From contig JAQBOZ010000007.1 in NCBI GenBank assembly GCA_028287785.1, positions 124,001-188,000 on the forward strand: a stretch of DNA of 64,000 nucleotides. Direction: 5' to 3'. Source of the stretch: Chlorobiota bacterium. Its GTDB lineage: Bacteria; Bacteroidota; Ignavibacteria; OLB7. Below, piece after piece: positions 1 through 64,000 of this stretch. Position numbers and translations under genes: made by a program. The notes beneath the pieces were generated by a model, which saw only the letters and a program-made list of their open reading frames with translations, did no database searches and was not told the origin of the DNA. Within the stretch, counting starts at the first letter, position 1. Every line of letters starts with the position of its first letter.

Positions 1-942
1 GATGCCTCCATGCACTCCGGCGTGGCGATCCACCTCTACGCGGCCAACAGATCGATGGAGGATCGATTCTTCTATGATGCCGACGGCGAGCTGCTGATCG
101 TCCCGCAACTCGGGACGCTTCTTCTCAGAACGGAACTCGGCGTCCTCGATGTGGCCCCCGGAGAGATCGCGGTGGTGCCGCGAGGAATCAAATTCCGTGT
201 CGAGCTCCCGGATGGCACGGCGCGCGGATACATCTGCGAAAACTACGGCGCAACATTCCGCCTGCCGGATCTGGGGCCGATCGGCGCAAACGGCCTTGCA
301 AATCCCCGCGACTTCCTGACGCCGGCAGCGGCATACGAGGACCGGCAGGGGGCATTCGAGATGGTGGCGAAATTCTGCGGCAACCTCTGGGCATCCGATA
401 TCGATCACTCCCCGCTCGACGTGGTGGCGTGGCACGGCAACTATGCCCCCTACAAGTACGATCTAAGCGCCTTCCAGACGATCAACACCGTCAGCTTCGA
501 TCATCCCGATCCCTCCATCTTCACGGTGCTCACCTCCCCATCGGAGATCAGGGGAACTGCCAACTGCGATTTTGTGATCTTCCCACCGCGGTGGATGGTG
601 GCCGAGAACACCTTCCGGCCGCCATGGTTCCACCGCAATTTCATGAACGAGTTCATGGGGCTGGTCACGGGGGAATACGATGCGAAGGCGGAGGGATTTC
701 TCCCCGGCGGAAGCAGCCTTCATAACTGCATGTCCGGCCACGGGCCGGACGCGGCGACGTTCGAGAGGGCCAGCAACGCCGATCTGAAGCCACAGTATAT
801 CGCCAATACGCTGGCGTTCATGTTCGAAACCCGTTTCATCTGCAGGCCAACCCGGTTCGCAATGGAGAGCGAACTGCGTCAGGCGGACTACTACGAGTGC
901 TGGCAGGATCTGAAATCGAACTTCGATCCGAACGGAACATAG
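1..942 (+). CDS. hmgA: Homogentisate 1,2-dioxygenase, 3' part
   Basis: Cuts homogentisate to maleylacetoacetate in tyrosine/phenylalanine breakdown, using non-haem Fe(II) and O2. The frame is open from base 1, so the N-terminal part (roughly 120 of about 430 residues, by family length) lies outside the window. The cupin core is intact. The motif [12 protein letters not shown] carries the family's active-site His. The iron ligands are seen as His (codon 631) and Glu (codon 649) in [12 protein letters not shown], and His (codon 739) in CMSGHGPD. The C-terminus is complete. A 42-bp palindrome begins 28 bp after the stop. No other gene of the pathway is in the window. Confidence 0.96.
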
Positions 943-969
943 GGGTCGCCTTCATAACGTATTTCCATG

Positions 970-1011
970 CGCGTCATCGCCCCGATCCGGCCGGATCGGG
1001 GCGATGACGCG
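970..1011. repeat. 42-bp perfect palindrome after hmgA
   Basis: Two 21-bp arms meet at CCGG|CCGG with no loop and no mismatch. It lies 28 bp past the hmgA stop and is not followed by a T-run, so it is not a standard intrinsic terminator, although it could end or protect the transcript. The rest of the gap to 1320 shows no gene that I can support. Confidence 0.85.
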
Positions 1012-1320
1012 ATAAGATGATGCGAAACAAACGGGATCACCGGCGGCATGGCAACGCGTTGCATCGATAGTTACGGGGAGACGAACCCGGACGGATCAGG
1101 CCGCCAGGCTGTCGCAACACGGATTTGCCGCATCGATTACCGCTCCTTATCTTCGTGCCGCGAAAAAAAACTCGCCCCCTGGATTAAACATCCAATCGTT
1201 TCCCGACTCAGACCGCATTCTTACCAGCGTACCAGAGCATTCCGGCGCGGATTCACTCCGCTCCCCCGGTGTTTTTCGGTGCAACAATCTCATTCATATT
1301 TAGGTGGAGTACTGTATCAC

Positions 1321-1662
1321 ATGAAGTTGATCTACACGCGTTTTGCCGTAGCGATAGCATGTATTGGAATGTTTGTGGGCTCGACCGCATTCAAGAGCGC
1401 CAACAAAACGATCTCCCTGCACAACAAGTGCACATTCGCCATCCACCAGGTGTTCCTTTCGCCGGTGAGCGAGGACAAGTGGGGCGATGATATCCTCGAC
1501 AAGGATGAGGTTCTCAAGCCGGGTGAGTCGGTCGATATCGAGATCGATTGCGGACAGTGGGATGCCAAACTCGTTGCCGAGGATGGCTCCACCTGCGTGG
1601 TGCATGATGTGAACATCTGCGCCGCCGACATCTGGGAAGTTACCGCCGACTGCGGCCAGTAA
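1321..1662 (+). CDS. Small secreted protein, 113 aa
   Basis: An N-terminal signal peptide (MKLIYTRFAVAIACIGMFVG) is followed by a compact domain of about 90 residues with six cysteines. The pattern HNKC..AIHQVFLSPVSEDKWGDDIL, then a proline-glycine turn (LKPGES) and C...DVNIC, resembles small exported proteins I know from other phyla, often Tat or Sec substrates, with a core like 'I..vylSp...dWG.diL....l.pGes'. Their function is unknown to me. The open frame runs upstream to 1048, but the ATG at 1321 is chosen because it starts the signal peptide and follows a GGTGGAG ribosome site. A strong terminator follows. Confidence 0.8.
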   Translation: MKLIYTRFAVAIACIGMFVGSTAFKSANKTISLHNKCTFAIHQVFLSPVSEDKWGDDILDKDEVLKPGESVDIEIDCGQWDAKLVAEDGSTCVVHDVNICAADIWEVTADCGQ

Positions 1663-1687
1663 TCCGAGGCTCATTTCTCGAAATGAT

Positions 1688-1724
1688 AAAGCCCGCGCAC
1701 GATTCATCGGCGCGGGCTTTTTTT
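1688..1724 (+). terminator. Rho-independent terminator
   Basis: An 11-bp perfect stem (AAAGCCCGCGC, 1688-1698, with GCGCGGGCTTT, 1710-1720) is followed by a T-run. It ends the 113-aa gene. The remainder of the gap up to 2047 holds only the leader of the next gene. Confidence 0.9.
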
Positions 1725-2047
1725 GTGGTCGTCCAGAGCGCGATGGCCTTCGGAAATATCAGCCCCATGACGATGCAAAAATAGAATCCAGGTTGCCACG
1801 GCTTCAGCATATCGCGTCGTATATTTGCCGCGCGTGACTGAGGGAGCCGGCCAGCCTCCGATGCGGCCGGATCATGGGTTCCCCGGTCACGAAATTCTCC
1901 CCCCTCGTTCGCATTGTCTCACGCAAATTTATTCCAGCGTCATGGTCGCAATCATGGCGCGGGCACGTGATAGTATCGCTTATCAATCACCGATCATCGA
2001 GCCGTTACGAAGGCATCGATGGAAACCCACTCAACAAGGAGGACGAC

Positions 2048-2689
2048 ATGCTGAACAACGTCATCGATCTCTCGCACCACAACGCATCGGTCGATTTCGC
2101 AAAGATCAAGAATGCCGGCATCGCCGGGGTGATTCACAAGGCCACCGAGGGGGCAACCGTTACCGACGCGATGTACGCGCAACGGCGCACCGCCGCGCTG
2201 GCGCAAAACCTGATGTGGGGAGCCTACCATTTCGGCAGCCCCGGCGATGGCGTGGCGCAGGCAAAACATTTTCTGGCGGTCACCAATCCCACCCCGAAGG
2301 ATCTCCTGGTGCTGGATTTCGAGCAGAACTATGATAGCCACGGCAAACCTGCCGCGAGCATGTCGCTGGCGGACGCCGTGAACTTCGTGACGTACGTTCA
2401 TGGACAGACCGGTCGCTGGCCGGGGCTGTACGGCGGCTCGTCCTATCTCCAGCAGGTGCTGGGAGCCACTCACAACGCCACGCTTGCAAACTGCTGGCTC
2501 TGGCTGGCGCAGTATGGTCCCACGCCGAAAATCCAGGCCACATGGCCCACGTGGACGATGTGGCAGTACACCGATGGCGTCAACGGCAACCCGCCGCACT
2601 CCGTGGATGGCGTCGGCAACTGCGATCGCGACCAGTTCAATGGCTCGCTGGATGGGCTTCAGCGGCTGTGGGGATACGCCACGACGTAA
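2048..2689 (+). CDS. GH25 lysozyme (muramidase), no signal peptide
   Basis: This 213-aa protein is a bare glycoside hydrolase family 25 domain, which cleaves the MurNAc-GlcNAc bond of peptidoglycan. Visible markers are Asp7 in VIDLSHHN, the catalytic pair Asp90/Glu92 in LLVLDFEQN, the GAYHF strand and the C-terminal WQYTDG. The ATG at 2048 follows a perfect AAGGAGG (2036-2042) at 5-bp spacing, so the longer open frame from 1874 is not the coding start. There is no signal peptide, anchor or cell-wall-binding repeat. That is typical of phage-type endolysins or of enzymes released by lysis or another exporter. No phage genes adjoin it. Confidence 0.93.
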   Translation: MLNNVIDLSHHNASVDFAKIKNAGIAGVIHKATEGATVTDAMYAQRRTAALAQNLMWGAYHFGSPGDGVAQAKHFLAVTNPTPKDLLVLDFEQNYDSHGKPAASMSLADAVNFVTYVHGQTGRWPGLYGGSSYLQQVLGATHNATLANCWLWLAQYGPTPKIQATWPTWTMWQYTDGVNGNPPHSVDGVGNCDRDQFNGSLDGLQRLWGYATT

Positions 2690-2710
2690 CCCAATGCTTG
2701 ATACATGACC

Positions 2711-2752
2711 ATCGGGGAGCTGTTCCGCATGGATGATGGCTCCCCGATTTAT
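2711..2752 (+). terminator. Terminator of GH25 gene
   Basis: ATCGGGGAGC (2711-2720) pairs with GCTCCCCGAT (2739-2748), followed by TTATTT. It lies between the lysozyme gene and the convergent gene ending at 2772. Confidence 0.75.
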
Positions 2753-2771
2753 TTCGCCGGATATTCCCGGA

Positions 2772-4148
2772 TCACCCCCGCTCGCGGCTTCCGGCGGCCA
2801 TCAACCGGCTGTAAAGAAACCCAACGCTCCGAAGCGCGATATTCGTCGCCTCATCCCGCCCGCCACGGCTCCCTGTCGCGATATTCTTCCCCTGCAATCC
2901 GGCATAGACCACACGTTGCGCGGCATTGAGAAGGAGGCGATAATCCTGGGCCGGCCGGAATTTCCGCACGTGGAATTTCCGGAGCGCATCCACCTTGCCC
3001 GCGGCATAATCGTAATCGCGGCGGCGCAGCGCAAAAATGATCTCCATCACCCTGAGCGCAAACTCATGCTCCGGGAAATCCGAATATTCCGGCGTCTCGT
3101 AAAACCGTCCGATCTCCGCCGTGAACCAGGCATGATCGTTTTCATCCAGAGCCAGCCACGCCGCCGCCACATGGGTCAGCAACGCAAACCTGTTCTCCTG
3201 CTGGCTTTCCCGCAGCTTTGCGTGGACTGCCTCGCTCCTTGCATGATCTCCCGTGACGAGGTAGTAATTGAACCGCTGGAAATTGAAATCGAAGAGCTCC
3301 AGCCCTCCTCCCATGCCGATATTCTTCTCGACGATGCGGTAATACGGCTCGGGGTCCTCAGCGACGACGTACGTTGAAAGAAAATGAGCGTAATTATTAT
3401 TGATAAGCGTGCGGGTATAGATATCGATGGTGTCCCGGTACTGTTCGGCATTTTCCAGCATCAACCGTGCAACCACATGCGCCTGCTCCATATTGAAATC
3501 GTGCTGCGTATAATAGGAATAGAGCGAGTAGAGGGCGTTCTGCACAAGCACGGGATGGCGTAGCGCCACGGCCCGCTCGTACAGGTCATTCATATCCTTC
3601 ACGGCGGATGGTGAGATATCGGCGGCCTTCTTTTCCAGCTTCATCATCTGGAGGATAAGGAGCCCGTCCAGCTTCGTGTATTCGGCCAGCCGCGTGGCAT
3701 TGATGGTAATCTTCTCCACCAGCACCGCAAGCCATTTCAGATCTCCGGTCTGGTAACAGATACGCACGCCTTCGTGATAAAGCGTATCGAGCACCGAGTA
3801 AATCCCCTGTCGCGAATATTCTTTTTCGAGAGTGTTGTACTGCCTGCGCGCCTCCTTTACCAGCCCGCGGAAAAGCAATCCCCGGATCAGCATGATCGGG
3901 TCGTAGGGATTGCGGAGCGCGCTGGAAATCACCTCATACACCGCATCGATCGCCAGCGACTGCGATTTATTGAATGTGCCCGGCGTAATTCCATCCCCCT
4001 CGATAAACTCCTCCTGCGTCAGCAACGGGTTATCCAGCGATTCGATAATCATCCGCGAAACCACGGTATTTCTTTCAAAATGTATCTCGTGGAGTTTCCC
4101 CCGTTCATCGGGAGTGAGACGCTCCAGAATATCACGTAGCGACTGCAT
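2772..4148 (-). CDS. Helical-repeat (TPR-like) protein, 458 aa
   Basis: No enzyme motif is recognised. The protein is predicted all-helical with repeated 'A...A..L' and 'YNTLEKEYSRQG' type segments, which suggests a TPR-like solenoid. Its start (MQSLRDILERLTPDERGKL) and general plan, a short N-terminal module followed by helical repeats, match the protein at 38291-39850 (LFQLIKSLSKSEKRYFKL), so the two look like distant paralogues. The frame is open up to 4208, but the ATG at 4148 is preferred because it aligns with the paralogue's beginning. There is no signal peptide or membrane segment, so it is likely cytosolic. Function unknown. Confidence 0.75.
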   Translation of the reverse strand: MQSLRDILERLTPDERGKLHEIHFERNTVVSRMIIESLDNPLLTQEEFIEGDGITPGTFNKSQSLAIDAVYEVISSALRNPYDPIMLIRGLLFRGLVKEARRQYNTLEKEYSRQGIYSVLDTLYHEGVRICYQTGDLKWLAVLVEKITINATRLAEYTKLDGLLILQMMKLEKKAADISPSAVKDMNDLYERAVALRHPVLVQNALYSLYSYYTQHDFNMEQAHVVARLMLENAEQYRDTIDIYTRTLINNNYAHFLSTYVVAEDPEPYYRIVEKNIGMGGGLELFDFNFQRFNYYLVTGDHARSEAVHAKLRESQQENRFALLTHVAAAWLALDENDHAWFTAEIGRFYETPEYSDFPEHEFALRVMEIIFALRRRDYDYAAGKVDALRKFHVRKFRPAQDYRLLLNAAQRVVYAGLQGKNIATGSRGGRDEATNIALRSVGFLYSRLMAAGSRERG

Positions 4149-4385
4149 ATCCGTCCGGTAAAAATCCGAGTGAATTGTCCATAGCAACAGGGGGCGACGA
4201 TGTGACAATTTTGCAAGTGAAAATCATGCATTTCTGTTCGGGCAATACGGAGAGCGGAGAATGAAATACCGGCATTGGAATCCTCGATGGAAAAAGCATA
4301 TCGAGGATATCCGGAAAAACCGGCCTGACCGCGAAGATCATTACCTGAGAACAGACATTATCATCAACCTAATAATAGTATCGAC

Positions 4386-4925
4386 GTGAAACGGATTATT
4401 CTTTCGGCCCTCGTGGCGATGTGCGTCCTTCTGGGCGCCGGGACAACGGCAATGGCACAGTTCGAGACCGGTCATTCCTATCTGGGACCGCATATCGGCA
4501 TCAGCGGGCTTGGCGGCGCCGTGAGCGTCGGCGGAGATTATGAGTACGCCATCACCAAATCGGGCGATGTGGGTTCCGGGCGGATCGGCGTGGGAGCCAC
4601 ATTCGACTATTTCAGCTGGAGCTATGCCGATGACTGGAGCTACTCCGTAATCCCGCTGGGTGTGTTCGGCGCGTATCATTTCAACACAAGCAATCGCGCC
4701 ATCGACCCGTTCCTCGGCTGCGGCCTCGGCTACTTCATTATCAATGCCACCTGGAATGGAAATAACGAAACCGGCGGCCCCCGTCCAACCGCCAGCTATA
4801 CCAGCGATGTCTATCTCAACCTGGTTGGCGGCGTTCGCTATTTTATCACGCCATCGTTTGCGGCGCAGGCACGCGTTGGCCTTGGAGCAACGTGGCTTTC
4901 GCTTGGCGCCACCTTCGCGCTATAG
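4386..4925 (+). CDS. Outer-membrane beta-barrel protein, 179 aa
   Basis: It begins with a signal peptide ending in TTAMAQ and continues with alternating amphipathic strands (FGAYHFNTSNRAIDPFLGCG, VGGVRYFITPSFAAQARVG). This is the pattern of small eight-stranded OmpW/OprF-like barrels. It lacks a typical terminal Phe and ends ATFAL. The start codon is GTG at 4386 with no clear ribosome site. It is transcribed alone between an oppositely oriented gene and a terminator. The function could be structural or a small pore; the sequence does not decide. Confidence 0.8.
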   Translation: MKRIILSALVAMCVLLGAGTTAMAQFETGHSYLGPHIGISGLGGAVSVGGDYEYAITKSGDVGSGRIGVGATFDYFSWSYADDWSYSVIPLGVFGAYHFNTSNRAIDPFLGCGLGYFIINATWNGNNETGGPRPTASYTSDVYLNLVGGVRYFITPSFAAQARVGLGATWLSLGATFAL

Positions 4926-5007
4926 ACTGCGGCTGCCGTTCAACCATCCCGGCCCGTTTCCGAGCGATGGTTCAGGAGAGCGAATCCTCGATCGAATTTC
5001 GGGTCCG

Positions 5008-5074
5008 CCGCGGAGGACGGTGATATCCGTCGCCCCCTCCGCGGCTTTGATTTTCAGGCTATCATCGATCTTCG
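5008..5074 (+). terminator. Probable terminator of barrel gene
   Basis: CCGCGGAGG (5008-5016) pairs with CCTCCGCGG (5056-5064), with a small inner hairpin, and is followed by CTTTGATTTT. It lies about 80 bp past the stop at 4925. No gene is seen in 4926-5249. Confidence 0.55.
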
Positions 5075-5249
5075 GGCCGGCGCCATTACGAGATTTTCCG
5101 GCAGACACCGGAGTAAGAAAGGGGAACGCGGCGCGTGACCACGTCCCCCCTTTTCAGTCCACCAACAACCACTGTCCGTCCCGATATTTTTTGTTCGATG
5201 AGCCTCCCGTTCACTGCTGAAACCGGTCCGGGAAACTCCGCTGAAATGC

Positions 5250-5546
5250 TCAGGCCGTTCCGTGCGCCCGGCGCGTTTCCCATCCCTTCCTGGCCGCCCG
5301 GCTCCGCTCCGCATGCGATACGCTGTGCCCGCCAATCTTCCCTCCCTTGCGAGAGGAGAGAGTAGTATCGGGCTTTCCACGACCGCTTCCCGATTTATTC
5401 CCCCCGCCCGACTCCTTGTTCACGGTTGCCCAGGCGCGGCTCTCCGCCTCCTTTTTCGACACTCCCCGCTTCTCATAACCCTCTGCGATATGATCAGCCT
5501 GCCGGTCCTGCCTGGCAGTATATTTCGACTTATCTCCGCGTGGCAT
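5250..5546 (-). CDS. Small basic KGG-type stress/plasmid-stabilisation-like protein
   Basis: A 98-aa hydrophilic protein that starts MPRGDKSKYT and contains EHIAEGYE-like and WATVNKESGGGNKSGSG blocks, then KGG and basic repeats (RKGGKIGGHSVSHAERSRAA). This composition matches a widespread small family usually labelled 'plasmid stabilisation protein', whose real function is not established. The ATG at 5546 follows GGGAGG at 8-bp spacing and starts the conserved block; the longer frame to 5567 is not needed. It is likely a disordered, cytosolic, nucleic-acid-associated or stress protein (inference). Confidence 0.85.
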   Translation of the reverse strand: MPRGDKSKYTARQDRQADHIAEGYEKRGVSKKEAESRAWATVNKESGGGNKSGSGRGKPDTTLSSRKGGKIGGHSVSHAERSRAARKGWETRRAHGTA

Positions 5547-6210
5547 TATGATATCCTCCCCGATCATCGACCGGAATAATAATATGGTTGAAATGGTTGA
5601 CGATACGCTTTCGCATGTTCATCGATGATTGCATCACCCACACTCCGAAATATTTACAATGGAAATGCCAACAGCGTTCAGCGGGACGAAATCGCCCACG
5701 AAGAATCGATACATGGGGATTGAAACGGGTTCCTATAGCGTGATGGGGAGAGATGGTGACGATATCATTGCAGAGTGCGACGGCTTATCAGCAATTGTGA
5801 GGTGTTTCCATGATGATGAGCCGGCTTCGATGGGGAACAGGAGAGCCAGGCGTGATGGTATTTGTCATCCGGTCGCGCCCCGGCGCGCCATGCCCGGTAT
5901 GGGCGTTCATGCAGGGACGCTTTCCGCTGAGCGGGCACCGGGCGGGACCATTCCATTGCCGCCTTCGGTGCGAAAGTCTGTAATCATGCCCCCTGTCATC
6001 CACGATATGCCATTGATATAGGCGCATGAATACGCACATTGCAGGTTCTCCTGTCACTCCCCGCCTGCATGGAGGGCCGGAGTGCTCCCTACACTCGAAA
6101 ATACCTGCCCGTATGAGTTATCTGAATACTGCCAACGGAAGATGTGAAGGATGGTGTTCTCCCACGATCGGCCTGCAAACCGGTGGTGACCGGATGATGG
6201 AGGTACGATG
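5547..6210. other. Intergenic stretch without a supported gene
   Basis: Several short open frames overlap here on both strands (for example 5629-6021 plus and 5788-6057 minus). None has a ribosome site, a family motif or a protein-like composition. The last bases (6199-6204, GGAGGT) are the ribosome site of the next gene. Confidence 0.5.
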
Positions 6211-6486
6211 ATGAGCGCCGAGGGAAGAATCAATATTACGATCGATCAACCGAAGCTCTGGCAGGGAGAGATCGATCCGGACATCTCGATCAGGGTGGTC
6301 GGCCGTGATTTCGACATCGGCGTCCGCTGGCGAACCCACGTCTACCGGCAGGTCGGCATCTACAGGATCGAGGCATCGCGATGGGATGGCACCTACACGA
6401 TGACGCGCGATGAGGCGATCGAGGAGGGGAGGCGGATAGCGGCGCTCCTCGTGATGATCCACACCGAGACCGACGGAACTGCCTGA
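6211..6486 (+). CDS. Hypothetical protein, 91 aa
   Basis: A short acidic protein with a predicted beta-rich first half (RINITIDQPKLWQGEIDPD) and a C-terminal helix (RDEAIEEGRRIAALLVMIHT). No family is recognised. Two ATG codons lie in tandem at 6208 and 6211; the GGAGGT at 6199-6204 is better spaced (6 bp) for the second, so 6211 is chosen. It converges on the kinase gene ending at 6557. Confidence 0.65.
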   Translation: MSAEGRINITIDQPKLWQGEIDPDISIRVVGRDFDIGVRWRTHVYRQVGIYRIEASRWDGTYTMTRDEAIEEGRRIAALLVMIHTETDGTA

Positions 6487-6556
6487 ACGCGGCAACTGCC
6501 AGATGGCATCGGCCGGAGATCCACTTCCCCGGCCATGAGCACGCCGTATCCGGTCG

Positions 6557-7318
6557 TCAGGATTCCTCGGCGCTCTGGCTCCGGGCCTTGCTCCGCGCTG
6601 ACTGGCGGGGTGCCTCCTTCAGCACGGGACGTTCCCTCCAGAGCCAGATCCCTCCCCGCAGCCCATCCTCGTTCGGCACAATCGTGATGTTCGACTCCAG
6701 ATCGAAATCGATCTCCTCCCCATTTCCCCCGCCGATATAGAGGTGATCGAAATTGGTGAGCACCCTCAGCAGATCGATTGCCTTCCTGACGCGGCGGTTC
6801 CATTTCTTGTGGCCGTGGCGTTTCAGGGCGGCGTTGCCAAGCTGTTCATCATACGTCTCCCCCTTGCGGAACGGATGGTGTGCCAGCTCCAGGTGAGGGG
6901 CCAGGTGCCCGTTCAGGAAGAGCGCGGAGCCCATGCCGGTTCCCAGCGTGATCACCATCTCCACCCCTTTTCCTTCAATCGCGGCAAGACCCTGAAGATC
7001 GGCATCGTTCAGCACGCGAACCGGTTTCCCCAGCCGCTTTTCCAGCGCCATCTGGAGATTGCACCCGCGGAATTCCTCGGTTCCCAGATTTGGCGCCGTC
7101 AGGATCACCCCATCCCGGACAACGCCGGGAAAGCCAACCGCCACGCGGTCGAACGGCGCCAGGGGCGTCACCAGTTCCTCAAGCATCTCCACCATCCTGT
7201 CCGGCCAGCAGGGATGCGGCGTCTCGACGCGCACCCGGTCAACGAGCATGGTCCCCTGTTCATCGAGCACGGCGGCCTTCAGCCCCGAGCCACCGATATC
7301 GATCGCGAGAATACGCAT
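6557..7318 (-). CDS. ROK-family kinase, polyphosphate-glucokinase-like
   Basis: A 253-aa sugar kinase of the ROK fold. The N-terminal phosphate loop is ILAIDIGGSGLKAAVLD. The catalytic Asp is probably in LNDADLQGLAA, the second phosphate motif is LGTGMGSALF, and the substrate-side segment is PHLELAHHPF. Length, the absence of a zinc CxCGxxGC motif and the LELAHHPF segment point to the polyphosphate glucokinase branch, which phosphorylates glucose from polyP or ATP. The phosphoryl donor cannot be read from sequence. The start at 7318 is set by the conserved MRILAIDIGG. The C-terminal 20 residues are a basic tail. Confidence 0.85.
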   Translation of the reverse strand: MRILAIDIGGSGLKAAVLDEQGTMLVDRVRVETPHPCWPDRMVEMLEELVTPLAPFDRVAVGFPGVVRDGVILTAPNLGTEEFRGCNLQMALEKRLGKPVRVLNDADLQGLAAIEGKGVEMVITLGTGMGSALFLNGHLAPHLELAHHPFRKGETYDEQLGNAALKRHGHKKWNRRVRKAIDLLRVLTNFDHLYIGGGNGEEIDFDLESNITIVPNEDGLRGGIWLWRERPVLKEAPRQSARSKARSQSAEES

Positions 7319-7634
7319 GGCAAGCACTCCACGAAACGCTTCTGAAATAGAGAGCGGCCCCGCCACGGAATGCGGGCGGCTCCGTTGAACTATCCGGGAA
7401 TATACAGTCTCCTTCCGGTTATCGGGCATGGCCGATGCCGGTGACGCCATAAAGCGGGAACCTGAAGCCGTTGAAGAGAGCGGGGAATGGAGGAATTTCA
7501 GGATGCGATTTCCGGTGGGGTGGCAACGACATGTTCATCACCTCAAAAAAAGCCGGGAAGCGACGGGATAAATATCCACCTCGCACCCCGGCCACCAATG
7601 TTCCTGCCGCCCGTTTCCGGGAGGCGTCGCGATA
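7319..7634. other. Intergenic, upstream of the ROK kinase
   Basis: 316 bp between two minus-strand genes. No convincing gene, repeat or strong hairpin was seen. It presumably carries the kinase promoter. Confidence 0.4.
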
Positions 7635-7904
7635 TTATGCCGCCACCGCCACAAACGGCCGCTCGGAAGACAGCCGCTCGATGGACGAATCCCAGCGGAT
7701 GGACACCCTGGTACTGGCATCGTTGGGAATAAATATCGTCACCACTTTACCATCATCGGTGATTACTCGCAGTTCCGCTCCCGCAACCGTCTCCCTATCA
7801 TCCTCGCAGCCCACGTACCACATGATCAGATCCCTGCAATCGCCAAATTCATCGGAGCGTGTTTCACCGTTGGCATGGCGAACGAGCATTGAAAAGTTTT
7901 CCAT
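7635..7904 (-). CDS. Hypothetical protein, ~89 aa
   Basis: This frame has a more protein-like composition than the Ser/Thr/Pro/Arg-rich frame on the other strand. It begins MENFSMLVRHANGETRS, is mostly acidic with beta-type segments (GAELRVITDDGKVVTIFIP) and ends FVAVAA. No family is recognised. An alternative start is 7931, nine codons upstream. Neither start has a good ribosome site, so the gene call is moderate. Confidence 0.45.
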   Translation of the reverse strand: MENFSMLVRHANGETRSDEFGDCRDLIMWYVGCEDDRETVAGAELRVITDDGKVVTIFIPNDASTRVSIRWDSSIERLSSERPFVAVAA

Positions 7905-7931
7905 CGGATTTTTCTCGTAATTGACTAACAA

Positions 7932-8785
7932 AAATGGAATCGTCCACGCTGGACGCGGAGATAAGAAAATCCGGTTGCCATACGGGCTGGCGTGGGGGGG
8001 ACAGGTCGGTTCGACCAGATCATCGGCGACATTTCAACCGCTGTACCATGATTTTCAAATGAGCACAATCAACATCTGATGCAAAGTTAATCCAACCAGA
8101 TGAGGCCATGATGAGATCGCAGGGAGTCTGACATTGAATTCAAAATAATTAAGCCACACGATAATACTGCGGTAAAATGCCGTGTCGATAATTACGGGCA
8201 ACGCATATTGTTGAGTACCCCCATATTATCGAACAATAAAAATGCGCGCAGCGGAGGCGATACAACCATCCACCGGAACGCTGATGGGCAGATCACGGAA
8301 TCATGATAGTGCGAGCGGAGGGAGAATGGCGGCTTGAATCGGGAAGGACCAATTGCTTATCCGGCCACGACACATATCCTCTACACAACTGACAGGCGGA
8401 ACAACTCAAAAAAACGGGCTCGTGCTTCTACGCTGACAATGCATCGCGAGTACCTTCGGTTCGTTCGCGGAATCGATAGCCGACAGCAGTCGGCATGATC
8501 GATCCAAGGTCATGGAATTCGAACGAACGACATGAATCGATGGGGGAATATCGATTCAATGCCTCGTGATCCTTTTCTGCCGGACGCGGACCCTGCGCCG
8601 GCATCGGCGGATCACAGATCCAGACCACGACATCATCACTACTGCAATTGACAGGCGAAATACCCGTGCGGGCACCCATGAACATGCGAAACACGAGCCC
8701 GATATCAACCAGGAGGATCAGAACAGGGGCAAAGCTACAATGTCCAGATGAGGAGAAAATGAGAGGGCCGATGCTCCGAAACGGC
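7932..8785. other. Long intergenic stretch without supported gene
   Basis: More than 800 bp of lower-GC sequence. Short frames such as 8428-8694 (minus) lack a ribosome site and family features. No terminator-quality hairpin, repeat or RNA gene was found. It may be decayed sequence. Confidence 0.5.
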
Positions 8786-10312
8786 CTATTCCGTTGCCGG
8801 CAACTCCCGAAGCGGAAACCCGAGCCTGACGAGCGTGCCGGTTCCGGGGTTGGAATCGATCACGACGTCACCGCCGTGCAGCTCCATCACAGCCTTGACG
8901 ATCGGCAGGCCAAGTCCGGTCCCCTGCGTGGATCGGGAGCGATCGCCGCGATAGAATCTGTCGAACACCCTGGGAAGATCCTCCGGCGGGATGCCCGGCC
9001 CCTGATCGGCCACTTCAACCAGCACCCTCTGTTCGGTGCTGAAAACGCGGATACGCACGGTTCCCCCCTCTGGAGAATATTTGGCGGCATTGTCGATCAC
9101 CGAGACCAGGGCCCGGCTCAGTATCGGCGGCACCGATTGGATTTCCGGGACATCTTCCAGATCGAGATCGAGAATCACCCGCCTGGCGGCCACCCCCTCC
9201 ACTTCCGTTACGCACTCCATCACCATTTCCGTAAGGCTGACGGTATGCCTGATAAGCTCGGAGCCCATCGTCGCCACTGTGGCAAGCAGCAGCAGATCGC
9301 TCGCCAGGCGATCCAGCCGCTGCGATTCCCCATGCACTCTGTCCAGCGCCTGCCGGGTTCCCCCGTCCAGGCCGGAATCCTGAAGGAGCAGATCCACCTC
9401 GGCGCGCATCACGGTAAGCGGGGTCATAAGATCGTGCGATGCATCGGCCACGAACTGCGCCTGCGAATCCCGGGCGCGCTCGAACCGGGCCATCATCTCC
9501 ATGACTTCCGCGGTACGCTCATCCATCCGCTTCAGCAGAAGATCGTGCGCCAGGCGGAGCGATTCCTCCGTCCGCTTCCGTTCGGTAACATCGCGACCGA
9601 CCGTAACGACGAAGTCGCGATCTCCCACGGTGATCAGCTTGATGCTCACCTCCACCGGATAGATGGAACCGTCGCGCCGGCGATGATTCCCCTCCATGAT
9701 GATGGAAACCACGGTCCGCAGCCGCTCCATCGCGCTCACCCATTCCTCGACGTTCGTTAACGAATTCTCGATATCGATGATCGTCAGCGATAGAAGCTGC
9801 TCGCGGGTATACCCCAGGCGCACGTGGGCCGCCTCGTTGACATCGAGCATCCTCCCGGAGAGGGGATCGATCACGAAGAGCGAATCGTTCGACTGATCCA
9901 TCAGGGTGCGGAAGATCTTCAACTCGTACTCCGCGTCGGCGTCCGGCCTGATGTTCCACCAGAGCCGCATCCCCTCCTCGTCATGCGCCATTTCCACCGA
10001 GAGAAGCACATTGACCGATCCCGCATGGGAGGAACGCAGGCGAACCGCGGCTTCGCGGGGATAATCCGGAAGATGAACGGCATTGAGAAGGGAGGCGAAT
10101 GCCCGGTGGGAATCGGCATGCACGAAATCCGCAAAGGGGAATCCGGAGGGAATGGCGCCTTTACCGGCAAGCAGGTGCGCGGCGGCGGTATTGGCATGCA
10201 GAATCATCCCATCGAAACCGGTTTCGATGAACCCGTCGGACGAGCGGTCCAGCAGGCGCAATAGAACAGTGCCACCGGGCACGATGTCTCTCAGAATATG
10301 GGTTGATCTCAT
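8786..10312 (-). CDS. PAS-PAS sensor histidine kinase
   Basis: A 508-aa protein with two PAS domains (about 15-125 and 130-245), a helical linker, a HisKA domain with the phosphorylated His293 in ADASHDLMTPLTV, and an ATPase domain (N-box around Asn408, DQGPGIP 436-442, GTGLGLP 464-470). No membrane segment is visible, so it senses a cytosolic signal. The H-box reads SHDLMTP where the family has Arg before TP. It is closely similar in its kinase core to the larger kinase at 10875-13925, and probably feeds the same regulator at 14199. Start chosen at ATG 10312 with GGAG nine bases upstream. Confidence 0.92.
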   Translation of the reverse strand: MRSTHILRDIVPGGTVLLRLLDRSSDGFIETGFDGMILHANTAAAHLLAGKGAIPSGFPFADFVHADSHRAFASLLNAVHLPDYPREAAVRLRSSHAGSVNVLLSVEMAHDEEGMRLWWNIRPDADAEYELKIFRTLMDQSNDSLFVIDPLSGRMLDVNEAAHVRLGYTREQLLSLTIIDIENSLTNVEEWVSAMERLRTVVSIIMEGNHRRRDGSIYPVEVSIKLITVGDRDFVVTVGRDVTERKRTEESLRLAHDLLLKRMDERTAEVMEMMARFERARDSQAQFVADASHDLMTPLTVMRAEVDLLLQDSGLDGGTRQALDRVHGESQRLDRLASDLLLLATVATMGSELIRHTVSLTEMVMECVTEVEGVAARRVILDLDLEDVPEIQSVPPILSRALVSVIDNAAKYSPEGGTVRIRVFSTEQRVLVEVADQGPGIPPEDLPRVFDRFYRGDRSRSTQGTGLGLPIVKAVMELHGGDVVIDSNPGTGTLVRLGFPLRELPATE

Positions 10313-10488
10313 AATATCACTCCGCTCCAATGGCGATTTCGCGCCTGTAGATATCGGAAACAGACTGGGATGCGGATACCTGGAGCGCCGCAACCAGTGT
10401 GGACCAGCATTATGGCCCCGCCGTGTTTCGACGGGAGTATTCCAGACAGGCAAGCTAGGCCGGAGAGATGAGATAAAGATGAGACGTG

Positions 10489-10797
10489 CATGGTGACTCG
10501 GTTCAAGTCCAGCATCCGGTTGACAGCGCTATGATCCATCGATGATCCTCTCCTCACTCTTCAAGCTCCGTCAGGAGCGTGCCGGTTGTAGCAACGATGC
10601 CTCCTCAAGCTCCAGAGGAGCGTACCATTCTGCCGGCCGGCGAGGATGGTACGCTCCTCTGGAGCTTGAAATCATGGGAGACGTGGTGATGCTACAACCG
10701 GTACGCCCCGATGGGGCTGGGAAGGATGGGGCTGGGAAGACGGATGCCGTATATGACCCCGGGCATCATCTACACCATCTCAACCTGAGTCACTACC
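10489..10797 (-). mobile_element. MITE-like element, copy 1 (309 bp)
   Basis: Matches the copy at 55415-55718 in reverse complement over its whole length, by eye at about 80-85%. The ends are inverted (CATGGTGACTC... and ...GAGTCACTACC), and it is flanked by 8-bp direct repeats GAGACGTG (10481-10488) and AAGACGTG (10798-10805). Inside are two nested hairpins: a 12-bp outer stem (10582-10593 with 10690-10701) and a 23-bp perfect inner stem (10606-10628 with 10646-10668). A 15-bp unit, GATGGGGCTGGGAAG, is tandemly doubled at 10710-10739. It encodes no transposase, so it would have to be moved in trans. It fills the gap between the two kinase genes. Confidence 0.85.
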
Positions 10798-10874
10798 AAG
10801 ACGTGATGTGGTCTGTGGGTGAAATCAATCATCGGCATCGATCGTGGCGGAGCTGGGTCTCCGACCAGGCCTGC

Positions 10875-13800
10875 CTAATCCGCGGCGGCAACCGGCAGCA
10901 CCACTGTCACCGTCGTGCCGACCCCGACTTCAGAGGTCAGGCTGACGATCCCATGATGCGCCTCCACCACTGCCTTGACGATCGGCAGGCCAAGCCCGGT
11001 GCCGGGGGTTCCACGGGTCAGATCCCCCCGGAAGAACCGGTCGAAAACATATGGCAGATCCCCCGCCGGGATCCCCACGCCGTGATCGCGGACGGCGATC
11101 ACGGCGGCCCCGTCGCTTCGGGCAAGGCGCACTTCGACGGCGCTCGGCCCGGCGGAATATTTGATGGCGTTCTCCAGAACATTTGTCAGCGCGCGTTCAA
11201 GCATCGTCAGATCGCAGAGGACCTCCACCGGCTCCTCGATCTGGACATCCCAGGAGATATTCTTCTCCATCGCAATCATGGTAAGCTGCGCCACGGAATC
11301 GATGAGAAGGCCATCCAGCCAGACGCGGTTGGACGTTATCACTTTCTGCTGGGCGTCCAGCGTTGCAAGCAGAAGAAGATCGGCGGCGAGATGCTCCATG
11401 CGCCTCGATTCGTTGGCGATTCTGAGGAGTGCGCTGCGGGTGCGCTGATCGAGCCCGGCATGGCCGAGAAGCTGGTCCAGCTCCGCGCGCAGCACCGTCA
11501 GCGGGGTTCGGAGATCGTGCGAGGCATCGGCCACAAACCGACGCTGGTTCAGATGGACCTGCTCCAGATGGGACATCATCTCCACGATCTCCGCGGTCCG
11601 CTCCGCCACGCGCATTTCCAGCTTGTCGTGCGCTTCGCGGAGGGCATTTTCCGCGTTTTTCCGCTCGGTGATATCGGTGATCATCGCCAGCGATCCCGCG
11701 AAGGCTCCGCTGCCATCGTACACCGGCCCGGCGGAAATGATGGCCCAGACACGTGTGCCGTCGCTCCGGACGAACTGGAAATCATACTGCTCCTGAACGC
11801 CGATCAGCCGTTTGGCATGATGCTCCCTCCCGACTCCCTTCCATTCCGGAGCGATAAAATCGTATATGGAGCAACCTGTCATTTCGGCGACGGAATATCC
11901 CAGCATCTCCGCCATCCGCGCGTTGACGAAGCTGACGCGGGCGTTGGGATCGACCAGCCAGATCCCCTCGTTCGCCGTCTCCACGATATGCCGGTAGCGC
12001 TCCTCGCTGGCGCGCAGGGCATCCTCCATCTCCTTCCGCTGCGTCAGATCGGTCATGGCGCCGATGACCCGTACCGGCTTCTCCTCTTTGTCGAATATCA
12101 GATACCCGCGATCCAGCACATAGGCCCATGCGCCGTCTCCCCGGAGAAACCGGTACTCGTCATCCCAGAACTGCCGCTTCTCCGCGATCGCCGCATGCAG
12201 CCCGGACTCCACGCGCTCCCGGTCGTCGGGATGCAGCCGGACCTGCCACCACTTCAGATCCGGGGCAACCTCATCCGGCTCATAGCCGAACAATTTCTGC
12301 ACGCTGTCATTCCACCAGAGTGTGTTACTCTGGAGATCCCAGTCCCAGATGGCATCGTTGGTGGCGCGGGTGGCAAGCTGGAACCGCTCCTCGCTCTTGC
12401 GGAGCGATTCCTCCGCGAGTATCCTGGCGGTGATATCGATCGATTTCCCCCCCACCATCATTTCGCCGACGGCGTTGACGACGGGGAATCTGATGGTGAT
12501 CCAGTGATGGATCTGCCCGTTGTAATCCGTGGAGTCAATCCGGGTGATGGTCCCCCCGCCGGCGTGCACCTCCGCATCGGCGGCCACCAGGCCCTCGGCC
12601 ACCTCGGAAGGAAAAAGCTCGTAGTCGGTCCTGCCGATCACATCCTCCAGACGGAGATCGAAGAGGCGGCAGAACTCACGGTTGGCGAACGTGTACCGCC
12701 CCTCTCCATCCTTCAGATAGGTGATCACGGGGCTGTTGTTCATAAATGTCTGGAACATCCGCTCGCTGTCGCGCAGCCCCTGTTCGGCCGCCCGTTGCGC
12801 GGTAATATCGATGCCGGTGCCGATCCCGAACGCCACGCTCCCGTCGCTGTCGTACAGCGCGCTGTTGGTCCAGCGAATCAGCTTTCGCTCCCCTGTTCTG
12901 GTCAGCCAGTGGTTCTCTCTGGTCCTCTGTATCTCCCCATGTTCCAGCCCGCTGAAATCGCGGGTCAGGGATTCAGCCTCATCCGGGGGGACGAGCAGAT
13001 CGATGACATTGCGCCCCGCAACCTCCTCGAAGCTGTAGCCGGAGATATCCTCGCACGCGCGGTTGAATCTGACGATGTTCATGTCATGATCGAACACCAG
13101 CACAAGCGCACCCACGGTATCGAGCACCGACGAGATGAAATCCCGCTCCTCCTTCAACTCCAGCCGGCTCCGCCGGAGCGCATCCTCCTGCCTGATCCGC
13201 TCGGTGATATCGGTCGCCACGCCGACCATCCCCACGATCTCGCCCGCCGCGTTCAGCGACGGCGAAAAGCGGCAGTCGATGACGACATCACTGAACCGGA
13301 CTATTTCCGTAAATGTCTCGCCGGCAAGCGCGCGGCTGGTGGCGCTCACCAGCTTCGGAACGTACGCCAGAAAATCCTCGACCCGCGCCCCCACCACCAG
13401 ACCGGGATCAATCCCCAGCTTCCCGACGCTGTGCCCCTCGAAGAGTGTGATGATTCCGTTGACATCGACCGAGCAGAGGATGATGGGGGCGCTCGCCACC
13501 ACGGTCCTGAGACGTTCCTCGCTCTGCCGCAGCTCGTCGGACAGACGTTTCCGCTCAAGCGCGTAGCGGATGGCCCGCTCCAGAATGCGATCATCCAGAT
13601 TTCCCTTGTAGAGATAATCGGAAGCGCCGGCGGCCATCGCCTCCATGTCGATCTCATGGTCCCCATAGCCGGTCAGGAGGATGATGGGAGTGTGTATGCC
13701 GTGCTGAATCGCGTGGCGGAGGATCTCGACGCCGGTGCGGTCTCCCATCCGGTAATCGACCAGGGAGATATCGACCGCGGGGTCCATAATGGCCTCCAGG

Positions 13801-13925
13801 CCCTCCACGAACGTGGCGACCGTTCGGAGCTGGAACTGGAGCCTGCTTCGCATCAGCAGGTTACGGATCAGAATGTGGTAGTTCCGATCGTCATCGATCA
13901 GCAGAATGGTTATCGGGGTATTCAA
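10875..13925 (-). CDS. REC-(PAS)5-histidine kinase, 1016 aa
   Basis: An N-terminal receiver domain (acidic pair Asp11-Asp12, phospho-acceptor Asp57 in VDYRM, Lys107) is followed by five PAS domains (about 135-255, 265-385, 390-510, 515-640 and 645-765). Then come HisKA with His803 in ASHDLRTPLTV and the ATPase domain (NVLENAIKYS, DHGVGIP, GTGLGLP). It is cytosolic; no membrane helix is seen. A receiver ahead of sensor domains suggests the kinase is itself controlled by another phosphodonor. There is no ATG; the TTG at 13925 sits six bases after GGAAGGA and starts the receiver fold correctly. It lies downstream of the response regulator on the same strand. Confidence 0.94.
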   Translation of the reverse strand: MNTPITILLIDDDRNYHILIRNLLMRSRLQFQLRTVATFVEGLEAIMDPAVDISLVDYRMGDRTGVEILRHAIQHGIHTPIILLTGYGDHEIDMEAMAAGASDYLYKGNLDDRILERAIRYALERKRLSDELRQSEERLRTVVASAPIILCSVDVNGIITLFEGHSVGKLGIDPGLVVGARVEDFLAYVPKLVSATSRALAGETFTEIVRFSDVVIDCRFSPSLNAAGEIVGMVGVATDITERIRQEDALRRSRLELKEERDFISSVLDTVGALVLVFDHDMNIVRFNRACEDISGYSFEEVAGRNVIDLLVPPDEAESLTRDFSGLEHGEIQRTRENHWLTRTGERKLIRWTNSALYDSDGSVAFGIGTGIDITAQRAAEQGLRDSERMFQTFMNNSPVITYLKDGEGRYTFANREFCRLFDLRLEDVIGRTDYELFPSEVAEGLVAADAEVHAGGGTITRIDSTDYNGQIHHWITIRFPVVNAVGEMMVGGKSIDITARILAEESLRKSEERFQLATRATNDAIWDWDLQSNTLWWNDSVQKLFGYEPDEVAPDLKWWQVRLHPDDRERVESGLHAAIAEKRQFWDDEYRFLRGDGAWAYVLDRGYLIFDKEEKPVRVIGAMTDLTQRKEMEDALRASEERYRHIVETANEGIWLVDPNARVSFVNARMAEMLGYSVAEMTGCSIYDFIAPEWKGVGREHHAKRLIGVQEQYDFQFVRSDGTRVWAIISAGPVYDGSGAFAGSLAMITDITERKNAENALREAHDKLEMRVAERTAEIVEMMSHLEQVHLNQRRFVADASHDLRTPLTVLRAELDQLLGHAGLDQRTRSALLRIANESRRMEHLAADLLLLATLDAQQKVITSNRVWLDGLLIDSVAQLTMIAMEKNISWDVQIEEPVEVLCDLTMLERALTNVLENAIKYSAGPSAVEVRLARSDGAAVIAVRDHGVGIPAGDLPYVFDRFFRGDLTRGTPGTGLGLPIVKAVVEAHHGIVSLTSEVGVGTTVTVVLPVAAAD

Positions 13926-14198
13926 GAACAGTCCTTCCCGGCATGAATGCCACAGCGTGAAGGAGCCGGAAAAGCTTCCCCTGGCTCACATGATTGATGA
14001 CCGGACTGGAGGTGATAACCGGCGGGCCTGCCCGCGCGGCAAGTGCCGGGGAAGCGCCCCGGCGACAACTGACATCTCATGCGATGGTTTTCGGTAAACC
14101 CCGTCTCTCTCATCCCCGCTGTTCCCTCACGCATTACTCCCCGCTCGCGCTCCCGTTAACGTTTCAGGCCCTGCGCGCCGGGCCATATCCATCTCCCG

Positions 14199-14879
14199 CT
14201 ATTGTGCCCCATAATCATCGAACCGGTAGCCGGCACCGCGCACCGTATGGATCAGCGGCAGCTCATGATCCTTGTCGATCTTCTGCCGCAGGCACCGCAT
14301 CAACGACTCGATCACATTCGATCGCGGGTCGAAATTGAGGTCCCAGACGTGCTCGCCGATCGCCTCGCGCGTAAGCAGCTTCCCCTTGTGAAGCACGAAA
14401 TATTCCAGCAGGGCGAACTCCTTGGCGGTCAGATTTATCGGCCGGCCGTTCCTCACCACGGTGCGCCTCGCCGTATCGATCGACAGATCCGCGACGTGGA
14501 TTTCCGCGGTCTTCTGCTCGGAGTGCCGCCGGGTCAGTGAGCGGACGCGGGCCATCAGGATGCCGAAGTCGAACGGCTTCGTAAGATAGTCATCGGCCCC
14601 CTGATCCAGCCCCTGGATTACGTCGTTCGGCGAGCCGAGCGCGGTAAGCATCAGAATGGGGGTTTTCAGATGTTCATCCCGAATGCGTTTGCAGACGCCC
14701 CAGCCGTTGAGTCGCGGAAGCATCACATCGAGAATCACCAGGTCGTAATCGTTGCACAGCGCATGCTCCACCCCCATGAGCCCGTCGTCGGCTATGTCGA
14801 CGCTGTAGTGCTGCTCAACAAGACCACGCCTGATAACATCGGCGATATTATGGTCGTCCTCGACAACGAGAATTCTCAT
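14199..14879 (-). CDS. OmpR/PhoB-family response regulator
   Basis: A 226-aa transcription regulator. The receiver domain has Glu8/Asp9 in VVEDDH, phospho-acceptor Asp51 in LVILDVMLPR and Lys101 in YLTKPFD. The C-terminal winged helix (about 128-222) has the usual TAKEFALLEYFVLHKGKLLTR and HTVRGAGYRF segments. It is the first gene of the minus-strand signalling block and is the obvious partner of the two orphan-like kinases downstream. The gap to the REC-PAS kinase (273 bp) contains a short GC hairpin at 14045-14063 but no gene. Confidence 0.95.
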   Translation of the reverse strand: MRILVVEDDHNIADVIRRGLVEQHYSVDIADDGLMGVEHALCNDYDLVILDVMLPRLNGWGVCKRIRDEHLKTPILMLTALGSPNDVIQGLDQGADDYLTKPFDFGILMARVRSLTRRHSEQKTAEIHVADLSIDTARRTVVRNGRPINLTAKEFALLEYFVLHKGKLLTREAIGEHVWDLNFDPRSNVIESLMRCLRQKIDKDHELPLIHTVRGAGYRFDDYGAQ

Positions 14880-15272
14880 GATGATATCGCAAAAAAAGAG
14901 GAGAAAAATATGGATCAGGCCATGCTCGACAGCATTGGGAAGCGGAGGTACTGCCGGGCATGGGAATGAAAACCATGCACGTCAATCAGGACAATGACAC
15001 GACTTAAGATATACTTCGACTGCTGATAAAAAAACAAATTCTCCGACCGGCAACGTAAAATCCGTTGTGGCCCGGCCCGCGCGGGGGCTGAATATCCAGG
15101 TTTATTATGATGGGATGATACGTCGTGCCCGGCAGCCGGATTATTTTACGATGGGCCCGCGCGAAATAATCCGGCCTGTTTAAAGTTCTTAAGGGAATTG
15201 CCGGCCGAGGCAATTCCGGGGCATTTTTCAGCGACCCATATCTGGACGAATATTCCCGTCATCATGCAACCC
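14880..15272. other. Intergenic with a possible terminator
   Basis: GGAATTGCC (15194-15202) pairs with GGCAATTCC (15209-15217) and could end the rluD transcript coming from the right, although its T-run is weak. The 15000-15190 part is AT-richer and probably holds the promoter of the response regulator. No gene is supported. Confidence 0.4.
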
Positions 15273-16358
15273 TCACGAAGCTCCGCGAAGTGCTTCCACC
15301 AGGTTCAGCATATCCCCCGGAAGCTCGGAATCGAATTCCATGTACGCGCCGCTTCGCGGGTGGTTGATCCCCAGCATTTTGGCGTGCAGCGCCTGTCTGT
15401 CCATCAGCTTCAGCAGATTTGCCACATGCTGACGATGCTTCCCTCCCGGCCCGGGGTACACCACCACCCGGCCGCCATAGGTGGCATCGCCGAACAGCGG
15501 GTGGCCGATATGCGCGCAATGCACGCGAATCTGGTGCGTCCGCCCGGTCGCCAGCCGCAGCGCGATCAGCGTGGCAAACGCGAACCTCTCAACCACCCGA
15601 TACCGCGTAAGAGCGTACTTCCCCCCCTTGCGGACCACCGTGAACTTCTTCCGATCGCGCGAGTCCCGCCCGAGATCCCCCTCGATATCCCCCTCATCCT
15701 CCTCGAATATCCCCCAGGCCACCGCCCAGTATTCCCGTTTGGCGGTTCGGTTGGCGAACTGCACGGCGAGGCTGGAGAGCGATTCCCCGTTTTTCGCAAC
15801 CACCATCAACCCGGTGGTGTCCTTGTCCAGGCGATGCACGATCCCCGGCCGTGGCCCGGCCTCCTCCAGCCCTTCCTCCTCATCCGTGGCGTCACCCGCT
15901 TCATCGGCCTCCTCATCGGGGATCGGCGCGTCATCGACCATCGGCAGCCTGCCGCCGACGTGGAAGAGGACGGCGTTGACAAGCGTCCCGTCGCGATTGC
16001 CGAAACCGGGGTGGGTCACCATGCCGGCCGGCTTGTTCACCACCAGCATGTCATCATCCTCATAGCGGATATCGAGCGGGATATCCTGCGCGATCAGCTC
16101 GATCGGAGGCGGCTTCATCAGGGTGATCTCGATCTCATCACCGGGGCGGACACGATAGTTCGCCCTGGTCGGCCGGCCGTTCACCAGCACCGTGCCGGCG
16201 GTGATCGCATCCTGCACCTTGTTGCGCGTTGCCCGCATCACCGCCGTGGTGATAAACCTGTCGATACGCTCCGGCGACTGTCCCGCCGTCACGACGATGG
16301 TTCTGGTATGCGGAACCCGCTCGGGATAATGATGATCTTCGTGGTTATGATCCTCCAT
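15273..16358 (-). CDS. rluD: 23S rRNA pseudouridine synthase, RluD family
   Basis: A 361-aa protein with an N-terminal S4 RNA-binding domain (about 20-85: ERIDRFITTAVMRATRNKVQ) and a RsuA/RluA catalytic domain. The catalytic Asp is in GIVHRLDKDTTGLMVV, followed by RTHQIRVHCAHIGHPLFGD. An acidic insert of about 30 residues (DEEADEAGDATDEEEG) interrupts the catalytic domain just before the HRLDKDT motif and is unusual. The ATG is preceded by GGAGG lying inside the last codons of rdgB, so the two genes are translationally coupled. The exact uridine targets are inferred from family only. Confidence 0.94.
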   Translation of the reverse strand: MEDHNHEDHHYPERVPHTRTIVVTAGQSPERIDRFITTAVMRATRNKVQDAITAGTVLVNGRPTRANYRVRPGDEIEITLMKPPPIELIAQDIPLDIRYEDDDMLVVNKPAGMVTHPGFGNRDGTLVNAVLFHVGGRLPMVDDAPIPDEEADEAGDATDEEEGLEEAGPRPGIVHRLDKDTTGLMVVAKNGESLSSLAVQFANRTAKREYWAVAWGIFEEDEGDIEGDLGRDSRDRKKFTVVRKGGKYALTRYRVVERFAFATLIALRLATGRTHQIRVHCAHIGHPLFGDATYGGRVVVYPGPGGKHRQHVANLLKLMDRQALHAKMLGINHPRSGAYMEFDSELPGDMLNLVEALRGAS

Positions 16359-16362
16359 CGGC

Positions 16363-16956
16363 CTATCCCTCCAGATAAGGCGCCAGCGTCTCGCGGATGC
16401 CGGCTATGGCACGCCCCCGATGGCTGATCGCGTTCTTCTGATCGGGCGGCATCTCCGCGAACGTGCGAACGCTCCCCTCGGGGCGGAACAGCGGATCGTA
16501 CCCGAACCCTCCATCGCCATGCGGCTCCTCGGTGATTTCCCCCTCCACAATCCCCTCGGCAAAGAGCGTGCGGAAGGAATCGGTGTAGCAGATCACGGTG
16601 CGGAAACGGGCGGCGCGCCCGGTGGCGGATGCAAGATCGGAGAGGAGTCTGGCGCAGTTGCTTGCGTAGGTGGCATCGGGACCGGCATAGCGGGCGGAAT
16701 AGACGCCCGGCGCTCCGCCAAGCGCGTCCACTTCCAGGCCGGTGTCGTCGGCGATGGTCGGGATGCCGGTGGCGTTGAAGATCTCGCGCGCCTTGATGTA
16801 GGCGTTCGCCTCGAGAGTATCGCCATCCTCGATCGGCTCGGGGAGGGTTACGGGAAGATCGGCCAGCGTGATGACGCGGACGCCGTCATGCCCCGCGAGC
16901 ATCGCCGCAAGCTCCTCCGCCTTATGGGGGTTGTTGGTCGCAAGAAGAATGTTCAT
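16363..16956 (-). CDS. rdgB: XTP/dITP pyrophosphatase (non-canonical NTPase)
   Basis: A 197-aa Ham1/RdgB enzyme that removes deaminated purine nucleotides (ITP, dITP, XTP) from the pool. The markers are ILLATNNPHKAEELAAML at the N-terminus, ADDTGLEVDALGGAPGVYSA in the middle, GDGGFGYDPLF, and the C-terminal SHRGRA segment. ATG 16956 is preferred; a TTG three codons upstream keeps the frame open. It ends four bases before rluD begins, forming an rdgB-rluD pair. Confidence 0.96.
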   Translation of the reverse strand: MNILLATNNPHKAEELAAMLAGHDGVRVITLADLPVTLPEPIEDGDTLEANAYIKAREIFNATGIPTIADDTGLEVDALGGAPGVYSARYAGPDATYASNCARLLSDLASATGRAARFRTVICYTDSFRTLFAEGIVEGEITEEPHGDGGFGYDPLFRPEGSVRTFAEMPPDQKNAISHRGRAIAGIRETLAPYLEG

Positions 16957-17036
16957 GCGGGCCAAGATACGGGAGATTCCCCCCGCGAGCTTCTACAGGT
17001 TGTGAACCGCGACGGCCACCGAGCCGCACCCCCCGT

Positions 17037-17528
17037 TCAGTTCAACCCGACGATCGACCAGTTCAACACCGACGCGAAGCTGACCCAGAGGAGATAGGGA
17101 AGCAGCAGGAGCGATGAGGCGCGGGATACCGGCCAGGCCCTGATCATGATCAGCGGGATCGAACACCAGAGAAGGATGATATCGATCCCCGCCCAGAGCG
17201 GCGCGTGTCCCTGGAAGAAGATGAAGGACCACGCCAGATTCAGCGCGCCGTTGATGCCGTACAGCGCCATCAGCGTGGACCGGGCCCCGCCGCCGGTGGC
17301 ATGCCGGACAAGGCTTGCGGAGATGGCAAGCAGAAGATAGATCGTGCTCCACACGGGGCCGAAGAGCCATGCGGGCGGCTGCCAGGACGGCTTCGACAGG
17401 TGCAGATACCATGTGCTGGCCGTATCGGTTGCAAGGCCGCCGAGCGTGGCAATCGCGATCACTGCCAGAAAAATCAGAATCGATGGCATCCACTCGATGC
17501 CGGGACGGGTCATTCTCAGCGTATCCAT
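17037..17528 (-). CDS. tspO: TspO/MBR-family membrane protein
   Basis: A 163-aa protein with five hydrophobic helices, typical of TspO, a tryptophan-rich membrane protein that binds porphyrins and related ligands and is tied to stress and tetrapyrrole handling. The diagnostic stretch SKPSWQPPAWLFGPVWSTIY and the later FQGHAPLWAGIDI are present. ATG 17528 follows AAGGCGAGG; the open frame to 17606 lacks family similarity. The sequence alone does not show the physiological role here. Confidence 0.94.
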   Translation of the reverse strand: MDTLRMTRPGIEWMPSILIFLAVIAIATLGGLATDTASTWYLHLSKPSWQPPAWLFGPVWSTIYLLLAISASLVRHATGGGARSTLMALYGINGALNLAWSFIFFQGHAPLWAGIDIILLWCSIPLIMIRAWPVSRASSLLLLPYLLWVSFASVLNWSIVGLN

Positions 17529-17846
17529 TGCCTCGCCTTGTTTCGATGCTGATCCGGTATTGTTGACTGGCCCTTGTAATACTGTTTCGCTTCTGACATA
17601 ATTCAACGATATTACGGGTACAAATCACATGCCCCGTCGGAACGAAGGCACCCGAACCAGATCATCCTCTTCGGCGCCTCAGCTACGGCATCAATCCCGG
17701 CTTCTCCCCACCGGTTTGAACTGAACTTCCCGAACGGGCTCCCTCTCCGGCCTATCGTTAGAACAAAACGAGCAGATCTTCGTCGAACGATAGCGATCGT
17801 CGTCATCGACACGCTCTCCATTCAATTCAATAAATCAGGTAGTCTG
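17529..17846. other. Divergent promoter region
   Basis: About 320 bp between tspO (leftward) and the propeller gene (rightward). It is AT-richer near 17590-17630 and 17760-17846, consistent with promoters in both directions. No gene or repeat is seen. Confidence 0.4.
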
Positions 17847-20042
17847 ATGAAGCATCATTACCCCCGTGCATTTTTTGTCCTGCTGATGCTTGGCGCTGCC
17901 GCCTTTTCGCAGGCAAGCGCGCAACGCCGAGGCTGGCACAACTACAACGACGGCAACCTCGTCACCTCCCTCGCCGACATGGGCAACACGCTCTGGATCG
18001 GCACGCAGGGAGGGGGACTTGTCAAATACGATAAGACCACACAGACCAGAACCTTTTTCGACAAGGCGAACTCCGGGCTCTGGAATATCAACATCCTGGC
18101 GATGGAGAAGGATGCCGATGGCAACCTCTGGATCGGCACGGACGGCTCCGGGCTGATCAAGTTCGATGGTCAGGCCGCCGACTGGAACCACTGGATCGGC
18201 TACTCGACCAACACCACCGGGCTTCCGATGGACCGCGTTACCGCCGTGGCGGTAAAGGGGAAGGATGTCTGGGCGGCCACCTACAACGGCCTTGTCCACT
18301 ACGACGGCACCAACTGGACCCTCTACAACGTGGACAACTCCGGCCTCCCCGATAACAGGCTCACCGCCGTCTCGGTCGGCACCGATGGCGCGGTCTGGGT
18401 TGGAACATTCGCCAAGGGAGCGGCGCGCATGATGGGGGATCAGTGGACCACCTATCGCGCGGGAACCAACGGCTTCAACGCGGACAGCGTCACGGCGATC
18501 AACGCCAATGTCTACGGCAAGGTCTGGATCGGCGGCGCAAACGCGCAGGCCAACCAGTTCAACGGAGCCACCTGGACCACGGTGAATCTGAAGTCGGCAG
18601 AGGCGCCGGGATTCACCATTACCTACCGCGCGATCTATGATATCGAGGAAGGCGGCGGAACCGATGTCCTCTTCGGCACCTACGCCGGGTTCGTCCGGTA
18701 CAACGGAACGCCCACCCTGGTGCGCTACCCGAAGGCCACGCAGGGAACTGCCGATGCCGTCCACGCCATCGTGAAGATCGACGATCACAACGTCTACACC
18801 GGCACGCAGCAGAGCGGCGTCAAGGTGCTGGTGGCCGATACGCTTGGGAGCAGGATCGCATCGTCGCGGACCCCGCTCTCCGGCAACAAGGTCAACGCGG
18901 TGATGGTCGATCGTGAGAACCACGCCTGGTTCACCACCCCATCCACGGTCGCCAGGCTGGTTGATACCACCTTCAAGTTCTACGGTTTCGGCGGCATCTC
19001 CGGCGGATATCTCTCGGTGGCTCAGGACAGCTCGGGCAACATCTGGTACGGCAAGTCCAACGGCCTCTCGATGATCGACACCGGCGGCAAGTCCACGCAG
19101 ATCAATGGACAGGATGGGCTTCAGGATCTTCCGGGGCTCTCCTTCCCGGCCATCACGGTCAACAAGGGGGGAACGGTCTGGGTCGGGAACGCAAGCGGTG
19201 TGGCGAAGTTTGATCATGGGGTATGGACCGGATACAACAGCACCAACTCCACCATCCCGGATGGCGGCGTAACCGCGCTGGCATCCGATCCGAACGGCGG
19301 CGGCGTCTGGATCGGCACGCCGAGCAACGGGCTTGTCCAGTTCAAGACCGGCACCTTTACCGCGTACAATCAGGGGAACTCGCAGATCCCGAGCAGCAGC
19401 GTCACCTCCGTCACCGTCGATAATTCCGGCGCGGTCTGGGTGGGAACGCCCGATGCCGGCCTCGCGAAGTTCGACGGCACGACCTGGACCCTCTACAATA
19501 CATCGAACTCCAACATCCCGAACGACAACATCACATCGGTTTCCGCCGATAGGTTCGGCGGCATCTGGATCGGCACCGGCGGACGCGGCGTTGCGAAGTT
19601 CGACGGCACCAAGTGGGCATCCTACACCACCGATAACTCCGGCCTCACGGACGATCGCGTTACCTCCGTCGCCGTCGGTGGCGACCGGAAGCTCTGGATC
19701 GGCACGCAGTTCGGCGGGCTGGTGATGTACGATGAGCAGCTTATCCTCGGCGTCGATAATGGCAATGGCGCCCTGGCCTCCCGCACGATGCTCGAAGGGA
19801 ACGCTCCCAATCCGTTTGCGTCGGCAACGGAGATCTCCTTCACGATCGCCGCGAAAAGCTCCGGCAGCCTCTCCGTGGTCAATGCCCGCGGCCAGGTGGT
19901 TGCCGTCCTTCTCGATGGCGAGATGGAGGCGGGAACGCATCATGTGATGGTCGATGCCACCAGGCTCCCGGCCGGGACCTACTTCACCCGCCTCACCGCC
20001 GGTGGAAAGGTTGAGACCAGCATGATGACCCTGGTCCGGTAG
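17847..20042 (+). CDS. Secreted beta-propeller protein with T9SS sorting domain
   Basis: A 731-aa exported protein. It has a signal peptide (ending ASAQ), then more than ten repeats of the 'two-component regulator propeller' type (NLWIGTDGSGLIKFDG, AVWVGTPDAGLAKFDG, GIWIGTGGRGVAKFDG), and a C-terminal domain from about residue 645. That domain has the T9SS type A pattern: NAPNPFASATEISF, a central LSVVNARGQVVAVLLDG, and AGTYFTRLTAG near the end. No kinase or DNA-binding part follows the propeller, so unlike hybrid sensors this is a free or surface-bound binding protein. A terminator follows at once. Confidence 0.88.
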   Translation: MKHHYPRAFFVLLMLGAAAFSQASAQRRGWHNYNDGNLVTSLADMGNTLWIGTQGGGLVKYDKTTQTRTFFDKANSGLWNINILAMEKDADGNLWIGTDGSGLIKFDGQAADWNHWIGYSTNTTGLPMDRVTAVAVKGKDVWAATYNGLVHYDGTNWTLYNVDNSGLPDNRLTAVSVGTDGAVWVGTFAKGAARMMGDQWTTYRAGTNGFNADSVTAINANVYGKVWIGGANAQANQFNGATWTTVNLKSAEAPGFTITYRAIYDIEEGGGTDVLFGTYAGFVRYNGTPTLVRYPKATQGTADAVHAIVKIDDHNVYTGTQQSGVKVLVADTLGSRIASSRTPLSGNKVNAVMVDRENHAWFTTPSTVARLVDTTFKFYGFGGISGGYLSVAQDSSGNIWYGKSNGLSMIDTGGKSTQINGQDGLQDLPGLSFPAITVNKGGTVWVGNASGVAKFDHGVWTGYNSTNSTIPDGGVTALASDPNGGGVWIGTPSNGLVQFKTGTFTAYNQGNSQIPSSSVTSVTVDNSGAVWVGTPDAGLAKFDGTTWTLYNTSNSNIPNDNITSVSADRFGGIWIGTGGRGVAKFDGTKWASYTTDNSGLTDDRVTSVAVGGDRKLWIGTQFGGLVMYDEQLILGVDNGNGALASRTMLEGNAPNPFASATEISFTIAAKSSGSLSVVNARGQVVAVLLDGEMEAGTHHVMVDATRLPAGTYFTRLTAGGKVETSMMTLVR

Positions 20043-20072
20043 GATAGTTCCGGCAACGACCTGTTATGCAGA

Positions 20073-20118
20073 AGGGCCGCATTCACACGCGAAACGTGAA
20101 TGCGGCCCTCGCTTTTCC
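20073..20118 (+). terminator. Strong intrinsic terminator
   Basis: A 14-bp perfect stem (20073-20086 with 20096-20109) around a 9-base loop, followed by CGCTTTTCC. It ends the propeller gene. Confidence 0.88.
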
Positions 20119-20121
20119 TAA

Positions 20122-20152
20122 TGTCGGGGGACGTTTGAAACGTCCCCCGACA
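20122..20152. repeat. GTTTGAAAC-centred palindrome, copy 1
   Basis: Two 15-bp arms (TGTCGGGGGACGTTT and its complement) around a single G. The core GTTTGAAAC and the outer CCCCCGACA recur at 24142-24167. It lies just past the 3' end of the giant barrel gene and may terminate it. Confidence 0.75.
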
Positions 20153-20183
20153 ATGCCGATGACGTCCTTCAACGGTCCGATCA

Positions 20184-23100
20184 TCAGAAGAACGCACGCA
20201 CCTCCGCCTGCCCGATATTCAACACCCGGTTCGTTGGCGGCTGCGCCCGCCCCGTGTAGCTGAGCGATGCCTGGATGTTCGAGCCAAACCGGTACTCGAT
20301 GCTCGCCCGCCCTATCCACGTTGTGCCGATCGCGTAGCCATCGGTGAGCTGGTAGGGAAGCGCCAGCGGGTCCTCCCCGACGTTCGTCCCGCTCACCCCC
20401 GTCCGCTCGATCGAAAGCCTGATCTGCCCCCGCGTCTCGATCGAATAGATCGCCCTGATCTCGTTCGTGTTCAGGAACGTGGTGCGCGGGACGATGGGGA
20501 GGATATCCCGGCTGGAGGTCAGCTTCAGAATCCATCCAAGCTCCAGCGACTGCTCCGGCCGGTAGCTGAAATCGTTCGCGGCGGTCAGCAGGCTCAGGTT
20601 GAACGTCCGGCGCGAGGATGTATCGGAGCTGGTGAGCAGCTCGTTGTTCGCGCCAAGGTCGAGCTGAAGTCCGATATCGAACGTCGGCTGCCAGCGGGTG
20701 CGAAGCGTCCGCTCGGTGGATCGGTTCCGCTCGATCGAGGAGACAAGGTGCGTAAGCCCCCGGCGATCGTAGTAGCGGAGCCGGAAGGAATACTCGGGGT
20801 TCGATTCGAAGAGATTCAGATCCTGCTGCACCGTGGCGTTGCCGAGCAGCGTGGTGGAATCATCCTGAAAATGGCTCAGACGGAGCAGGTAGATATCGCT
20901 CTCCCGCTCATCCTGGCTCTTCTCCTCAAGCCGCAGCGTCGTCTCCGCCGTCACCTGCGCCAGCAGCTTCCCCAGCCCGCTCTCCGGCGCCAGAATCCTG
21001 GCGGGCTGAAGCCTGATCCGCGCCGATGTGGTCAGGTTGATCACCGGGTAGAGCTGCTCGGTCGGGAAATCGTAGCGGACGTAATCCCCCTCCCCCGGAA
21101 GCGCCAGCCGGAACTCCTCCTCCGTCTGCCGGCCGTTCGAATCCAGATCGGTCCAGACATATTCCCCCCGCCCGTGCGGAACCAGCAGGAAGAGCCGCTG
21201 GAGCCGCGCCGCCTGCTCGGTCTGCACATCGTACAGCCCATCCACTTCCAGCCCGCGATCCAACCCCACCCATCGCGTCTGCGACCGGCCGAGGATGGTG
21301 CTTCTGTCCAGACGATTGCTCAGATCGGCCGGGCCGATACTATCGTAGGTCTTCAGCCGGTAGGTGAAATCGATCGTCGATGTCAGGTCGCGGACCCCCC
21401 GGAGCGCGCCGTGAAGGGTGAATGTCCGGGCGATTCCGTCGCGGAGAAAACGGTTGACGCGCGATGATGAATCGTACCGCACCGAGTCGTCGATCCGATA
21501 ACGGGCGCTGGCGGTCGTGCTCATGAACGGCAGATCGATCCGCACGTCCGGCCCGATCTCCAGGAACCTGAATGAGCTGGGATAGAGCGTATCGGTAAGC
21601 GATGACCCGGCGCGATCCTCCCTGTTCTCCCGCTCGAACCGGAAGCCCGGCGTCACCGGGCCGAACACCCTGCTGATCCCCCCACGCTGCCGGTACCAGC
21701 TCCCCCGGCGGGCCGCCTGAAGCGTGTCGGTGGAGATAAGCTCGAAGGTATAATCGGCGCTCGGCAGGACGGTATCCCCCAGAAATCTTCCGGTGTACTC
21801 CTGGCGGATCGAGAAGAAATCCCCCCCCTGGCGCAGGTATCCGTTCGATGCCAGCAACGAGAGGCGGGGGATGGGAAGATAGTTGATGGTATCCTCCAGG
21901 ATGAAGTTGCTGGCGCGCGATTCGCCGGGACGCGCGCGCACATTCCACCGGTTGTTGAACTCCACATCGGCAATCCGCTCCACGGTCTGGAACCCCGCCC
22001 CCACATACTGCACGGTCCCCCCGAACCGGAGCGCCCCCCAGTTGGCCCCCCCCAGACGGAGGGTATCGCGCGCGCCGAAGAGGCTCGCGGTAAAGGCGCC
22101 GCCGTTCAGCGTTGCCGAGGGATCGGCGCTGAACCTGTTGAGCGATGCGTTGCTGATGGCCGCCTCCCCGGCAAGCGTGACGCCGCCGATCGACCGGGTC
22201 CGCAGCGCCAGCGATGCAACCTGCCGCAGCTCCGGAAACGGCAGATAGATCACCGGGAGATAGGCCCCCAACCCCTTCCCCACAAACTCGTACTGGCCGA
22301 ATGCCACGTTCCGGTAATCCCCCCGCTGGTCCGGCGCCACGGAGAAGGTGACGTTGTAGAGGGCCGCGGGATCGCCGGGAGCATAGCGGAAGATCGAATC
22401 GGGACGGCCATCGATCACCGTATCGACGCGACGGTAAATCCCCCGCAGGCTGTCGCCGGGAAGGGGGATGGAGGCCCCGCTGCGGGCGGCCATCATCCGA
22501 TCACCACCGGCGGCGCTCAGCAGAGAGCGATCGGCGTCGGAGAGGGAGATATCGATGGGGGAATCGGGATTATCGGCCTCGCGGACGAAGCTTGTGGTGA
22601 TCGTAAGAGCACTGTCGAAGAGATAATTGCTGTTGGTGGCCGCCAGGAAGGAGCGGGAGAACTGCCGGTCGGTATACTCGAAATCGACGGTGATGCGGCT
22701 GATGCTGGTGATCGGCCGTCGCGTCTGGAAGAAAATCTGCGCCGTGCCGTAGTCTATCACATAGTCGTTGCTCTCCCCCCTCGTCATCTGAACACCATCC
22801 ACATAGACATGCTCGCTCCCCGCCACCACCACGATATCCCGCTCGTCATTCTCGCCGGTAAGCTGGTACGGCCCCTGATCGCGCTCGCGCCCCTGCATCT
22901 GCTGCGACCTGAATTTCCCCGGCGCCACGGCGGCCACCACCTCCAGCGATCCATACTTTCCATAGCGTAGCCCCCCGCGGCCCCCCTGGAGCTTCCGGGA
23001 GAATGCCGTGTAGCTGCTCCCGGTATTGGTGGCGATAAACTTCCCGAGCGTGGCGCCGGCAACCGGCGAGCGGATCTCGATAAAGACATTGTCGATCTCC

Positions 23101-23708
23101 TGAAGCGTCTGCGTGTTCCCCTCCGGCTGGATCGGCGTCTGCTCATCGGTGAGCGCTCCCAGCACCTCCACGCTGTCAGTGATGTTGCCGCTGAACTGGA
23201 GACGGAGGGAGCTCTGGAGGGTGAGATCGCGATTGGTGCCGACCGTGAACCCGCGCGCCAGGACGCCGCTTCGCTGGAAATTTTTTCCGAAGATGCTGGC
23301 CGCCGTAAGATCCCCGCTCCCCTGCGCCACCTGCCGCTTCCCGCCGCTGGAGTCGGTCAGCGTCACCAGCCTGCGGCGATAGAATTCCCTCGGCAGCAGG
23401 ATGGGCCGGTAGCTGTAGCCCACCCCCACATGATGAACCCGGACGCTGTCGCCGGCGATGGAGCCGATGGATCGGAAGAAGTGAATAACGCCGAAACGGG
23501 TATCGACGGAGTACTCGGACGCGGAGATCATGCCGACCGAATCGGCCGTCAGAAGAAGGCTTCCGGGGAGGATGAACTCGTGCGAGAGGACGATGGAAGT
23601 ATCGTACGGGGCCAGCGCGAAATTCTCGATTGTCCGCACGCCCTGCGCCGATGCGCCGATGGCGCGGAACAGGAGCAGGATAAGGAGTGTCGCGAGAATT
23701 CGAACCAT
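20184..23708 (-). CDS. Giant outer-membrane beta-barrel protein, 1174 aa
   Basis: A signal peptide (MVRILATLLILLLFRAIGASA) precedes an N-terminal beta domain and then a very long run of amphipathic strands to an aromatic end (AEVRAFF), the signature of a large outer-membrane barrel. The first third contains GNITDSVEVLGALTDEQTPI and a following QPEGNTQTLQEIDNVFIEI, a feature I associate with uncharacterised Ignavibacteria/Kapaibacteria proteins. VWTDLDSNGRQTEEEFRL later resembles calcium-binding D-x-D-x-G segments. The overall style recalls the T9SS translocon SprA, but it is about half that length and I cannot claim orthology. Start at ATG 23708 (signal peptide); the frame continues upstream to 23858. 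Confidence 0.8.
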   Translation of the reverse strand: MVRILATLLILLLFRAIGASAQGVRTIENFALAPYDTSIVLSHEFILPGSLLLTADSVGMISASEYSVDTRFGVIHFFRSIGSIAGDSVRVHHVGVGYSYRPILLPREFYRRRLVTLTDSSGGKRQVAQGSGDLTAASIFGKNFQRSGVLARGFTVGTNRDLTLQSSLRLQFSGNITDSVEVLGALTDEQTPIQPEGNTQTLQEIDNVFIEIRSPVAGATLGKFIATNTGSSYTAFSRKLQGGRGGLRYGKYGSLEVVAAVAPGKFRSQQMQGRERDQGPYQLTGENDERDIVVVAGSEHVYVDGVQMTRGESNDYVIDYGTAQIFFQTRRPITSISRITVDFEYTDRQFSRSFLAATNSNYLFDSALTITTSFVREADNPDSPIDISLSDADRSLLSAAGGDRMMAARSGASIPLPGDSLRGIYRRVDTVIDGRPDSIFRYAPGDPAALYNVTFSVAPDQRGDYRNVAFGQYEFVGKGLGAYLPVIYLPFPELRQVASLALRTRSIGGVTLAGEAAISNASLNRFSADPSATLNGGAFTASLFGARDTLRLGGANWGALRFGGTVQYVGAGFQTVERIADVEFNNRWNVRARPGESRASNFILEDTINYLPIPRLSLLASNGYLRQGGDFFSIRQEYTGRFLGDTVLPSADYTFELISTDTLQAARRGSWYRQRGGISRVFGPVTPGFRFERENREDRAGSSLTDTLYPSSFRFLEIGPDVRIDLPFMSTTASARYRIDDSVRYDSSSRVNRFLRDGIARTFTLHGALRGVRDLTSTIDFTYRLKTYDSIGPADLSNRLDRSTILGRSQTRWVGLDRGLEVDGLYDVQTEQAARLQRLFLLVPHGRGEYVWTDLDSNGRQTEEEFRLALPGEGDYVRYDFPTEQLYPVINLTTSARIRLQPARILAPESGLGKLLAQVTAETTLRLEEKSQDERESDIYLLRLSHFQDDSTTLLGNATVQQDLNLFESNPEYSFRLRYYDRRGLTHLVSSIERNRSTERTLRTRWQPTFDIGLQLDLGANNELLTSSDTSSRRTFNLSLLTAANDFSYRPEQSLELGWILKLTSSRDILPIVPRTTFLNTNEIRAIYSIETRGQIRLSIERTGVSGTNVGEDPLALPYQLTDGYAIGTTWIGRASIEYRFGSNIQASLSYTGRAQPPTNRVLNIGQAEVRAFF

Positions 23709-23911
23709 AGAGAGTACGGCTATAATCGAGACGAAAGATACTCCCGGAAAGGGAAAAGCGCGTATCTTCTGCGAACCGCCGAGCTGAAACCGGCGACCCG
23801 GCCGGAGTGCCGTCAGCAGCCGCGCGACGCGGTTCGGGAACCGGCCGGGAGGAATCATCGATCCTCATTCCGGCGGGAAATCATCAGAACATCATACAAA
23901 CGTATCAGATC

Positions 23912-24142
23912 ATGCCAGACACGAAGATAACCGTGATGAAGAACGGTCCGCTCAGGATCGAGGGGGATTTCTCCATCGTCGATCCCACGGGGACCGGCTA
24001 CGGCCTTGGCGGCCGCACCGTCCTCTCCCTCTGCCGCTGCGGCCACTCCGCCAACAAGCCGTTCTGCGATGGAAGCCACAACCATCATGGATTCCAGGAT
24101 GAGCCGCAGGCGCGCGATCTTCCGCCGAAGCCGGGAACGTAG
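23912..24142 (+). CDS. CDGSH iron-sulfur domain protein
   Basis: A 76-aa single-domain protein. The motif LCRCGHSANKPFCDGSH gives the three Cys and one His that bind a [2Fe-2S] cluster in the mitoNEET-like CDGSH family. There is no membrane anchor, so it is a soluble redox or cluster-transfer protein. ATG 23912 opens the conserved MPDTKITV block; the longer frame from 23807 lies antisense to the neighbouring gene's leader. The stop codon overlaps the first base of a palindromic terminator-like repeat. Confidence 0.92.
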   Translation: MPDTKITVMKNGPLRIEGDFSIVDPTGTGYGLGGRTVLSLCRCGHSANKPFCDGSHNHHGFQDEPQARDLPPKPGT

Positions 24143-24167
24143 GGGCGGTTTGAAACCGCCCCCGACA
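24142..24167. repeat. GTTTGAAAC-centred palindrome, copy 2
   Basis: GGGGCGGTTT (24142-24151) pairs with AAACCGCCCC (24153-24162) and is followed by CGACA, as in the copy at 20122. It begins on the stop codon of the CDGSH gene and probably ends its transcript. Confidence 0.75.
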
Positions 24168-24196
24168 CAGATCCCGCGAACAGATCAATCCGCCGC

Positions 24197-25243
24197 ATGG
24201 CACCTGCAGCAACATCCGACCGCATCGCCATCCGCACCACCGATCTCCGAAAGGAGTTCAGGCGGAAGGTGCGTCCGCCCGGCCTGAGAGGGCTGATAAC
24301 CTCGATGACCGGGGGCGGGAGCGTGGAGACGAAGATGGCGGTACGCGGCCTGAACCTGCTGGTGGAGCGTGGCGAGCGGATTGCGTTCATCGGGCCGAAC
24401 GGCTCCGGCAAATCGACGACGATCAAGATGCTCACCGGCATCCTCCATCCCTCCGGCGGCGACGCGGAGGTGCTGGGGCTGAACCCCTGGCGGCAGCGGA
24501 GGGAGCTGGCGTATCATATCGGCTCGGTGTTCGGGCAGAAGTCGCAGCTCTGGTTTCACCTGCCGCCGGTGGAGACGTACTACCTGCTGAAGAAGATCTA
24601 CGAGCTGGATGAGGCGTTCTACCGCGCGCGGCTGGCGGCGCTCGTGGAATCGTTCGGGATTGCCGAGTATCTTCACACGCCGGTGCGGAAGCTCTCGCTC
24701 GGGGAGCGGATGCGCTGCGAGGTGGTCGCCAGCCTCCTTCACCAGCCATCGCTGCTGCTGCTGGACGAGCCGACGATCGGCCTGGATGTGATAGCGAAGG
24801 GGAAATTGCGGGAGCATATCAGGGAGGCGAACCGGGAGGAGGGGACCACGATCTTCATCACATCCCACGATGCCGGCGATGTGGAGACGCTTGCCGAACG
24901 GGTTGTGGTGATCGCCGAGGGGGGAGTGATCTTCGACGGGCCGGTGGATGAGCTTCGGCGGAAATTTCTGACCACGAAACGGCTGGAGGTGAAGCTGGCG
25001 GAGCCACTTGCCGATCCCGCCGCGATTGCCCGGGCCAAGGGCCCCTGGCGCCTGATCTCCGCCGACGAGTTCGCGATACGCCTCGATCTGGATGAGACTC
25101 AGCCGGGCGCCACGCGGGAGGCGATAGCCTTTCTGACCGACCATTACAACGTGGAGGATATCACCATCACCGTTCCCCCGCTCGAAGAGGTGATCAGAAC
25201 GATCTACGAGGCGGGGGGAAACCCGCGTCGCCCGGCGCCATAA
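24197..25243 (+). CDS. ABC-2 type transporter ATP-binding protein
   Basis: A 348-aa ATPase of the drug/polysaccharide/Na+ export (ABC-2, NatA/DrrA-like) group. It has Walker A GPNGSGKST, a Q-loop around FGQKSQLWFHL, the signature LSLGERMRCE, Walker B LLLLDEPTIGLD and the switch His in ITSHD. About 90 further C-terminal residues form the extension usual in this group. Such ATPases normally sit next to one or two membrane subunits, but here the neighbours are a CDGSH protein and a glutaredoxin-like gene, so the permease must be encoded elsewhere. No clear ribosome site precedes ATG 24197. Confidence 0.9.
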   Translation: MAPAATSDRIAIRTTDLRKEFRRKVRPPGLRGLITSMTGGGSVETKMAVRGLNLLVERGERIAFIGPNGSGKSTTIKMLTGILHPSGGDAEVLGLNPWRQRRELAYHIGSVFGQKSQLWFHLPPVETYYLLKKIYELDEAFYRARLAALVESFGIAEYLHTPVRKLSLGERMRCEVVASLLHQPSLLLLDEPTIGLDVIAKGKLREHIREANREEGTTIFITSHDAGDVETLAERVVVIAEGGVIFDGPVDELRRKFLTTKRLEVKLAEPLADPAAIARAKGPWRLISADEFAIRLDLDETQPGATREAIAFLTDHYNVEDITITVPPLEEVIRTIYEAGGNPRRPAP

Positions 25244-25312
25244 ACGGAAACGGAGCGGCCATGATAGGATGACCGCCCCGCTCGCGCATATTCCAACCGG
25301 CATAAAGCCGGA

Positions 25313-25564
25313 TCAGTTTTCGACGATGCCGATCGCCTGGGCAAGATCGCGCATTCTGGGATTGACCAGCACCTTCTCGCCAACCGTGATGGTCGGCACG
25401 ACGCGCTTTCCGTTGGCCCACGCCATCACCTGCTCGGCGGCGCCCGGCGTCTGCTCGATGTTGATCTCCTTGAAATCGACCCCCCACTGGCTCAGATACA
25501 TCTTCGCCCGATGGCAGTCCGGGCACCATGTGGTGCTGTACATGGTCACCACTTCCCCGTTCAT
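25313..25564 (-). CDS. Glutaredoxin-like (mycoredoxin/NrdH-type) protein
   Basis: An 83-aa thioredoxin-fold protein with the redox motif WCPDC in EVVTMYSTTWCPDCHRAKMY and the cis-Pro segment KRVVPTI. WCPDC and the short length fit mycoredoxin- or NrdH-like reductants of disulfides. Start ATG 25564 is favoured by AGGA nine bases upstream; an ATG at 25582 extends it by six residues. It converges with the ABC ATPase gene over a 69-bp gap containing an imperfect GC-rich hairpin. Confidence 0.9.
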   Translation of the reverse strand: MNGEVVTMYSTTWCPDCHRAKMYLSQWGVDFKEINIEQTPGAAEQVMAWANGKRVVPTITVGEKVLVNPRMRDLAQAIGIVEN

Positions 25565-25696
25565 TGCATGTGTTCCTGTCATGTCCTGTCAAGGTTGCGT
25601 GAGAGAATTCCCGTTCACAGTTACCAACCTATAGACGGCCATCCTTTCCACCTAGTATATATCTGTAGATCCCCCCTGTGGCGCACCGGCGGCCGG

Positions 25697-26779
25697 CTAG
25701 GTTGAACGGAACATCCACCACCCCTCGGCGATCTGCTCCACGTAGAAATACTCCCTCGGTGACACCAGCGGCACCCCCCCGCCCGGCGAATAGATCAGGC
25801 CGACAACATCATCGAAATGGCCGCCGAGCGTGAACTGTACGGCCCCCTTCCAAGGAAGCCGGGTGTTGGCGAAGGAGATCCCGAGATCGTGCATCATCAT
25901 CACCATGGAATCGAGCCGTTTGGTGGTGATGCCGATCCGTTTGGCAATGCGGGCAAGCGAGTCGTAGCCCTCCTTCCGCGTCTCTTCGGCCTGGCGGAGC
26001 TGCGCCCGGAGCCCCGCCTGCTGCTCGCGCGGGAGCTTCGCGAGAAATTCCTCCGCCACGTCGTGGGGGATATTCTGCGCCGCGTCCCCCCAGGAGATTC
26101 CGAAGTTGTTGACCTGGGTGATCACCCTGTCGGTGCGACCCATCATCCAGATGGAGTCATGCCCCGGCCGGCGAAAATTCTCCGCCAGACGCTGAAAATC
26201 GACGGAATGATCGCGAAAATGCTGGCGGATCTGATCGTTGCTCAGAAGCGTCCGGCCGGTCTCGGCGGCGATGATCTTCTTGAGTTTCAGCGGGTAATTG
26301 GAGCTGTCCAGTTGATTCATCTGCGCCACCGCGTCCTCGATCCCCGCCAGACGCCGGATCGCGGTAAGGCGCCAGGCGTTGTCGACCGGCTGGAGGAAAA
26401 AGACCCAGTCCACCGTCAGCGGGCCGAACAGCGGGACGATGCCGGAGGAAACCGCCGCGGTGACGATCGCCAGCGAATCGTTGTCGCGAACGGAACGGGG
26501 AGCCGAGAGGGTGTAGATAAACGGGGCCGGAAACCGGACCGGAAGCCCGTGAGAGGCAATCAGGCGCTTCTGCATCTCGCCGGCGGTCAGCAGATCCACC
26601 ATCGCGTTCGGGATGGTATCGTTCGGCATGAAGGCCAGATAGCGCGTCACAACCCCCATGATCTTCGCCGAGTCGGCGGGATCGTGAAACCGGGGGGCCG
26701 GATTCTGGGCGATCGAGGAGGCGGAGCAGAGGAGAAGGGATGCAAGTGCCAGCGCGGGCAGACGGAAATATGTACGCAT
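25697..26779 (-). CDS. Exported hypothetical protein, 360 aa
   Basis: It has a signal peptide (LPALALASLLLCSASSIAQ) and then a soluble, mixed alpha/beta chain without repeats or known catalytic motifs. A central predicted beta segment (VPLFGPLTVDWVFFLQPVDN) looks like an NTF2- or SnoaL-type 'VxWxFF..vdnxWrL' unit. A charged helix follows (LPREQQAGLRAQLRQAEETR), and the C-terminus ends EQIAEGWWMFRST, again like an NTF2 strand. It is probably periplasmic. Function unknown. It is divergent from rsmA with a 238-bp gap. Confidence 0.7.
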   Translation of the reverse strand: MRTYFRLPALALASLLLCSASSIAQNPAPRFHDPADSAKIMGVVTRYLAFMPNDTIPNAMVDLLTAGEMQKRLIASHGLPVRFPAPFIYTLSAPRSVRDNDSLAIVTAAVSSGIVPLFGPLTVDWVFFLQPVDNAWRLTAIRRLAGIEDAVAQMNQLDSSNYPLKLKKIIAAETGRTLLSNDQIRQHFRDHSVDFQRLAENFRRPGHDSIWMMGRTDRVITQVNNFGISWGDAAQNIPHDVAEEFLAKLPREQQAGLRAQLRQAEETRKEGYDSLARIAKRIGITTKRLDSMVMMMHDLGISFANTRLPWKGAVQFTLGGHFDDVVGLIYSPGGGVPLVSPREYFYVEQIAEGWWMFRST

Positions 26780-27017
26780 GAAAAATCGAATGAACGGAGG
26801 ACGAAAAGCTTACGATGGGAGGCCCGAAACGGAATCGGGGAGGATCGAGCCCCCGGATAACCCCTCAGCGGGGGAAATGTTAGCTGATGACGTCCCAGCC
26901 GGACGGAAGTTTGACCGGGAAGAGAGGTTCCCGGCTAGGGAGAAATCGAGCATTGTGAGACATCCGGGGATGAATTGAGAGTCAGGTTCGGCTAATATGG
27001 TATTTTTCCCGGAAGCT

Positions 27018-27845
27018 ATGGATCATATCGTCCCAAAGAAGTCGCTCGGGCAGAACTTCCTCGTCGACCGGAATATCGCGCAGAAGATTGTGCGGGAGTT
27101 CGACCCCAAGGAGGGGGAGCTGGTCGTGGAGATCGGCCCCGGAGAGGGGGCCCTGACGGGGCTTCTGCTGGAGAGCGGATGCCGCCTGATAGCGGTGGAG
27201 CTGGACCCGCGCGCGGCGGAGAAGGTGCGGCAGCTCCATGGCACCCGAATTGAAGTGGTGGAAGGGGATATCCTGCGGCTGGATCTTCGCGATCTGGCGC
27301 AACGCCGGGGATGCGGGCGGATTCGGGTGATCGGCAACATCCCGTATTATATAACCAGCCCGATCCTCTTTCATCTCATCGGTTATCGGGATACCGTGAG
27401 CGATGCCATGCTGATGATGCAGCGGGAGGTGGCGGATCGTCTGGCGGCACGGCCAAGGACGAAGGATTACGGGATTCTCTCGGTGATAACGCAGACGTAT
27501 TCGGAGCCGAAGCGCCTGTTCGACGTTGGCCCACGCTGCTTCTTTCCGGCGCCGAAAGTGACATCGGCAATCGTTCGCCTGAGGTTCCGCGACCTTGAAG
27601 GGATCACAGGCATCGAAGAACGTCACCGGCAGCTTGTCCGCGCCGCGTTCAGCCAGCGACGGAAAACGCTTCGCAACTCTCTGTCTCAACTCCTATCTGA
27701 TCAACACGAACGTGCCAGTATCCTTGGAACAGCAGGAATCGACGAAGGTGAACGAGCCGAAGAGCTCGCTCCTGGGGACTTCATCCGCCTCGCCCGCATA
27801 TATTCGGATGCGCTTGAGAGTCGCCGAGGGGAACAGGAAGCGTGA
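27018..27845 (+). CDS. rsmA: 16S rRNA dimethyladenosine transferase (RsmA/KsgA)
   Basis: Dimethylates the two adjacent adenines near the 3' end of 16S rRNA during small-subunit assembly. The 275-aa protein starts MDHIVPKKSLGQNFLVD and has the SAM-binding VEIGPGEGALTG and the catalytic NIPYYIT motif. The C-terminal helical domain (RAAFSQRRKTLRNSL) is complete. The ATG at 27018 begins the conserved block; another in-frame ATG at 26997 is possible. The 3' end overlaps the start region of the next gene, suggesting an operon with the PAP2 protein. Confidence 0.96.
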   Translation: MDHIVPKKSLGQNFLVDRNIAQKIVREFDPKEGELVVEIGPGEGALTGLLLESGCRLIAVELDPRAAEKVRQLHGTRIEVVEGDILRLDLRDLAQRRGCGRIRVIGNIPYYITSPILFHLIGYRDTVSDAMLMMQREVADRLAARPRTKDYGILSVITQTYSEPKRLFDVGPRCFFPAPKVTSAIVRLRFRDLEGITGIEERHRQLVRAAFSQRRKTLRNSLSQLLSDQHERASILGTAGIDEGERAEELAPGDFIRLARIYSDALESRRGEQEA

Positions 27846-28773
27846 GACAACGTGGGAGATGATCCGCGCGTCGCTCTGGAGCACGGAGTATGTCGCGCTG
27901 GGAATGCTGGTGATCTACACCACACTGGACCTTATCTACATCAAGCAGGTCAAGCTGGGGTTCGGCATCCTTCAGGCCAATATCCTGATAGCGCTGGCGA
28001 TCTTCGCGTTCGCCATGTGGTATGACCAGACCGGCTCACGAATCGCCCATATCTTCCGCTCGTTCTATATCCTGCCGGTGGGATATATGATGTACGCGCA
28101 GATCCACAACTACATCCCGCTGGTCAACCCCCATAATTACGACGTGACCCTCGCCGCGTGGGACCACGCCATCTTCGGCGTAAACCCGACGGAATGGATC
28201 TACCGGTTCGCCAACCCATACCTCACCGAATATTTTCAGATCTGGTACAACTTCTTCCAGCTTATGCTGATCGTCCCGGCGGTCGCGTTCTACCGGATGA
28301 ACAGGATGAAGGAGTTCAGGGTCTTCTGCATGACCCTCCTGTTCGGGTTCTACGTCAGCTATCTCCTCTATTTCATCATGCCGGCGATCGGCCCACGGTT
28401 CCAGGTGCACGATTTCTACTCCGTGGACAAGGATCTGCCGGGGGTTTTCCTGACGCAGCCGTTCCGCGATTTCATCAACGCCGGCAACGGCATCACCCCG
28501 AACATGACCAACCCGTACGATGTGGTCAACCGCGACTGCATGCCGAGCGGGCATACGATGCTCTCGGTGCTCGCCATCCTCCTCTCGTGGCGCTACCGCT
28601 CCCGCTGGCGCTGGTTTATGACCGTCGGAGGGCTGAGCGTGATGGTCTCCACCATCTACCTCCGCTATCACTACATGGTCGATCTGATGGCCGGGGTAAC
28701 GCTGGCGTTCATCGTCTACCTTCTTCATCCGTGGCTGATGCGGATCTGGAACAAGCTGGGGATTCCGGTGTGA
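27808..28773 (+). CDS. PAP2/Aur1-like membrane phosphatase or phosphotransferase
   Basis: A membrane protein with about six helices and the PAP2 motifs PSGHT (in DCMPSGHTMLS) and the catalytic His of RYHYMVDLMAG. The layout resembles the PAP2_3 group (inositol-phosphoryl-ceramide synthase-like), which removes or transfers phospho-head groups at the membrane. The first conserved motif is not clear. The start is uncertain: ATG 27808 overlaps rsmA by 38 bp, while ATG 27859 lies just after it with GGGAG too close to act well. It probably handles lipid head groups or polyprenyl phosphate (inference). Confidence 0.85.
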   Translation: MRLRVAEGNRKRETTWEMIRASLWSTEYVALGMLVIYTTLDLIYIKQVKLGFGILQANILIALAIFAFAMWYDQTGSRIAHIFRSFYILPVGYMMYAQIHNYIPLVNPHNYDVTLAAWDHAIFGVNPTEWIYRFANPYLTEYFQIWYNFFQLMLIVPAVAFYRMNRMKEFRVFCMTLLFGFYVSYLLYFIMPAIGPRFQVHDFYSVDKDLPGVFLTQPFRDFINAGNGITPNMTNPYDVVNRDCMPSGHTMLSVLAILLSWRYRSRWRWFMTVGGLSVMVSTIYLRYHYMVDLMAGVTLAFIVYLLHPWLMRIWNKLGIPV

Positions 28774-29507
28774 TATCCCCCCCCGTCGCGCCGCGTCGGC
28801 GGCTCCTTCCGGGGCTGATGCTGGCGCTTGCCCTCCTCGCACATCCCCACGCGCGCGCGCAATCGATCGATTCGCTTTTTTTCTCCCCGCTCCGGGGGGC
28901 TCCGTCGCGGATCGGCATCGCCGATCTTTTCGTCCCCACCGGGCTTCGCGTCGGCTATCAGACAAGGGAATGGGTGCGCGATTCCCTGCCGCCGGCGGGG
29001 GATTCGCTCGATGATCTGGCGCGGATGGATATGATCTACATGCGCTCGATCGGCGAGGCGGGGGGCGATCTCCAGCTTGCGCTCTTCGGATCGCTGATCG
29101 CCAGCTTCGAGCATAAGACCATCCCCTTCACCTTCGGACTCCATCTGCCGCTCACGCTGGAGCCCGAAGCCGGGTTCAACAAGCGCGTTGCCCGCCTTCC
29201 CGACCGCATCTTCCTCGATCAGCCGCGAGGCAACGATCGCGACAAGCTCCAGCATTTCTTCGCGTCGGCGTGGCTTGCGTGGACGTTCGACAACGACGGC
29301 ACGGCCGATCTGATCGGCATCGGGATCGAGGAGGGGGAGGAGCTTTTTATCAGAGGCGGCGCCAACGACCCGCGGGATGTCCGCGCAAACCGGCTGGGAC
29401 AGCTCTTCGCGGAACTGCTCAGGACATATCCCCGAGCGCTGCCCAGCACGATCATCCGCGCCTGGAACGAGGAGTACGCCCGGCGTGCCGGGGAGGTGAC
29501 GAAATGA
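28770..29507 (+). CDS. Exported hypothetical protein, 245 aa
   Basis: GTG at 28770 overlaps the previous stop as GTGA, so it is translationally coupled to the PAP2 gene. The N-terminus is a signal peptide (PGLMLALALLAHPHARAQ). The middle is beta-rich. The C-terminal half has DKLQHFFASAWLAWTF and GIEEGEELF, a pattern like membrane-associated VanZ/DUF2279-type segments where a DKxxHF motif precedes a helix. No enzyme can be named. Likely periplasmic or envelope-linked and part of the same operon as rsmA, PAP2 and the following glycosyltransferase. Confidence 0.75.
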   Translation: MISPPVAPRRRLLPGLMLALALLAHPHARAQSIDSLFFSPLRGAPSRIGIADLFVPTGLRVGYQTREWVRDSLPPAGDSLDDLARMDMIYMRSIGEAGGDLQLALFGSLIASFEHKTIPFTFGLHLPLTLEPEAGFNKRVARLPDRIFLDQPRGNDRDKLQHFFASAWLAWTFDNDGTADLIGIGIEEGEELFIRGGANDPRDVRANRLGQLFAELLRTYPRALPSTIIRAWNEEYARRAGEVTK

Positions 29508-29595
29508 CCGGCGGGATTTCAACGGCATCGCCCGGAAACGCTTCGGTTGTGGGGCCGCGAGGCCGTTCCACGCGCGCCCCGGAGCACATCATCCC

Positions 29596-30678
29596 GTGCC
29601 GACCATGAACGTGCTTCTCGACGTTACCGCGGCGATGCGCCCCGATCTTACCGGCATCGGGGTCTATGCAAGCAACCTGATGCGGCATCTCGCGCTCCGT
29701 CCCGATCTGAATGTGCGCGGCGTCTGGCGGCTCGCCCGCCACAAACGCCGGCGCTGGCTTCCGCTCCATCTGGCATCCCCCGCCCGCCCCTATCTGCCGC
29801 TCCTCTCCGGCCTGAACCTGACCGGCCACGATATCTATCACGGCACCGATTTCCGTATCCCGGCGTGGGGACGCTTCCGCACGGTGGTGACGATCCACGA
29901 TCTGGTGGTGCATGAGAATGGGCTGGTGGACGGCCGGTTCGCAGCCGAGGGGATCGCGAAGCTGGAGCGGACGCTCTTCCGGCATCGCCCCGACAGGATC
30001 ATCACCGTCTCCGGGTTCACGCGCGACAGGCTGATCGGACAGTATCCGGCGCTCGCGCCGATCACCCACGCAGTCCATCTCGGCGTCGATCCCCGGTTCG
30101 CCGCCGATGACGGGATGCCCCTGCCGGAGGCGATCGGCAATCGCCCCTATATCCTCTCGGTCGGCTCGGTGGAGAAGCGGAAGAACCTGATGGCAACCGT
30201 CCGCGCGTTCGAGGAGATTTATCGCCATCATCCGGAGCTGCGACTGTTGATCGCCGGGGGGAGCGGCCACGGCGCGGAGGATATCGACGCGATGATCCGC
30301 TCATCGAGCGCCACCGAAGCCATGGTGCGCCTCGGTTTCGTGGCCGATGCAATGCTCCCCGCCCTCTATCGCAACGCGACCTGCTTCCTCTATCCATCGC
30401 TCTACGAGGGCTTCGGCCTGCCGATTCTGGAGGCGATGGCCGCCGGCTGTCCGGTGGTGACAAGCAACCGCGGCGCGATGGCTGAGGTGGCCGGCGATGC
30501 CGCGCTCCTCGCTGATCCGGGCGAGCCCGACGATATCGCCGCGAAGGTATTACAAGCGATCGGGGAGGATGGGGAACGTGGGCGGATGATAGCGGCGGGA
30601 CGGGAACGGGCGGCGTATTCCACATGGGACCGATGCGCGGCGGAGACGGTCGCAGTCTACAGGGCCGCGCTGGAATAA
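29596..30678 (+). CDS. Glycosyltransferase, GT4-type (GT-B fold)
   Basis: A 360-aa GT-B enzyme. The N-terminal acceptor domain has the glycine loop in DLTGIGVYASNL; the C-terminal donor domain has SVGSVEKRKNL, LYPSLYEGFGLPILEAMAAG (the family's EGFGLPxxE motif) and PVVTSNRGAMAEV. It is a cytosolic or peripheral enzyme that adds a sugar from a nucleotide-sugar donor, probably in surface glycan or lipid glycosylation. Start GTG 29596 has GGAG 11 bases upstream; ATG 29605 is an alternative. It follows the PAP2 and exported genes on the same strand. Confidence 0.92.
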   Translation: MPTMNVLLDVTAAMRPDLTGIGVYASNLMRHLALRPDLNVRGVWRLARHKRRRWLPLHLASPARPYLPLLSGLNLTGHDIYHGTDFRIPAWGRFRTVVTIHDLVVHENGLVDGRFAAEGIAKLERTLFRHRPDRIITVSGFTRDRLIGQYPALAPITHAVHLGVDPRFAADDGMPLPEAIGNRPYILSVGSVEKRKNLMATVRAFEEIYRHHPELRLLIAGGSGHGAEDIDAMIRSSSATEAMVRLGFVADAMLPALYRNATCFLYPSLYEGFGLPILEAMAAGCPVVTSNRGAMAEVAGDAALLADPGEPDDIAAKVLQAIGEDGERGRMIAAGRERAAYSTWDRCAAETVAVYRAALE

Positions 30679-30723
30679 CGAGCCATCACCTGGCCCGCCG
30701 AAAAAACAGATGACGAACGATCA

Positions 30724-31773
30724 TCATCCGATCGCAATCCCGCGTTCCAGCAGAACCTCGCGGAGCCGTTTCACCGTCGCCTCCGGCCGGTACCAGTCCA
30801 ACCCGGCGGACGCGCGCTCCGTCACATCGCGATAGAACGCGTCATCCTCCAGCAGCCGCGCCGCAAGGCGACGCGCGCCGGCGATATCGTACGGGGAATC
30901 GACGAGGAGATCGGGAAAGAGAGCGATGCCGTGCCATGTCTCGCGCGTGGTGATGATCGGCATGGCGAGCGCGGCGGCATCGAGCACATAGCGACCCCAC
31001 GTATAGCGGGTATCGAGGTTCATCCAGAGGATCGAGCGCGCGGCGCGATCGAAAAAGCCCTTCAGATGCGTGTTCGGAAGGATGCTCAGCGCAGGATTGT
31101 CGTAGCGGCGTTCGGCGCGGTTCACATAACGGCGCTTGTCGAACGAGCGATGTTCCAGCAGCTCCGGCAGCCTGCGGGAGAAGGTTTTCTCGAACGCGTA
31201 CATCGGCAGCCCAAGCGTCTCGGCGGCGATATAGTCGAGCGGACGACGGAGGAGCGGGGCGCAGAGAAAGATCTCGCGTGAGCGTCCCGCGACCGGCACG
31301 GAAAAGGCGCGCGTGCCATCGACCGGATAGGGGATGCCGATAAAGCTGACGGGCGTTTTCGTCAGCGCTTCCAGCGCGCTCACGCCATGCCCGTTGATGG
31401 CGATGATCAGATCGCAGCGGTCCGCCACGTCCCGCCACTCCTTCCAGCCATCGTGCAGCTCGGCCAGATCCCCCTCGTACAACCCCACCAGCCGCGCCCG
31501 TCGCGACGGCGCGGCCCCCAACACCCGCCGGTAATGCGGGAGGTAGCCGAAGTTGAGATTGAGGACAATGAGATCGTATCGATCCAGATCCTCAGCCCGC
31601 AGCTCGATCCCCTGAAGATATTCCCCGCGAAGCGCGAAGACCCACGCCTCGATGCCGTTGGTGATCGGCTCCTCATGGGCGCGATCCTTCCAGTGCCAGC
31701 GCCCGCGATTGCCGCCACAGACAAGGACCTTCGGCGCGTCGGCCCCGTCGTGGCCCGGCTCCGGGTTGATCAC
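30724..31773 (-). CDS. Glycosyltransferase-like protein (GT-B type), 349 aa
   Basis: It starts with a Rossmann-like strand and loop (KVLVCGGNRGRWHWKDR) and has DLIVLNLNFGYLPHY, then a donor-side half with WGRYVLDAAALAMPIITTRETW and a C-terminal helix pair (YRPEATVKRLREVLLERG). This is the logic of GT-B enzymes, but no standard family signature is complete. The GTG start overlaps the stop of the MoxR gene as GTGA, so the two are made together. It converges with the GT4 gene at 30678. Confidence 0.65.
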   Translation of the reverse strand: MINPEPGHDGADAPKVLVCGGNRGRWHWKDRAHEEPITNGIEAWVFALRGEYLQGIELRAEDLDRYDLIVLNLNFGYLPHYRRVLGAAPSRRARLVGLYEGDLAELHDGWKEWRDVADRCDLIIAINGHGVSALEALTKTPVSFIGIPYPVDGTRAFSVPVAGRSREIFLCAPLLRRPLDYIAAETLGLPMYAFEKTFSRRLPELLEHRSFDKRRYVNRAERRYDNPALSILPNTHLKGFFDRAARSILWMNLDTRYTWGRYVLDAAALAMPIITTRETWHGIALFPDLLVDSPYDIAGARRLAARLLEDDAFYRDVTERASAGLDWYRPEATVKRLREVLLERGIAIG

Positions 31774-32753
31774 TGCATCTCTCCGAGCAGCCTCCCGACG
31801 ATCTCCTGCGATGAGACGTTATCAGCCTCCGCGTTGAAATTGGTGACGATGCGATGGCGGAGCACCGGCAGCGCCACCGCCCGCACATCCTCGATGCCGG
31901 GGGAGAAGCGACCGTTGAGCACAGCGCGCGTTTTTGCGCCAAGGATCAGATACTGCGACGCGCGCGGGCCGGCGCCGTAGCTGAGAAAATCCTGGATGAA
32001 CTTCGGCGTGCCCTCCCCTTTCGGACGGGTCCGCGCCACCAGGCGAACGGCGAACTCTATCACGTTGTCAGCCACCGGAACGCGCCGCACAAGGCTCTGC
32101 GCCGCCACGATCTGATCGGCGTTCATCACCTTGGAAAGCGCGACGCTGCCGCCGGCCGTGGTCTGCTTCACAATGCGAACCTCCTCGGCGAACGATGGGT
32201 AATCGAGCCAGAGATTGAACATGAAGCGATCGAGCTGCGCCTCCGGCAGCGGGTAGGTTCCCTCCTGCTCGATCGGGTTCTGCGTGGCGAGCACGAAGAA
32301 GGGATCGGGGAGCGGATAGGTCTGCCCGGCGGTGGTGACATGCTGCTCCTGCATCGACTCCAGAAGCGCGGCCTGCGTCTTCGGCGGCGTGCGGTTGATC
32401 TCATCGGCCAGGACGATGTTGGCGAAGATCGGCCCGCGCACGAAGCGGAACATCTTCTCGCCGGTGCTCCTGTTGTCCTCGATCACCTCCGTGCCGGTGA
32501 TATCGGAGGGCATAAGATCGGGAGTGAACTGGACGCGGTTGAAGGAGAGATCGAGCACCTCCGCGAGCGTGCGGATCAGGAGCGTTTTCGCCAGGCCGGG
32601 AACGCCCACCAGAAGGCAGTGCCCGCGCGCCATCAGCGAGATAAGCAACTGCTCGACGATCGCGTCCTGCCCTACGATGACCTTGCCGATCTCCTGACGG
32701 ATCGCCGCGTATGACTGCTGAAGTGATTGAACTGCCTCGACATCGTTGGCCAC
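31770..32753 (-). CDS. MoxR-family AAA+ ATPase
   Basis: A 327-aa AAA+ chaperone-like ATPase. Walker A is GVPGLAKT, Walker B VLADEINR, sensor 1 ATQNP in FVLATQNPIEQEGTYPLPEA, and the arginine region is DRFMF. A C-terminal lid domain is complete. MoxR proteins usually act with von Willebrand A and DUF58 partners in maturation of envelope complexes; none is adjacent here. Instead the next gene is a glycosyltransferase-like protein with overlapping start. GTG 32753 has AGG seven bases upstream. Confidence 0.94.
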   Translation of the reverse strand: MANDVEAVQSLQQSYAAIRQEIGKVIVGQDAIVEQLLISLMARGHCLLVGVPGLAKTLLIRTLAEVLDLSFNRVQFTPDLMPSDITGTEVIEDNRSTGEKMFRFVRGPIFANIVLADEINRTPPKTQAALLESMQEQHVTTAGQTYPLPDPFFVLATQNPIEQEGTYPLPEAQLDRFMFNLWLDYPSFAEEVRIVKQTTAGGSVALSKVMNADQIVAAQSLVRRVPVADNVIEFAVRLVARTRPKGEGTPKFIQDFLSYGAGPRASQYLILGAKTRAVLNGRFSPGIEDVRAVALPVLRHRIVTNFNAEADNVSSQEIVGRLLGEMQ

Positions 32754-33097
32754 GTGCTACCTGCCTGCTTATGGGGTTGAGAAGTATGCGTCCGGTAAAT
32801 ATAAGCGTGACGAACGATGTGGGAAGCCAAATTATTGTCGCGCGCGTAGTCGCGCGGGGCAAACCTGAACGATATCGGCCTGAACCCCAAGCCTCACCGT
32901 GGGCCGGACAACCGTCTCTCCCGGAATCTCACCCGAATACGGAAACGCGATCGATAAATATACGGGTTCGGCGGAGGGCGGTATCTTTGCCCGCTCGGCG
33001 GGAGAACCGGATCGCCGGGAACTCCAGAAACCGGCCGGCAACGACCAACGCAACATCGGGCCATTCCGTTATGCGATCCAACCAGCGAAGGAACCTT
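32754..33097. other. Divergent intergenic region
   Basis: 344 bp between moxR (leftward) and the lectin-OmpA gene (rightward). AT-richer patches near 32800-32830 and 32940-32980 may be promoters. The frame open on the plus strand from 32711 is not coding before 33098. No other feature was seen. Confidence 0.4.
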
Positions 33098-34180
33098 ATG
33101 CGCGCATCAACCATCAACACCGCTCTAATCCTGGCATCGGCAATGCTGCTCCTCGCGCTCCCGACGATGCTGACCGCGCAGTTCAATTATCGGAGCTTCG
33201 CCACCATCGATGATGTCACGTTCAACGGCGAAGCGCGGAAGATGACCGATCGCATCAGGCTTGTCCCGGCCGATGTTTCAAAGCGCGGATCGGTCTGGTT
33301 CAACACCAAGCAGCGGATCATCGACGGGTTCGAGTCCACCTTCTCCTTTGCGATCACCGAGCCGGGGAGCAGAAGCCCGTGGAAGCCAGGCGCCGACGGG
33401 TTTGCGTTCGTGCTTCAGAATTCCTCGGTCTATGAAGGGGGTCTTGGCGGGGGCATCGGCTACGAGGGGATCGCCAACAGCCTGGCGGTGGAGTTCGACA
33501 CGTACGACAACAACCCCGACGGCAACCCGGAGCCGAACGACAATCATATCAGCGTGCAGTCGCGCGGGATTGCCCCGAACAGCGCGGACCATCGCACATC
33601 GCTTGGATGGACCACGAAGATATCGGATCTGAAGAATGGATCGCGTCATCTTGCCAGGGTGCGCTACAACCCCGGCACGCTCACCATTTTTCTGGACGAT
33701 CTGGCGAACCCGGTTCTCATCGTCAACGTCAGGCTGGACTCCCTTCTCTCGTTGAGCGATGGGAAATGCTGGATAGGCTTTACCGCCGCCACCGGCGGTT
33801 CATGGGCGAACTTCGATCTGTTCAACCTGGACTGCTCGGTGATCATGAATGTGCGGAATATCTTCTTCGATTATGATAAGGCGACGCTGAAAGCAACATC
33901 ATTTCCCGAATTGAAAAAATTGATCGGGATGATGAAGGCGGACCCCACGCTGAATGTGGAAATACGCGGACACACGGATAATCAGGGGACCGACGATTAC
34001 AACACGCGGCTCTCCGACAGTCGGGCCCGCTCGGTTCAGGAATATCTTATCCGCAACGGCATCGATAAAGCCAGGGTGACGGCCCGTGGATATGGCGCCG
34101 GCACACCGATCGCGACGAACGCAACCGAGGAGGGTCGCGGACGGAACCGGCGAGTGGAAGCGCGGTTCTACAAGGAATAA
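33098..34180 (+). CDS. L-type lectin-OmpA fusion protein, 360 aa
   Basis: The signal peptide (LILASAMLLLALPTMLTAQ) is followed by an L-type (legume-like) lectin domain (about 25-240). Its hallmarks are DGFAFVLQN, the metal/sugar loop AVEFDTYDNNPDGN..DNHISV and the late strand LTIFLDD. The C-terminal OmpA domain (about 250-360) has IFFDYDKATL and the peptidoglycan-binding IRGHTDNQGTDDYNTRLSDS and GRNRRVEARF. The lectin half would bind glycans while the OmpA half holds the cell wall. AAGGA six bases before ATG 33098 fixes the start. Confidence 0.9.
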   Translation: MRASTINTALILASAMLLLALPTMLTAQFNYRSFATIDDVTFNGEARKMTDRIRLVPADVSKRGSVWFNTKQRIIDGFESTFSFAITEPGSRSPWKPGADGFAFVLQNSSVYEGGLGGGIGYEGIANSLAVEFDTYDNNPDGNPEPNDNHISVQSRGIAPNSADHRTSLGWTTKISDLKNGSRHLARVRYNPGTLTIFLDDLANPVLIVNVRLDSLLSLSDGKCWIGFTAATGGSWANFDLFNLDCSVIMNVRNIFFDYDKATLKATSFPELKKLIGMMKADPTLNVEIRGHTDNQGTDDYNTRLSDSRARSVQEYLIRNGIDKARVTARGYGAGTPIATNATEEGRGRNRRVEARFYKE

Positions 34181-34289
34181 TGCGGGGCATATTCCTTCGT
34201 TGCTGACCCATTCCGCCTGATGGCGTGTTGATATCGTGAAAATAATCATCGTCGAATCGCGGTTGGATATTTTTCAATAAACCCCAATC

Positions 34290-35975
34290 ATGAATTTATT
34301 TATAGCCTATATCAGATTCTTTTTGCTGATGGCGTCAATCCTTCCAGCCGTCCGGCATGTTCTCCATGCCCAGGATTCCCTCCGACCGGAACCGCTGGTT
34401 TCCGGCATCCGGGTTCGGTCGGTTGCCACGGCGTGGCCCGGCTCCGTGCGGCTGGCGAGAGATCCGATATCGGGCGATCTTTACATGATGGCGCAGGACG
34501 GCAATATTTACAGCGTGGCAAGCCCGTTCAACGATACCACCAGGCGATTCATGTACGGCCCCGCCGATCATGGGCTTACCGGCACCATGGGAATGGCATT
34601 TGCCCCGAACGGCGCGCTTTATATTCTCGCCAACAGCAGAACCGGCGACAGCAACTCCGCGATCATCAAACGGGGCGATCCACAGGGAAGCGGCAGCGTC
34701 CGCACGTGGACAACGGTTGCGCGCACGGAGCCCTGCCCGATCAGCAACACCAATTTCGACCATTCCTACAATGCCGTCGCCATCAGCCCGGATGGGAGAT
34801 ATCTCTATTTCAACAGCGGTTCCAGAACCGATCATGGCGAGGTGGAGGATAATGGCGGAAAATTCCCGAACATTCGCGAAGTCCCCCTCACATCCGCAAT
34901 TCTCCGCGTGCCGGCCGATGCTCACGATATTCTTGTTCCCGCGGATGCAAATTCCCTGCTGAGCAGCGGATATCTTTTCGCGGATGGAACGCGTAATAAT
35001 TTCGAGCTGGAATTTGCGCCGAATGGGGATCTGATCGGCGCTGAAAATTCCGGCGACCGTGATGACAGCGAGGAGCTGAACTGGCTTCAGGAAGGACATC
35101 ACTATGGATTTCCCTGGCGTATCGGAACCGACGACACGCCGCAGCGCAACGCGGGATATGATCCGTCGAAGGACCTCCTTATCAATCATGCCTCCTACGC
35201 CTACATGAAAGGCGCGTTCCACAACGATCCGACCTATCCCATTCCACCGGACAGCCTTGCATTCACCGACCCGATACCGAATATCGGCCCGGATGCCGTG
35301 CGCGTCCGCAGTGCCACCGACGGCACGCTGAAATCCGCGACCGCCGATGCTCCGCTCGCCACCTTCACCGCGCATCGTTCCCCGCTCGGCCTGGTGTTCG
35401 ACGGCGCCCATGCGATGCCGGCTGAATATCGCGACGATGCATTTCTGATAAGCTGGACCGATGGGAGCGAAAAATCGAACGACCTGCTGACACCGATGCT
35501 CGATCCCGGCCAGGATATGCTCCAGCTTCGCCTGCGGAAAATCGGCGATCATTACGAGGCGGCATCCAGGAAGATCGTAAGGGGATTTCATCTGCCGATC
35601 GACGCGGTGATTATCGGCTCGAAAATATATGTGCTCGATCTCGGCGGCGCGCATATGATATGGGAGCTCGATTTCTCGGCTGCCGGCGCGGTTCCGGCCG
35701 GGGCATCATCCGGCGCCATTCTCTCCCGCCCCTATCCGAATCCCACATCGGGAGAGACACGGTTTGTGGTGAGCGTTCCCGGCACGCAGCGGGTGGTGAT
35801 CGAGGCACGGGATATTCTCGGCAATACAATCGCCACACTTCATGATGGCATTATCGCGGCCGATGCTCCGCAATGGGTTACGTTCGATGGCGCGACACTG
35901 CCGGACGGCGTCTATATCATCACGGCGCGCGGGGAGACATTTCATCGGTCGGAGAGGATTTCGGTGGTGCGGTGA
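34290..35975 (+). CDS. Soluble sugar-dehydrogenase-like propeller with T9SS domain
   Basis: A 561-aa exported protein. After a hydrophobic leader ending HVLHAQ it resembles the PQQ-dependent glucose/sorbosone dehydrogenase propeller: GTMGMAFAPNGALYILAN, YNAVAISPDGRYLYFNSGSR, FADGTRNNFELEFAPNGDLI and GHHYGFPWRIG. I cannot confirm every PQQ and calcium ligand, so catalytic activity is not certain. The last 80 residues are a T9SS type A-like sorting domain (PYPNPTSGETRFVV ... DGVYIITARG). Likely secreted to the cell surface or medium. Confidence 0.85.
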   Translation: MNLFIAYIRFFLLMASILPAVRHVLHAQDSLRPEPLVSGIRVRSVATAWPGSVRLARDPISGDLYMMAQDGNIYSVASPFNDTTRRFMYGPADHGLTGTMGMAFAPNGALYILANSRTGDSNSAIIKRGDPQGSGSVRTWTTVARTEPCPISNTNFDHSYNAVAISPDGRYLYFNSGSRTDHGEVEDNGGKFPNIREVPLTSAILRVPADAHDILVPADANSLLSSGYLFADGTRNNFELEFAPNGDLIGAENSGDRDDSEELNWLQEGHHYGFPWRIGTDDTPQRNAGYDPSKDLLINHASYAYMKGAFHNDPTYPIPPDSLAFTDPIPNIGPDAVRVRSATDGTLKSATADAPLATFTAHRSPLGLVFDGAHAMPAEYRDDAFLISWTDGSEKSNDLLTPMLDPGQDMLQLRLRKIGDHYEAASRKIVRGFHLPIDAVIIGSKIYVLDLGGAHMIWELDFSAAGAVPAGASSGAILSRPYPNPTSGETRFVVSVPGTQRVVIEARDILGNTIATLHDGIIAADAPQWVTFDGATLPDGVYIITARGETFHRSERISVVR

Positions 35976-36012
35976 TGGGGAATATTTCAGCCGGGAGAAC
36001 GCGGCGGGCGGG

Positions 36013-36459
36013 TTAATCCCAGATATATTTTTCATCGAACGGGATGCAGTATTCGATCAGGAATTTTCGATACTCCTCCTTGAATGTCAGTTCGCGATGA
36101 TGAATTTTCTGTCGCTCGATATAGCGCGTCATAATCGGGACCTCCGATTCTCTGAAGGAGAAGACGCCGTAGCCGTTCTGCCATCGGAATTCCGGAGATC
36201 CTTTTGACTTCATCCATTTCGACGAGTTCCTTTTGACCTCCTCGACCAGATCGCAGATGGCTACCGACCTTCCAAGCGAACATGCGATGTGGACATGGTC
36301 CGCAATGCCGCCGATTCTGATCGCGGGCGAGCCATGATACCGGCAGATTGCCGACATGTAGCGATACAGCTCATCCTCGATCGACGGATGGATCATCGGC
36401 TGTCGATATTTCGTGCTGAAGACGATATGAAGAAGCACTTTTGCGAGTGAATGTGGCAT
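36013..36459 (-). CDS. IS200/RAYT-like single-domain transposase (Y1, HUH)
   Basis: A 148-aa protein of the Y1 transposase family, which cuts and joins single-stranded DNA at hairpins. The HUH pair is HVH in GGIADHVHIACSL, and the catalytic Tyr is in IMTRYIERQKIHH; FRWQNGYGVFSF is the usual middle block. The gene is complete and no tnpB partner is present. Dense palindromic repeats lie 150-300 bp upstream (36614-36753) and related ones at 47999 and 57171, so this may be a REP-associated transposase rather than a free insertion sequence. No flanking target duplication was found. Confidence 0.93.
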   Translation of the reverse strand: MPHSLAKVLLHIVFSTKYRQPMIHPSIEDELYRYMSAICRYHGSPAIRIGGIADHVHIACSLGRSVAICDLVEEVKRNSSKWMKSKGSPEFRWQNGYGVFSFRESEVPIMTRYIERQKIHHRELTFKEEYRKFLIEYCIPFDEKYIWD

Positions 36460-36613
36460 GGTGGTGATAAAGGATATTCATGGTGGTGTAAACCATCCGA
36501 GCGATTACGTCCCCAATCGGTCCGTCACGCATCTTCCGGCCTTTCTTTTCCCATAACGAATATTCGGTGCATTCCTTTCACCGGATGCGATGACCGTGCA
36601 TCCCGACCCATTG

Positions 36614-36753
36614 CGAGCGAGGGGCGATGCCCCTCGCTCGGGAATATGACGCCCCTCCGGGGCTGCGGAGGTTAGTGGTTGCGGGACCTGCATCGTTACC
36701 CTCCCCAGCCCCAGCAGGGCGCAATCCTTCACGTCAGGGCATGGCCCTGACGT
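36614..36753. repeat. Cluster of REP-like palindromes
   Basis: Four units. First, a 12-bp stem, CGAGCGAGGGGC / GCCCCTCGCTCG, around GAT (36614-36640). Second, GCCCC-TCC-GGGGC (36651-36663). Third, an inverted, decayed copy of the second with its flank, readable on the minus strand as GATTGCGCCC..GGGGCTGGG (36701-36727). Fourth, a 10-bp stem ACGTCAGGGC / GCCCTGACGT (36731-36753), which ends next to the stop of the cytochrome gene and may terminate it. Together they fill the gap between the transposase and that gene. Confidence 0.8.
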
Positions 36754-36755
36754 GC

Positions 36756-37955
36756 CTACCGCGGCTTTACGAACATCGTATCGGCAATGGCCGCGTTCTG
36801 CCGGATCTGCGTGATCGTGTCGGTCCAACTGTCACGCAGGGAGGATGTCTTCACCGTGAAGGGGACCATCACGCCATCCAACGGCCGATAATCGCTGTAG
36901 TCTATCGAGAATGGGATGGGGCCGAGCGGCGTATTGAATTCCACGTAACGTCGCGCGAGAAGACCGGAGGCGGCATCGAAATAGAGCCTGTCGGTCCCGG
37001 CACCGCGCATGGCCGATATCACATAGTAATCACGATCGGCGATATGCTCTTTCCCGAGAAGCCCGACCTGTGAGTAGGACTTGCGAAGATCGATCGCGGG
37101 GAATAATTCCGCCTGGCGGACCAGATTTTCCAACTCGGCATTGTTCGGGTTGGTGGCGGGACGATTGCCCGAGAGCATCCACCCGGCACGGCCATCGTAC
37201 ACCTGCACGCCCGTGCCCCGCTTCGGATCGCTCGATGCCGTGATGCTCCTGAGGAGATTCGGCCCCTTCTGGAAGATATCGACCGTGGCCGTGGTTCCCC
37301 CTCCCTGCACTTCGTTCGCCCTGGCAACGCGCGTGGTGATCTTCGCCAGAGCCGCCTCGCCGCCCAGCGCCTTCACATAGCGGTCCAGCACGGCATCCAC
37401 CGTCATCGTTGAATCACGCCTGATCCGGTGCGGATCGGCGATATCGATCGGCTGCCACGCTCCCTGCGAAAGCGAGGGCGAGGCGACCGGGGCCGGGCTG
37501 CCATGATGGCAGGTGAAGCATGTGACGGTGCCGGTGGCGAAATTCTTCGCGTTGATATCGCGGGTCATCAGAATCATGCTCCGGGCGGTCTTCTTCTCCG
37601 GCTTTTCGTCTGATGAGAAATCATCATGCGCGTGGCAGAACCCGCATCGGACCCCCAGCGCGCCGCTCATGAAGGTCATCGTCCCAAGCAGTTCGCGGGC
37701 GCTGATGCCGCGCAACGTCTGGATGTTCTTGTACACCTTCTCCGCCGGCATGGAGCCGCGATCCGTGGTATCCTCCGGCAGCGGATCGGGGAGGAGATAG
37801 GATGCGGGACGGACCGTGAACGATGATGCTTCTCCGTCGGCGCCGGCATGGACCGGTCGATGCGCGACATTCCGGCCACTCCTCGCAAACAGGCACCCGG
37901 CCACCAGCACGATGCCGATGGAGGAATAGCCATACACTATGCGTTTGCTGTTCAT
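36756..37955 (-). CDS. Diheme cytochrome, reaction-centre cytochrome c-like, with lipoprotein-type C-domain
   Basis: A 399-aa exported or membrane-anchored protein (N-terminal hydrophobic segment GYSSIGIVLVAGCLFA, possibly a lipobox with Cys21). The N-terminal half has two haem c sites, CGFCH and CFTCH, in the context KVYKNIQTLRGISARELLGT and ARSMILMTRDIN, which matches the 'photosynthetic reaction centre cytochrome c subunit' family common in non-phototrophic Acidobacteria and others. The C-terminal half (from about 175, YVKALGGEAALAKITT) looks like an outer-membrane lipoprotein/LolA-type fold. An extracytoplasmic electron-transfer role is likely; the partner is unknown. AAGGA precedes ATG 37955 by nine bases. 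Confidence 0.88.
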   Translation of the reverse strand: MNSKRIVYGYSSIGIVLVAGCLFARSGRNVAHRPVHAGADGEASSFTVRPASYLLPDPLPEDTTDRGSMPAEKVYKNIQTLRGISARELLGTMTFMSGALGVRCGFCHAHDDFSSDEKPEKKTARSMILMTRDINAKNFATGTVTCFTCHHGSPAPVASPSLSQGAWQPIDIADPHRIRRDSTMTVDAVLDRYVKALGGEAALAKITTRVARANEVQGGGTTATVDIFQKGPNLLRSITASSDPKRGTGVQVYDGRAGWMLSGNRPATNPNNAELENLVRQAELFPAIDLRKSYSQVGLLGKEHIADRDYYVISAMRGAGTDRLYFDAASGLLARRYVEFNTPLGPIPFSIDYSDYRPLDGVMVPFTVKTSSLRDSWTDTITQIRQNAAIADTMFVKPR

Positions 37956-38290
37956 ACTCGTGTTCCTTTCGGGGATGTTCCAGATGACTTCCCGCGCGTT
38001 ACCACGCGGCGATACTCAGATAAGATATCGATAAGCGATAATACCATTCCGCCGTGTCAATCGGCAAGCGGGCTGATGTATCATCCCGCCGGCACCTCCC
38101 CGAGCGGAGACTGGCGCCCGAAGCCACGGCCGGCCATCCCGTAACGAGCAAGATTCGATAACCCGCCGCTGCAACAACTTCCCTCCCCCGCTGGTCTTAT
38201 AATCCGGCAGCCGATATCGATACCGGCCGGCAGACCGTCGGCCGAGGCCAATCCAGATCGCTCTTCAACGAAATTCCCCTCCGGTGGATC
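37956..38290. other. Divergent intergenic region
   Basis: 335 bp between the cytochrome gene (leftward) and the helical-repeat gene (rightward). No gene, repeat or strong hairpin was seen. Confidence 0.4.
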
Positions 38291-39850
38291 ATGCGTTATT
38301 CCGACGACCTTTTTCAACTGATCAAATCGCTTTCGAAATCCGAGAAACGATATTTCAAACTGGCCGCATCGGTGCAGCGGGGGGAGAAGAATTACCTCCG
38401 CCTGTTCGATATGATTGCGGAGATGGAGGAGTATGACGAGGAGGCGGTGCGGCGGCATTTCGCCGGCGAGCGGTTCATCAACCAGCTCAACGTGACCAAG
38501 CATTATCTCTACGAGATGGTGATGAAAAGCCTGCGCGCCTATCACAATGAATATTCGGCAAAGGCGCAGGTGGCCGATCTGGTGAAATCATCGGATATCC
38601 TCCGCGAGAAGGGGCTGCACGATCAATCGCGACGGATGGCGGAGAAGGCGATCGCCATAGCGCGCGAGCATGAGGTACACGTGCCGCTGATCGACGCGCT
38701 CCGCTGCATGGGCCAGACAATCTCGACCGATGCCCTTACGCCGTCGGAGATCGACGCGCGGTTCGACATGCTTGATAATGTGGTCGATGAATTCCGCAAC
38801 CTCCTCCACTACGAACGGATCTCCGCGCTTGCAAACTCCATCCAGCATAACGGCCACGCCCGCACCGACGAGGAGTTCCAACTGCTGGAGCGATGCCGAT
38901 GGGACCCGATGATGGATTCGATGGAGAACGCCCGATCCGTCCGCGCGCAGTTGCTCCATCTGGCGGTGATCGCCCACTACAACTATGAACATGGCAACTA
39001 CGAAATCCTTCCGTCGATCGTCGCGCGGCAGATCGAGCTGCTGGAGAGCCACCCGGCGATGATCCGCGAGCGGCCTCACTTTTATCTCGCCACGCTCGGC
39101 AATTGCGCGCTGGCATTCAAGGTCCTGGGCGATATAGAATCGTACAGGGAGGCGCTTGCGTATTTCAGAAAACGGGGGGAGGAGCTTCTGGCAACCAGCC
39201 AGCTTGCCAATCGCCGGATACGCTACTATCTCTTCACGACATTCCATGTCAGCCTCCTCGATTTTCATGCGACCAGGGGAACGTTCCAGGATGCCGCGGG
39301 GCTTCTCGCGGGGCTTGACGAAGGGCTGCGCGAACACGCGGCGCAACTGGAGGATGGGATGGCCGTCCGGCTGCTCTCGGCGGCGGCAAAGATTCAGTTC
39401 GGGCGCGGGGAGTTCAGGAGTGCGCTCGATTTCAACAACCGGCTGCTCGCCATGCCGGAGCCGAAGGGGGCAATCGATATCTATCATCACGCAAGGCTCT
39501 TCAACATCTTCATCCACTTCGAACTGGGGAACAGCGATCTGGTGGCATCCCTGATCCGCTCGGTGGCCCGCTACTACGGCACGCGCGGGCTGCTGGAGCG
39601 CTTTGAACGATGCATCCTCCGGTTCTTCGAGCGGATGCTCAGAACCGGCGCCGGGGAGGATCAGCGCAAGCTTCTGGTTTCCTTCCGCGAGGAACTGCTG
39701 GAGCTGCGGGATGATCCCGGATCGCGCGCCGCGTTCTATTACTTCAACTGTATCGCCTGGACAACCGGCCGGATCGAGCATCGCCGGTTCGATGAGGTAA
39801 TTCGGGAGATGGTCGATATCGAGGAAAGGCTGTTCCAGACCGCCGCGTAA
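38291..39850 (+). CDS. Helical-repeat (TPR-like) protein, 519 aa
   Basis: An all-helical cytosolic protein. The N-terminal module (LFQLIKSLSKSEKRYFKL, then a YLYEMVMKSLRAYH helix) is typical of uncharacterised Bacteroidota proteins with TPR-like repeats. The rest has repeated pairs such as EKAIAIAREHEV and ALDFNNRLLAMPEP. It shares plan and N-terminal pattern with the protein at 2772-4148. No catalytic motif. Function unknown; scaffolding or signalling is a guess from the fold alone. A 13-bp-stem hairpin follows. Confidence 0.8.
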   Translation: MRYSDDLFQLIKSLSKSEKRYFKLAASVQRGEKNYLRLFDMIAEMEEYDEEAVRRHFAGERFINQLNVTKHYLYEMVMKSLRAYHNEYSAKAQVADLVKSSDILREKGLHDQSRRMAEKAIAIAREHEVHVPLIDALRCMGQTISTDALTPSEIDARFDMLDNVVDEFRNLLHYERISALANSIQHNGHARTDEEFQLLERCRWDPMMDSMENARSVRAQLLHLAVIAHYNYEHGNYEILPSIVARQIELLESHPAMIRERPHFYLATLGNCALAFKVLGDIESYREALAYFRKRGEELLATSQLANRRIRYYLFTTFHVSLLDFHATRGTFQDAAGLLAGLDEGLREHAAQLEDGMAVRLLSAAAKIQFGRGEFRSALDFNNRLLAMPEPKGAIDIYHHARLFNIFIHFELGNSDLVASLIRSVARYYGTRGLLERFERCILRFFERMLRTGAGEDQRKLLVSFREELLELRDDPGSRAAFYYFNCIAWTTGRIEHRRFDEVIREMVDIEERLFQTAA

Positions 39851-39870
39851 GTCCCCCTGGGCCCCCACGG

Positions 39871-39902
39871 TGGCGAAACGGATCGATGTATCCGTTTCGC
39901 CA
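39871..39902 (+). terminator. Hairpin after the helical-repeat gene
   Basis: TGGCGAAACGGAT (39871-39883) pairs perfectly with ATCCGTTTCGCCA (39890-39902). There is no T-run, so it could be a Rho-assisted or protective 3' end. Confidence 0.55.
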
Positions 39903-40013
39903 TCGGCCGTTATGGACCTCCACATGCACCATGCTTCCCGCATTCGAATATTTTCCCGGACAGGTAGGATTTTATGGGATGGCGATCGACCCCATGAATT
40001 CCCGCGCCGCTGG

Positions 40014-40135
40014 CAGACTGTTGAACAACGTCATCTGCGGCGTTGGCCTTCACCATCGCCCATTGCGGTGTCCTGAAGGACGCCTCATTCGCTCGGGCTC
40101 GGCCGCCTTGCATCCGATCGTCCTTGAACAGTCTG
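40014..40135. mobile_element. 122-bp repeat with 17-bp terminal inverted repeats
   Basis: The left end CAGACTGTTGAACAACG and the complement of the right end, CAGACTGTTCAAGGACG, match at 14 of 17 positions. The interior has a small GTCCT-GA-AGGAC hairpin (around 40070-40081). There is no coding capacity and no evident target duplication. I recall near-identical words (GACTGTTGAACAACGTC) in repeats of unrelated genomes, which I cannot verify here. It fills part of the 540-bp gap 39851-40390, which has no supported gene. Confidence 0.65.
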
Positions 40136-40390
40136 AATGCTTGAGGTAATTCGACAGTCTGTCATGGGCGATCTGTTTCCGGGACAATTTCATCGGCCAT
40201 TCCCGGAATCGAATGTTGGGTTCCTACGAATCGAAAAATTCCGGCTGGCCTCCACCACCTCCCCACCGATATGTTCTTCCCGGCTCAGGAAATGGAACAC
40301 CGGCGGCGCATCGCTTCACGCATGCGTGCGATCCTCTCCGCCGGCAACTGAAGCCGTAACCGAACTTCAAACGAATGCACGGGACGAACC

Positions 40391-42370
40391 ATGAAACTGA
40401 TACTACCGATTGCCGCCGCCATGATCGTCGGCGCATATGCCCAGGGCCTGGCGCAGGTCGCGACATGGGAGAATATCAACCCGCCGGGGCATACCGGCAA
40501 CTACTCCGGCCTGGCGTTTCCCACGCGCGATACCGGCTATGCGGTCTCTACGCCGGCGAACTTCACCGATCCGCGAAGCACGGTGATGAAGACAACCGAC
40601 GGCGGCGATAACTGGTCGCTGGCGTCGCTGGAAGGGGTCTGGGCATCCGATCTCGCCTTCTTCAACGCCGACCACGGTTTCGCGCCGGGGCAGAATCTGG
40701 CGTGCGGCTGTGCATCGCTGGAAACCACCACCGACGGCGGCGCCACATGGACGGAGAAGACATTTCCCGATACGAAGGGCTTTCACGGTATCCGGCTTCT
40801 GAACGGAACAACCGCCATCATCGACGGCGCGGCATCGACCATCTACCGCACCACGGACGCGGGCGCCACATGGAAGAAGATCGCGATAGATCTCGGCGGC
40901 GAGGTATCGCTGGGGCAGATGTCCTTCCCCACCCCGCTGATCGGCTATGTAATCGGCGCGCCGAAGGGGCGGAATGTTGTGAACGTGGTCTACAAGACCA
41001 CCGACGGCGGGCTTACCTGGAAGATGGTTCATGACGAGGGGGGGACCAGCACCACGCTGTATCAGAACATTGCATTCGCCACAGCGGATACCGGCGTTAT
41101 TACCGGCCGCGCGGAGTCCAAGGCCATCTACAGAACAGTCGATGGCGGGGTCACCTGGAAGCGCGTCTACAAGCCGGTGCTCCCGGAGACCGCGGTGATG
41201 GCGGGCATCGCGTTCCCCAGCGCAAAGGTGGGCTATGCGTGCGGATCGGATGGGACGATCGTGACGACCACCGACGGCGGCGGCACATGGCGACCGGAGA
41301 ATTCCGGCACCACCGGAACGCTGAGCGCTCTGGCGTTCACCGATGAGAAGAACGGCTTTGCCGGGGGATTGTTCGGCGTGCTGCTGAAACGTACCGCACC
41401 GGAGGCTCCCACCGCCCTGCTCGATCATGCATCGCTCGATTTCGGCACGGTGCCGAGCAAGGGAATGAAGGAGCTTACCGCGACGCTCTCGGCCGCCAAC
41501 GACGCCGGCCTCCGCATTCAGAACATCACCCTGAACCAGCAGGATGGCGTGGCTTTTACACTTGTAGAGCCGGCCGGCGGCTACCCGATCGATATCACCC
41601 CCGGCCAGCCGCTGACTCTGCGGTTCCGGTTCTCCCCCGCCACGGCCGCCACGTACTCCGCAACGGCGACGATCACCACGAATGACGAGGCGAACAGGAC
41701 GATGCAGATAAGCCTGCATGGTGAGGCAAGTGGAACGGTTGCTCCCACCGCCCTGCTCGACCATTCCTCGCTCGATTTCGGAACGGTTCCCAGCAACAGA
41801 ACAAAGGAGCTTACCGCGACCCTCTCGGCGGCAAACGATGCCGGCCTTCGCATCCGGAACATCACCCTGAACCAGCCGGATGGCGCGGCCTTTACGCTCC
41901 TGGAACCGGCCGGCGGCTTCCCTATCGATATCGCGCCGGGCCAGCCGCTTACGCTGCGGTTCCGGTTTGCCCCCGCAACGGCCGGCACGGCGTACTCCGC
42001 AACCATATTGATTGAAACGAACGACGAAGCGAACCAGACGCTTCTGATGAGCCTGCACGGGAATGGGAGCGCGGCGGTTGCCTCGGTCGATGATGAGATG
42101 GCCGCCGACCGCCCCGACATCAGTTGCCTGCCGAACCCCGTTGCCGGCAATGCCATCGTAACCATCGATCTCCCGCATGCCTCGGGACATCTGCACGCTG
42201 CCCTCTTCAATACGCTCGGCCAGCCTATCGTGACGCTTCACGACGGACCGGCGGATGCCGGCACGCATTCCTTCACCCTGAATGCAACCACGCTGCCGGC
42301 CGGGCTTTACTATTGCATCGTGCGGGCCGGCAACCTGACAGGCGTGCGGGAGATCACTATTACGCGATAA
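40391..42370 (+). CDS. Ycf48/BNR-like propeller, two anchor-D type domains, T9SS domain
   Basis: A 659-aa secreted protein: signal peptide (ending GLAQ), then a propeller (about 25-335) with repeated KTTDGG.TW blades like those of Ycf48/photosystem II assembly factors and sortilin-type BNR proteins. Two nearly identical Ig-like domains of about 112 residues follow (340-451 and 452-564; LDFGTVPS..KELTATLSAAND), of the ASPM/'choice-of-anchor D' kind. A T9SS type A sorting domain ends it (LPNPVAGNAIVTI ... PAGLYYCIVRAG). Predicted surface-exposed binding protein. No ribosome site is evident. Confidence 0.87.
   Translation: MKLILPIAAAMIVGAYAQGLAQVATWENINPPGHTGNYSGLAFPTRDTGYAVSTPANFTDPRSTVMKTTDGGDNWSLASLEGVWASDLAFFNADHGFAPGQNLACGCASLETTTDGGATWTEKTFPDTKGFHGIRLLNGTTAIIDGAASTIYRTTDAGATWKKIAIDLGGEVSLGQMSFPTPLIGYVIGAPKGRNVVNVVYKTTDGGLTWKMVHDEGGTSTTLYQNIAFATADTGVITGRAESKAIYRTVDGGVTWKRVYKPVLPETAVMAGIAFPSAKVGYACGSDGTIVTTTDGGGTWRPENSGTTGTLSALAFTDEKNGFAGGLFGVLLKRTAPEAPTALLDHASLDFGTVPSKGMKELTATLSAANDAGLRIQNITLNQQDGVAFTLVEPAGGYPIDITPGQPLTLRFRFSPATAATYSATATITTNDEANRTMQISLHGEASGTVAPTALLDHSSLDFGTVPSNRTKELTATLSAANDAGLRIRNITLNQPDGAAFTLLEPAGGFPIDIAPGQPLTLRFRFAPATAGTAYSATILIETNDEANQTLLMSLHGNGSAAVASVDDEMAADRPDISCLPNPVAGNAIVTIDLPHASGHLHAALFNTLGQPIVTLHDGPADAGTHSFTLNATTLPAGLYYCIVRAGNLTGVREITITR
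41408..42082 (+). repeat. Tandem duplication inside the Ycf48-like gene
   Basis: Copy 1 (41408-41743, 336 bp) and copy 2 (41744-42082, 339 bp) each encode one Ig-like domain and begin with the same words, CCCACCGCCCTGCTCGA. Copy 2 has one extra codon. The high identity at both DNA and protein level indicates a recent in-frame duplication or gene conversion. Confidence 0.9.
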
Positions 42371-42478
42371 GCCGTCCCGGATCAGCGGCTTATTGCTCAA
42401 TGAGGGGGCCGATGCGGCGATTGCGGTGACGGGCATTGATGGTGGCATTGCAACGGCGCACATGGGAGACGGCCTCTC

Positions 42479-42520
42479 CGGCGGCGCCCCGTGGAAGGTG
42501 GGGCGCCGCCGCTTTGTTGT
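42479..42520 (+). terminator. Intrinsic terminator
   Basis: CGGCGGCGCCCC (42479-42490) pairs with GGGGCGCCGCCG (42500-42511) around nine bases, followed by CTTTGTTGTT. It ends the Ycf48-like gene before the convergent barrel gene. Confidence 0.85.
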
Positions 42521-42563
42521 TCATGGGATGTTCGAACGCCGCCGGATATCATGATGGTATAGC

Positions 42564-43172
42564 TTACAGCTCGTACATCACCGCTGCCCGCAACACGCTG
42601 TACGATGGGCGGTCGCCGCCGTCGGCGCGACCGGAAAGAGGAAAGGAAAACCCCCAGCTTCCGGCCAGGCGCAGCCGGTCGCTGAGGAAGCGCGGCCACT
42701 CATATCCGAAACCGATGTTCGCGCCGAAGCTGAAGACCGACAGCTCGGGAATGAATGTTATCCCCTGGTCGCGGTCATCCACATCCACCCGGTCGCGCTC
42801 GAAATGCGTTCCGTTTATTCCCGCCTCCACAAATAAACTCCGCTCCGCCGGATCGTTCGATGTGCGATAGCGCAGCATCGCCTCGACGGGCGTGGTCATC
42901 GCCTGGAATGTGCGGTCGCCTGCCGGGGAAAGGAGGGTGAAGGAATTTGCGGCAAATGCGTTCCGCAATATTCCGGCGGAGACGCCGTAGGACCAGTGAT
43001 CCGCCACGCGATAATCCGCCGCGATGCCGTAGCCAAGACCTCCCTGGCCGTTCAGATATGGCACGGAGACCGCATCGATCCCACCCCACGCGCCGATGGA
43101 AAGCTGAGCCCGAGCGGCTATGGGAATAAAGAGCATCGGAACGATGGCGAAAAGGAGCGATCGAATATTCAT
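42564..43172 (-). CDS. Outer-membrane beta-barrel protein, 202 aa
   Basis: The signal peptide (LLFAIVPMLFIPIAARAQ) precedes a chain of alternating strands (YGIAADYRVADHWSYGVSAG, ANIGFGYEWPRFLSDRLRLA), ending SVLRAAVMYEL. This is a small OmpA/OmpX-like barrel of unknown role, possibly a porin-like or adhesion protein. It stands alone, convergent with the Ycf48-like gene. Confidence 0.78.
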   Translation of the reverse strand: MNIRSLLFAIVPMLFIPIAARAQLSIGAWGGIDAVSVPYLNGQGGLGYGIAADYRVADHWSYGVSAGILRNAFAANSFTLLSPAGDRTFQAMTTPVEAMLRYRTSNDPAERSLFVEAGINGTHFERDRVDVDDRDQGITFIPELSVFSFGANIGFGYEWPRFLSDRLRLAGSWGFSFPLSGRADGGDRPSYSVLRAAVMYEL

Positions 43173-43251
43173 GATCGTCTGCGGACAGTGGAAATGTGCT
43201 TCCGATGGAACAGCACGCGGATATCATATATAAACATCATGCGATGTTTTT

Positions 43252-43794
43252 TTATCGAAGCACCCGTTCAACAGCATCATAAACAACCGAATAATCGACG
43301 GCGGCGAAATCCGTGGTGTCGTGCGTAATGATTATTCCGGGAATATCGATCGGCTCGTATCGTCCACGCCGCATGTCGCGTTCAAATTCCGCGGCGCCAT
43401 CCAGCGCTGGATGAATCGGGTGCCGGCCATCGCGCGCGCGATATCGCGACAGAAGGATTTCCGGATCGGCAACGCATTGAATCTGGATGACCTCCGCGGC
43501 ATGACGCCCGGCAAGCCCGGAGATCGGGACGCGGGCATATCGATCCCTGAACGTCCCTTCGAGAATCACCGTGCTTCCGGCTCGCATCAGCTCCTCCGCC
43601 ACAACATACAGCAGTTCCTCCGCGGCAATGCCCAGCCGTTGCGATGGAATATCGCCGCCATTATTCAGCAGATCGGCCAGGGGCTCCTTTATCCTATCCT
43701 TCCCGAACGCGGGAATTGAGTATCGCCCGGAGATCATGCCGCTCAGCGATGTCTTGCCGGTGCAGGGAGGTCCGGTGATAATAATAAGCGCCAT
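43252..43794 (-). CDS. P-loop kinase (AAA_33/zeta-like)
   Basis: A 180-aa nucleotide-binding protein. Walker A is IITGPPCTGKTSLS, the second conserved region IPAFGKDRIKEPLADLL, and the strand IVILEGTFRD-like VILEGTF precedes QIQCVADPEILLSRYRAR, the pattern of small-molecule kinases such as AAA_33 and zeta-toxin/chloramphenicol-phosphotransferase relatives. The substrate cannot be told. No antitoxin gene is adjacent, so a toxin role is not supported. Start ATG 43794 begins the P-loop strand; the longer frame has no sense. Confidence 0.85.
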   Translation of the reverse strand: MALIIITGPPCTGKTSLSGMISGRYSIPAFGKDRIKEPLADLLNNGGDIPSQRLGIAAEELLYVVAEELMRAGSTVILEGTFRDRYARVPISGLAGRHAAEVIQIQCVADPEILLSRYRARDGRHPIHPALDGAAEFERDMRRGRYEPIDIPGIIITHDTTDFAAVDYSVVYDAVERVLR

Positions 43795-44125
43795 GATTAT
43801 CGATGAAGTGTGTAACAGCCGCGAATATATTGTATCCGCGCGCCGAAAATATCGATGAGAATGACCGACCACCATGCTGACCGTCGAAAGCACTTCAACA
43901 GCCTTATGATAGAAGGATTACGCTTCACATTTCAGGAAGAAATGGGGGTGAAATGAATCGCCGAAAAGTTTGGTACGGCATTGGAAGTAGTATGAGATAT
44001 GAGACGATGATATGATGTACAAGTGAGGTGTGGTGATCGACAAGGAAAACGGAAGCGGTGTACCACACCTTGAGAGACATGAACTAATGAATCGTTAACA
44101 AGAAACAATGTGGAGGATAGGTCTT
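43795..44125. other. Divergent intergenic region
   Basis: 331 bp, markedly AT-rich at 43900-44105, between the P-loop kinase (leftward) and the barrel gene. It likely holds promoters; no clear -35/-10 pair can be assigned because the lineage's promoter consensus differs from that of E. coli. The end contains GGAGG (44112-44116), the ribosome site of the next gene. Confidence 0.45.
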
Positions 44126-44986
44126 ATGAAAACGAACAAGTCAACCCATAAGCCTTCAAGGCTGCTTCGCAACGCTGGACTGATGGCAATCGTGTGCGCG
44201 CTGGGTTTCCCGGCAATCGGCTCGGCTCAGATGGCCGACAGCGATTATCGATATGATCTCGATAATGCCCCGCAGATTTCCCGCTCGATACAGACCTTTA
44301 TGATGGGACGCACCGTTCAGACCAGAAATCAGGGCGAGCTTCAGATGTCGCTTGGCGCATCGCACGAGCGGATGGGAGAATCCGCCGGCAGCCAGCGATT
44401 CAGTGAAATATCGGCACGCGCGGAATTTGGACTGACAGACCGTTTACAGCTTCAGGCCCAGCTTCCGTATCAGATCGATGATCGACAGGGCTCCTATAGT
44501 GCCCAGACGAATTTTGGCAATGCCGAAGTAGGCGCCACGTACAGCCTCCTCCGCGGTGATGATCCTATTTCCCTCTCCGCAGCGATGGATGTGCAGGTGC
44601 CCGTTGGTCATCAGGCCAGCCTTCCGGCAAGCGATAATACCCTTCGCACCAGCGACCAGACCATCTGGAAGCCGGCCCTGATCGTGGCGAAGGATTTCGG
44701 CCCCACGCAGGTGCATACCGATCTTCAGGCGGAGCTGGGCGCGGGCCCTTCGAACCGGGCACTGAACTACAACGTCGGCGCGGTGGTTCCTCTTGGAAAG
44801 TTCGCCCCGACGATGGAGTTCACCGGTCGCACGATGGATAATCGCGCCCCGCAGTTCTACGCTACGCCTGGAGTTTCCTACAGCCTGTCCGACCGCGCCC
44901 AGATCGGCGTCGGTGTCCCGATCGGCCTGAACAGCCAGTCGACCAACAGTGCGGTGATGGCGAAGTTCAGCTTTGGACTTCGGTAA
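44126..44986 (+). CDS. Outer-membrane channel-like beta-barrel, 286 aa
   Basis: A signal peptide (MAIVCALGFPAIGSAQ) is followed by a barrel domain with TDRLQLQAQLPYQIDDRQGS, NAEVGATYSLLRGDD and YSLSDRAQIGVGVPIGLN, ending in FSFGLR. The pattern resembles the 'transporter' or phenol-degradation meta-pathway barrel family (FadL/MetA-like outer-membrane channels). The substrate is unknown. Start at 44126 is set by GGAGG nine bases upstream; the ATG at 44108 has none. Confidence 0.82.
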   Translation: MKTNKSTHKPSRLLRNAGLMAIVCALGFPAIGSAQMADSDYRYDLDNAPQISRSIQTFMMGRTVQTRNQGELQMSLGASHERMGESAGSQRFSEISARAEFGLTDRLQLQAQLPYQIDDRQGSYSAQTNFGNAEVGATYSLLRGDDPISLSAAMDVQVPVGHQASLPASDNTLRTSDQTIWKPALIVAKDFGPTQVHTDLQAELGAGPSNRALNYNVGAVVPLGKFAPTMEFTGRTMDNRAPQFYATPGVSYSLSDRAQIGVGVPIGLNSQSTNSAVMAKFSFGLR

Positions 44987-45438
44987 TCAGCAGCCGCTGA
45001 ATCGCGGAGAATGTGTAGAGTTCGGTACTAGTGGTCCGGTAGGTGGCACACTGTCCAGTACATAAGCCCGGCAACAGCCGGTTTGAATGAGAAGACGAAC
45101 GGCCCGGTGATGAAAATCGCCGGGCCGCTGTCATTGCATCGGGTCGCTCGCGGCGGGGTTGATCCTGCCCTAATATGCCGGCGATCATCCATCATGCAAT
45201 TCCTCCCCACAGATCGCCGATATCCCTTCACGCACGAGATCAGGCTATGAAACCATGCGACAGTTCACTACGCACCGTGATGGCGCTTATATCGCATGCA
45301 TCCGGTTGCCGGGCTCTGACATCCCATGCTGAAACGGAGCAGTGCAATGGTGTGAATGATGATCCCTGAACGTATGGCGTGGTGTCTCTATCTCGGAAGG
45401 CGCGGCAACCTCAGGCGTTGCCGCGCCCCGGCTGGTTT
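44987..45438. other. Intergenic with one hairpin
   Basis: CGGCCCGG (45100-45107) pairs with CCGGGCCG (45120-45127) and may end the barrel transcript; the T-run is poor. No gene is supported in these 452 bp. Confidence 0.5.
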
Positions 45439-47922
45439 TTATTCCATGTTCATCATATCCTGATCGCCGGACGGACGCTGTCCGCCCCGCTCGCGACGCG
45501 CGCCCCCGCCACCGAAACTGTAGTTGAAGGTGAGATACACCACGCGCGAGGCCCACTTCCTCCGCGATTCCTGGGTAAAGCCCCCATCGGTCCTCACGAT
45601 ATTGAAGCCGGAGGTATTGAACGGATCGCTCACCCGAAGTCCCAGCTTCCCCTGATTGTCGAAGAGCTTCTTCTGGAGCGCGAAATCCGCCATCGAAAAC
45701 GATTCGATCCTTCCCCCCTCGATCGCGATCGGCCCGCGATAGTTGTAGCTCCCCTGGAAATCGAGGCCGGGAATGATCTCGACCGTGGCGCTGATCCTCC
45801 CGTTCCATCCGAACGCATCGTTGCCCAGGCCCACCTCCACGTTGCTTGCGTCGGTCACGATCCTGTAGGCGCTCAGGTTTCCCAGCATCGTCAGCCACTC
45901 GCCGACTTTCAGCGAGCCGACCAGATCGGCGCCGGAAGAGGAGGAGACATCGAAGTTCTCGAACGTCAGCGTGGTAACGCCATTGGTGTCGGTCCTGGAA
46001 AAATGCTGGATCATGTTCGTGGTCTGCCGGTAGAACGGCGTCAGCGAAAGCATGGTCTTCTCGGTGAAATGGGAAATCCCCAGCTCCACGGAGTTGATGT
46101 ATTCCGGTTTGAGCTGCGGGTTTCCAATATGCCTGAACAGCGGGTCCTCATAACCGCCGAACGGGTTCAGCGACCGCGTGTCCGGGCGGTTGATCCGCCG
46201 GCTGTAGCTGGCCTTGATCTGAAGCTCGTCCACCGGCTTGTAGGTCACGAACGCGCTCGGGAAAACGCTGAAGTAATTGTTGTCGAACGATTCCTTTGTG
46301 GTCGTCAGGTTGAACGTGGTCCATGCCTGCTCCACGCGCACGCCGATCTGCGCCGCGAAGTTGCCGATCTCGTGGCCGTAATTGCCATAGACGGCGTGGA
46401 TCTTCCGGTCGTAGATAAAGCTGTTGGTCAGCGCCACATCCGGCCGGTAGGCTCCCACCGTGGAATCGAACGATTCCGATGCGAAATCATTGGCGATGCT
46501 CTCGATATCCCCCTTGTATCCCGCCTCCAGCTTGCCGTTGGCGCCGATCGGCCGCGTATAATCGATCTGCATGGTGACCGTGTGGTTCCTGTCCACCTCG
46601 TCCGTCCGCTGACGCTGCGTAACGCCGATCTCGTGCGATCCGTCGGGGGAGATATCCTCCTGCATATTGCTCTCTCCGCGTTCCCTGCGCGACCCGTTGT
46701 AGCGCGCCTCCGCGCTCAGCTCATGCTTCGATGGCTCGATCACCAGTTTGTAGCCAAGCCGGTAATCGGTGCTGAACGCCTGGTTGGTCTGCCCGCTCCC
46801 CCGCTGATAACGCCCGGTCACCAGACGAGCGGAATCGAGGTTCGTGTAGAAGTTGCGGTTGTCCTCGTCGTTGTTCCGATTGTTCAGGATCGTCGAGAAG
46901 GAGAGCGTCTGCGATTTGCTGATGGCGTAATCGGCGGAGCCGTTGAACACGTGCGAGCGGTTGATGCTCGTCTCGGTGGTGCTCTGGTCCAGATAGGTCC
47001 AGGGGCTCACCAGCATGTTCGTCTGCGCGCGGGTTCCGGTGGACAGCGGCTCGCCGTAGTTGAAGCCGTAGTTGACGAAGATCCCCAGCGGCCCGGCCCC
47101 GTAGCTCAGGTTCCCGCCGATGCTGTAGTTGCTGCTGGTGCCGATCGACGTGTTCACCCCGCCGCTCAGCCCGCGGTTCCCCTCCTGCTTCAGCACGATG
47201 TTGATGATGCCGCTCATCCCGTCGGGATCGTACTTCGCCGATGGATTCGGTATCACTTCCACCCGCTCGATCGCGTCCGCCGGCAGACCGCGCAGGAACG
47301 CCGCAAGCGCATCGCCGCTCAGCATCGATGGCCGGCCGTTGATGTGGACCACCACATTCTGGTTGCCGCGCAGGCTCACCTTGCCGTCGGCATCCACATC
47401 GAGTGATGGGATATTCCGGAGCACATCGCTCGCGGTGCCGCCGTTTGCCACCAGCAGATCGGCGGTTTTGTAGATCGTCCGGTCGATCGCCTGCGTCATG
47501 AACTGCCGCCGCACCGTCACGGTCACCTCGTTCCGGATCGTCGAATCCGGATGCATCACAATGTTTCCAAGCGAGACTTCAGGGGATGCGGGGGTGATCA
47601 CCAGATCGACAAAGCGCGGCGCGTAGCCTACGAAGCTGAAGCGCGCGTAGTAGTGCCCGGGCCGGATGCCGGCAATCGAGAAGGAGCCGTTGCGCTCGGC
47701 GATTGCCCCGGTAAGCAGCGATGAGTCCGCGGCGTTATGCAGAGCGACCGTTGCGCTGGGAAGCGGCTGATTATCCACGCCAACGCCGTCGATAACGGTG
47801 CCGCTGACGGAGCCGGCCCCTCCCTGGCCGCCGGCCTGACCGCGACGTTGCGCCTGTATGGAACCGGACATGACGACGATTGCCGCCGCGATGAATGAGA
47901 GAACGAGGAAAAATCTTTTCAT
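45439..47922 (-). CDS. TonB-dependent receptor-like outer-membrane protein
   Basis: An 827-aa protein. After the signal peptide (MKRFFLVLSFIAAAIVVMSG) there is a carboxypeptidase-like regulatory domain (about 40-120: GTVIDGVGVDNQPLPSATVA). A plug domain follows (RTIYKTADLLVANGGTASDV, RGNQNVVVHINGRPS, IERVEVIPNPSAKYDPDG) and then a barrel to YLTFNYSFGGGG, with a charged, Gly/Arg-rich tail. This is the outer-membrane beta-barrel/TonB-dependent group typical of Bacteroidota. No TonB box is certain and no SusD partner is adjacent. Substrate unknown; the GH44 gene next to it hints at glycan uptake, which is inference. Confidence 0.92.
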   Translation of the reverse strand: MKRFFLVLSFIAAAIVVMSGSIQAQRRGQAGGQGGAGSVSGTVIDGVGVDNQPLPSATVALHNAADSSLLTGAIAERNGSFSIAGIRPGHYYARFSFVGYAPRFVDLVITPASPEVSLGNIVMHPDSTIRNEVTVTVRRQFMTQAIDRTIYKTADLLVANGGTASDVLRNIPSLDVDADGKVSLRGNQNVVVHINGRPSMLSGDALAAFLRGLPADAIERVEVIPNPSAKYDPDGMSGIINIVLKQEGNRGLSGGVNTSIGTSSNYSIGGNLSYGAGPLGIFVNYGFNYGEPLSTGTRAQTNMLVSPWTYLDQSTTETSINRSHVFNGSADYAISKSQTLSFSTILNNRNNDEDNRNFYTNLDSARLVTGRYQRGSGQTNQAFSTDYRLGYKLVIEPSKHELSAEARYNGSRRERGESNMQEDISPDGSHEIGVTQRQRTDEVDRNHTVTMQIDYTRPIGANGKLEAGYKGDIESIANDFASESFDSTVGAYRPDVALTNSFIYDRKIHAVYGNYGHEIGNFAAQIGVRVEQAWTTFNLTTTKESFDNNYFSVFPSAFVTYKPVDELQIKASYSRRINRPDTRSLNPFGGYEDPLFRHIGNPQLKPEYINSVELGISHFTEKTMLSLTPFYRQTTNMIQHFSRTDTNGVTTLTFENFDVSSSSGADLVGSLKVGEWLTMLGNLSAYRIVTDASNVEVGLGNDAFGWNGRISATVEIIPGLDFQGSYNYRGPIAIEGGRIESFSMADFALQKKLFDNQGKLGLRVSDPFNTSGFNIVRTDGGFTQESRRKWASRVVYLTFNYSFGGGGARRERGGQRPSGDQDMMNME

Positions 47923-47998
47923 AGAAATGGGATGTTTTATAGCAATCCACAATCTACGGACTTTGCAGGCTTTGAAATGTTAAGGAGTGGTATCGGTC

Positions 47999-48044
47999 GC
48001 GCGGGGCGATGCCCCGCGCAGCAGAGATTGCGCCCCTCCGGGGC
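47999..48044. repeat. REP-like two-hairpin repeat
   Basis: GCGCGGGGC-GAT-GCCCCGCGC (47999-48019) and GCCCC-TCC-GGGGC (48032-48044) lie 12 bp apart, the same arrangement as at 36614 and 57171. It sits between the GH44 and receptor genes. Confidence 0.85.
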
Positions 48045-48102
48045 TTGGGAATGTTCTTCCGCCGCCACAGCGGATAATGTTGTTGGACGGTTCGATATCC
48101 TC

Positions 48103-50052
48103 CTATTCAGCGTGCAGCCCGATTGTCCGGGTTATGTTGCCGACCTGAAGCCGGCAGAAGTAGGAGCCGCGCGGCATGCCGGCGGTGGTGACGGAGAGAT
48201 CATGCGCGCCGGCATCGAACACCCCGTCGGCAATCGTCCCCGCCTCCCGGCCAAGCGCGTCGTAGAGTTTCAGCGTGGCATGTCCGCGCCGGGGGATCTC
48301 GAATCGCACGGATGTCTGGTCCCTGAACGGGTTCGGGCCGTTCTGGCTGAGCACGATCCCCGCATCAGTTGCCGCACCATCGGTCACGCCCGCCGAGCCT
48401 CCCACCAGCACGATATGCGCCACCGTAAGAGGCGGAATCGTGTAGGTAAAGTGGCGCCCATCCTTCAGACTGACCGTCCCCCGGTGCGTGATAGCCGCGC
48501 CGGCGTTGTCGAACGCATAGACATCCCCCGTCGCCGCGTTGCCGCCGAGGCCGTTCAGGGTGAAGTTGCCGTTGACCGTCTCGGTCATGCTCTTGTTGAT
48601 GACGATCATGTGGATCACCCCCGGCTTTGCGTCGTCGAGCGAGGCGTAGACGGAGGTGCTCGCGGGATTGCTGGTGGCGGCGGCCACGCCGGTGGGGCCG
48701 AACGCGGATTTCGCGCCATCGTAGTTGCGGAAGATCTTGAAGGCGGCGGCCACATAGCCTCCCAGCGGCGCCGACAGATTGGTGGGATGATACTGCGCCA
48801 TGTAGACGCCGTACTTCCCGAAGATCCCGAGAGCGTCGGCGGTGGCGATGCCGCTGTAGTAGGTGTCGCCATCGTTCGCATCGCCGTAGCGGTACTCGGT
48901 GATCGCCAGCTTCGTCCCCGGATAATATGTGGCGATCGATTTGTTCAGCGTCGCCAGCAGGTTGATCGGCGCGCCGAGAACATCTCTCGCTATCCAGCTA
49001 TCCTCCTTGTAGCCGGCATCCCAGAGCGAACGGGTCGATTGCAGAATCGCGTCGGGCGTCTCGGTCATCTGCGGATACCAGTGCACATCCACCACGTCCA
49101 GAAGGCGCTTCCCATCGGGCATCTGAGCCGCGCGCATCCTGTCCAGGTACATGTCGATATAGCTGGCGTACATGCCGGAATAATCGGTCCAGTCCGGGGC
49201 GCTCTGGAGCGAGTAATAATCGCCGAATCCCCAGAACGCCGGGCCGATGATCTCGGCGGCGGGGTCCACCCCCTTCACGGCATTCGCCATCGCCACGCTC
49301 TTATCGATCACCTCCAGACATTTTGCCTTCGCGGCTTTCACGAGGTTGGGATTGCTCGTCTCCGCCTGCGTTACCTCATCGGCGTTCTGATAGCTCAGCC
49401 CGCGCAATCTGGGATGCGACGTATACCAGAGTCCCGGCTCGTTATCCACGGAGTAGCCCTGAATGCCGCCGTTCGCGGCGCCTCCCAGCGCCCCGACCAG
49501 ATACTTCACCTCTTCATCGGTATAGACATAGCCATCATTCAGATCGGGAGTGGCGGAGAAGGGGGTGTTCTTGTGGAAGCGCACCTCCTTCCATCGCGAG
49601 GCGGGCGCGGGAGGGACCGGGCGGACCGTCTCATCCCTGTCGGCGGCGACATAGCCGGCCGCCTGAAGCTGCACCAGCGAATACGCGCCGAGCGTCCTGG
49701 AGTCCTCGTGAAACCGCCTCGGAAGCAGCCCCGGCAGGCCCTGCTGATCGGCCGGATACTGATACGTAAGCCAGTCATCGTTCTGGTTGCGGCAGCCGGG
49801 ATCGCAATCATTTCCGCTGTTGGATGCGTTGATCTCCCAGTTGTAGTTGCTCAGGCGGTTGCCGCCAAGCCTTCGCGAGCCCAGATTCCAGTCCGCGTGC
49901 AGCTCCTCGCCGGCGTGCACCCAGTTGATGCCGTAGATATAGGGGCTGATCGGCGCGTGGCCGCTCGCAGCGTCGATCGTGAAATCGACATTGATCTGAG
50001 CATTCACGTGCGTGGCCGCAAGAGTCAGCAGAAGAATGGCAATGCGCTTCAT
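48103..50052 (-). CDS. GH44 endoglucanase/xyloglucanase with T9SS domain
   Basis: A 649-aa secreted glycanase. After the signal peptide (ILLLTLAATHVNAQ) the GH44 catalytic domain (about 25-460) shows YIYGINWVHAGEELHADWNL, RLGGNRLSNYNWEIN, the acid/base Glu in GYSVDNEPGLWY and the nucleophile Glu in LAITEYRYG. A small beta domain and a T9SS type A sorting domain (GPNPFRDQTSVRFEI ... PRGSYFCRLQVG) follow. Family members cleave beta-1,4-glucans, including xyloglucan and carboxymethylcellulose. GGAG nine bases before the ATG supports the start. Confidence 0.95.
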   Translation of the reverse strand: MKRIAILLLTLAATHVNAQINVDFTIDAASGHAPISPYIYGINWVHAGEELHADWNLGSRRLGGNRLSNYNWEINASNSGNDCDPGCRNQNDDWLTYQYPADQQGLPGLLPRRFHEDSRTLGAYSLVQLQAAGYVAADRDETVRPVPPAPASRWKEVRFHKNTPFSATPDLNDGYVYTDEEVKYLVGALGGAANGGIQGYSVDNEPGLWYTSHPRLRGLSYQNADEVTQAETSNPNLVKAAKAKCLEVIDKSVAMANAVKGVDPAAEIIGPAFWGFGDYYSLQSAPDWTDYSGMYASYIDMYLDRMRAAQMPDGKRLLDVVDVHWYPQMTETPDAILQSTRSLWDAGYKEDSWIARDVLGAPINLLATLNKSIATYYPGTKLAITEYRYGDANDGDTYYSGIATADALGIFGKYGVYMAQYHPTNLSAPLGGYVAAAFKIFRNYDGAKSAFGPTGVAAATSNPASTSVYASLDDAKPGVIHMIVINKSMTETVNGNFTLNGLGGNAATGDVYAFDNAGAAITHRGTVSLKDGRHFTYTIPPLTVAHIVLVGGSAGVTDGAATDAGIVLSQNGPNPFRDQTSVRFEIPRRGHATLKLYDALGREAGTIADGVFDAGAHDLSVTTAGMPRGSYFCRLQVGNITRTIGLHAE

Positions 50053-50403
50053 GATAGTTCACTCCGGTAAGATGTTCAGTGAACGGGCTCCTCCATGCGC
50101 GGTGGCCCGTAAACCGCCGTTCGTTATATGCCGATATGGAACTGGAAGAGTCTCGATCAACGGGCTGAAGGGATGTTCCGTTAGAGCGAACGGAACCGGC
50201 AGGGGGATGGCGGGGAACATCCGGCCCGACCGCACCGTAATAGCGGTCCGCCGGGCGGCACGATCATTTGCCGGCAACAGTGCCCGTGTTCCGGTGCATA
50301 TCTCGATCAAACATACGATCTTGTCATCCGTTCATCCGTGGGCTCCCGATCGCTTCACGAAGTTCATCAATCGATATCGAACATCCCCGGCGTGTATTCC
50401 TCC
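50053..50403. other. Divergent intergenic region
   Basis: 351 bp between the GH44 gene (leftward) and the HEAT-repeat gene. It contains no repeat or strong hairpin. The start of the following gene is uncertain and may lie at GTG 50338. Confidence 0.4.
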
Positions 50404-52068
50404 ATGCTCATACTGTTTCTTGTGGCCCTCGTGGCGGTGCTGAACCGCTACGGGCGGACACGGCGCGTTCTGCGGAACCTTGTCGAGGCGCCGAGCGAGG
50501 AGAATCCGGCCGGGCCGTCGCTCTACCGGATGATCGCCGAGCAGGCCGCCGCGCATCCCGACGGATCGATCCGTTACGATGGCTTTCCGCCGCTGGTGGC
50601 GAACAGGGAGGAGGATATCTTCTCCCCCGGCGCCCGCGATATCTTTACGAAACGGACGGAGATGGATGCCGATCAGATCATCGCCGCCGTCAGGGCGATG
50701 CGTATGAAGGTCATCCGCGACTGGCGCACGCTGGAGGCCAACCTTGCCACCACCGAGCCGCCGCTGGACTCCCAGCATCTGGTCGCCGAGCTGTCGAGGC
50801 ATCATTTCGATCCCGGCGTGCGGCGGCTTCTGCGGGAGGTTCTCCGCCGCAGCAGCGATTATACCGCCGTCAAGTGGGCCATCGTTATTCTCACGATCGA
50901 TGCATCGCCGGCGATGATGGATGAGCTGATGGTCCCCGCCCGCCACTCCGAGTTCACGATCTATGTATGCCTGGGGCTGCTTCGCGAGGCGCGGTACGAC
51001 GCCACGTATATGGAACGGTTCATCTCGCTGATCGGCATGACGGAGGGCTGGGGGCTGTATCAGATACTGAGCCTGATGAAGTTCAATCCGGATCTGCTGG
51101 CGGACCCACAGATCCAGCGGGATGCGATTATCCACGGCGTGCGGAACTGCAACGAGGCGGGGCCGGATATCATCGGGCTCCTCCTGTCGCGGATGTCGCT
51201 ACCGGAACGCTTTGCCGACGCCGAAAGCGACGAGGAGCTGGCGTCGGCGCTCCTGCTGATGCTTCAGACCTATCTGACCACCGAGGAGGAGCCCGGCCCG
51301 CTGGCGGGGCTTCCCAACGGCGAGGTGCTTCTGGAGCATGAGCTGACGCTGATCGAAAAGCTGCCATCCAGGATCGACGCGCTTCACGCGCTGATGGGAA
51401 TCGGCCTGGAGCTTTCCAAGGAATCATTCCCCTGGGAGCGCCGCCGGGAATATCTCGAACGCGCCAGAGCGCTCTTCTTCGACAAGCTGGATGCCGACGT
51501 GCTGGCGGACGCCATCAGGAATGATGATCTCCGCTGGGGAGCGCTCAATATCATCTCGGAGGTTCGCCTGACCGATCTGCTGCCGGTGGTGATGGAGGAT
51601 TTCCGTAAACGCCCCGACCCGATGAACATCGATGTGCTGGGGAGCCTGGGCGAAGGAGAGCATCTGCGAGCGATTTTCGAGCTACTGCCGGATACCGATA
51701 CGCTGGAACGCCGCGCCCGCGTGCAGAGCGCCGAACAGATCACCGGCGAGATGCACGAGGAAAGCGTGATCTACGCGGTGATCATCAAACATCTGGGCAA
51801 GATGGAAAGCCCCGATGCGATGGCGAGGATCAAGCAGGCGGCGCGCGACGTTCATCCCCGCGTCCGCTGGGCCGCGGTCGCCGCCATGACCGGCGTTCAG
51901 CGATGGACGCTCGATGCCGAATGCCGCGAGATCATCCGCGTGGCGCTCGATGATCCGTTCGAGGTGGTCCGGACGGCCGCGCGGCAGACGGCGACCTATC
52001 ATAATCTGAACGCGAGCATCAACGGCGCGGCCGGCGTTACCGGAGATATGGGGATATCGCTGAATTGA
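50404..52068 (+). CDS. Membrane-anchored HEAT-repeat protein, ~554 aa
   Basis: An N-terminal membrane anchor (MLILFLVALVAVLN) is followed by a long helical protein with HEAT-like units, clearest at the C-terminus (DVHPRVRWAAVAAMTGVQRW, DPFEVVRTAARQTATYHNLN). It probably faces the cytosol or periplasm as a scaffold; no catalytic motif is visible. The start at ATG 50404 puts the anchor at the N-terminus; GTG 50338 would add 22 residues. Neither has a ribosome site. The frame's stop is followed in the same frame by a gene remnant (52075-52188). Confidence 0.72.
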   Translation: MLILFLVALVAVLNRYGRTRRVLRNLVEAPSEENPAGPSLYRMIAEQAAAHPDGSIRYDGFPPLVANREEDIFSPGARDIFTKRTEMDADQIIAAVRAMRMKVIRDWRTLEANLATTEPPLDSQHLVAELSRHHFDPGVRRLLREVLRRSSDYTAVKWAIVILTIDASPAMMDELMVPARHSEFTIYVCLGLLREARYDATYMERFISLIGMTEGWGLYQILSLMKFNPDLLADPQIQRDAIIHGVRNCNEAGPDIIGLLLSRMSLPERFADAESDEELASALLLMLQTYLTTEEEPGPLAGLPNGEVLLEHELTLIEKLPSRIDALHALMGIGLELSKESFPWERRREYLERARALFFDKLDADVLADAIRNDDLRWGALNIISEVRLTDLLPVVMEDFRKRPDPMNIDVLGSLGEGEHLRAIFELLPDTDTLERRARVQSAEQITGEMHEESVIYAVIIKHLGKMESPDAMARIKQAARDVHPRVRWAAVAAMTGVQRWTLDAECREIIRVALDDPFEVVRTAARQTATYHNLNASINGAAGVTGDMGISLN

Positions 52069-52074
52069 TCGACC

Positions 52075-52188
52075 GTGGGCGCATCGGGGCATCGCGAGTA
52101 CTGGATACCGGCGGAGGATCTGGCGGAGTTCAATCGGAACATCGTCGGGCCGATCGAGGTGATCGCGGAATTCCACGGAGAGGGTTAG
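52075..52188 (+). pseudogene. Remnant of a small conserved protein, 37 codons
   Basis: Directly after the HEAT-gene stop, the same frame runs GTG..TAG and encodes a peptide containing REYWIPAEDLAEFNRNIVGP, then [12 protein letters not shown] recognise this as the C-terminal end of a family of roughly 100-residue proteins ('YW-P-AE-L-eFN--IVG-IEVi-eF'), seen in cyanobacteria and others. The N-terminal part is missing and no ribosome site precedes it. It therefore looks like a truncated gene, although a real short ORF cannot be excluded. Its stop overlaps the end of the hybrid kinase on the other strand. Confidence 0.5.
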
Positions 52189-55154
52189 ACGCCGGCATCG
52201 AGCATCATCCCCACTTCCCACCGCAGACGCGCCACCTCCCGCTCCATCGCAACACAGGTCGCGCCGGCATTCGTCAGATCGCCATCGCGCGCCATCGTCT
52301 CCAGCTCGTCGGCCAGAGCGCATGCCGGCCCGGCCGCGAAGACCGTCATCGATCCCTTCAGCTTGTGCGCCGCGAACTCGACAGCGCTGAAAGCCCCCGA
52401 TGCGATGGCGCCGCGGATCTCTTCGATCCGTTCGGCGGAGCCGGAGACGAAGAGATCGTAGAGATCCCGCATCAGATCGACATCCCCGCCGGTCTGCGCC
52501 AGCGCCTGCGGCCGGTCGAATGCCGGGATGGCGCCCGCCGGGAGATCATCCTTCGCCGTCAGTTCCTCCATCAGCTCGAACAACTTGGGAAACCGGATCG
52601 GCTTGGGGATAAAGCCATCCATTCCAGCCTCCAGGCATCGCTCGCGATCCCCCTTCAGGGCATGCGCCGTCATCGCAATGATGATAACATGGCCGCCGGA
52701 CGCGCGCTCCCGCTCGCGAACCATCCGGGTCACCTGAAGCCCATCCAGTTCCGGCATCTGCACATCCATCAGCACCAGGTCGAACGTCCCGGCAAGGAGC
52801 AGATCGAGCGCCAGCAGGCCGTTCTCGGCGACCACCACGGCATGCCCATCCTTTTCCAGCACGCGCCGGGCGAGAAGCTGGTTGACAGGGTTATCCTCCG
52901 CCACCAGCACCCTGAGCGGCCGGACGTGCGTCATGACCTGAAGCTTTTCCACGGATGGCTCCTTCCTTGGAGCCGCGCTCCTCAGGGTACTGCGGATCGC
53001 CGTGAGAAGATCGGATGATTTGATCGGTTTGGTAAGATGGAGGGAGATGCCGAGATCGCGACAGCGTCCCACATCTTCCATAAGCCCCCCCGAAGAGAGC
53101 ATCATGATGGTGGTCCCGCAGAGGTTCGGATTGCTGTTGATATGCTCCGCCACCGTGAAGCCATCCATCTCCGGCATGTTCGCATCGAGGAGAATCAGGG
53201 AGAAAGGGGAGACCATACTGCTCGAGGATTCGAGAATCGAAAGCGCCCGCGCGCCGCTCTCGGCAAGGACGGGAAGCATGTTCCAGCCGATGAGGAGCTC
53301 CTCCAGAATCCTTCTGTTCGTGGCGTTATCATCCACCACCAGCACCGAAAGCCCCCGCAGATCGTCCAGATCCATCGGCTTTGAATAACCCGCCGGACGA
53401 CGTGCCATCCGTATGGTAAAGTGGAAGCGGCTCCCCACGCCGAGCGTGCTTTCAACCCAGATCCTCCCCCCCATCATCTCCACGAGTTGCGCGGAGATCG
53501 CCAGCCCCAGCCCCGTCCCCCCGTAGCGCCTGGTGGTGGAGCTGTCGACCTGCGTGAACGCGTGGAAGATCGCCTCCAGTCGATCGGCCGGAATGCCGAT
53601 GCCGGTATCGGAAACCGTGAAGCGGAGCATCACATGATCATCCTCTTCATGCTCCGTCTCAACATGGAGCACCACTTCACCACGCTCGGTGAACTTGATG
53701 GCGTTGGCGACCAGATTTACCACCACCTGACGGAGTCGCGCCGAATCGCCGACCAGATTGTCCGGGACGTTGGGAAGCAGATGGCAGGCCAGCTCCAGAT
53801 CCTTCTGATACGCACGGACCGCCAGGGCGCGGAGAGTATCTCCAAGGCTGTCGCGGAGATGGAGATCGTAATGGTTGAGCTCCAGCTTCCCCGCCTCGAT
53901 CTTCGAGAAGTCAAGCATGTCGTTGATAATGTTCAGCAGCGATTCCGCCGACGAATGAACGGTGGTCAGGTACTCGGTCTGCGCCACCGTCAGATCGGTA
54001 TCCAGGGCCAGCTCGGTCATGCCGAGTATTCCGTTCATCGGCGTGCGGATCTCATGGCTCATGTTGGCAAGGAACTCGCTTTTTGCTCGATTGGCGGCCT
54101 CGGCGGCCTCCATCGCCTCGCGAATGAAGATCTCGTTCAGCTTCCGCTCGGTGATATCACGGCCGCTGGCGTAGAAATAATCGTCGCCGTTGCGTGATAT
54201 CGCGGTCCAGAGAATCCATCGATAGGAGCCGTCGCGGCAGCGGACACGGCACTCGAACGAAAGGGTCTCCCGTCCCGTCCGCAGCAGCGCCACCTCCCTC
54301 CGCGCTATCTCCCGGTCATCCGGATGAACGAACTCACCAAAGGGGGCCGCCATAAACTCCTCGCGACTGAACCCGAAGAGAGTCTCCCACATCGGGTTGA
54401 GATCGCGCAGATAGCCATCCATGCCCGCGATGCAGATCGCGTCGCGCGATATCGTGAAGATCCTCTCCCGCTCGGAACGCGCCTCCTTCCGTTCGGTGAT
54501 ATCGGTCCATGAACCGACCACCTCGATCGGCCGACCATTGGCATCGCGCACAAGATTCTTCTCATCTCCCACCCAGCGGTAGGTTCCATCAGGAAGGAGA
54601 AAGCGATACTCGGTACTGCTCTGACCGTTGACAAAGAGATCGCTCATTGATGCCATTGCGGATTGACGATCATCAGGATGGAGATGACTTGCCCACCAGT
54701 CGCTGCTCATGCTGCTCGGATGATACTTCATGATGGACTCCAGGTTCTCACTCACCCACAGCGGGGCCAGAACCTCCCCGTCCACGCGAAGCGCGTAGAT
54801 CACCGCCGGGCTTTTGGCGATCATCCGGCTGAGCTTCTCGCGTGCATCCTTCATCTCCGCCTCCGCCTGCCGGCGCAGAAGAACCTCCTTGCGAAGCTGG
54901 TTCCATCGCAGAAACCCGAACGCGCTGGCCGCGATGAGCACCGCAACCAGCAGCTCCACGATCCGCCCGGTAATGGTGCCATCGATCAGCTCCTTCCTCT
55001 CGAACCAGTCGGTCAATATCATGTTGACATGAAATGCGCTGCTGAGGGCATACACGATGACGGCGATCACCAGCACGATCGCCGCGTCCATCAGGATCTG
55101 ATGCCGCCAGGAACGCCCGGATAGGGAAACCAGGATTGGAGATGTCTTAGCCAT
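52185..55154 (-). CDS. Hybrid sensor kinase TM-PAS-PAS-HK-REC-REC-HPt
   Basis: A 989-aa protein. Two membrane helices (about 20-42 and 64-82) precede two PAS domains (about 105-222 and 228-338; [20 protein letters not shown]). HisKA has His367 in [13 protein letters not shown], then an ATPase domain ([26 protein letters not shown]). The first receiver has Asp in [13 protein letters not shown], the second in [13 protein letters not shown], and the HPt domain carries His930 in AHKLKGS. This is a BarA/TodS-like phosphorelay in a single chain; no output regulator is adjacent. ATG 55154 starts the membrane part; the frame is open to 55280. Confidence 0.95.
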
Positions 55155-55414
55155 AATCGAGGAGGGAATAGAATTGCCCGTCCGAGCGAGAAAACAGAGA
55201 TATCTGTTCCGTCGGAAATGACAGCCGGAATGGAAGAGGGATGGAGTGAAAAGCTGAATGGGTTCGGATATCCGGGACATGGCTGGACGCCATGAACAAT
55301 CCTCAATCCCGCAGGCCTGGTCCTCTGTACGATACTTTCAGCGTCTGGAGACGAACTTTCAGGCGCTGTCTTGCAGGGAAAGTGTACAAAATCAGTGCCG
55401 GGTACAAGATTTTT

Positions 55415-55718
55415 GGTAGCGGCTCAGGTTGAGATACTGTAGATGATGCCCGGAGTCATCTACGGCATCCGCCTTCCCAGCCCCACCGGGGCGTGCCGGT
55501 TGCAGCATCGCCACGCCTCCCATGATTCCAGGCTCCATCGGAGCGTGCCATTCTGCCGGCATGCGAGGATGGTACGCTCCGATGGAGCTTGAGCGGGGAA
55601 CGGGGGCATCGTTGCTGCAACCGGCGCGCTCCTGACGGAGCTTGAAGAGTGATCAGAGGATCGTCGATGGATCATTGCGTTGTCAACCGGAGGGCTGGAT
55701 TCAAATTGAGCCACTACC
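55415..55718 (+). mobile_element. MITE-like element, copy 2 (304 bp)
   Basis: The ends are GGTAGCGGCTCAGGTTGAG and TTGAGCCACTACC, inverted repeats of each other at about 80%. Exact 8-bp direct repeats, AGATTTTT, flank it (55407-55414 and 55719-55726), the mark of transposition. It contains a 12-bp outer stem (55496-55507 with 55613-55624) and a 20-bp inner stem with one G-T pair (55532-55551 with 55569-55588). It has no transposase gene. The rest of the 55155-55835 gap shows no other gene. Confidence 0.88.
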
Positions 55719-55835
55719 AGATTTTTACGAGAAGCCACGTTCGTTCTCCTGTAACATCGCGGGCTGGCACGCAATTCGTCTTTATGGAGTGTGTGATACC
55801 AATGATTAACGATGCGATGATGAGGAGAAACGGCG

Positions 55836-56615
55836 ATGAATACTCACTGGAAATTCCCGGGGATACGATGGATTGGATATAGCCTGATTGCAATCGGCCT
55901 GAGCGCCCCGCAGGCAGGCATCGGACAACTCCGCAACACCTCCCGCAAGGTGGCCCCTCCGGCGGAGAGCCGCGTTGCGGTCGGCCGGGTGATGAGCGGG
56001 CGCCTGCAACTGGCGATGATGAACACCAAACGGCATCTTGCGCGCGCCAAGCAGTTGACGCTTGCAGCGATTCATGAGAACGCGATCCGTTTCGGATTGA
56101 CGGATATCGATCTCAGCAGGGCAACCGCGTATATCGATGCCGTGGATACTCTTATTCTTGACCCGGCGCTGGGCGGCCTTGCCGAAGTGGATGTGGAATA
56201 TCCCGGGCAGATCCGCATCGGCCCCGAGTACGCGGTCGATCTCGATATCGATGATGAAGTGATTCTGCTCCTAGCGCATGAGCTGACTCATGTGGCCGCG
56301 CGGGACGAGAATTTCATCTCTATTATCGATAGCGTGGCGGAAGTCGTGCGGCGCACGGCGGGGGTGCATCCCACGCGGGATCAGGTGGAGGATCTGACAT
56401 GCGATTATATCGGCGAGCAGGCGCTGAAACAGTTCGTCCGGGAAAGCCCCGGCAGTGAGTCCATCGGGAATCGGTTGAGCGAAACGCTCGGTTATGAGGA
56501 TGAGATGGATGAGGGGGACGAAGAGCATCTGAACCATGAGGCGATGTTGAAATCATGGCTGGCGCTCGACCCGGAACTGGAATCGCTTCTTCCGCACCTC
56601 AGCGCTTCCCGATAG
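55836..56615 (+). CDS. Exported HExxH-motif protein, 259 aa
   Basis: A leader (RWIGYSLIAIGLSAPQAGIG) is followed by a single domain with the zinc-metallopeptidase motif HELTH in LLLAHELTHVAARD; a downstream acidic region (QVEDLTCDYIGEQAL) could supply the third ligand, as in gluzincin-type enzymes. It has the size of small 'M78/M48-like' or putative peptidase proteins, but no family is certain and the activity is inferred from the motif alone. The C-terminus is acidic. AGGAG eight bases upstream fixes the ATG. It lies 117 bp after the MITE. Confidence 0.78.
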   Translation: MNTHWKFPGIRWIGYSLIAIGLSAPQAGIGQLRNTSRKVAPPAESRVAVGRVMSGRLQLAMMNTKRHLARAKQLTLAAIHENAIRFGLTDIDLSRATAYIDAVDTLILDPALGGLAEVDVEYPGQIRIGPEYAVDLDIDDEVILLLAHELTHVAARDENFISIIDSVAEVVRRTAGVHPTRDQVEDLTCDYIGEQALKQFVRESPGSESIGNRLSETLGYEDEMDEGDEEHLNHEAMLKSWLALDPELESLLPHLSASR

Positions 56616-57407
56616 AACGAAATAACGCAGTAATATTTTCAGCGCGGGCTCGATGAATTTCGGGCTCGCGCCGCTGTTTCAGGCCATCACCACCGATGAT
56701 ATCTCCCGGAATAGACATTCGGAATTTTGCAGGTGGATCTGAATTTTCGGAGCAATAAAAAAACGCCGGCGTTTCGTGTATGTGATTCTTCCGCATGCCG
56801 GAGCATCAGCAGCGGCCATGATATCGGGGACGATCGATCGATATCATGGCGAATCCCATCAACGGACGCCGGCGCTTCCCGTGGCCTTTCCGGAGCAGAT
56901 AGAAAAGGCCTGCCCTCACTCAACCAATAACCATGTACCCATCGGAGACGACAGTAACCGCCGTGCCAGAACAAGGTGATGGAAAATACCGCGAAAATCA
57001 GCCCTGTCAGCAGATTGAACGTGCCATATGCGTCACGCGCCGTGATGGTTCTTCACCCCCGACAATTCGAATATCGACGGCATCCCCGGCTTCCCGAAAC
57101 TCCCTGAATCGGGAATGCCGGGGACGTTCCGCCTGAAATTCCCCGCTCATAACTCACCCCCCAATAGACTGCGCGGGGCGATGCCCACGCACCGGGGATT
57201 GTGCCCCTCCGGGGCCGACGCAACAGGCGCTGGTGATGGGCAGTCTGCCAGTGAACTGTTGCAAGATGACATGGAAAGGCCCGGCTCCCGATACGTACGA
57301 ACTACGTATCGACGCCACATATTGAGATCATCGACTGAAAAAGATGGCTGTGCGAGGGTGGGGATGGCGGAAGGCGGGGAGACCATGCTCCCCGCCCGAG
57401 TTATGCA
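56616..57407. other. Long intergenic region with REP-like repeat
   Basis: No convincing gene in nearly 800 bp; the short frames overlap and lack ribosome sites. At 57171-57215 it holds a REP-like repeat: GCGCGGGGC-GAT-GCCC (partly decayed) and GCCCC-TCC-GGGGC (57203-57215). Confidence 0.55.
57171..57215. repeat. REP-like two-hairpin repeat, partly decayed
   Basis: Same order and spacing as at 47999, including the linking word GATTG. The right arm of the first hairpin has lost three of nine pairs; the second hairpin is perfect. Confidence 0.8.
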
Positions 57408-58217
57408 TCAGGCGCGTGGATCGCCCATCAGAAAATGCCCGGTGACGGCCTTGACCGCATCGGATGTTCCCTTCCCCGGAACGCCATCAACGCGAAGGAA
57501 TATTCCCGGAATATTATTCAACGCTCGTTGGAGCTGTTCCGCCGCCACCGATTTCACGGTTTTCGAAAAGCGGACATTCTGCACCAGATCCGATACGGAG
57601 GGCGACGCTCCCTCCACCGGCTGCCCATCAGCTCCGAATGCTATCGTCCCCTTTTCCGCCATGCGACGGATGATCGCCGCGGCACCGCATTGCCCGGAAA
57701 CGGCGGTATGGGAAAATTTATGGTCGGCCACGAATTTTCCCTTCGAATAATGATTCGTAAAGCTCCAGAGATACGGGGAAAGCACATCGGGATGCCCCAT
57801 GCGATATCCGAAACCATTATATCCCTCAAGCCGGTAGAGCGTAATGGGAAGGCTCCAGTCGGAAAGCCCGTTCAGCCCACGCTGCCGCAACGCGTCATCA
57901 GCGCTCTCCTCCCATGTGAATGGTGGCGAGCCGGTCTTCGGCCTCCCGGCGGGAACCTGGACGGTACGCGCTTTCAGAGGATCGCCGTTGTGGAGATGCG
58001 TGGTAAACTTGAGCGATGCCTCCATGTTATGGATCACCCCCACCACATACCACGGAATGCCGAGCGGCCCCCCCACGGCGACATACCGATCCTTGTTCGC
58101 CTCGATAGCGCTGACGATCGCATCAACCGACGCAAAACGGTTCGCGCGGATTTCGCATGCATCGAACAGGCGACGATATTCATCGCGCAGGCCATTCGTG
58201 AAATTTATTTTTGCCAT
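57408..58217 (-). CDS. Lysozyme-like peptidoglycan-binding protein, 269 aa
   Basis: It matches a group of lysozyme-like or 'peptidoglycan-binding' proteins by GGPLGIPWYVVGVIHNMEAS, where the Glu is the likely acid, then FTWEESADDALRQRGLNG, YRLEGYNGFGYRMGHPDVLS and PYLWSFTNHYSKGKFVADH. The C-terminal 65 residues (AEQLQRALNNIPGIFLRVDG) form a peptidoglycan-binding-like helix set (PG_binding_1-like GVPGKGTSDAV). There is no signal peptide. It is the last gene of a minus-strand envelope cluster and, like the GH25 protein, lacks an obvious export signal. Confidence 0.85.
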   Translation of the reverse strand: MAKINFTNGLRDEYRRLFDACEIRANRFASVDAIVSAIEANKDRYVAVGGPLGIPWYVVGVIHNMEASLKFTTHLHNGDPLKARTVQVPAGRPKTGSPPFTWEESADDALRQRGLNGLSDWSLPITLYRLEGYNGFGYRMGHPDVLSPYLWSFTNHYSKGKFVADHKFSHTAVSGQCGAAAIIRRMAEKGTIAFGADGQPVEGASPSVSDLVQNVRFSKTVKSVAAEQLQRALNNIPGIFLRVDGVPGKGTSDAVKAVTGHFLMGDPRA

Positions 58218-58291
58218 GATCCCCCTTAAAATTCGATTGAGAAATAAACTGCCAGCCCGCCGGTATCATGCGCGGGCAATCGTCGAAGACC

Positions 58292-59338
58292 TTAATCCTT
58301 CGACGGCTCCTCCTTGCTCTTCTCGCGCGGCTTTACCGTGGAACGGACTACGATAAATTTATTCAGCGTATCGAACCAGAATGGCGCTCCCAGCGATATC
58401 GCGGCCGCGGTCAGAATCCATCCAACGATCTTCGTGAGCCAGCCGGTAAGATCCCTTGGAACGATCCGCGGGTTGCTGCAATCCCATCCAATGGGGAGTC
58501 CCGCCTGACGAATCGTTCGCAGGTCGTTCTCCACCAGCGTGCCGAGCATTTTCGGGTTGTTGGCATTTGCGCCCGTCGTATCAGAGACCGCGGAATCCCT
58601 GCGCGCATATTCCTGCGCGGCGGCGACCATGGAGTTGCGGACCGCGGGATCGGTGGAGAGGGAATTGACAATCGTGATGGTATCGATATTGGCGGCGATG
58701 GTGACCAGCAGGCCGATGACAAGCACGGCCATCTGCGCGCGACGCTTATATGTGCCGGCAATCCGATCCATCGCGCTGTTGTACCATGCTTCGATATCCA
58801 CGCGAAGCCTGTCGAGGTTATTTCCCGCCTGCTTCGCCAGCGCCCTCAACGCCCGGTCCACCTGCGTTCCGTCGATTGACTTGATGATGATCCCGGCGGC
58901 ATCACCCGCGTTTCCGGCCGTCGGAGCGTTTTCAACTGTCGGTGGGTTTTCGGCAATCGGTGGATTTTCAGCAGTCGGAGAGTTTTCGGCGGTCGGTGGA
59001 TTTTCAGCGGCCGGTGCCGTTGGAGGGATCACCATCAGATCCATCAACGCCGTCGCAAAATTCCGGGCGGGTATATACGACGGCAGATCCTGTTTCTTGT
59101 TCGCCGGATTATATACCCCCTGAAAAAGCCCGTTGACCAGCGGATGATTATATAGCTGGGACATCAGCCCCGTCCCGCCGGGATCGCCAAGAAGATCACG
59201 AATTCCTTTTTCCAGATCGCTGGCGCGATTTTTCAACCACGACTCGATAATTTCATTGATCGATGTACAGATCAGGCTCGCCATCAGATACACGAATGCA
59301 AGCCCGATCCCGACATCCAAGATTCCAAGGCTGAACAT
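58292..59338 (-). CDS. Conserved membrane protein with repeat-bearing loop, 348 aa
   Basis: The N-terminal helix (GIGLAFVYLMASLICTSINE), a middle pair of helices (AQMAVLVIGLLVTIAANIDT) and a late one (IVGWILTAAAISLGAPFWFD) belong to a widely spread family of unknown function whose end reads FDTLNKFIVVRSTVKP. Between residues about 108 and 145 this copy has a Pro/Glu/Asn-rich tandem repeat in a loop predicted outside the membrane. ATG 59338 is preceded by AGGAG at 8 bp, the best ribosome site in the cluster. It lies upstream of the lysozyme-like gene on the same strand, suggesting a joint envelope role. Confidence 0.8.
   Translation of the reverse strand: MFSLGILDVGIGLAFVYLMASLICTSINEIIESWLKNRASDLEKGIRDLLGDPGGTGLMSQLYNHPLVNGLFQGVYNPANKKQDLPSYIPARNFATALMDLMVIPPTAPAAENPPTAENSPTAENPPIAENPPTVENAPTAGNAGDAAGIIIKSIDGTQVDRALRALAKQAGNNLDRLRVDIEAWYNSAMDRIAGTYKRRAQMAVLVIGLLVTIAANIDTITIVNSLSTDPAVRNSMVAAAQEYARRDSAVSDTTGANANNPKMLGTLVENDLRTIRQAGLPIGWDCSNPRIVPRDLTGWLTKIVGWILTAAAISLGAPFWFDTLNKFIVVRSTVKPREKSKEEPSKD
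58910..59011 (-). repeat. 18-bp tandem repeat coding PTAEN-type hexapeptides
   Basis: Five to six imperfect 18-bp units encode TAENPP-like hexapeptides (TAENPP, TAENSP, TAENPP, IAENPP, TVENAP). Such repeats change copy number readily and could vary the length of the exposed loop. Confidence 0.85.
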
Positions 59339-59462
59339 ATTTCATCTCCTGTAATAGCATCGGCCATTGGCGCGCTGATCAACCCACGTTCAGGCCATTA
59401 CGATAAGCGCGCCGGTAAATAGTGTGGATATGGCTGTTTGAACAGCCAACGAATAATTCCCA

Positions 59463-60683
59463 TCACTCCGATCCGAATTGTCCGGCGGGGAGCTTCAGCG
59501 TCAGGCTGGGCTTCCATACCGGACGGGCGCCCGAGGCCACCTGTCCGTCGAACGAGATCACCGCCCAGGTTTTTCCGGTCACCCGGATTTCGCCAAGCAT
59601 GGAGATCACTCCCCTGTTGAGATTCTCGGTATTCACTCCCACGCCGAACCGGGCGTACTGATTTCCTATCCGGTACATCAACGCCGATGTGACGGCCGTT
59701 GAATCGCCCGATCCCGATTCTCCCTTGTCCATTTCGACACCGATCTGCCCGATGAACTGCGAATTTCCCGTCCCTATTCCACCATTCACCCATCCCCGGA
59801 ATGTCTTGAAATGGCTCTGTCCCACCTGCGCCGAACTGGCTCTGTACACAGCCCCCAGATTTATTTCGAGCGATGCGGTGTTCCATGCGGGGCTCAGCTT
59901 CTGCTGCGTGATCGATTTTTTCGCCGCGCGCAACGACACCCGTCCCTGCACATTGTTCTTGATCGGCGTCAGATATGCCTTCAACGAATCGGATATCGGC
60001 GACGCCAGCGAATCCGCGCGTTTCAGATACGCCGTCAATGTGTTGACATCGGCGCTGTCCACACTGTCGCGGAGGGTCATGTTGCGCGCGTCGATCGACA
60101 TTCTCAGCGCCGTGGTATTATCGGCCAGTTGCGATGGCGAGACGGTGGTCCCGATATTCGGCAGCGGGAATTTTTTCAGCAGCGTATCGCCGGCATTCAG
60201 CAATTGATCGATATAGGTTGTATTCAATCGTCCATCGCCGGAATTGAAAATCACGATGCGGGCGCCAACGCCCCAGTCGAGCGCCGAATCGGCATCGTGC
60301 GCCGGAGCGGTGCCGAGCGATATCTGCGTGTTGGCGAGGATGCGGACCATGGGATTCTGCACATAATCCTTCAACTCCAGGCTGTCACCCATGATCAACT
60401 GATATGGGGCCAGCGTGATGGCCGCGCCGGGGGCCAGATTCCCCTTGAAATCGACGGCGCTGGTAAGGCTTGCGAGAATCGCCGAGACGGTGCCCGGCTG
60501 CTGGATCGAATTTCCGGGAAGGCCCAGCAATTCAAAGACAAGATCGTTCGGAATGGCCTCGAATCTCGCCAGGCTGTCCACGGCGGGAAGGCTGCCGAGC
60601 GACTGACCGTGCAGCGCGCGGTAATTCCCGGTCACGACGAAGAGCGCAAGCGCCACAATCGAACAACGTATCGATAGCTTCAT
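59463..60683 (-). CDS. Exported protein with C-terminal barrel-like domain, 406 aa
   Basis: A signal peptide (CSIVALALFVVTGNYRALHGQ) leads a protein with an N-terminal mixed region and a C-terminal beta-strand series (ASLEINLGAVYRASSAQVGQ, NQYARFGVGVNTENLNRGVI), ending LTLKLPAGQFGSE. It is probably inserted in, or associated with, the outer membrane. No family is recognised. AGGA about ten bases before the ATG supports the start. It lies between the 125-aa gene and the membrane-protein gene, all on the minus strand. Confidence 0.72.
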   Translation of the reverse strand: MKLSIRCSIVALALFVVTGNYRALHGQSLGSLPAVDSLARFEAIPNDLVFELLGLPGNSIQQPGTVSAILASLTSAVDFKGNLAPGAAITLAPYQLIMGDSLELKDYVQNPMVRILANTQISLGTAPAHDADSALDWGVGARIVIFNSGDGRLNTTYIDQLLNAGDTLLKKFPLPNIGTTVSPSQLADNTTALRMSIDARNMTLRDSVDSADVNTLTAYLKRADSLASPISDSLKAYLTPIKNNVQGRVSLRAAKKSITQQKLSPAWNTASLEINLGAVYRASSAQVGQSHFKTFRGWVNGGIGTGNSQFIGQIGVEMDKGESGSGDSTAVTSALMYRIGNQYARFGVGVNTENLNRGVISMLGEIRVTGKTWAVISFDGQVASGARPVWKPSLTLKLPAGQFGSE

Positions 60684-60743
60684 ATGAAGTATTCCTGGTA
60701 AATCGGCGGATGAATCGTTTGCATGGATCGAAGACCGTTCGTG

Positions 60744-61121
60744 TCAGATAAACTGAACCTGATCGGCATAGAGATCGGCCATCCCTTTTCCCGCCGGAAT
60801 GGTCCCCGGCGCCGACTCCGAGCAGAGCGTATTGCCATCCTGCGTTACCGTGACACTGCCCACATAGGGGCCGCCGGCATCGCTCGGGTCCATCACGACC
60901 GCCTGCCACCAGAGATAACATCCGGCCAGTTGCGCCACCGGCTGTGTCAATTCAAATGTATCGGGAACGCTGTCGTCGGTCCGCTGGTCCTCCCACTTCT
61001 GCACCACCGTGTTCGTGGAATCCATAAGAAGCGCGCGGTAGACGGCCACCTTGAGATGGCTGATGGTAATGGACCAGCTCACCGGCCCACCGGCCGGATT
61101 GGCCTTTGCTTGATTTGCCAT
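60744..61121 (-). CDS. Hypothetical protein, 125 aa
   Basis: A soluble chain of Ig- or beta-sandwich-like composition (GPVSWSITISHLKVAVYRAL, QLAGCYLWWQAVVMDPSD, PYVGSVTVTQDGN), with no signal peptide and no recognised family. It is the first gene of the minus-strand group 57408-61121, 60 bp upstream of the exported barrel-like gene, and is likely co-transcribed. Confidence 0.65.
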   Translation of the reverse strand: MANQAKANPAGGPVSWSITISHLKVAVYRALLMDSTNTVVQKWEDQRTDDSVPDTFELTQPVAQLAGCYLWWQAVVMDPSDAGGPYVGSVTVTQDGNTLCSESAPGTIPAGKGMADLYADQVQFI

Positions 61122-61685
61122 AACGTTATTCGGTTGCTATCGAAATTGGTGATCCGCCATGTGCAGACCGGGTGGATGGAAACACAAACCGGGCGATATG
61201 ATACGCACTCCCCGCCGCGACGGATCGGCAAACGATGCGCCTCATGTCGGTTTGTTCAACGAAAAAGAATCGGATATCGATGGGGGTACGTATCGAACTG
61301 AGGGAGGAATCTGATGTCAGCCACCCGCAACGGCGCGCAACTTATCACGGGAGACGACTTTTTACAAGCGGAACGTGACCGCGTGGGAATACGGTTCGCA
61401 TCGTCCACCAATTGATGATTCCTCCCTTCCAAGCCGCGCGGCACATCAGGCTGAACGGTGGGGCTGTTCATCCAACCGTCTCCGCCGCCGCGGGTTGGCT
61501 GCATGCCACTGGAGATTCTGCCCGGCGGAACTTCCGGCGGTGCGCGATCGTAGCTTTCGATTCGTCGATCATGAGGATGGCGGGGATGGATTGACCGGCA
61601 ACCGATCTCATCGTCACAATCATTTCCCGGCTCCCATTCCCGCGCAGTCCGTATCATTGCGTGCTCCAACAGTAATGCAGGATAG
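61122..61685. other. Divergent intergenic region, 564 bp
   Basis: Separates the envelope cluster (leftward) from the 469-aa membrane protein (rightward). It has no supported gene or repeat. AGGA at 61679-61682 is the ribosome site of the next gene. Confidence 0.45.
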
Positions 61686-63095
61686 ATGAAGCAGACAATC
61701 TCCCAACAAGCAGTAGCGCTGGTCGAGAAAAAGCTGGCCGGCCTGGAAGGACAACTGACGCCGCAGGATGCCGCCACGGCAACCGGCATCACAGTGGGTG
61801 AAGCGCGCGATGCGCTCTCCCGCCTGATGGAATTATACGTTACCCGCGTCTCCGCCGACGATCAGGGGAACGTCCTGTTCAAGTTCGAGCTGCCGCTCAG
61901 AGCCCGCGGCACAAAGACCGCGGCGGAGCGATGGGCCGCGCAGAAGGAAGTGCTCTGGAAAAATTTCAAGCGGCTTTTCAGAATGTGGATCGGCGCGATG
62001 GTGCTGATCTACGCGGTCGTGATGCTGCTGGCGGTTCTGCTGATCCTCTTCGCGCAGGCGCAGGGAAACAGTCGCGATAACCGTCGACGCTCCAATGGCG
62101 GCGATTTCCTGACCGTGGTGCTCCGCGTGCTGGCCGAGGGACTCCGTTTCGCGTTCTGGACCAATGTGATGCTCCCCACCTCCTACTCGGTGGATGAGTA
62201 TGGCTACCGCTACCGGAATGTTGTCACCCCGCGCGGCCCGGACAAGAACAAGAAATCGTTTATCATCGCCATCTACGATCTGGCCCTTGGACCCGAACGC
62301 GCAGAGCCCGATCCGCTCGCCACCGAACAGGAAGTGGCGGCATTTCTCAGGGCAGAGCGCGGCGTGCTGGCACCGGTGGAGATCGTCGGGCTCAGGGGCG
62401 GCGGCATCGCGGAGGCGGAGGAACGGATGGCGGACTACCTGGTCCGCTTCAACGGCGATCCGACCATCACCGATGAAGGCGTCGTGCTTGGGGAGTTCGA
62501 CAGCTTTGTCGCCGGAAAGGACGCCAAGGCCGATGTGAAGGTAACGCCGTACTGGGATGAATACGAGCCGCCGTATGAGCACTCCGGCAATTCAACGGAG
62601 CGGAACATCGCCATCATCGGCATCGTCGGGTTTACGTTCGTCTCCGGCATGGCACTGCTGGCCGGCGGGCTGGATACGCTCAGGAGCATCGGCCCGTTCT
62701 TCCGCACCGGGTTCGTTCATTTCCTCCTCGGCTATATCCCGATATTCTTCTCCCTCAGCTATTTCGCGGTCTCCCTGATCCGCTACTTCATTACGAAGAA
62801 AAAGGAGGAGGAGCGGGTGGCGCGCAACAAGGAGAAGAAGGTTCTCAGGATGATCTTCCAGCATCGCATCTGGAGCGGCACCGCCGATCAGATCTACTTC
62901 ACGATCGTCTCCTACGGCAAGAACGATATCAAGCGGGAGGAGATCGACCCGATCCTTCAGAAGATCGTCGTGAAGTTGCAGGGGGATATCGAGCTTGGGG
63001 AGGAGGGGGAGGCGATCTACACGTTCGATCGCGTCCGGCGCGAGATCGAGGCGGCGGAACGGCTCCGCGCAACCCGGAGCGGAACCTACCTCTGA
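61686..63095 (+). CDS. Conserved integral membrane protein, 469 aa
   Basis: An N-terminal winged-helix-like region (about 1-60: VEKKLAGLEGQLTPQDAATA, GITVGEARDALSRLMELY) is followed by a helix (GAMVLIYAVVMLLAVLLILF), a cytosolic middle, a second helical pair (NIAIIGIVGFTFVSGMALLA and HFLLGYIPIFFSLSYFAVSL) and a charged C-terminal domain that ends in another helix-rich module (FTIVSYGKNDIKREEIDPIL). A membrane protein with a possible DNA- or protein-binding head is suggested; no function is known. AGGA lies just three bases before the ATG. Confidence 0.82.
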   Translation: MKQTISQQAVALVEKKLAGLEGQLTPQDAATATGITVGEARDALSRLMELYVTRVSADDQGNVLFKFELPLRARGTKTAAERWAAQKEVLWKNFKRLFRMWIGAMVLIYAVVMLLAVLLILFAQAQGNSRDNRRRSNGGDFLTVVLRVLAEGLRFAFWTNVMLPTSYSVDEYGYRYRNVVTPRGPDKNKKSFIIAIYDLALGPERAEPDPLATEQEVAAFLRAERGVLAPVEIVGLRGGGIAEAEERMADYLVRFNGDPTITDEGVVLGEFDSFVAGKDAKADVKVTPYWDEYEPPYEHSGNSTERNIAIIGIVGFTFVSGMALLAGGLDTLRSIGPFFRTGFVHFLLGYIPIFFSLSYFAVSLIRYFITKKKEEERVARNKEKKVLRMIFQHRIWSGTADQIYFTIVSYGKNDIKREEIDPILQKIVVKLQGDIELGEEGEAIYTFDRVRREIEAAERLRATRSGTYL

Positions 63096-63176
63096 TAGTG
63101 ATTGAGATGACGCCGCGGGGATGTTCACGATGGAATATTCCCGCGGCCGTCCGTTCAGGGCATCCGCCACCGTCAG

Positions 63177-63722
63177 TTATTTCGGATGGAAAACCTTTTC
63201 CGCAACGCCCGGCAGCACATCGTTTCCCCACATCACGCCTGCGCGCGCCAGCTCTTCCATATCGGCGCGGAATGTCGAGTCGGGGCGGGATGATTTATAG
63301 ATGCGGTCGAGATAGAGTCCCTTGCTCGCATCCTCGTAGACCAGATGGCCGCCGCCGGTGGATGTAGTGCTCTCCTCGGCGTAAAACGCATCCAGCACGC
63401 CGGGCCGGGGATCATCGTGGAACTTGTAGACGAGGGCGGAACAGATCAGCGATTTCTCGCCGGGACCATACTCGAAATAGAGGGCCGCGTCGCCGATGGT
63501 TCCGGCGCCCAGATCGTTTGCGTTCAGGCCGGGGCTTTCCACGCCGTACGACGCGAAGAGCGAGCGGACCATCGCCGAGGCCCGCTCGCGCGTGAGGATT
63601 TCCTTGGCGCCATCGCCATCCGCCCGTTCCACATGGCGGCACGCCGGAAGGAGCAGGAGCAGCGCCAGCATCCATCGGCATTGCGCGGACATTCCAGTGC
63701 GGGACCGAACGCGAAATCCCAT
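63177..63722 (-). CDS. Putative lipoprotein, 181 aa
   Basis: The N-terminus (MLALLLLLPACRH) gives a lipobox with Cys as the likely lipid anchor. The rest is a small soluble domain (ALYFEYGPGEKSLICSALVY, YEDASKGLYLDRIYKSS) of unknown family. It starts five bases downstream of the M20 stop; AGGGGT lies in that gene's last codons, so the two are co-translated. Start ATG 63722 is chosen; an internal ATG at MSAQ would also leave the lipobox. Confidence 0.75.
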   Translation of the reverse strand: MGFRVRSRTGMSAQCRWMLALLLLLPACRHVERADGDGAKEILTRERASAMVRSLFASYGVESPGLNANDLGAGTIGDAALYFEYGPGEKSLICSALVYKFHDDPRPGVLDAFYAEESTTSTGGGHLVYEDASKGLYLDRIYKSSRPDSTFRADMEELARAGVMWGNDVLPGVAEKVFHPK

Positions 63723-63727
63723 TACGA

Positions 63728-64000
63728 TCACCCCTGCGTCAGATAGCGATAGGCAACCCAGGCCATCAGCGCGCTGCCGATCGGCAGGATGCTCTCGTCG
63801 ATCGTGAACTTCGGATTGTGGAGCCCGGCAACGCACCCCTGCTCGGCGGTGCCGGCGCCGATCCACCAGAATGTCCCGGGGATCTTCTCAAGGTAATACG
63901 CAAAATCCTCGGCCCCCATCATCGGCGGCGCGTCGAACACGGCGTTGGCGCCAAGCATCTCGCGGGCGGCATCCTGCGCGAACCGGGTGGTCCAGGGATC
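63728..64000 (-). CDS. M20-family amidohydrolase, C-terminal part
   Basis: The 3' 91 codons of a metal-dependent aminoacylase/hippurate-hydrolase-type enzyme; the 5' part lies beyond the window (the frame is open through 64000). MMGAEDFAYYLEKIPG carries the family's conserved Glu/Asp pair, and GLHNPKFTIDE the conserved His near the C-terminus. The helix ALMAWVAYRYLTQG closes the fold. The natural substrate (N-acyl amino acid or peptide) cannot be deduced from this part. Confidence 0.93.
   Translation of the reverse strand, partial: DPWTTRFAQDAAREMLGANAVFDAPPMMGAEDFAYYLEKIPGTFWWIGAGTAEQGCVAGLHNPKFTIDESILPIGSALMAWVAYRYLTQG

Follow-up and report, generated by a model that had tools for sequence, protein, structure and literature searches.

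A high-copy Chlorobiota MITE, probably mobilised in trans by an IS1-like transposase, carries an end found in several phyla

The window analysed here – a 64,000-nucleotide stretch of contig C36 from a Chlorobiota bacterium (assembly GCA_028287785.1; 4.75 Mb, 37 contigs, 95% complete) – contains two copies of one short element. Sequence comparisons lead us to regard these copies as, very likely, members of a high-copy MITE moved in trans by an IS1-like DDE transposase. Mobilisation in trans is suggested by the ends and target duplications that the MITE shares with complete IS1-like transposons.

Two MITE copies in the window

Copy 1 is a 309-bp element on the plus strand (10489..10797) and copy 2 a 304-bp element on the minus strand (55415..55718). 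The sequence-only reading had placed the two copies here in opposite orientation, and inverted arms of 131, 90 and 73 nt with 80–91% complementarity bear this out. The flanking 8-bp direct repeats that it described are likewise present. Copy 2 lies between exact duplications (55407..55414 and 55719..55726) that read AGATTTTT on the plus strand and AAAAATCT in the sense of the element, and copy 1 lies between GAGACGTG (10481..10488) and AAGACGTG (10798..10805), which are identical at 7/8 positions. The proposal that both copies have GGTAG...CTACC ends held for copy 2 (inward-reading ends GGTAGTGGCTCAATTTGA and GGTAGCGGCTCAGGTTGA) and for the intact right end of copy 1 (TGAGTCACTACC), but the left end of copy 1 is decayed, reading CATGGTGACTCGG (a decayed GGTAGTGACTCAG). 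The description of a transposed MITE that has no transposase, and no partner in the window, was correct.

Copy 1 belongs to a 304-bp subfamily and contains a 15-bp internal tandem duplication, GATGGGGCTGGGAAG (in the 10715–10745 region), that the other aligned copies lack. Its neighbours are two minus-strand sensor-kinase ORFs, and it lies 77 bases beyond the stop of one of them. Copy 2 is flanked by divergent ORFs – a sensor-kinase ORF on the minus strand starting at 55280 and a plus-strand ORF starting at 55836. Rfam and tRNA scans of the window gave no matches.

Copy number and distribution in the genome

The MITE is abundant in its own genome. BLAST returned 88 matches, a figure that includes overlapping, partial and palindromic ones, and an end-pattern search recovered 84 left-type and 88 right-type sites with 0 control hits. 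The loosest end pattern gave 228 sites compared with 18 in the control, and we therefore estimate ~105 copies ((228-18)/2). Searching the fetched stretches with a profile identified 135 fragments and 65 full-length copies; the MITE is 304–309 bp long, and the full-length copies span 267–331 bp. Two subfamilies were evident: one of ~304 bp (28 copies, mean divergence 16%), which includes both window copies, and one of ~309 bp (20 copies, mean divergence 11%).

At least 24 of the assembly's 74 contig ends break within the MITE (e.g., C2:1-153 and C36:492836-492993), and the assembled copies are thus an undercount. The MITE accounts for about one-third of the contig breaks and is a main cause of fragmentation. 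We considered whether contig ends conceal full-length elements, and rejected this because all 15 of the 15 that were read out consisted of MITE sequence only.

When we looked for the MITE in 40 relatives, it was absent except for a 29-bp stretch in a genome of the same genus (G001). The expansion therefore looks recent and, on these comparisons, confined to the species or to close strains. The MITE's own genome also carries a second, smaller MITE family, represented by elements of 178 bp (C16:174921-175098, L192) and 139 bp (C16:184104-184242, L193) with GGTAGTGTCTCAGTTTGA ends.

Target duplications and restored empty sites

Other genomic copies, which the sequence-only reading had named as the check on its proposal, do have consistent ends and 8-bp duplications. 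A duplication with at most one mismatch borders 36 of the 65 full-length copies (21 exact, 15 with one mismatch), while permuted flanks of the same 65 copies gave a mean of 0.7 and a maximum of 4. Mean flank identity in this set was 0.73 at 8 bp, as against 0.25–0.33 at 4–7 and 9–12 bp. The duplicated octamers showed no strong base preference.

We further identified three insertions of one MITE into another (C2:305781, C2:335993 and C36:222066). At C2:305781, deleting the insert along with one 8-bp copy leaves an ungapped match of 304 columns with the consensus across the junction, and in the other two cases the alignment is likewise unbroken through the junction. The sharp 8-bp duplications and the restored empty sites require transposition.

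These observations bear on whether the copies might instead be a structural repeat of the REP, BIME or ERIC kind, spread by recombination or kept for a role of its RNA or DNA. The whole MITE can be folded as a single long hairpin (DNA fold z = -7.3), the tip of which, by DNA fold and consensus fold, is a central palindrome, CAAGCTCCATCGGAGCGTACCAT...ATGGCACGCTCCGATGGAGCCTG (55528..55591). Consensus folding of 30 aligned copies revealed compensatory change in 7 of 60 pairs – mostly a two-base swap common to five copies, in which UC/GA in the central hairpin is exchanged for GA/UC. Strong folding and compensatory change are what such a repeat would offer, but sharp duplications, exact around some copies, and restored empty sites are at odds with it, and we consider this explanation extremely unlikely. 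Either conversion between the arms or selection for the palindrome could account for the compensatory pairs, and we claim no function for them. A co-opted role of some MITE copies is conceivable.

IS1-like transposons share the MITE ends

Starting from the MITE's 18-bp end, GGTAGTGACTCARKTTGA, we found a complete transposon in a Verrucomicrobia genome (L093) with perfect 18-bp ends, an exact CATTCCGC duplication, a length of 2,536 bp and a 274-aa transposase. The best NCBIfam match of this protein is IS1 (E 1e-15, under the equivalog cut-off), and it passes the Pfam IS1 cut-off. The same-genus genome G001 contains a 4,621-bp element with GGTACTGGGTCAATTTGA at both ends, an exact duplication (GACGGGGC/GACGGGGC) and a 291-aa transposase without stops; a few of the 18 positions differ between its ends and those of the MITE.

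As a second route we took the L093 protein as the starting point and fetched homologues from plasmids, viruses and relative genomes. Six elements found by their transposase (L169, L171, L172, L173, L174 and L177) combine ends of the GGTAGTG-NN-TCA-STTTGA type with exact 8-bp duplications. A seventh (L159) has an exact 8-bp duplication and diverged ends, and a genome of the same family (L161) has GGTAGTGTATCAGTTTGA at a distance of 50 bases from the transposase C-terminus. The ends thus lead to the protein and the protein to the ends, so the link holds in both directions. One 588-bp locus (L144) is an internally deleted derivative in which both ends and a remnant of the transposase persist; its 8-bp duplication has one mismatch.

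All 14 aligned transposases match IS1 models, which hit more members with better E-values than any other family, and D66, D138 and E204 are invariant among them. Two members were tabulated against NF033558 and scored 57–58 bits compared with a cut-off of 100; the PF03400 cut-off is passed by the L093 protein and not by that of G001. Annotated homologues carry the name IS1 family transposase. A PDB search with the transposase alignment gave no match.

Accessory genes recur within these elements. A homologous small ORF resembling histone H1 (~70–95 aa) lies inside the ends of 9 of the 12 IS1-like elements compared (L191:3798-4082 in G001, and also L093, L169-L173, L177 and L178). A cargo protein with Xre-HTH and M78 (ImmA/IrrE) domains is encoded at L191:1844-2992, L169:1773-2876 and L172:1762-2949.

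The sequence-only reading had suggested an ISL3, IS66 or IS256 transposase from the length of the duplication. These families are capable of 8-bp duplications, and a Microcystis MITE of 187 bp that is linked to ISL3 has them (PMC11448079). However, the published ISL3-type ends start GGCTCTTCG (PMC11448079), unlike the GGTAGTGACTCA of the MITE studied here, and none of the complete elements delimited with the MITE ends carries an ISL3, IS66 or IS256 transposase. Since complete elements that match the MITE in their ends and in duplication length encode an IS1-like transposase instead, mobilisation by any of the three suggested families is highly improbable.

Classification of the MITE and its partners

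In its sequence the element has the features of a MITE: it is short (below ~600 bp), multi-copy and devoid of a transposase gene. It has the same ends as an autonomous element, L093, and with small changes the same as G001 and the plasmid and viral elements, and its duplication has the length found in the complete elements (8 bp). The partner ends start GGT, with a duplication inside the 8–9 bp range of IS1.

Classical IS1 is compact (~0.8 kb) and has an insA/insB frameshift, a form that is not found in every IS1 subgroup. The complete partner elements do not take this form, being 1.9–4.6 kb long with one uninterrupted transposase ORF of ~270–295 aa. IS1-family insertion sequences such as IS1 and ISAba3, the latter with GGTGGTGTTTCA... 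ends and 8-bp duplications (PMC6382973), resemble the partners in having a DDE transposase (that of the partners being nearest to IS1 models), GGTRRTGNNTCA-type ends and an 8-bp duplication. The partners differ from them in length, in their single ORF, in their accessory genes and, where tabulated, in scoring under the NCBI IS1 equivalog cut-off; the window MITE differs from them in having no gene. Based on sequence, IS1-like suits the partner group better than classical IS1: end type, duplication and closest sequence recommend the name, yet the elements are long, single-ORF, cargo-bearing and below the equivalog cut-off.

Comparable MITEs have been described. MITEAba12, the partner of which is ISAba12, makes 9-bp duplications (PMC6382973). 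Like the window MITE, it and the Microcystis MITE are short, multi-copy and non-coding, have target duplications and can be tied to a partner by the ends they share with it, but both have other ends and other partner families.

Search for a partner in the MITE's own genome

We searched the 95% complete assembly with a profile of the 14 transposases and the sole match was at C35:28162-28347, a fragment of 62 residues with two stops; no intact IS1-like gene or autonomous partner was found in this assembly. Given that only this decayed fragment is present, the MITE looks currently orphaned in its own genome. Long pairs of MITE ends (2.5–3.8 kb) were considered as candidate autonomous elements and rejected: the 2.5-kb pair (L065) is made up of two MITEs, independent of each other, on either side of an unrelated FtsW/RodA-like gene, and the other long pairs likewise proved to be separate MITE copies. 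In its interior the MITE resembles none of the IS1-like transposons with which it was compared, and it is therefore no plain internal-deletion derivative of a known partner.

An IS1 relative that is present in the genome could in principle be responsible. The genome encodes three IS1595-family transposases that have no stops over the domain, and 8-bp duplications fit this family. However, matching inverted ends were found within 1.5 kb of none of the three genes, and the complete elements with MITE ends contain an IS1-like protein, with IS1595 in none of those found. We therefore judge mobilisation by an IS1595-family transposase to be very unlikely.

We propose that an IS1-like DDE transposase, supplied in trans, would recognise the ~18-bp ends (GGTAGTGACTCARTTTGA) and, by 8-bp staggered strand transfer, would put the MITE into new sites, leaving 8-bp duplications. 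The near-palindromic interior would be passenger DNA. The partner may have been lost, may lie in the ~5% that the assembly lacks, or may visit on plasmids or phages.

The same end in other phyla

We scanned 84,980 species genomes, one per species, for the exact 18-bp end and found at least 87 loci. Among the matches listed are loci from Acidobacteriota, FCPU426, Verrucomicrobiota, Bacteroidota (Chitinophaga), Gamma- and Alphaproteobacteria and others. Short elements bounded by both ends, whose 8-bp duplication has no more than one mismatch, make up 33 of the 87 listed loci (none when the flank was shifted), and six loci among the matches listed encode all or part of an IS1-like transposase. 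Outside the ends, the interiors of the 33 short elements fall into ~20 groups (among the matches listed) without detectable similarity. The MITEs with GGTAGTGACTCAGTTTGA ends in Acidobacteriota, FCPU426, Chitinophaga, Spartobacteria and Gamma- and Alphaproteobacteria have the same ends and 8-bp duplication as the window MITE, whereas their interiors are unrelated to it and mostly to one another. A text search of the literature for the end sequence found nothing relevant.

One such family, in Acidobacteria gp5 AA68 (L073, L085, L090, L100, L122 and L130), combines constant ends with lengths from ~130 to 490 bp, apparently through the insertion of other palindromic pieces in its interior. A 1,495-bp Dehalococcoidia locus (L114:1017-2511) has matching ends and a 7/8 duplication, and its readable part resembles a nucleotidyltransferase ORF. 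We rejected this locus as a partner element, as its interior is N-masked and mostly unreadable.

The MITE is otherwise of a known kind, and the unexpected part is the breadth with which one IS1-like end has been borrowed. We put forward, as a proposal about which we are evenly divided, that GGTAGTGACTCAGTTTGA with its 8-bp duplication may be the end module of a widespread IS1-like group that has a conserved small histone-like gene, and that, in several phyla, at least about 20 MITE families unrelated to one another may have adopted this module independently. In the genome studied here a MITE with this module would have reached ~105 copies despite the present absence of its partner, and visiting plasmid- or phage-borne transposons are suggested as the source of transposase.

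The ends and duplications point to the transposase group to look at, and one end sequence predicts MITE families across many poorly studied phyla. The combination of ~20 unrelated interiors (among the matches listed) with a single end further provides a substrate set for the recognition needs of IS1-like transposases.
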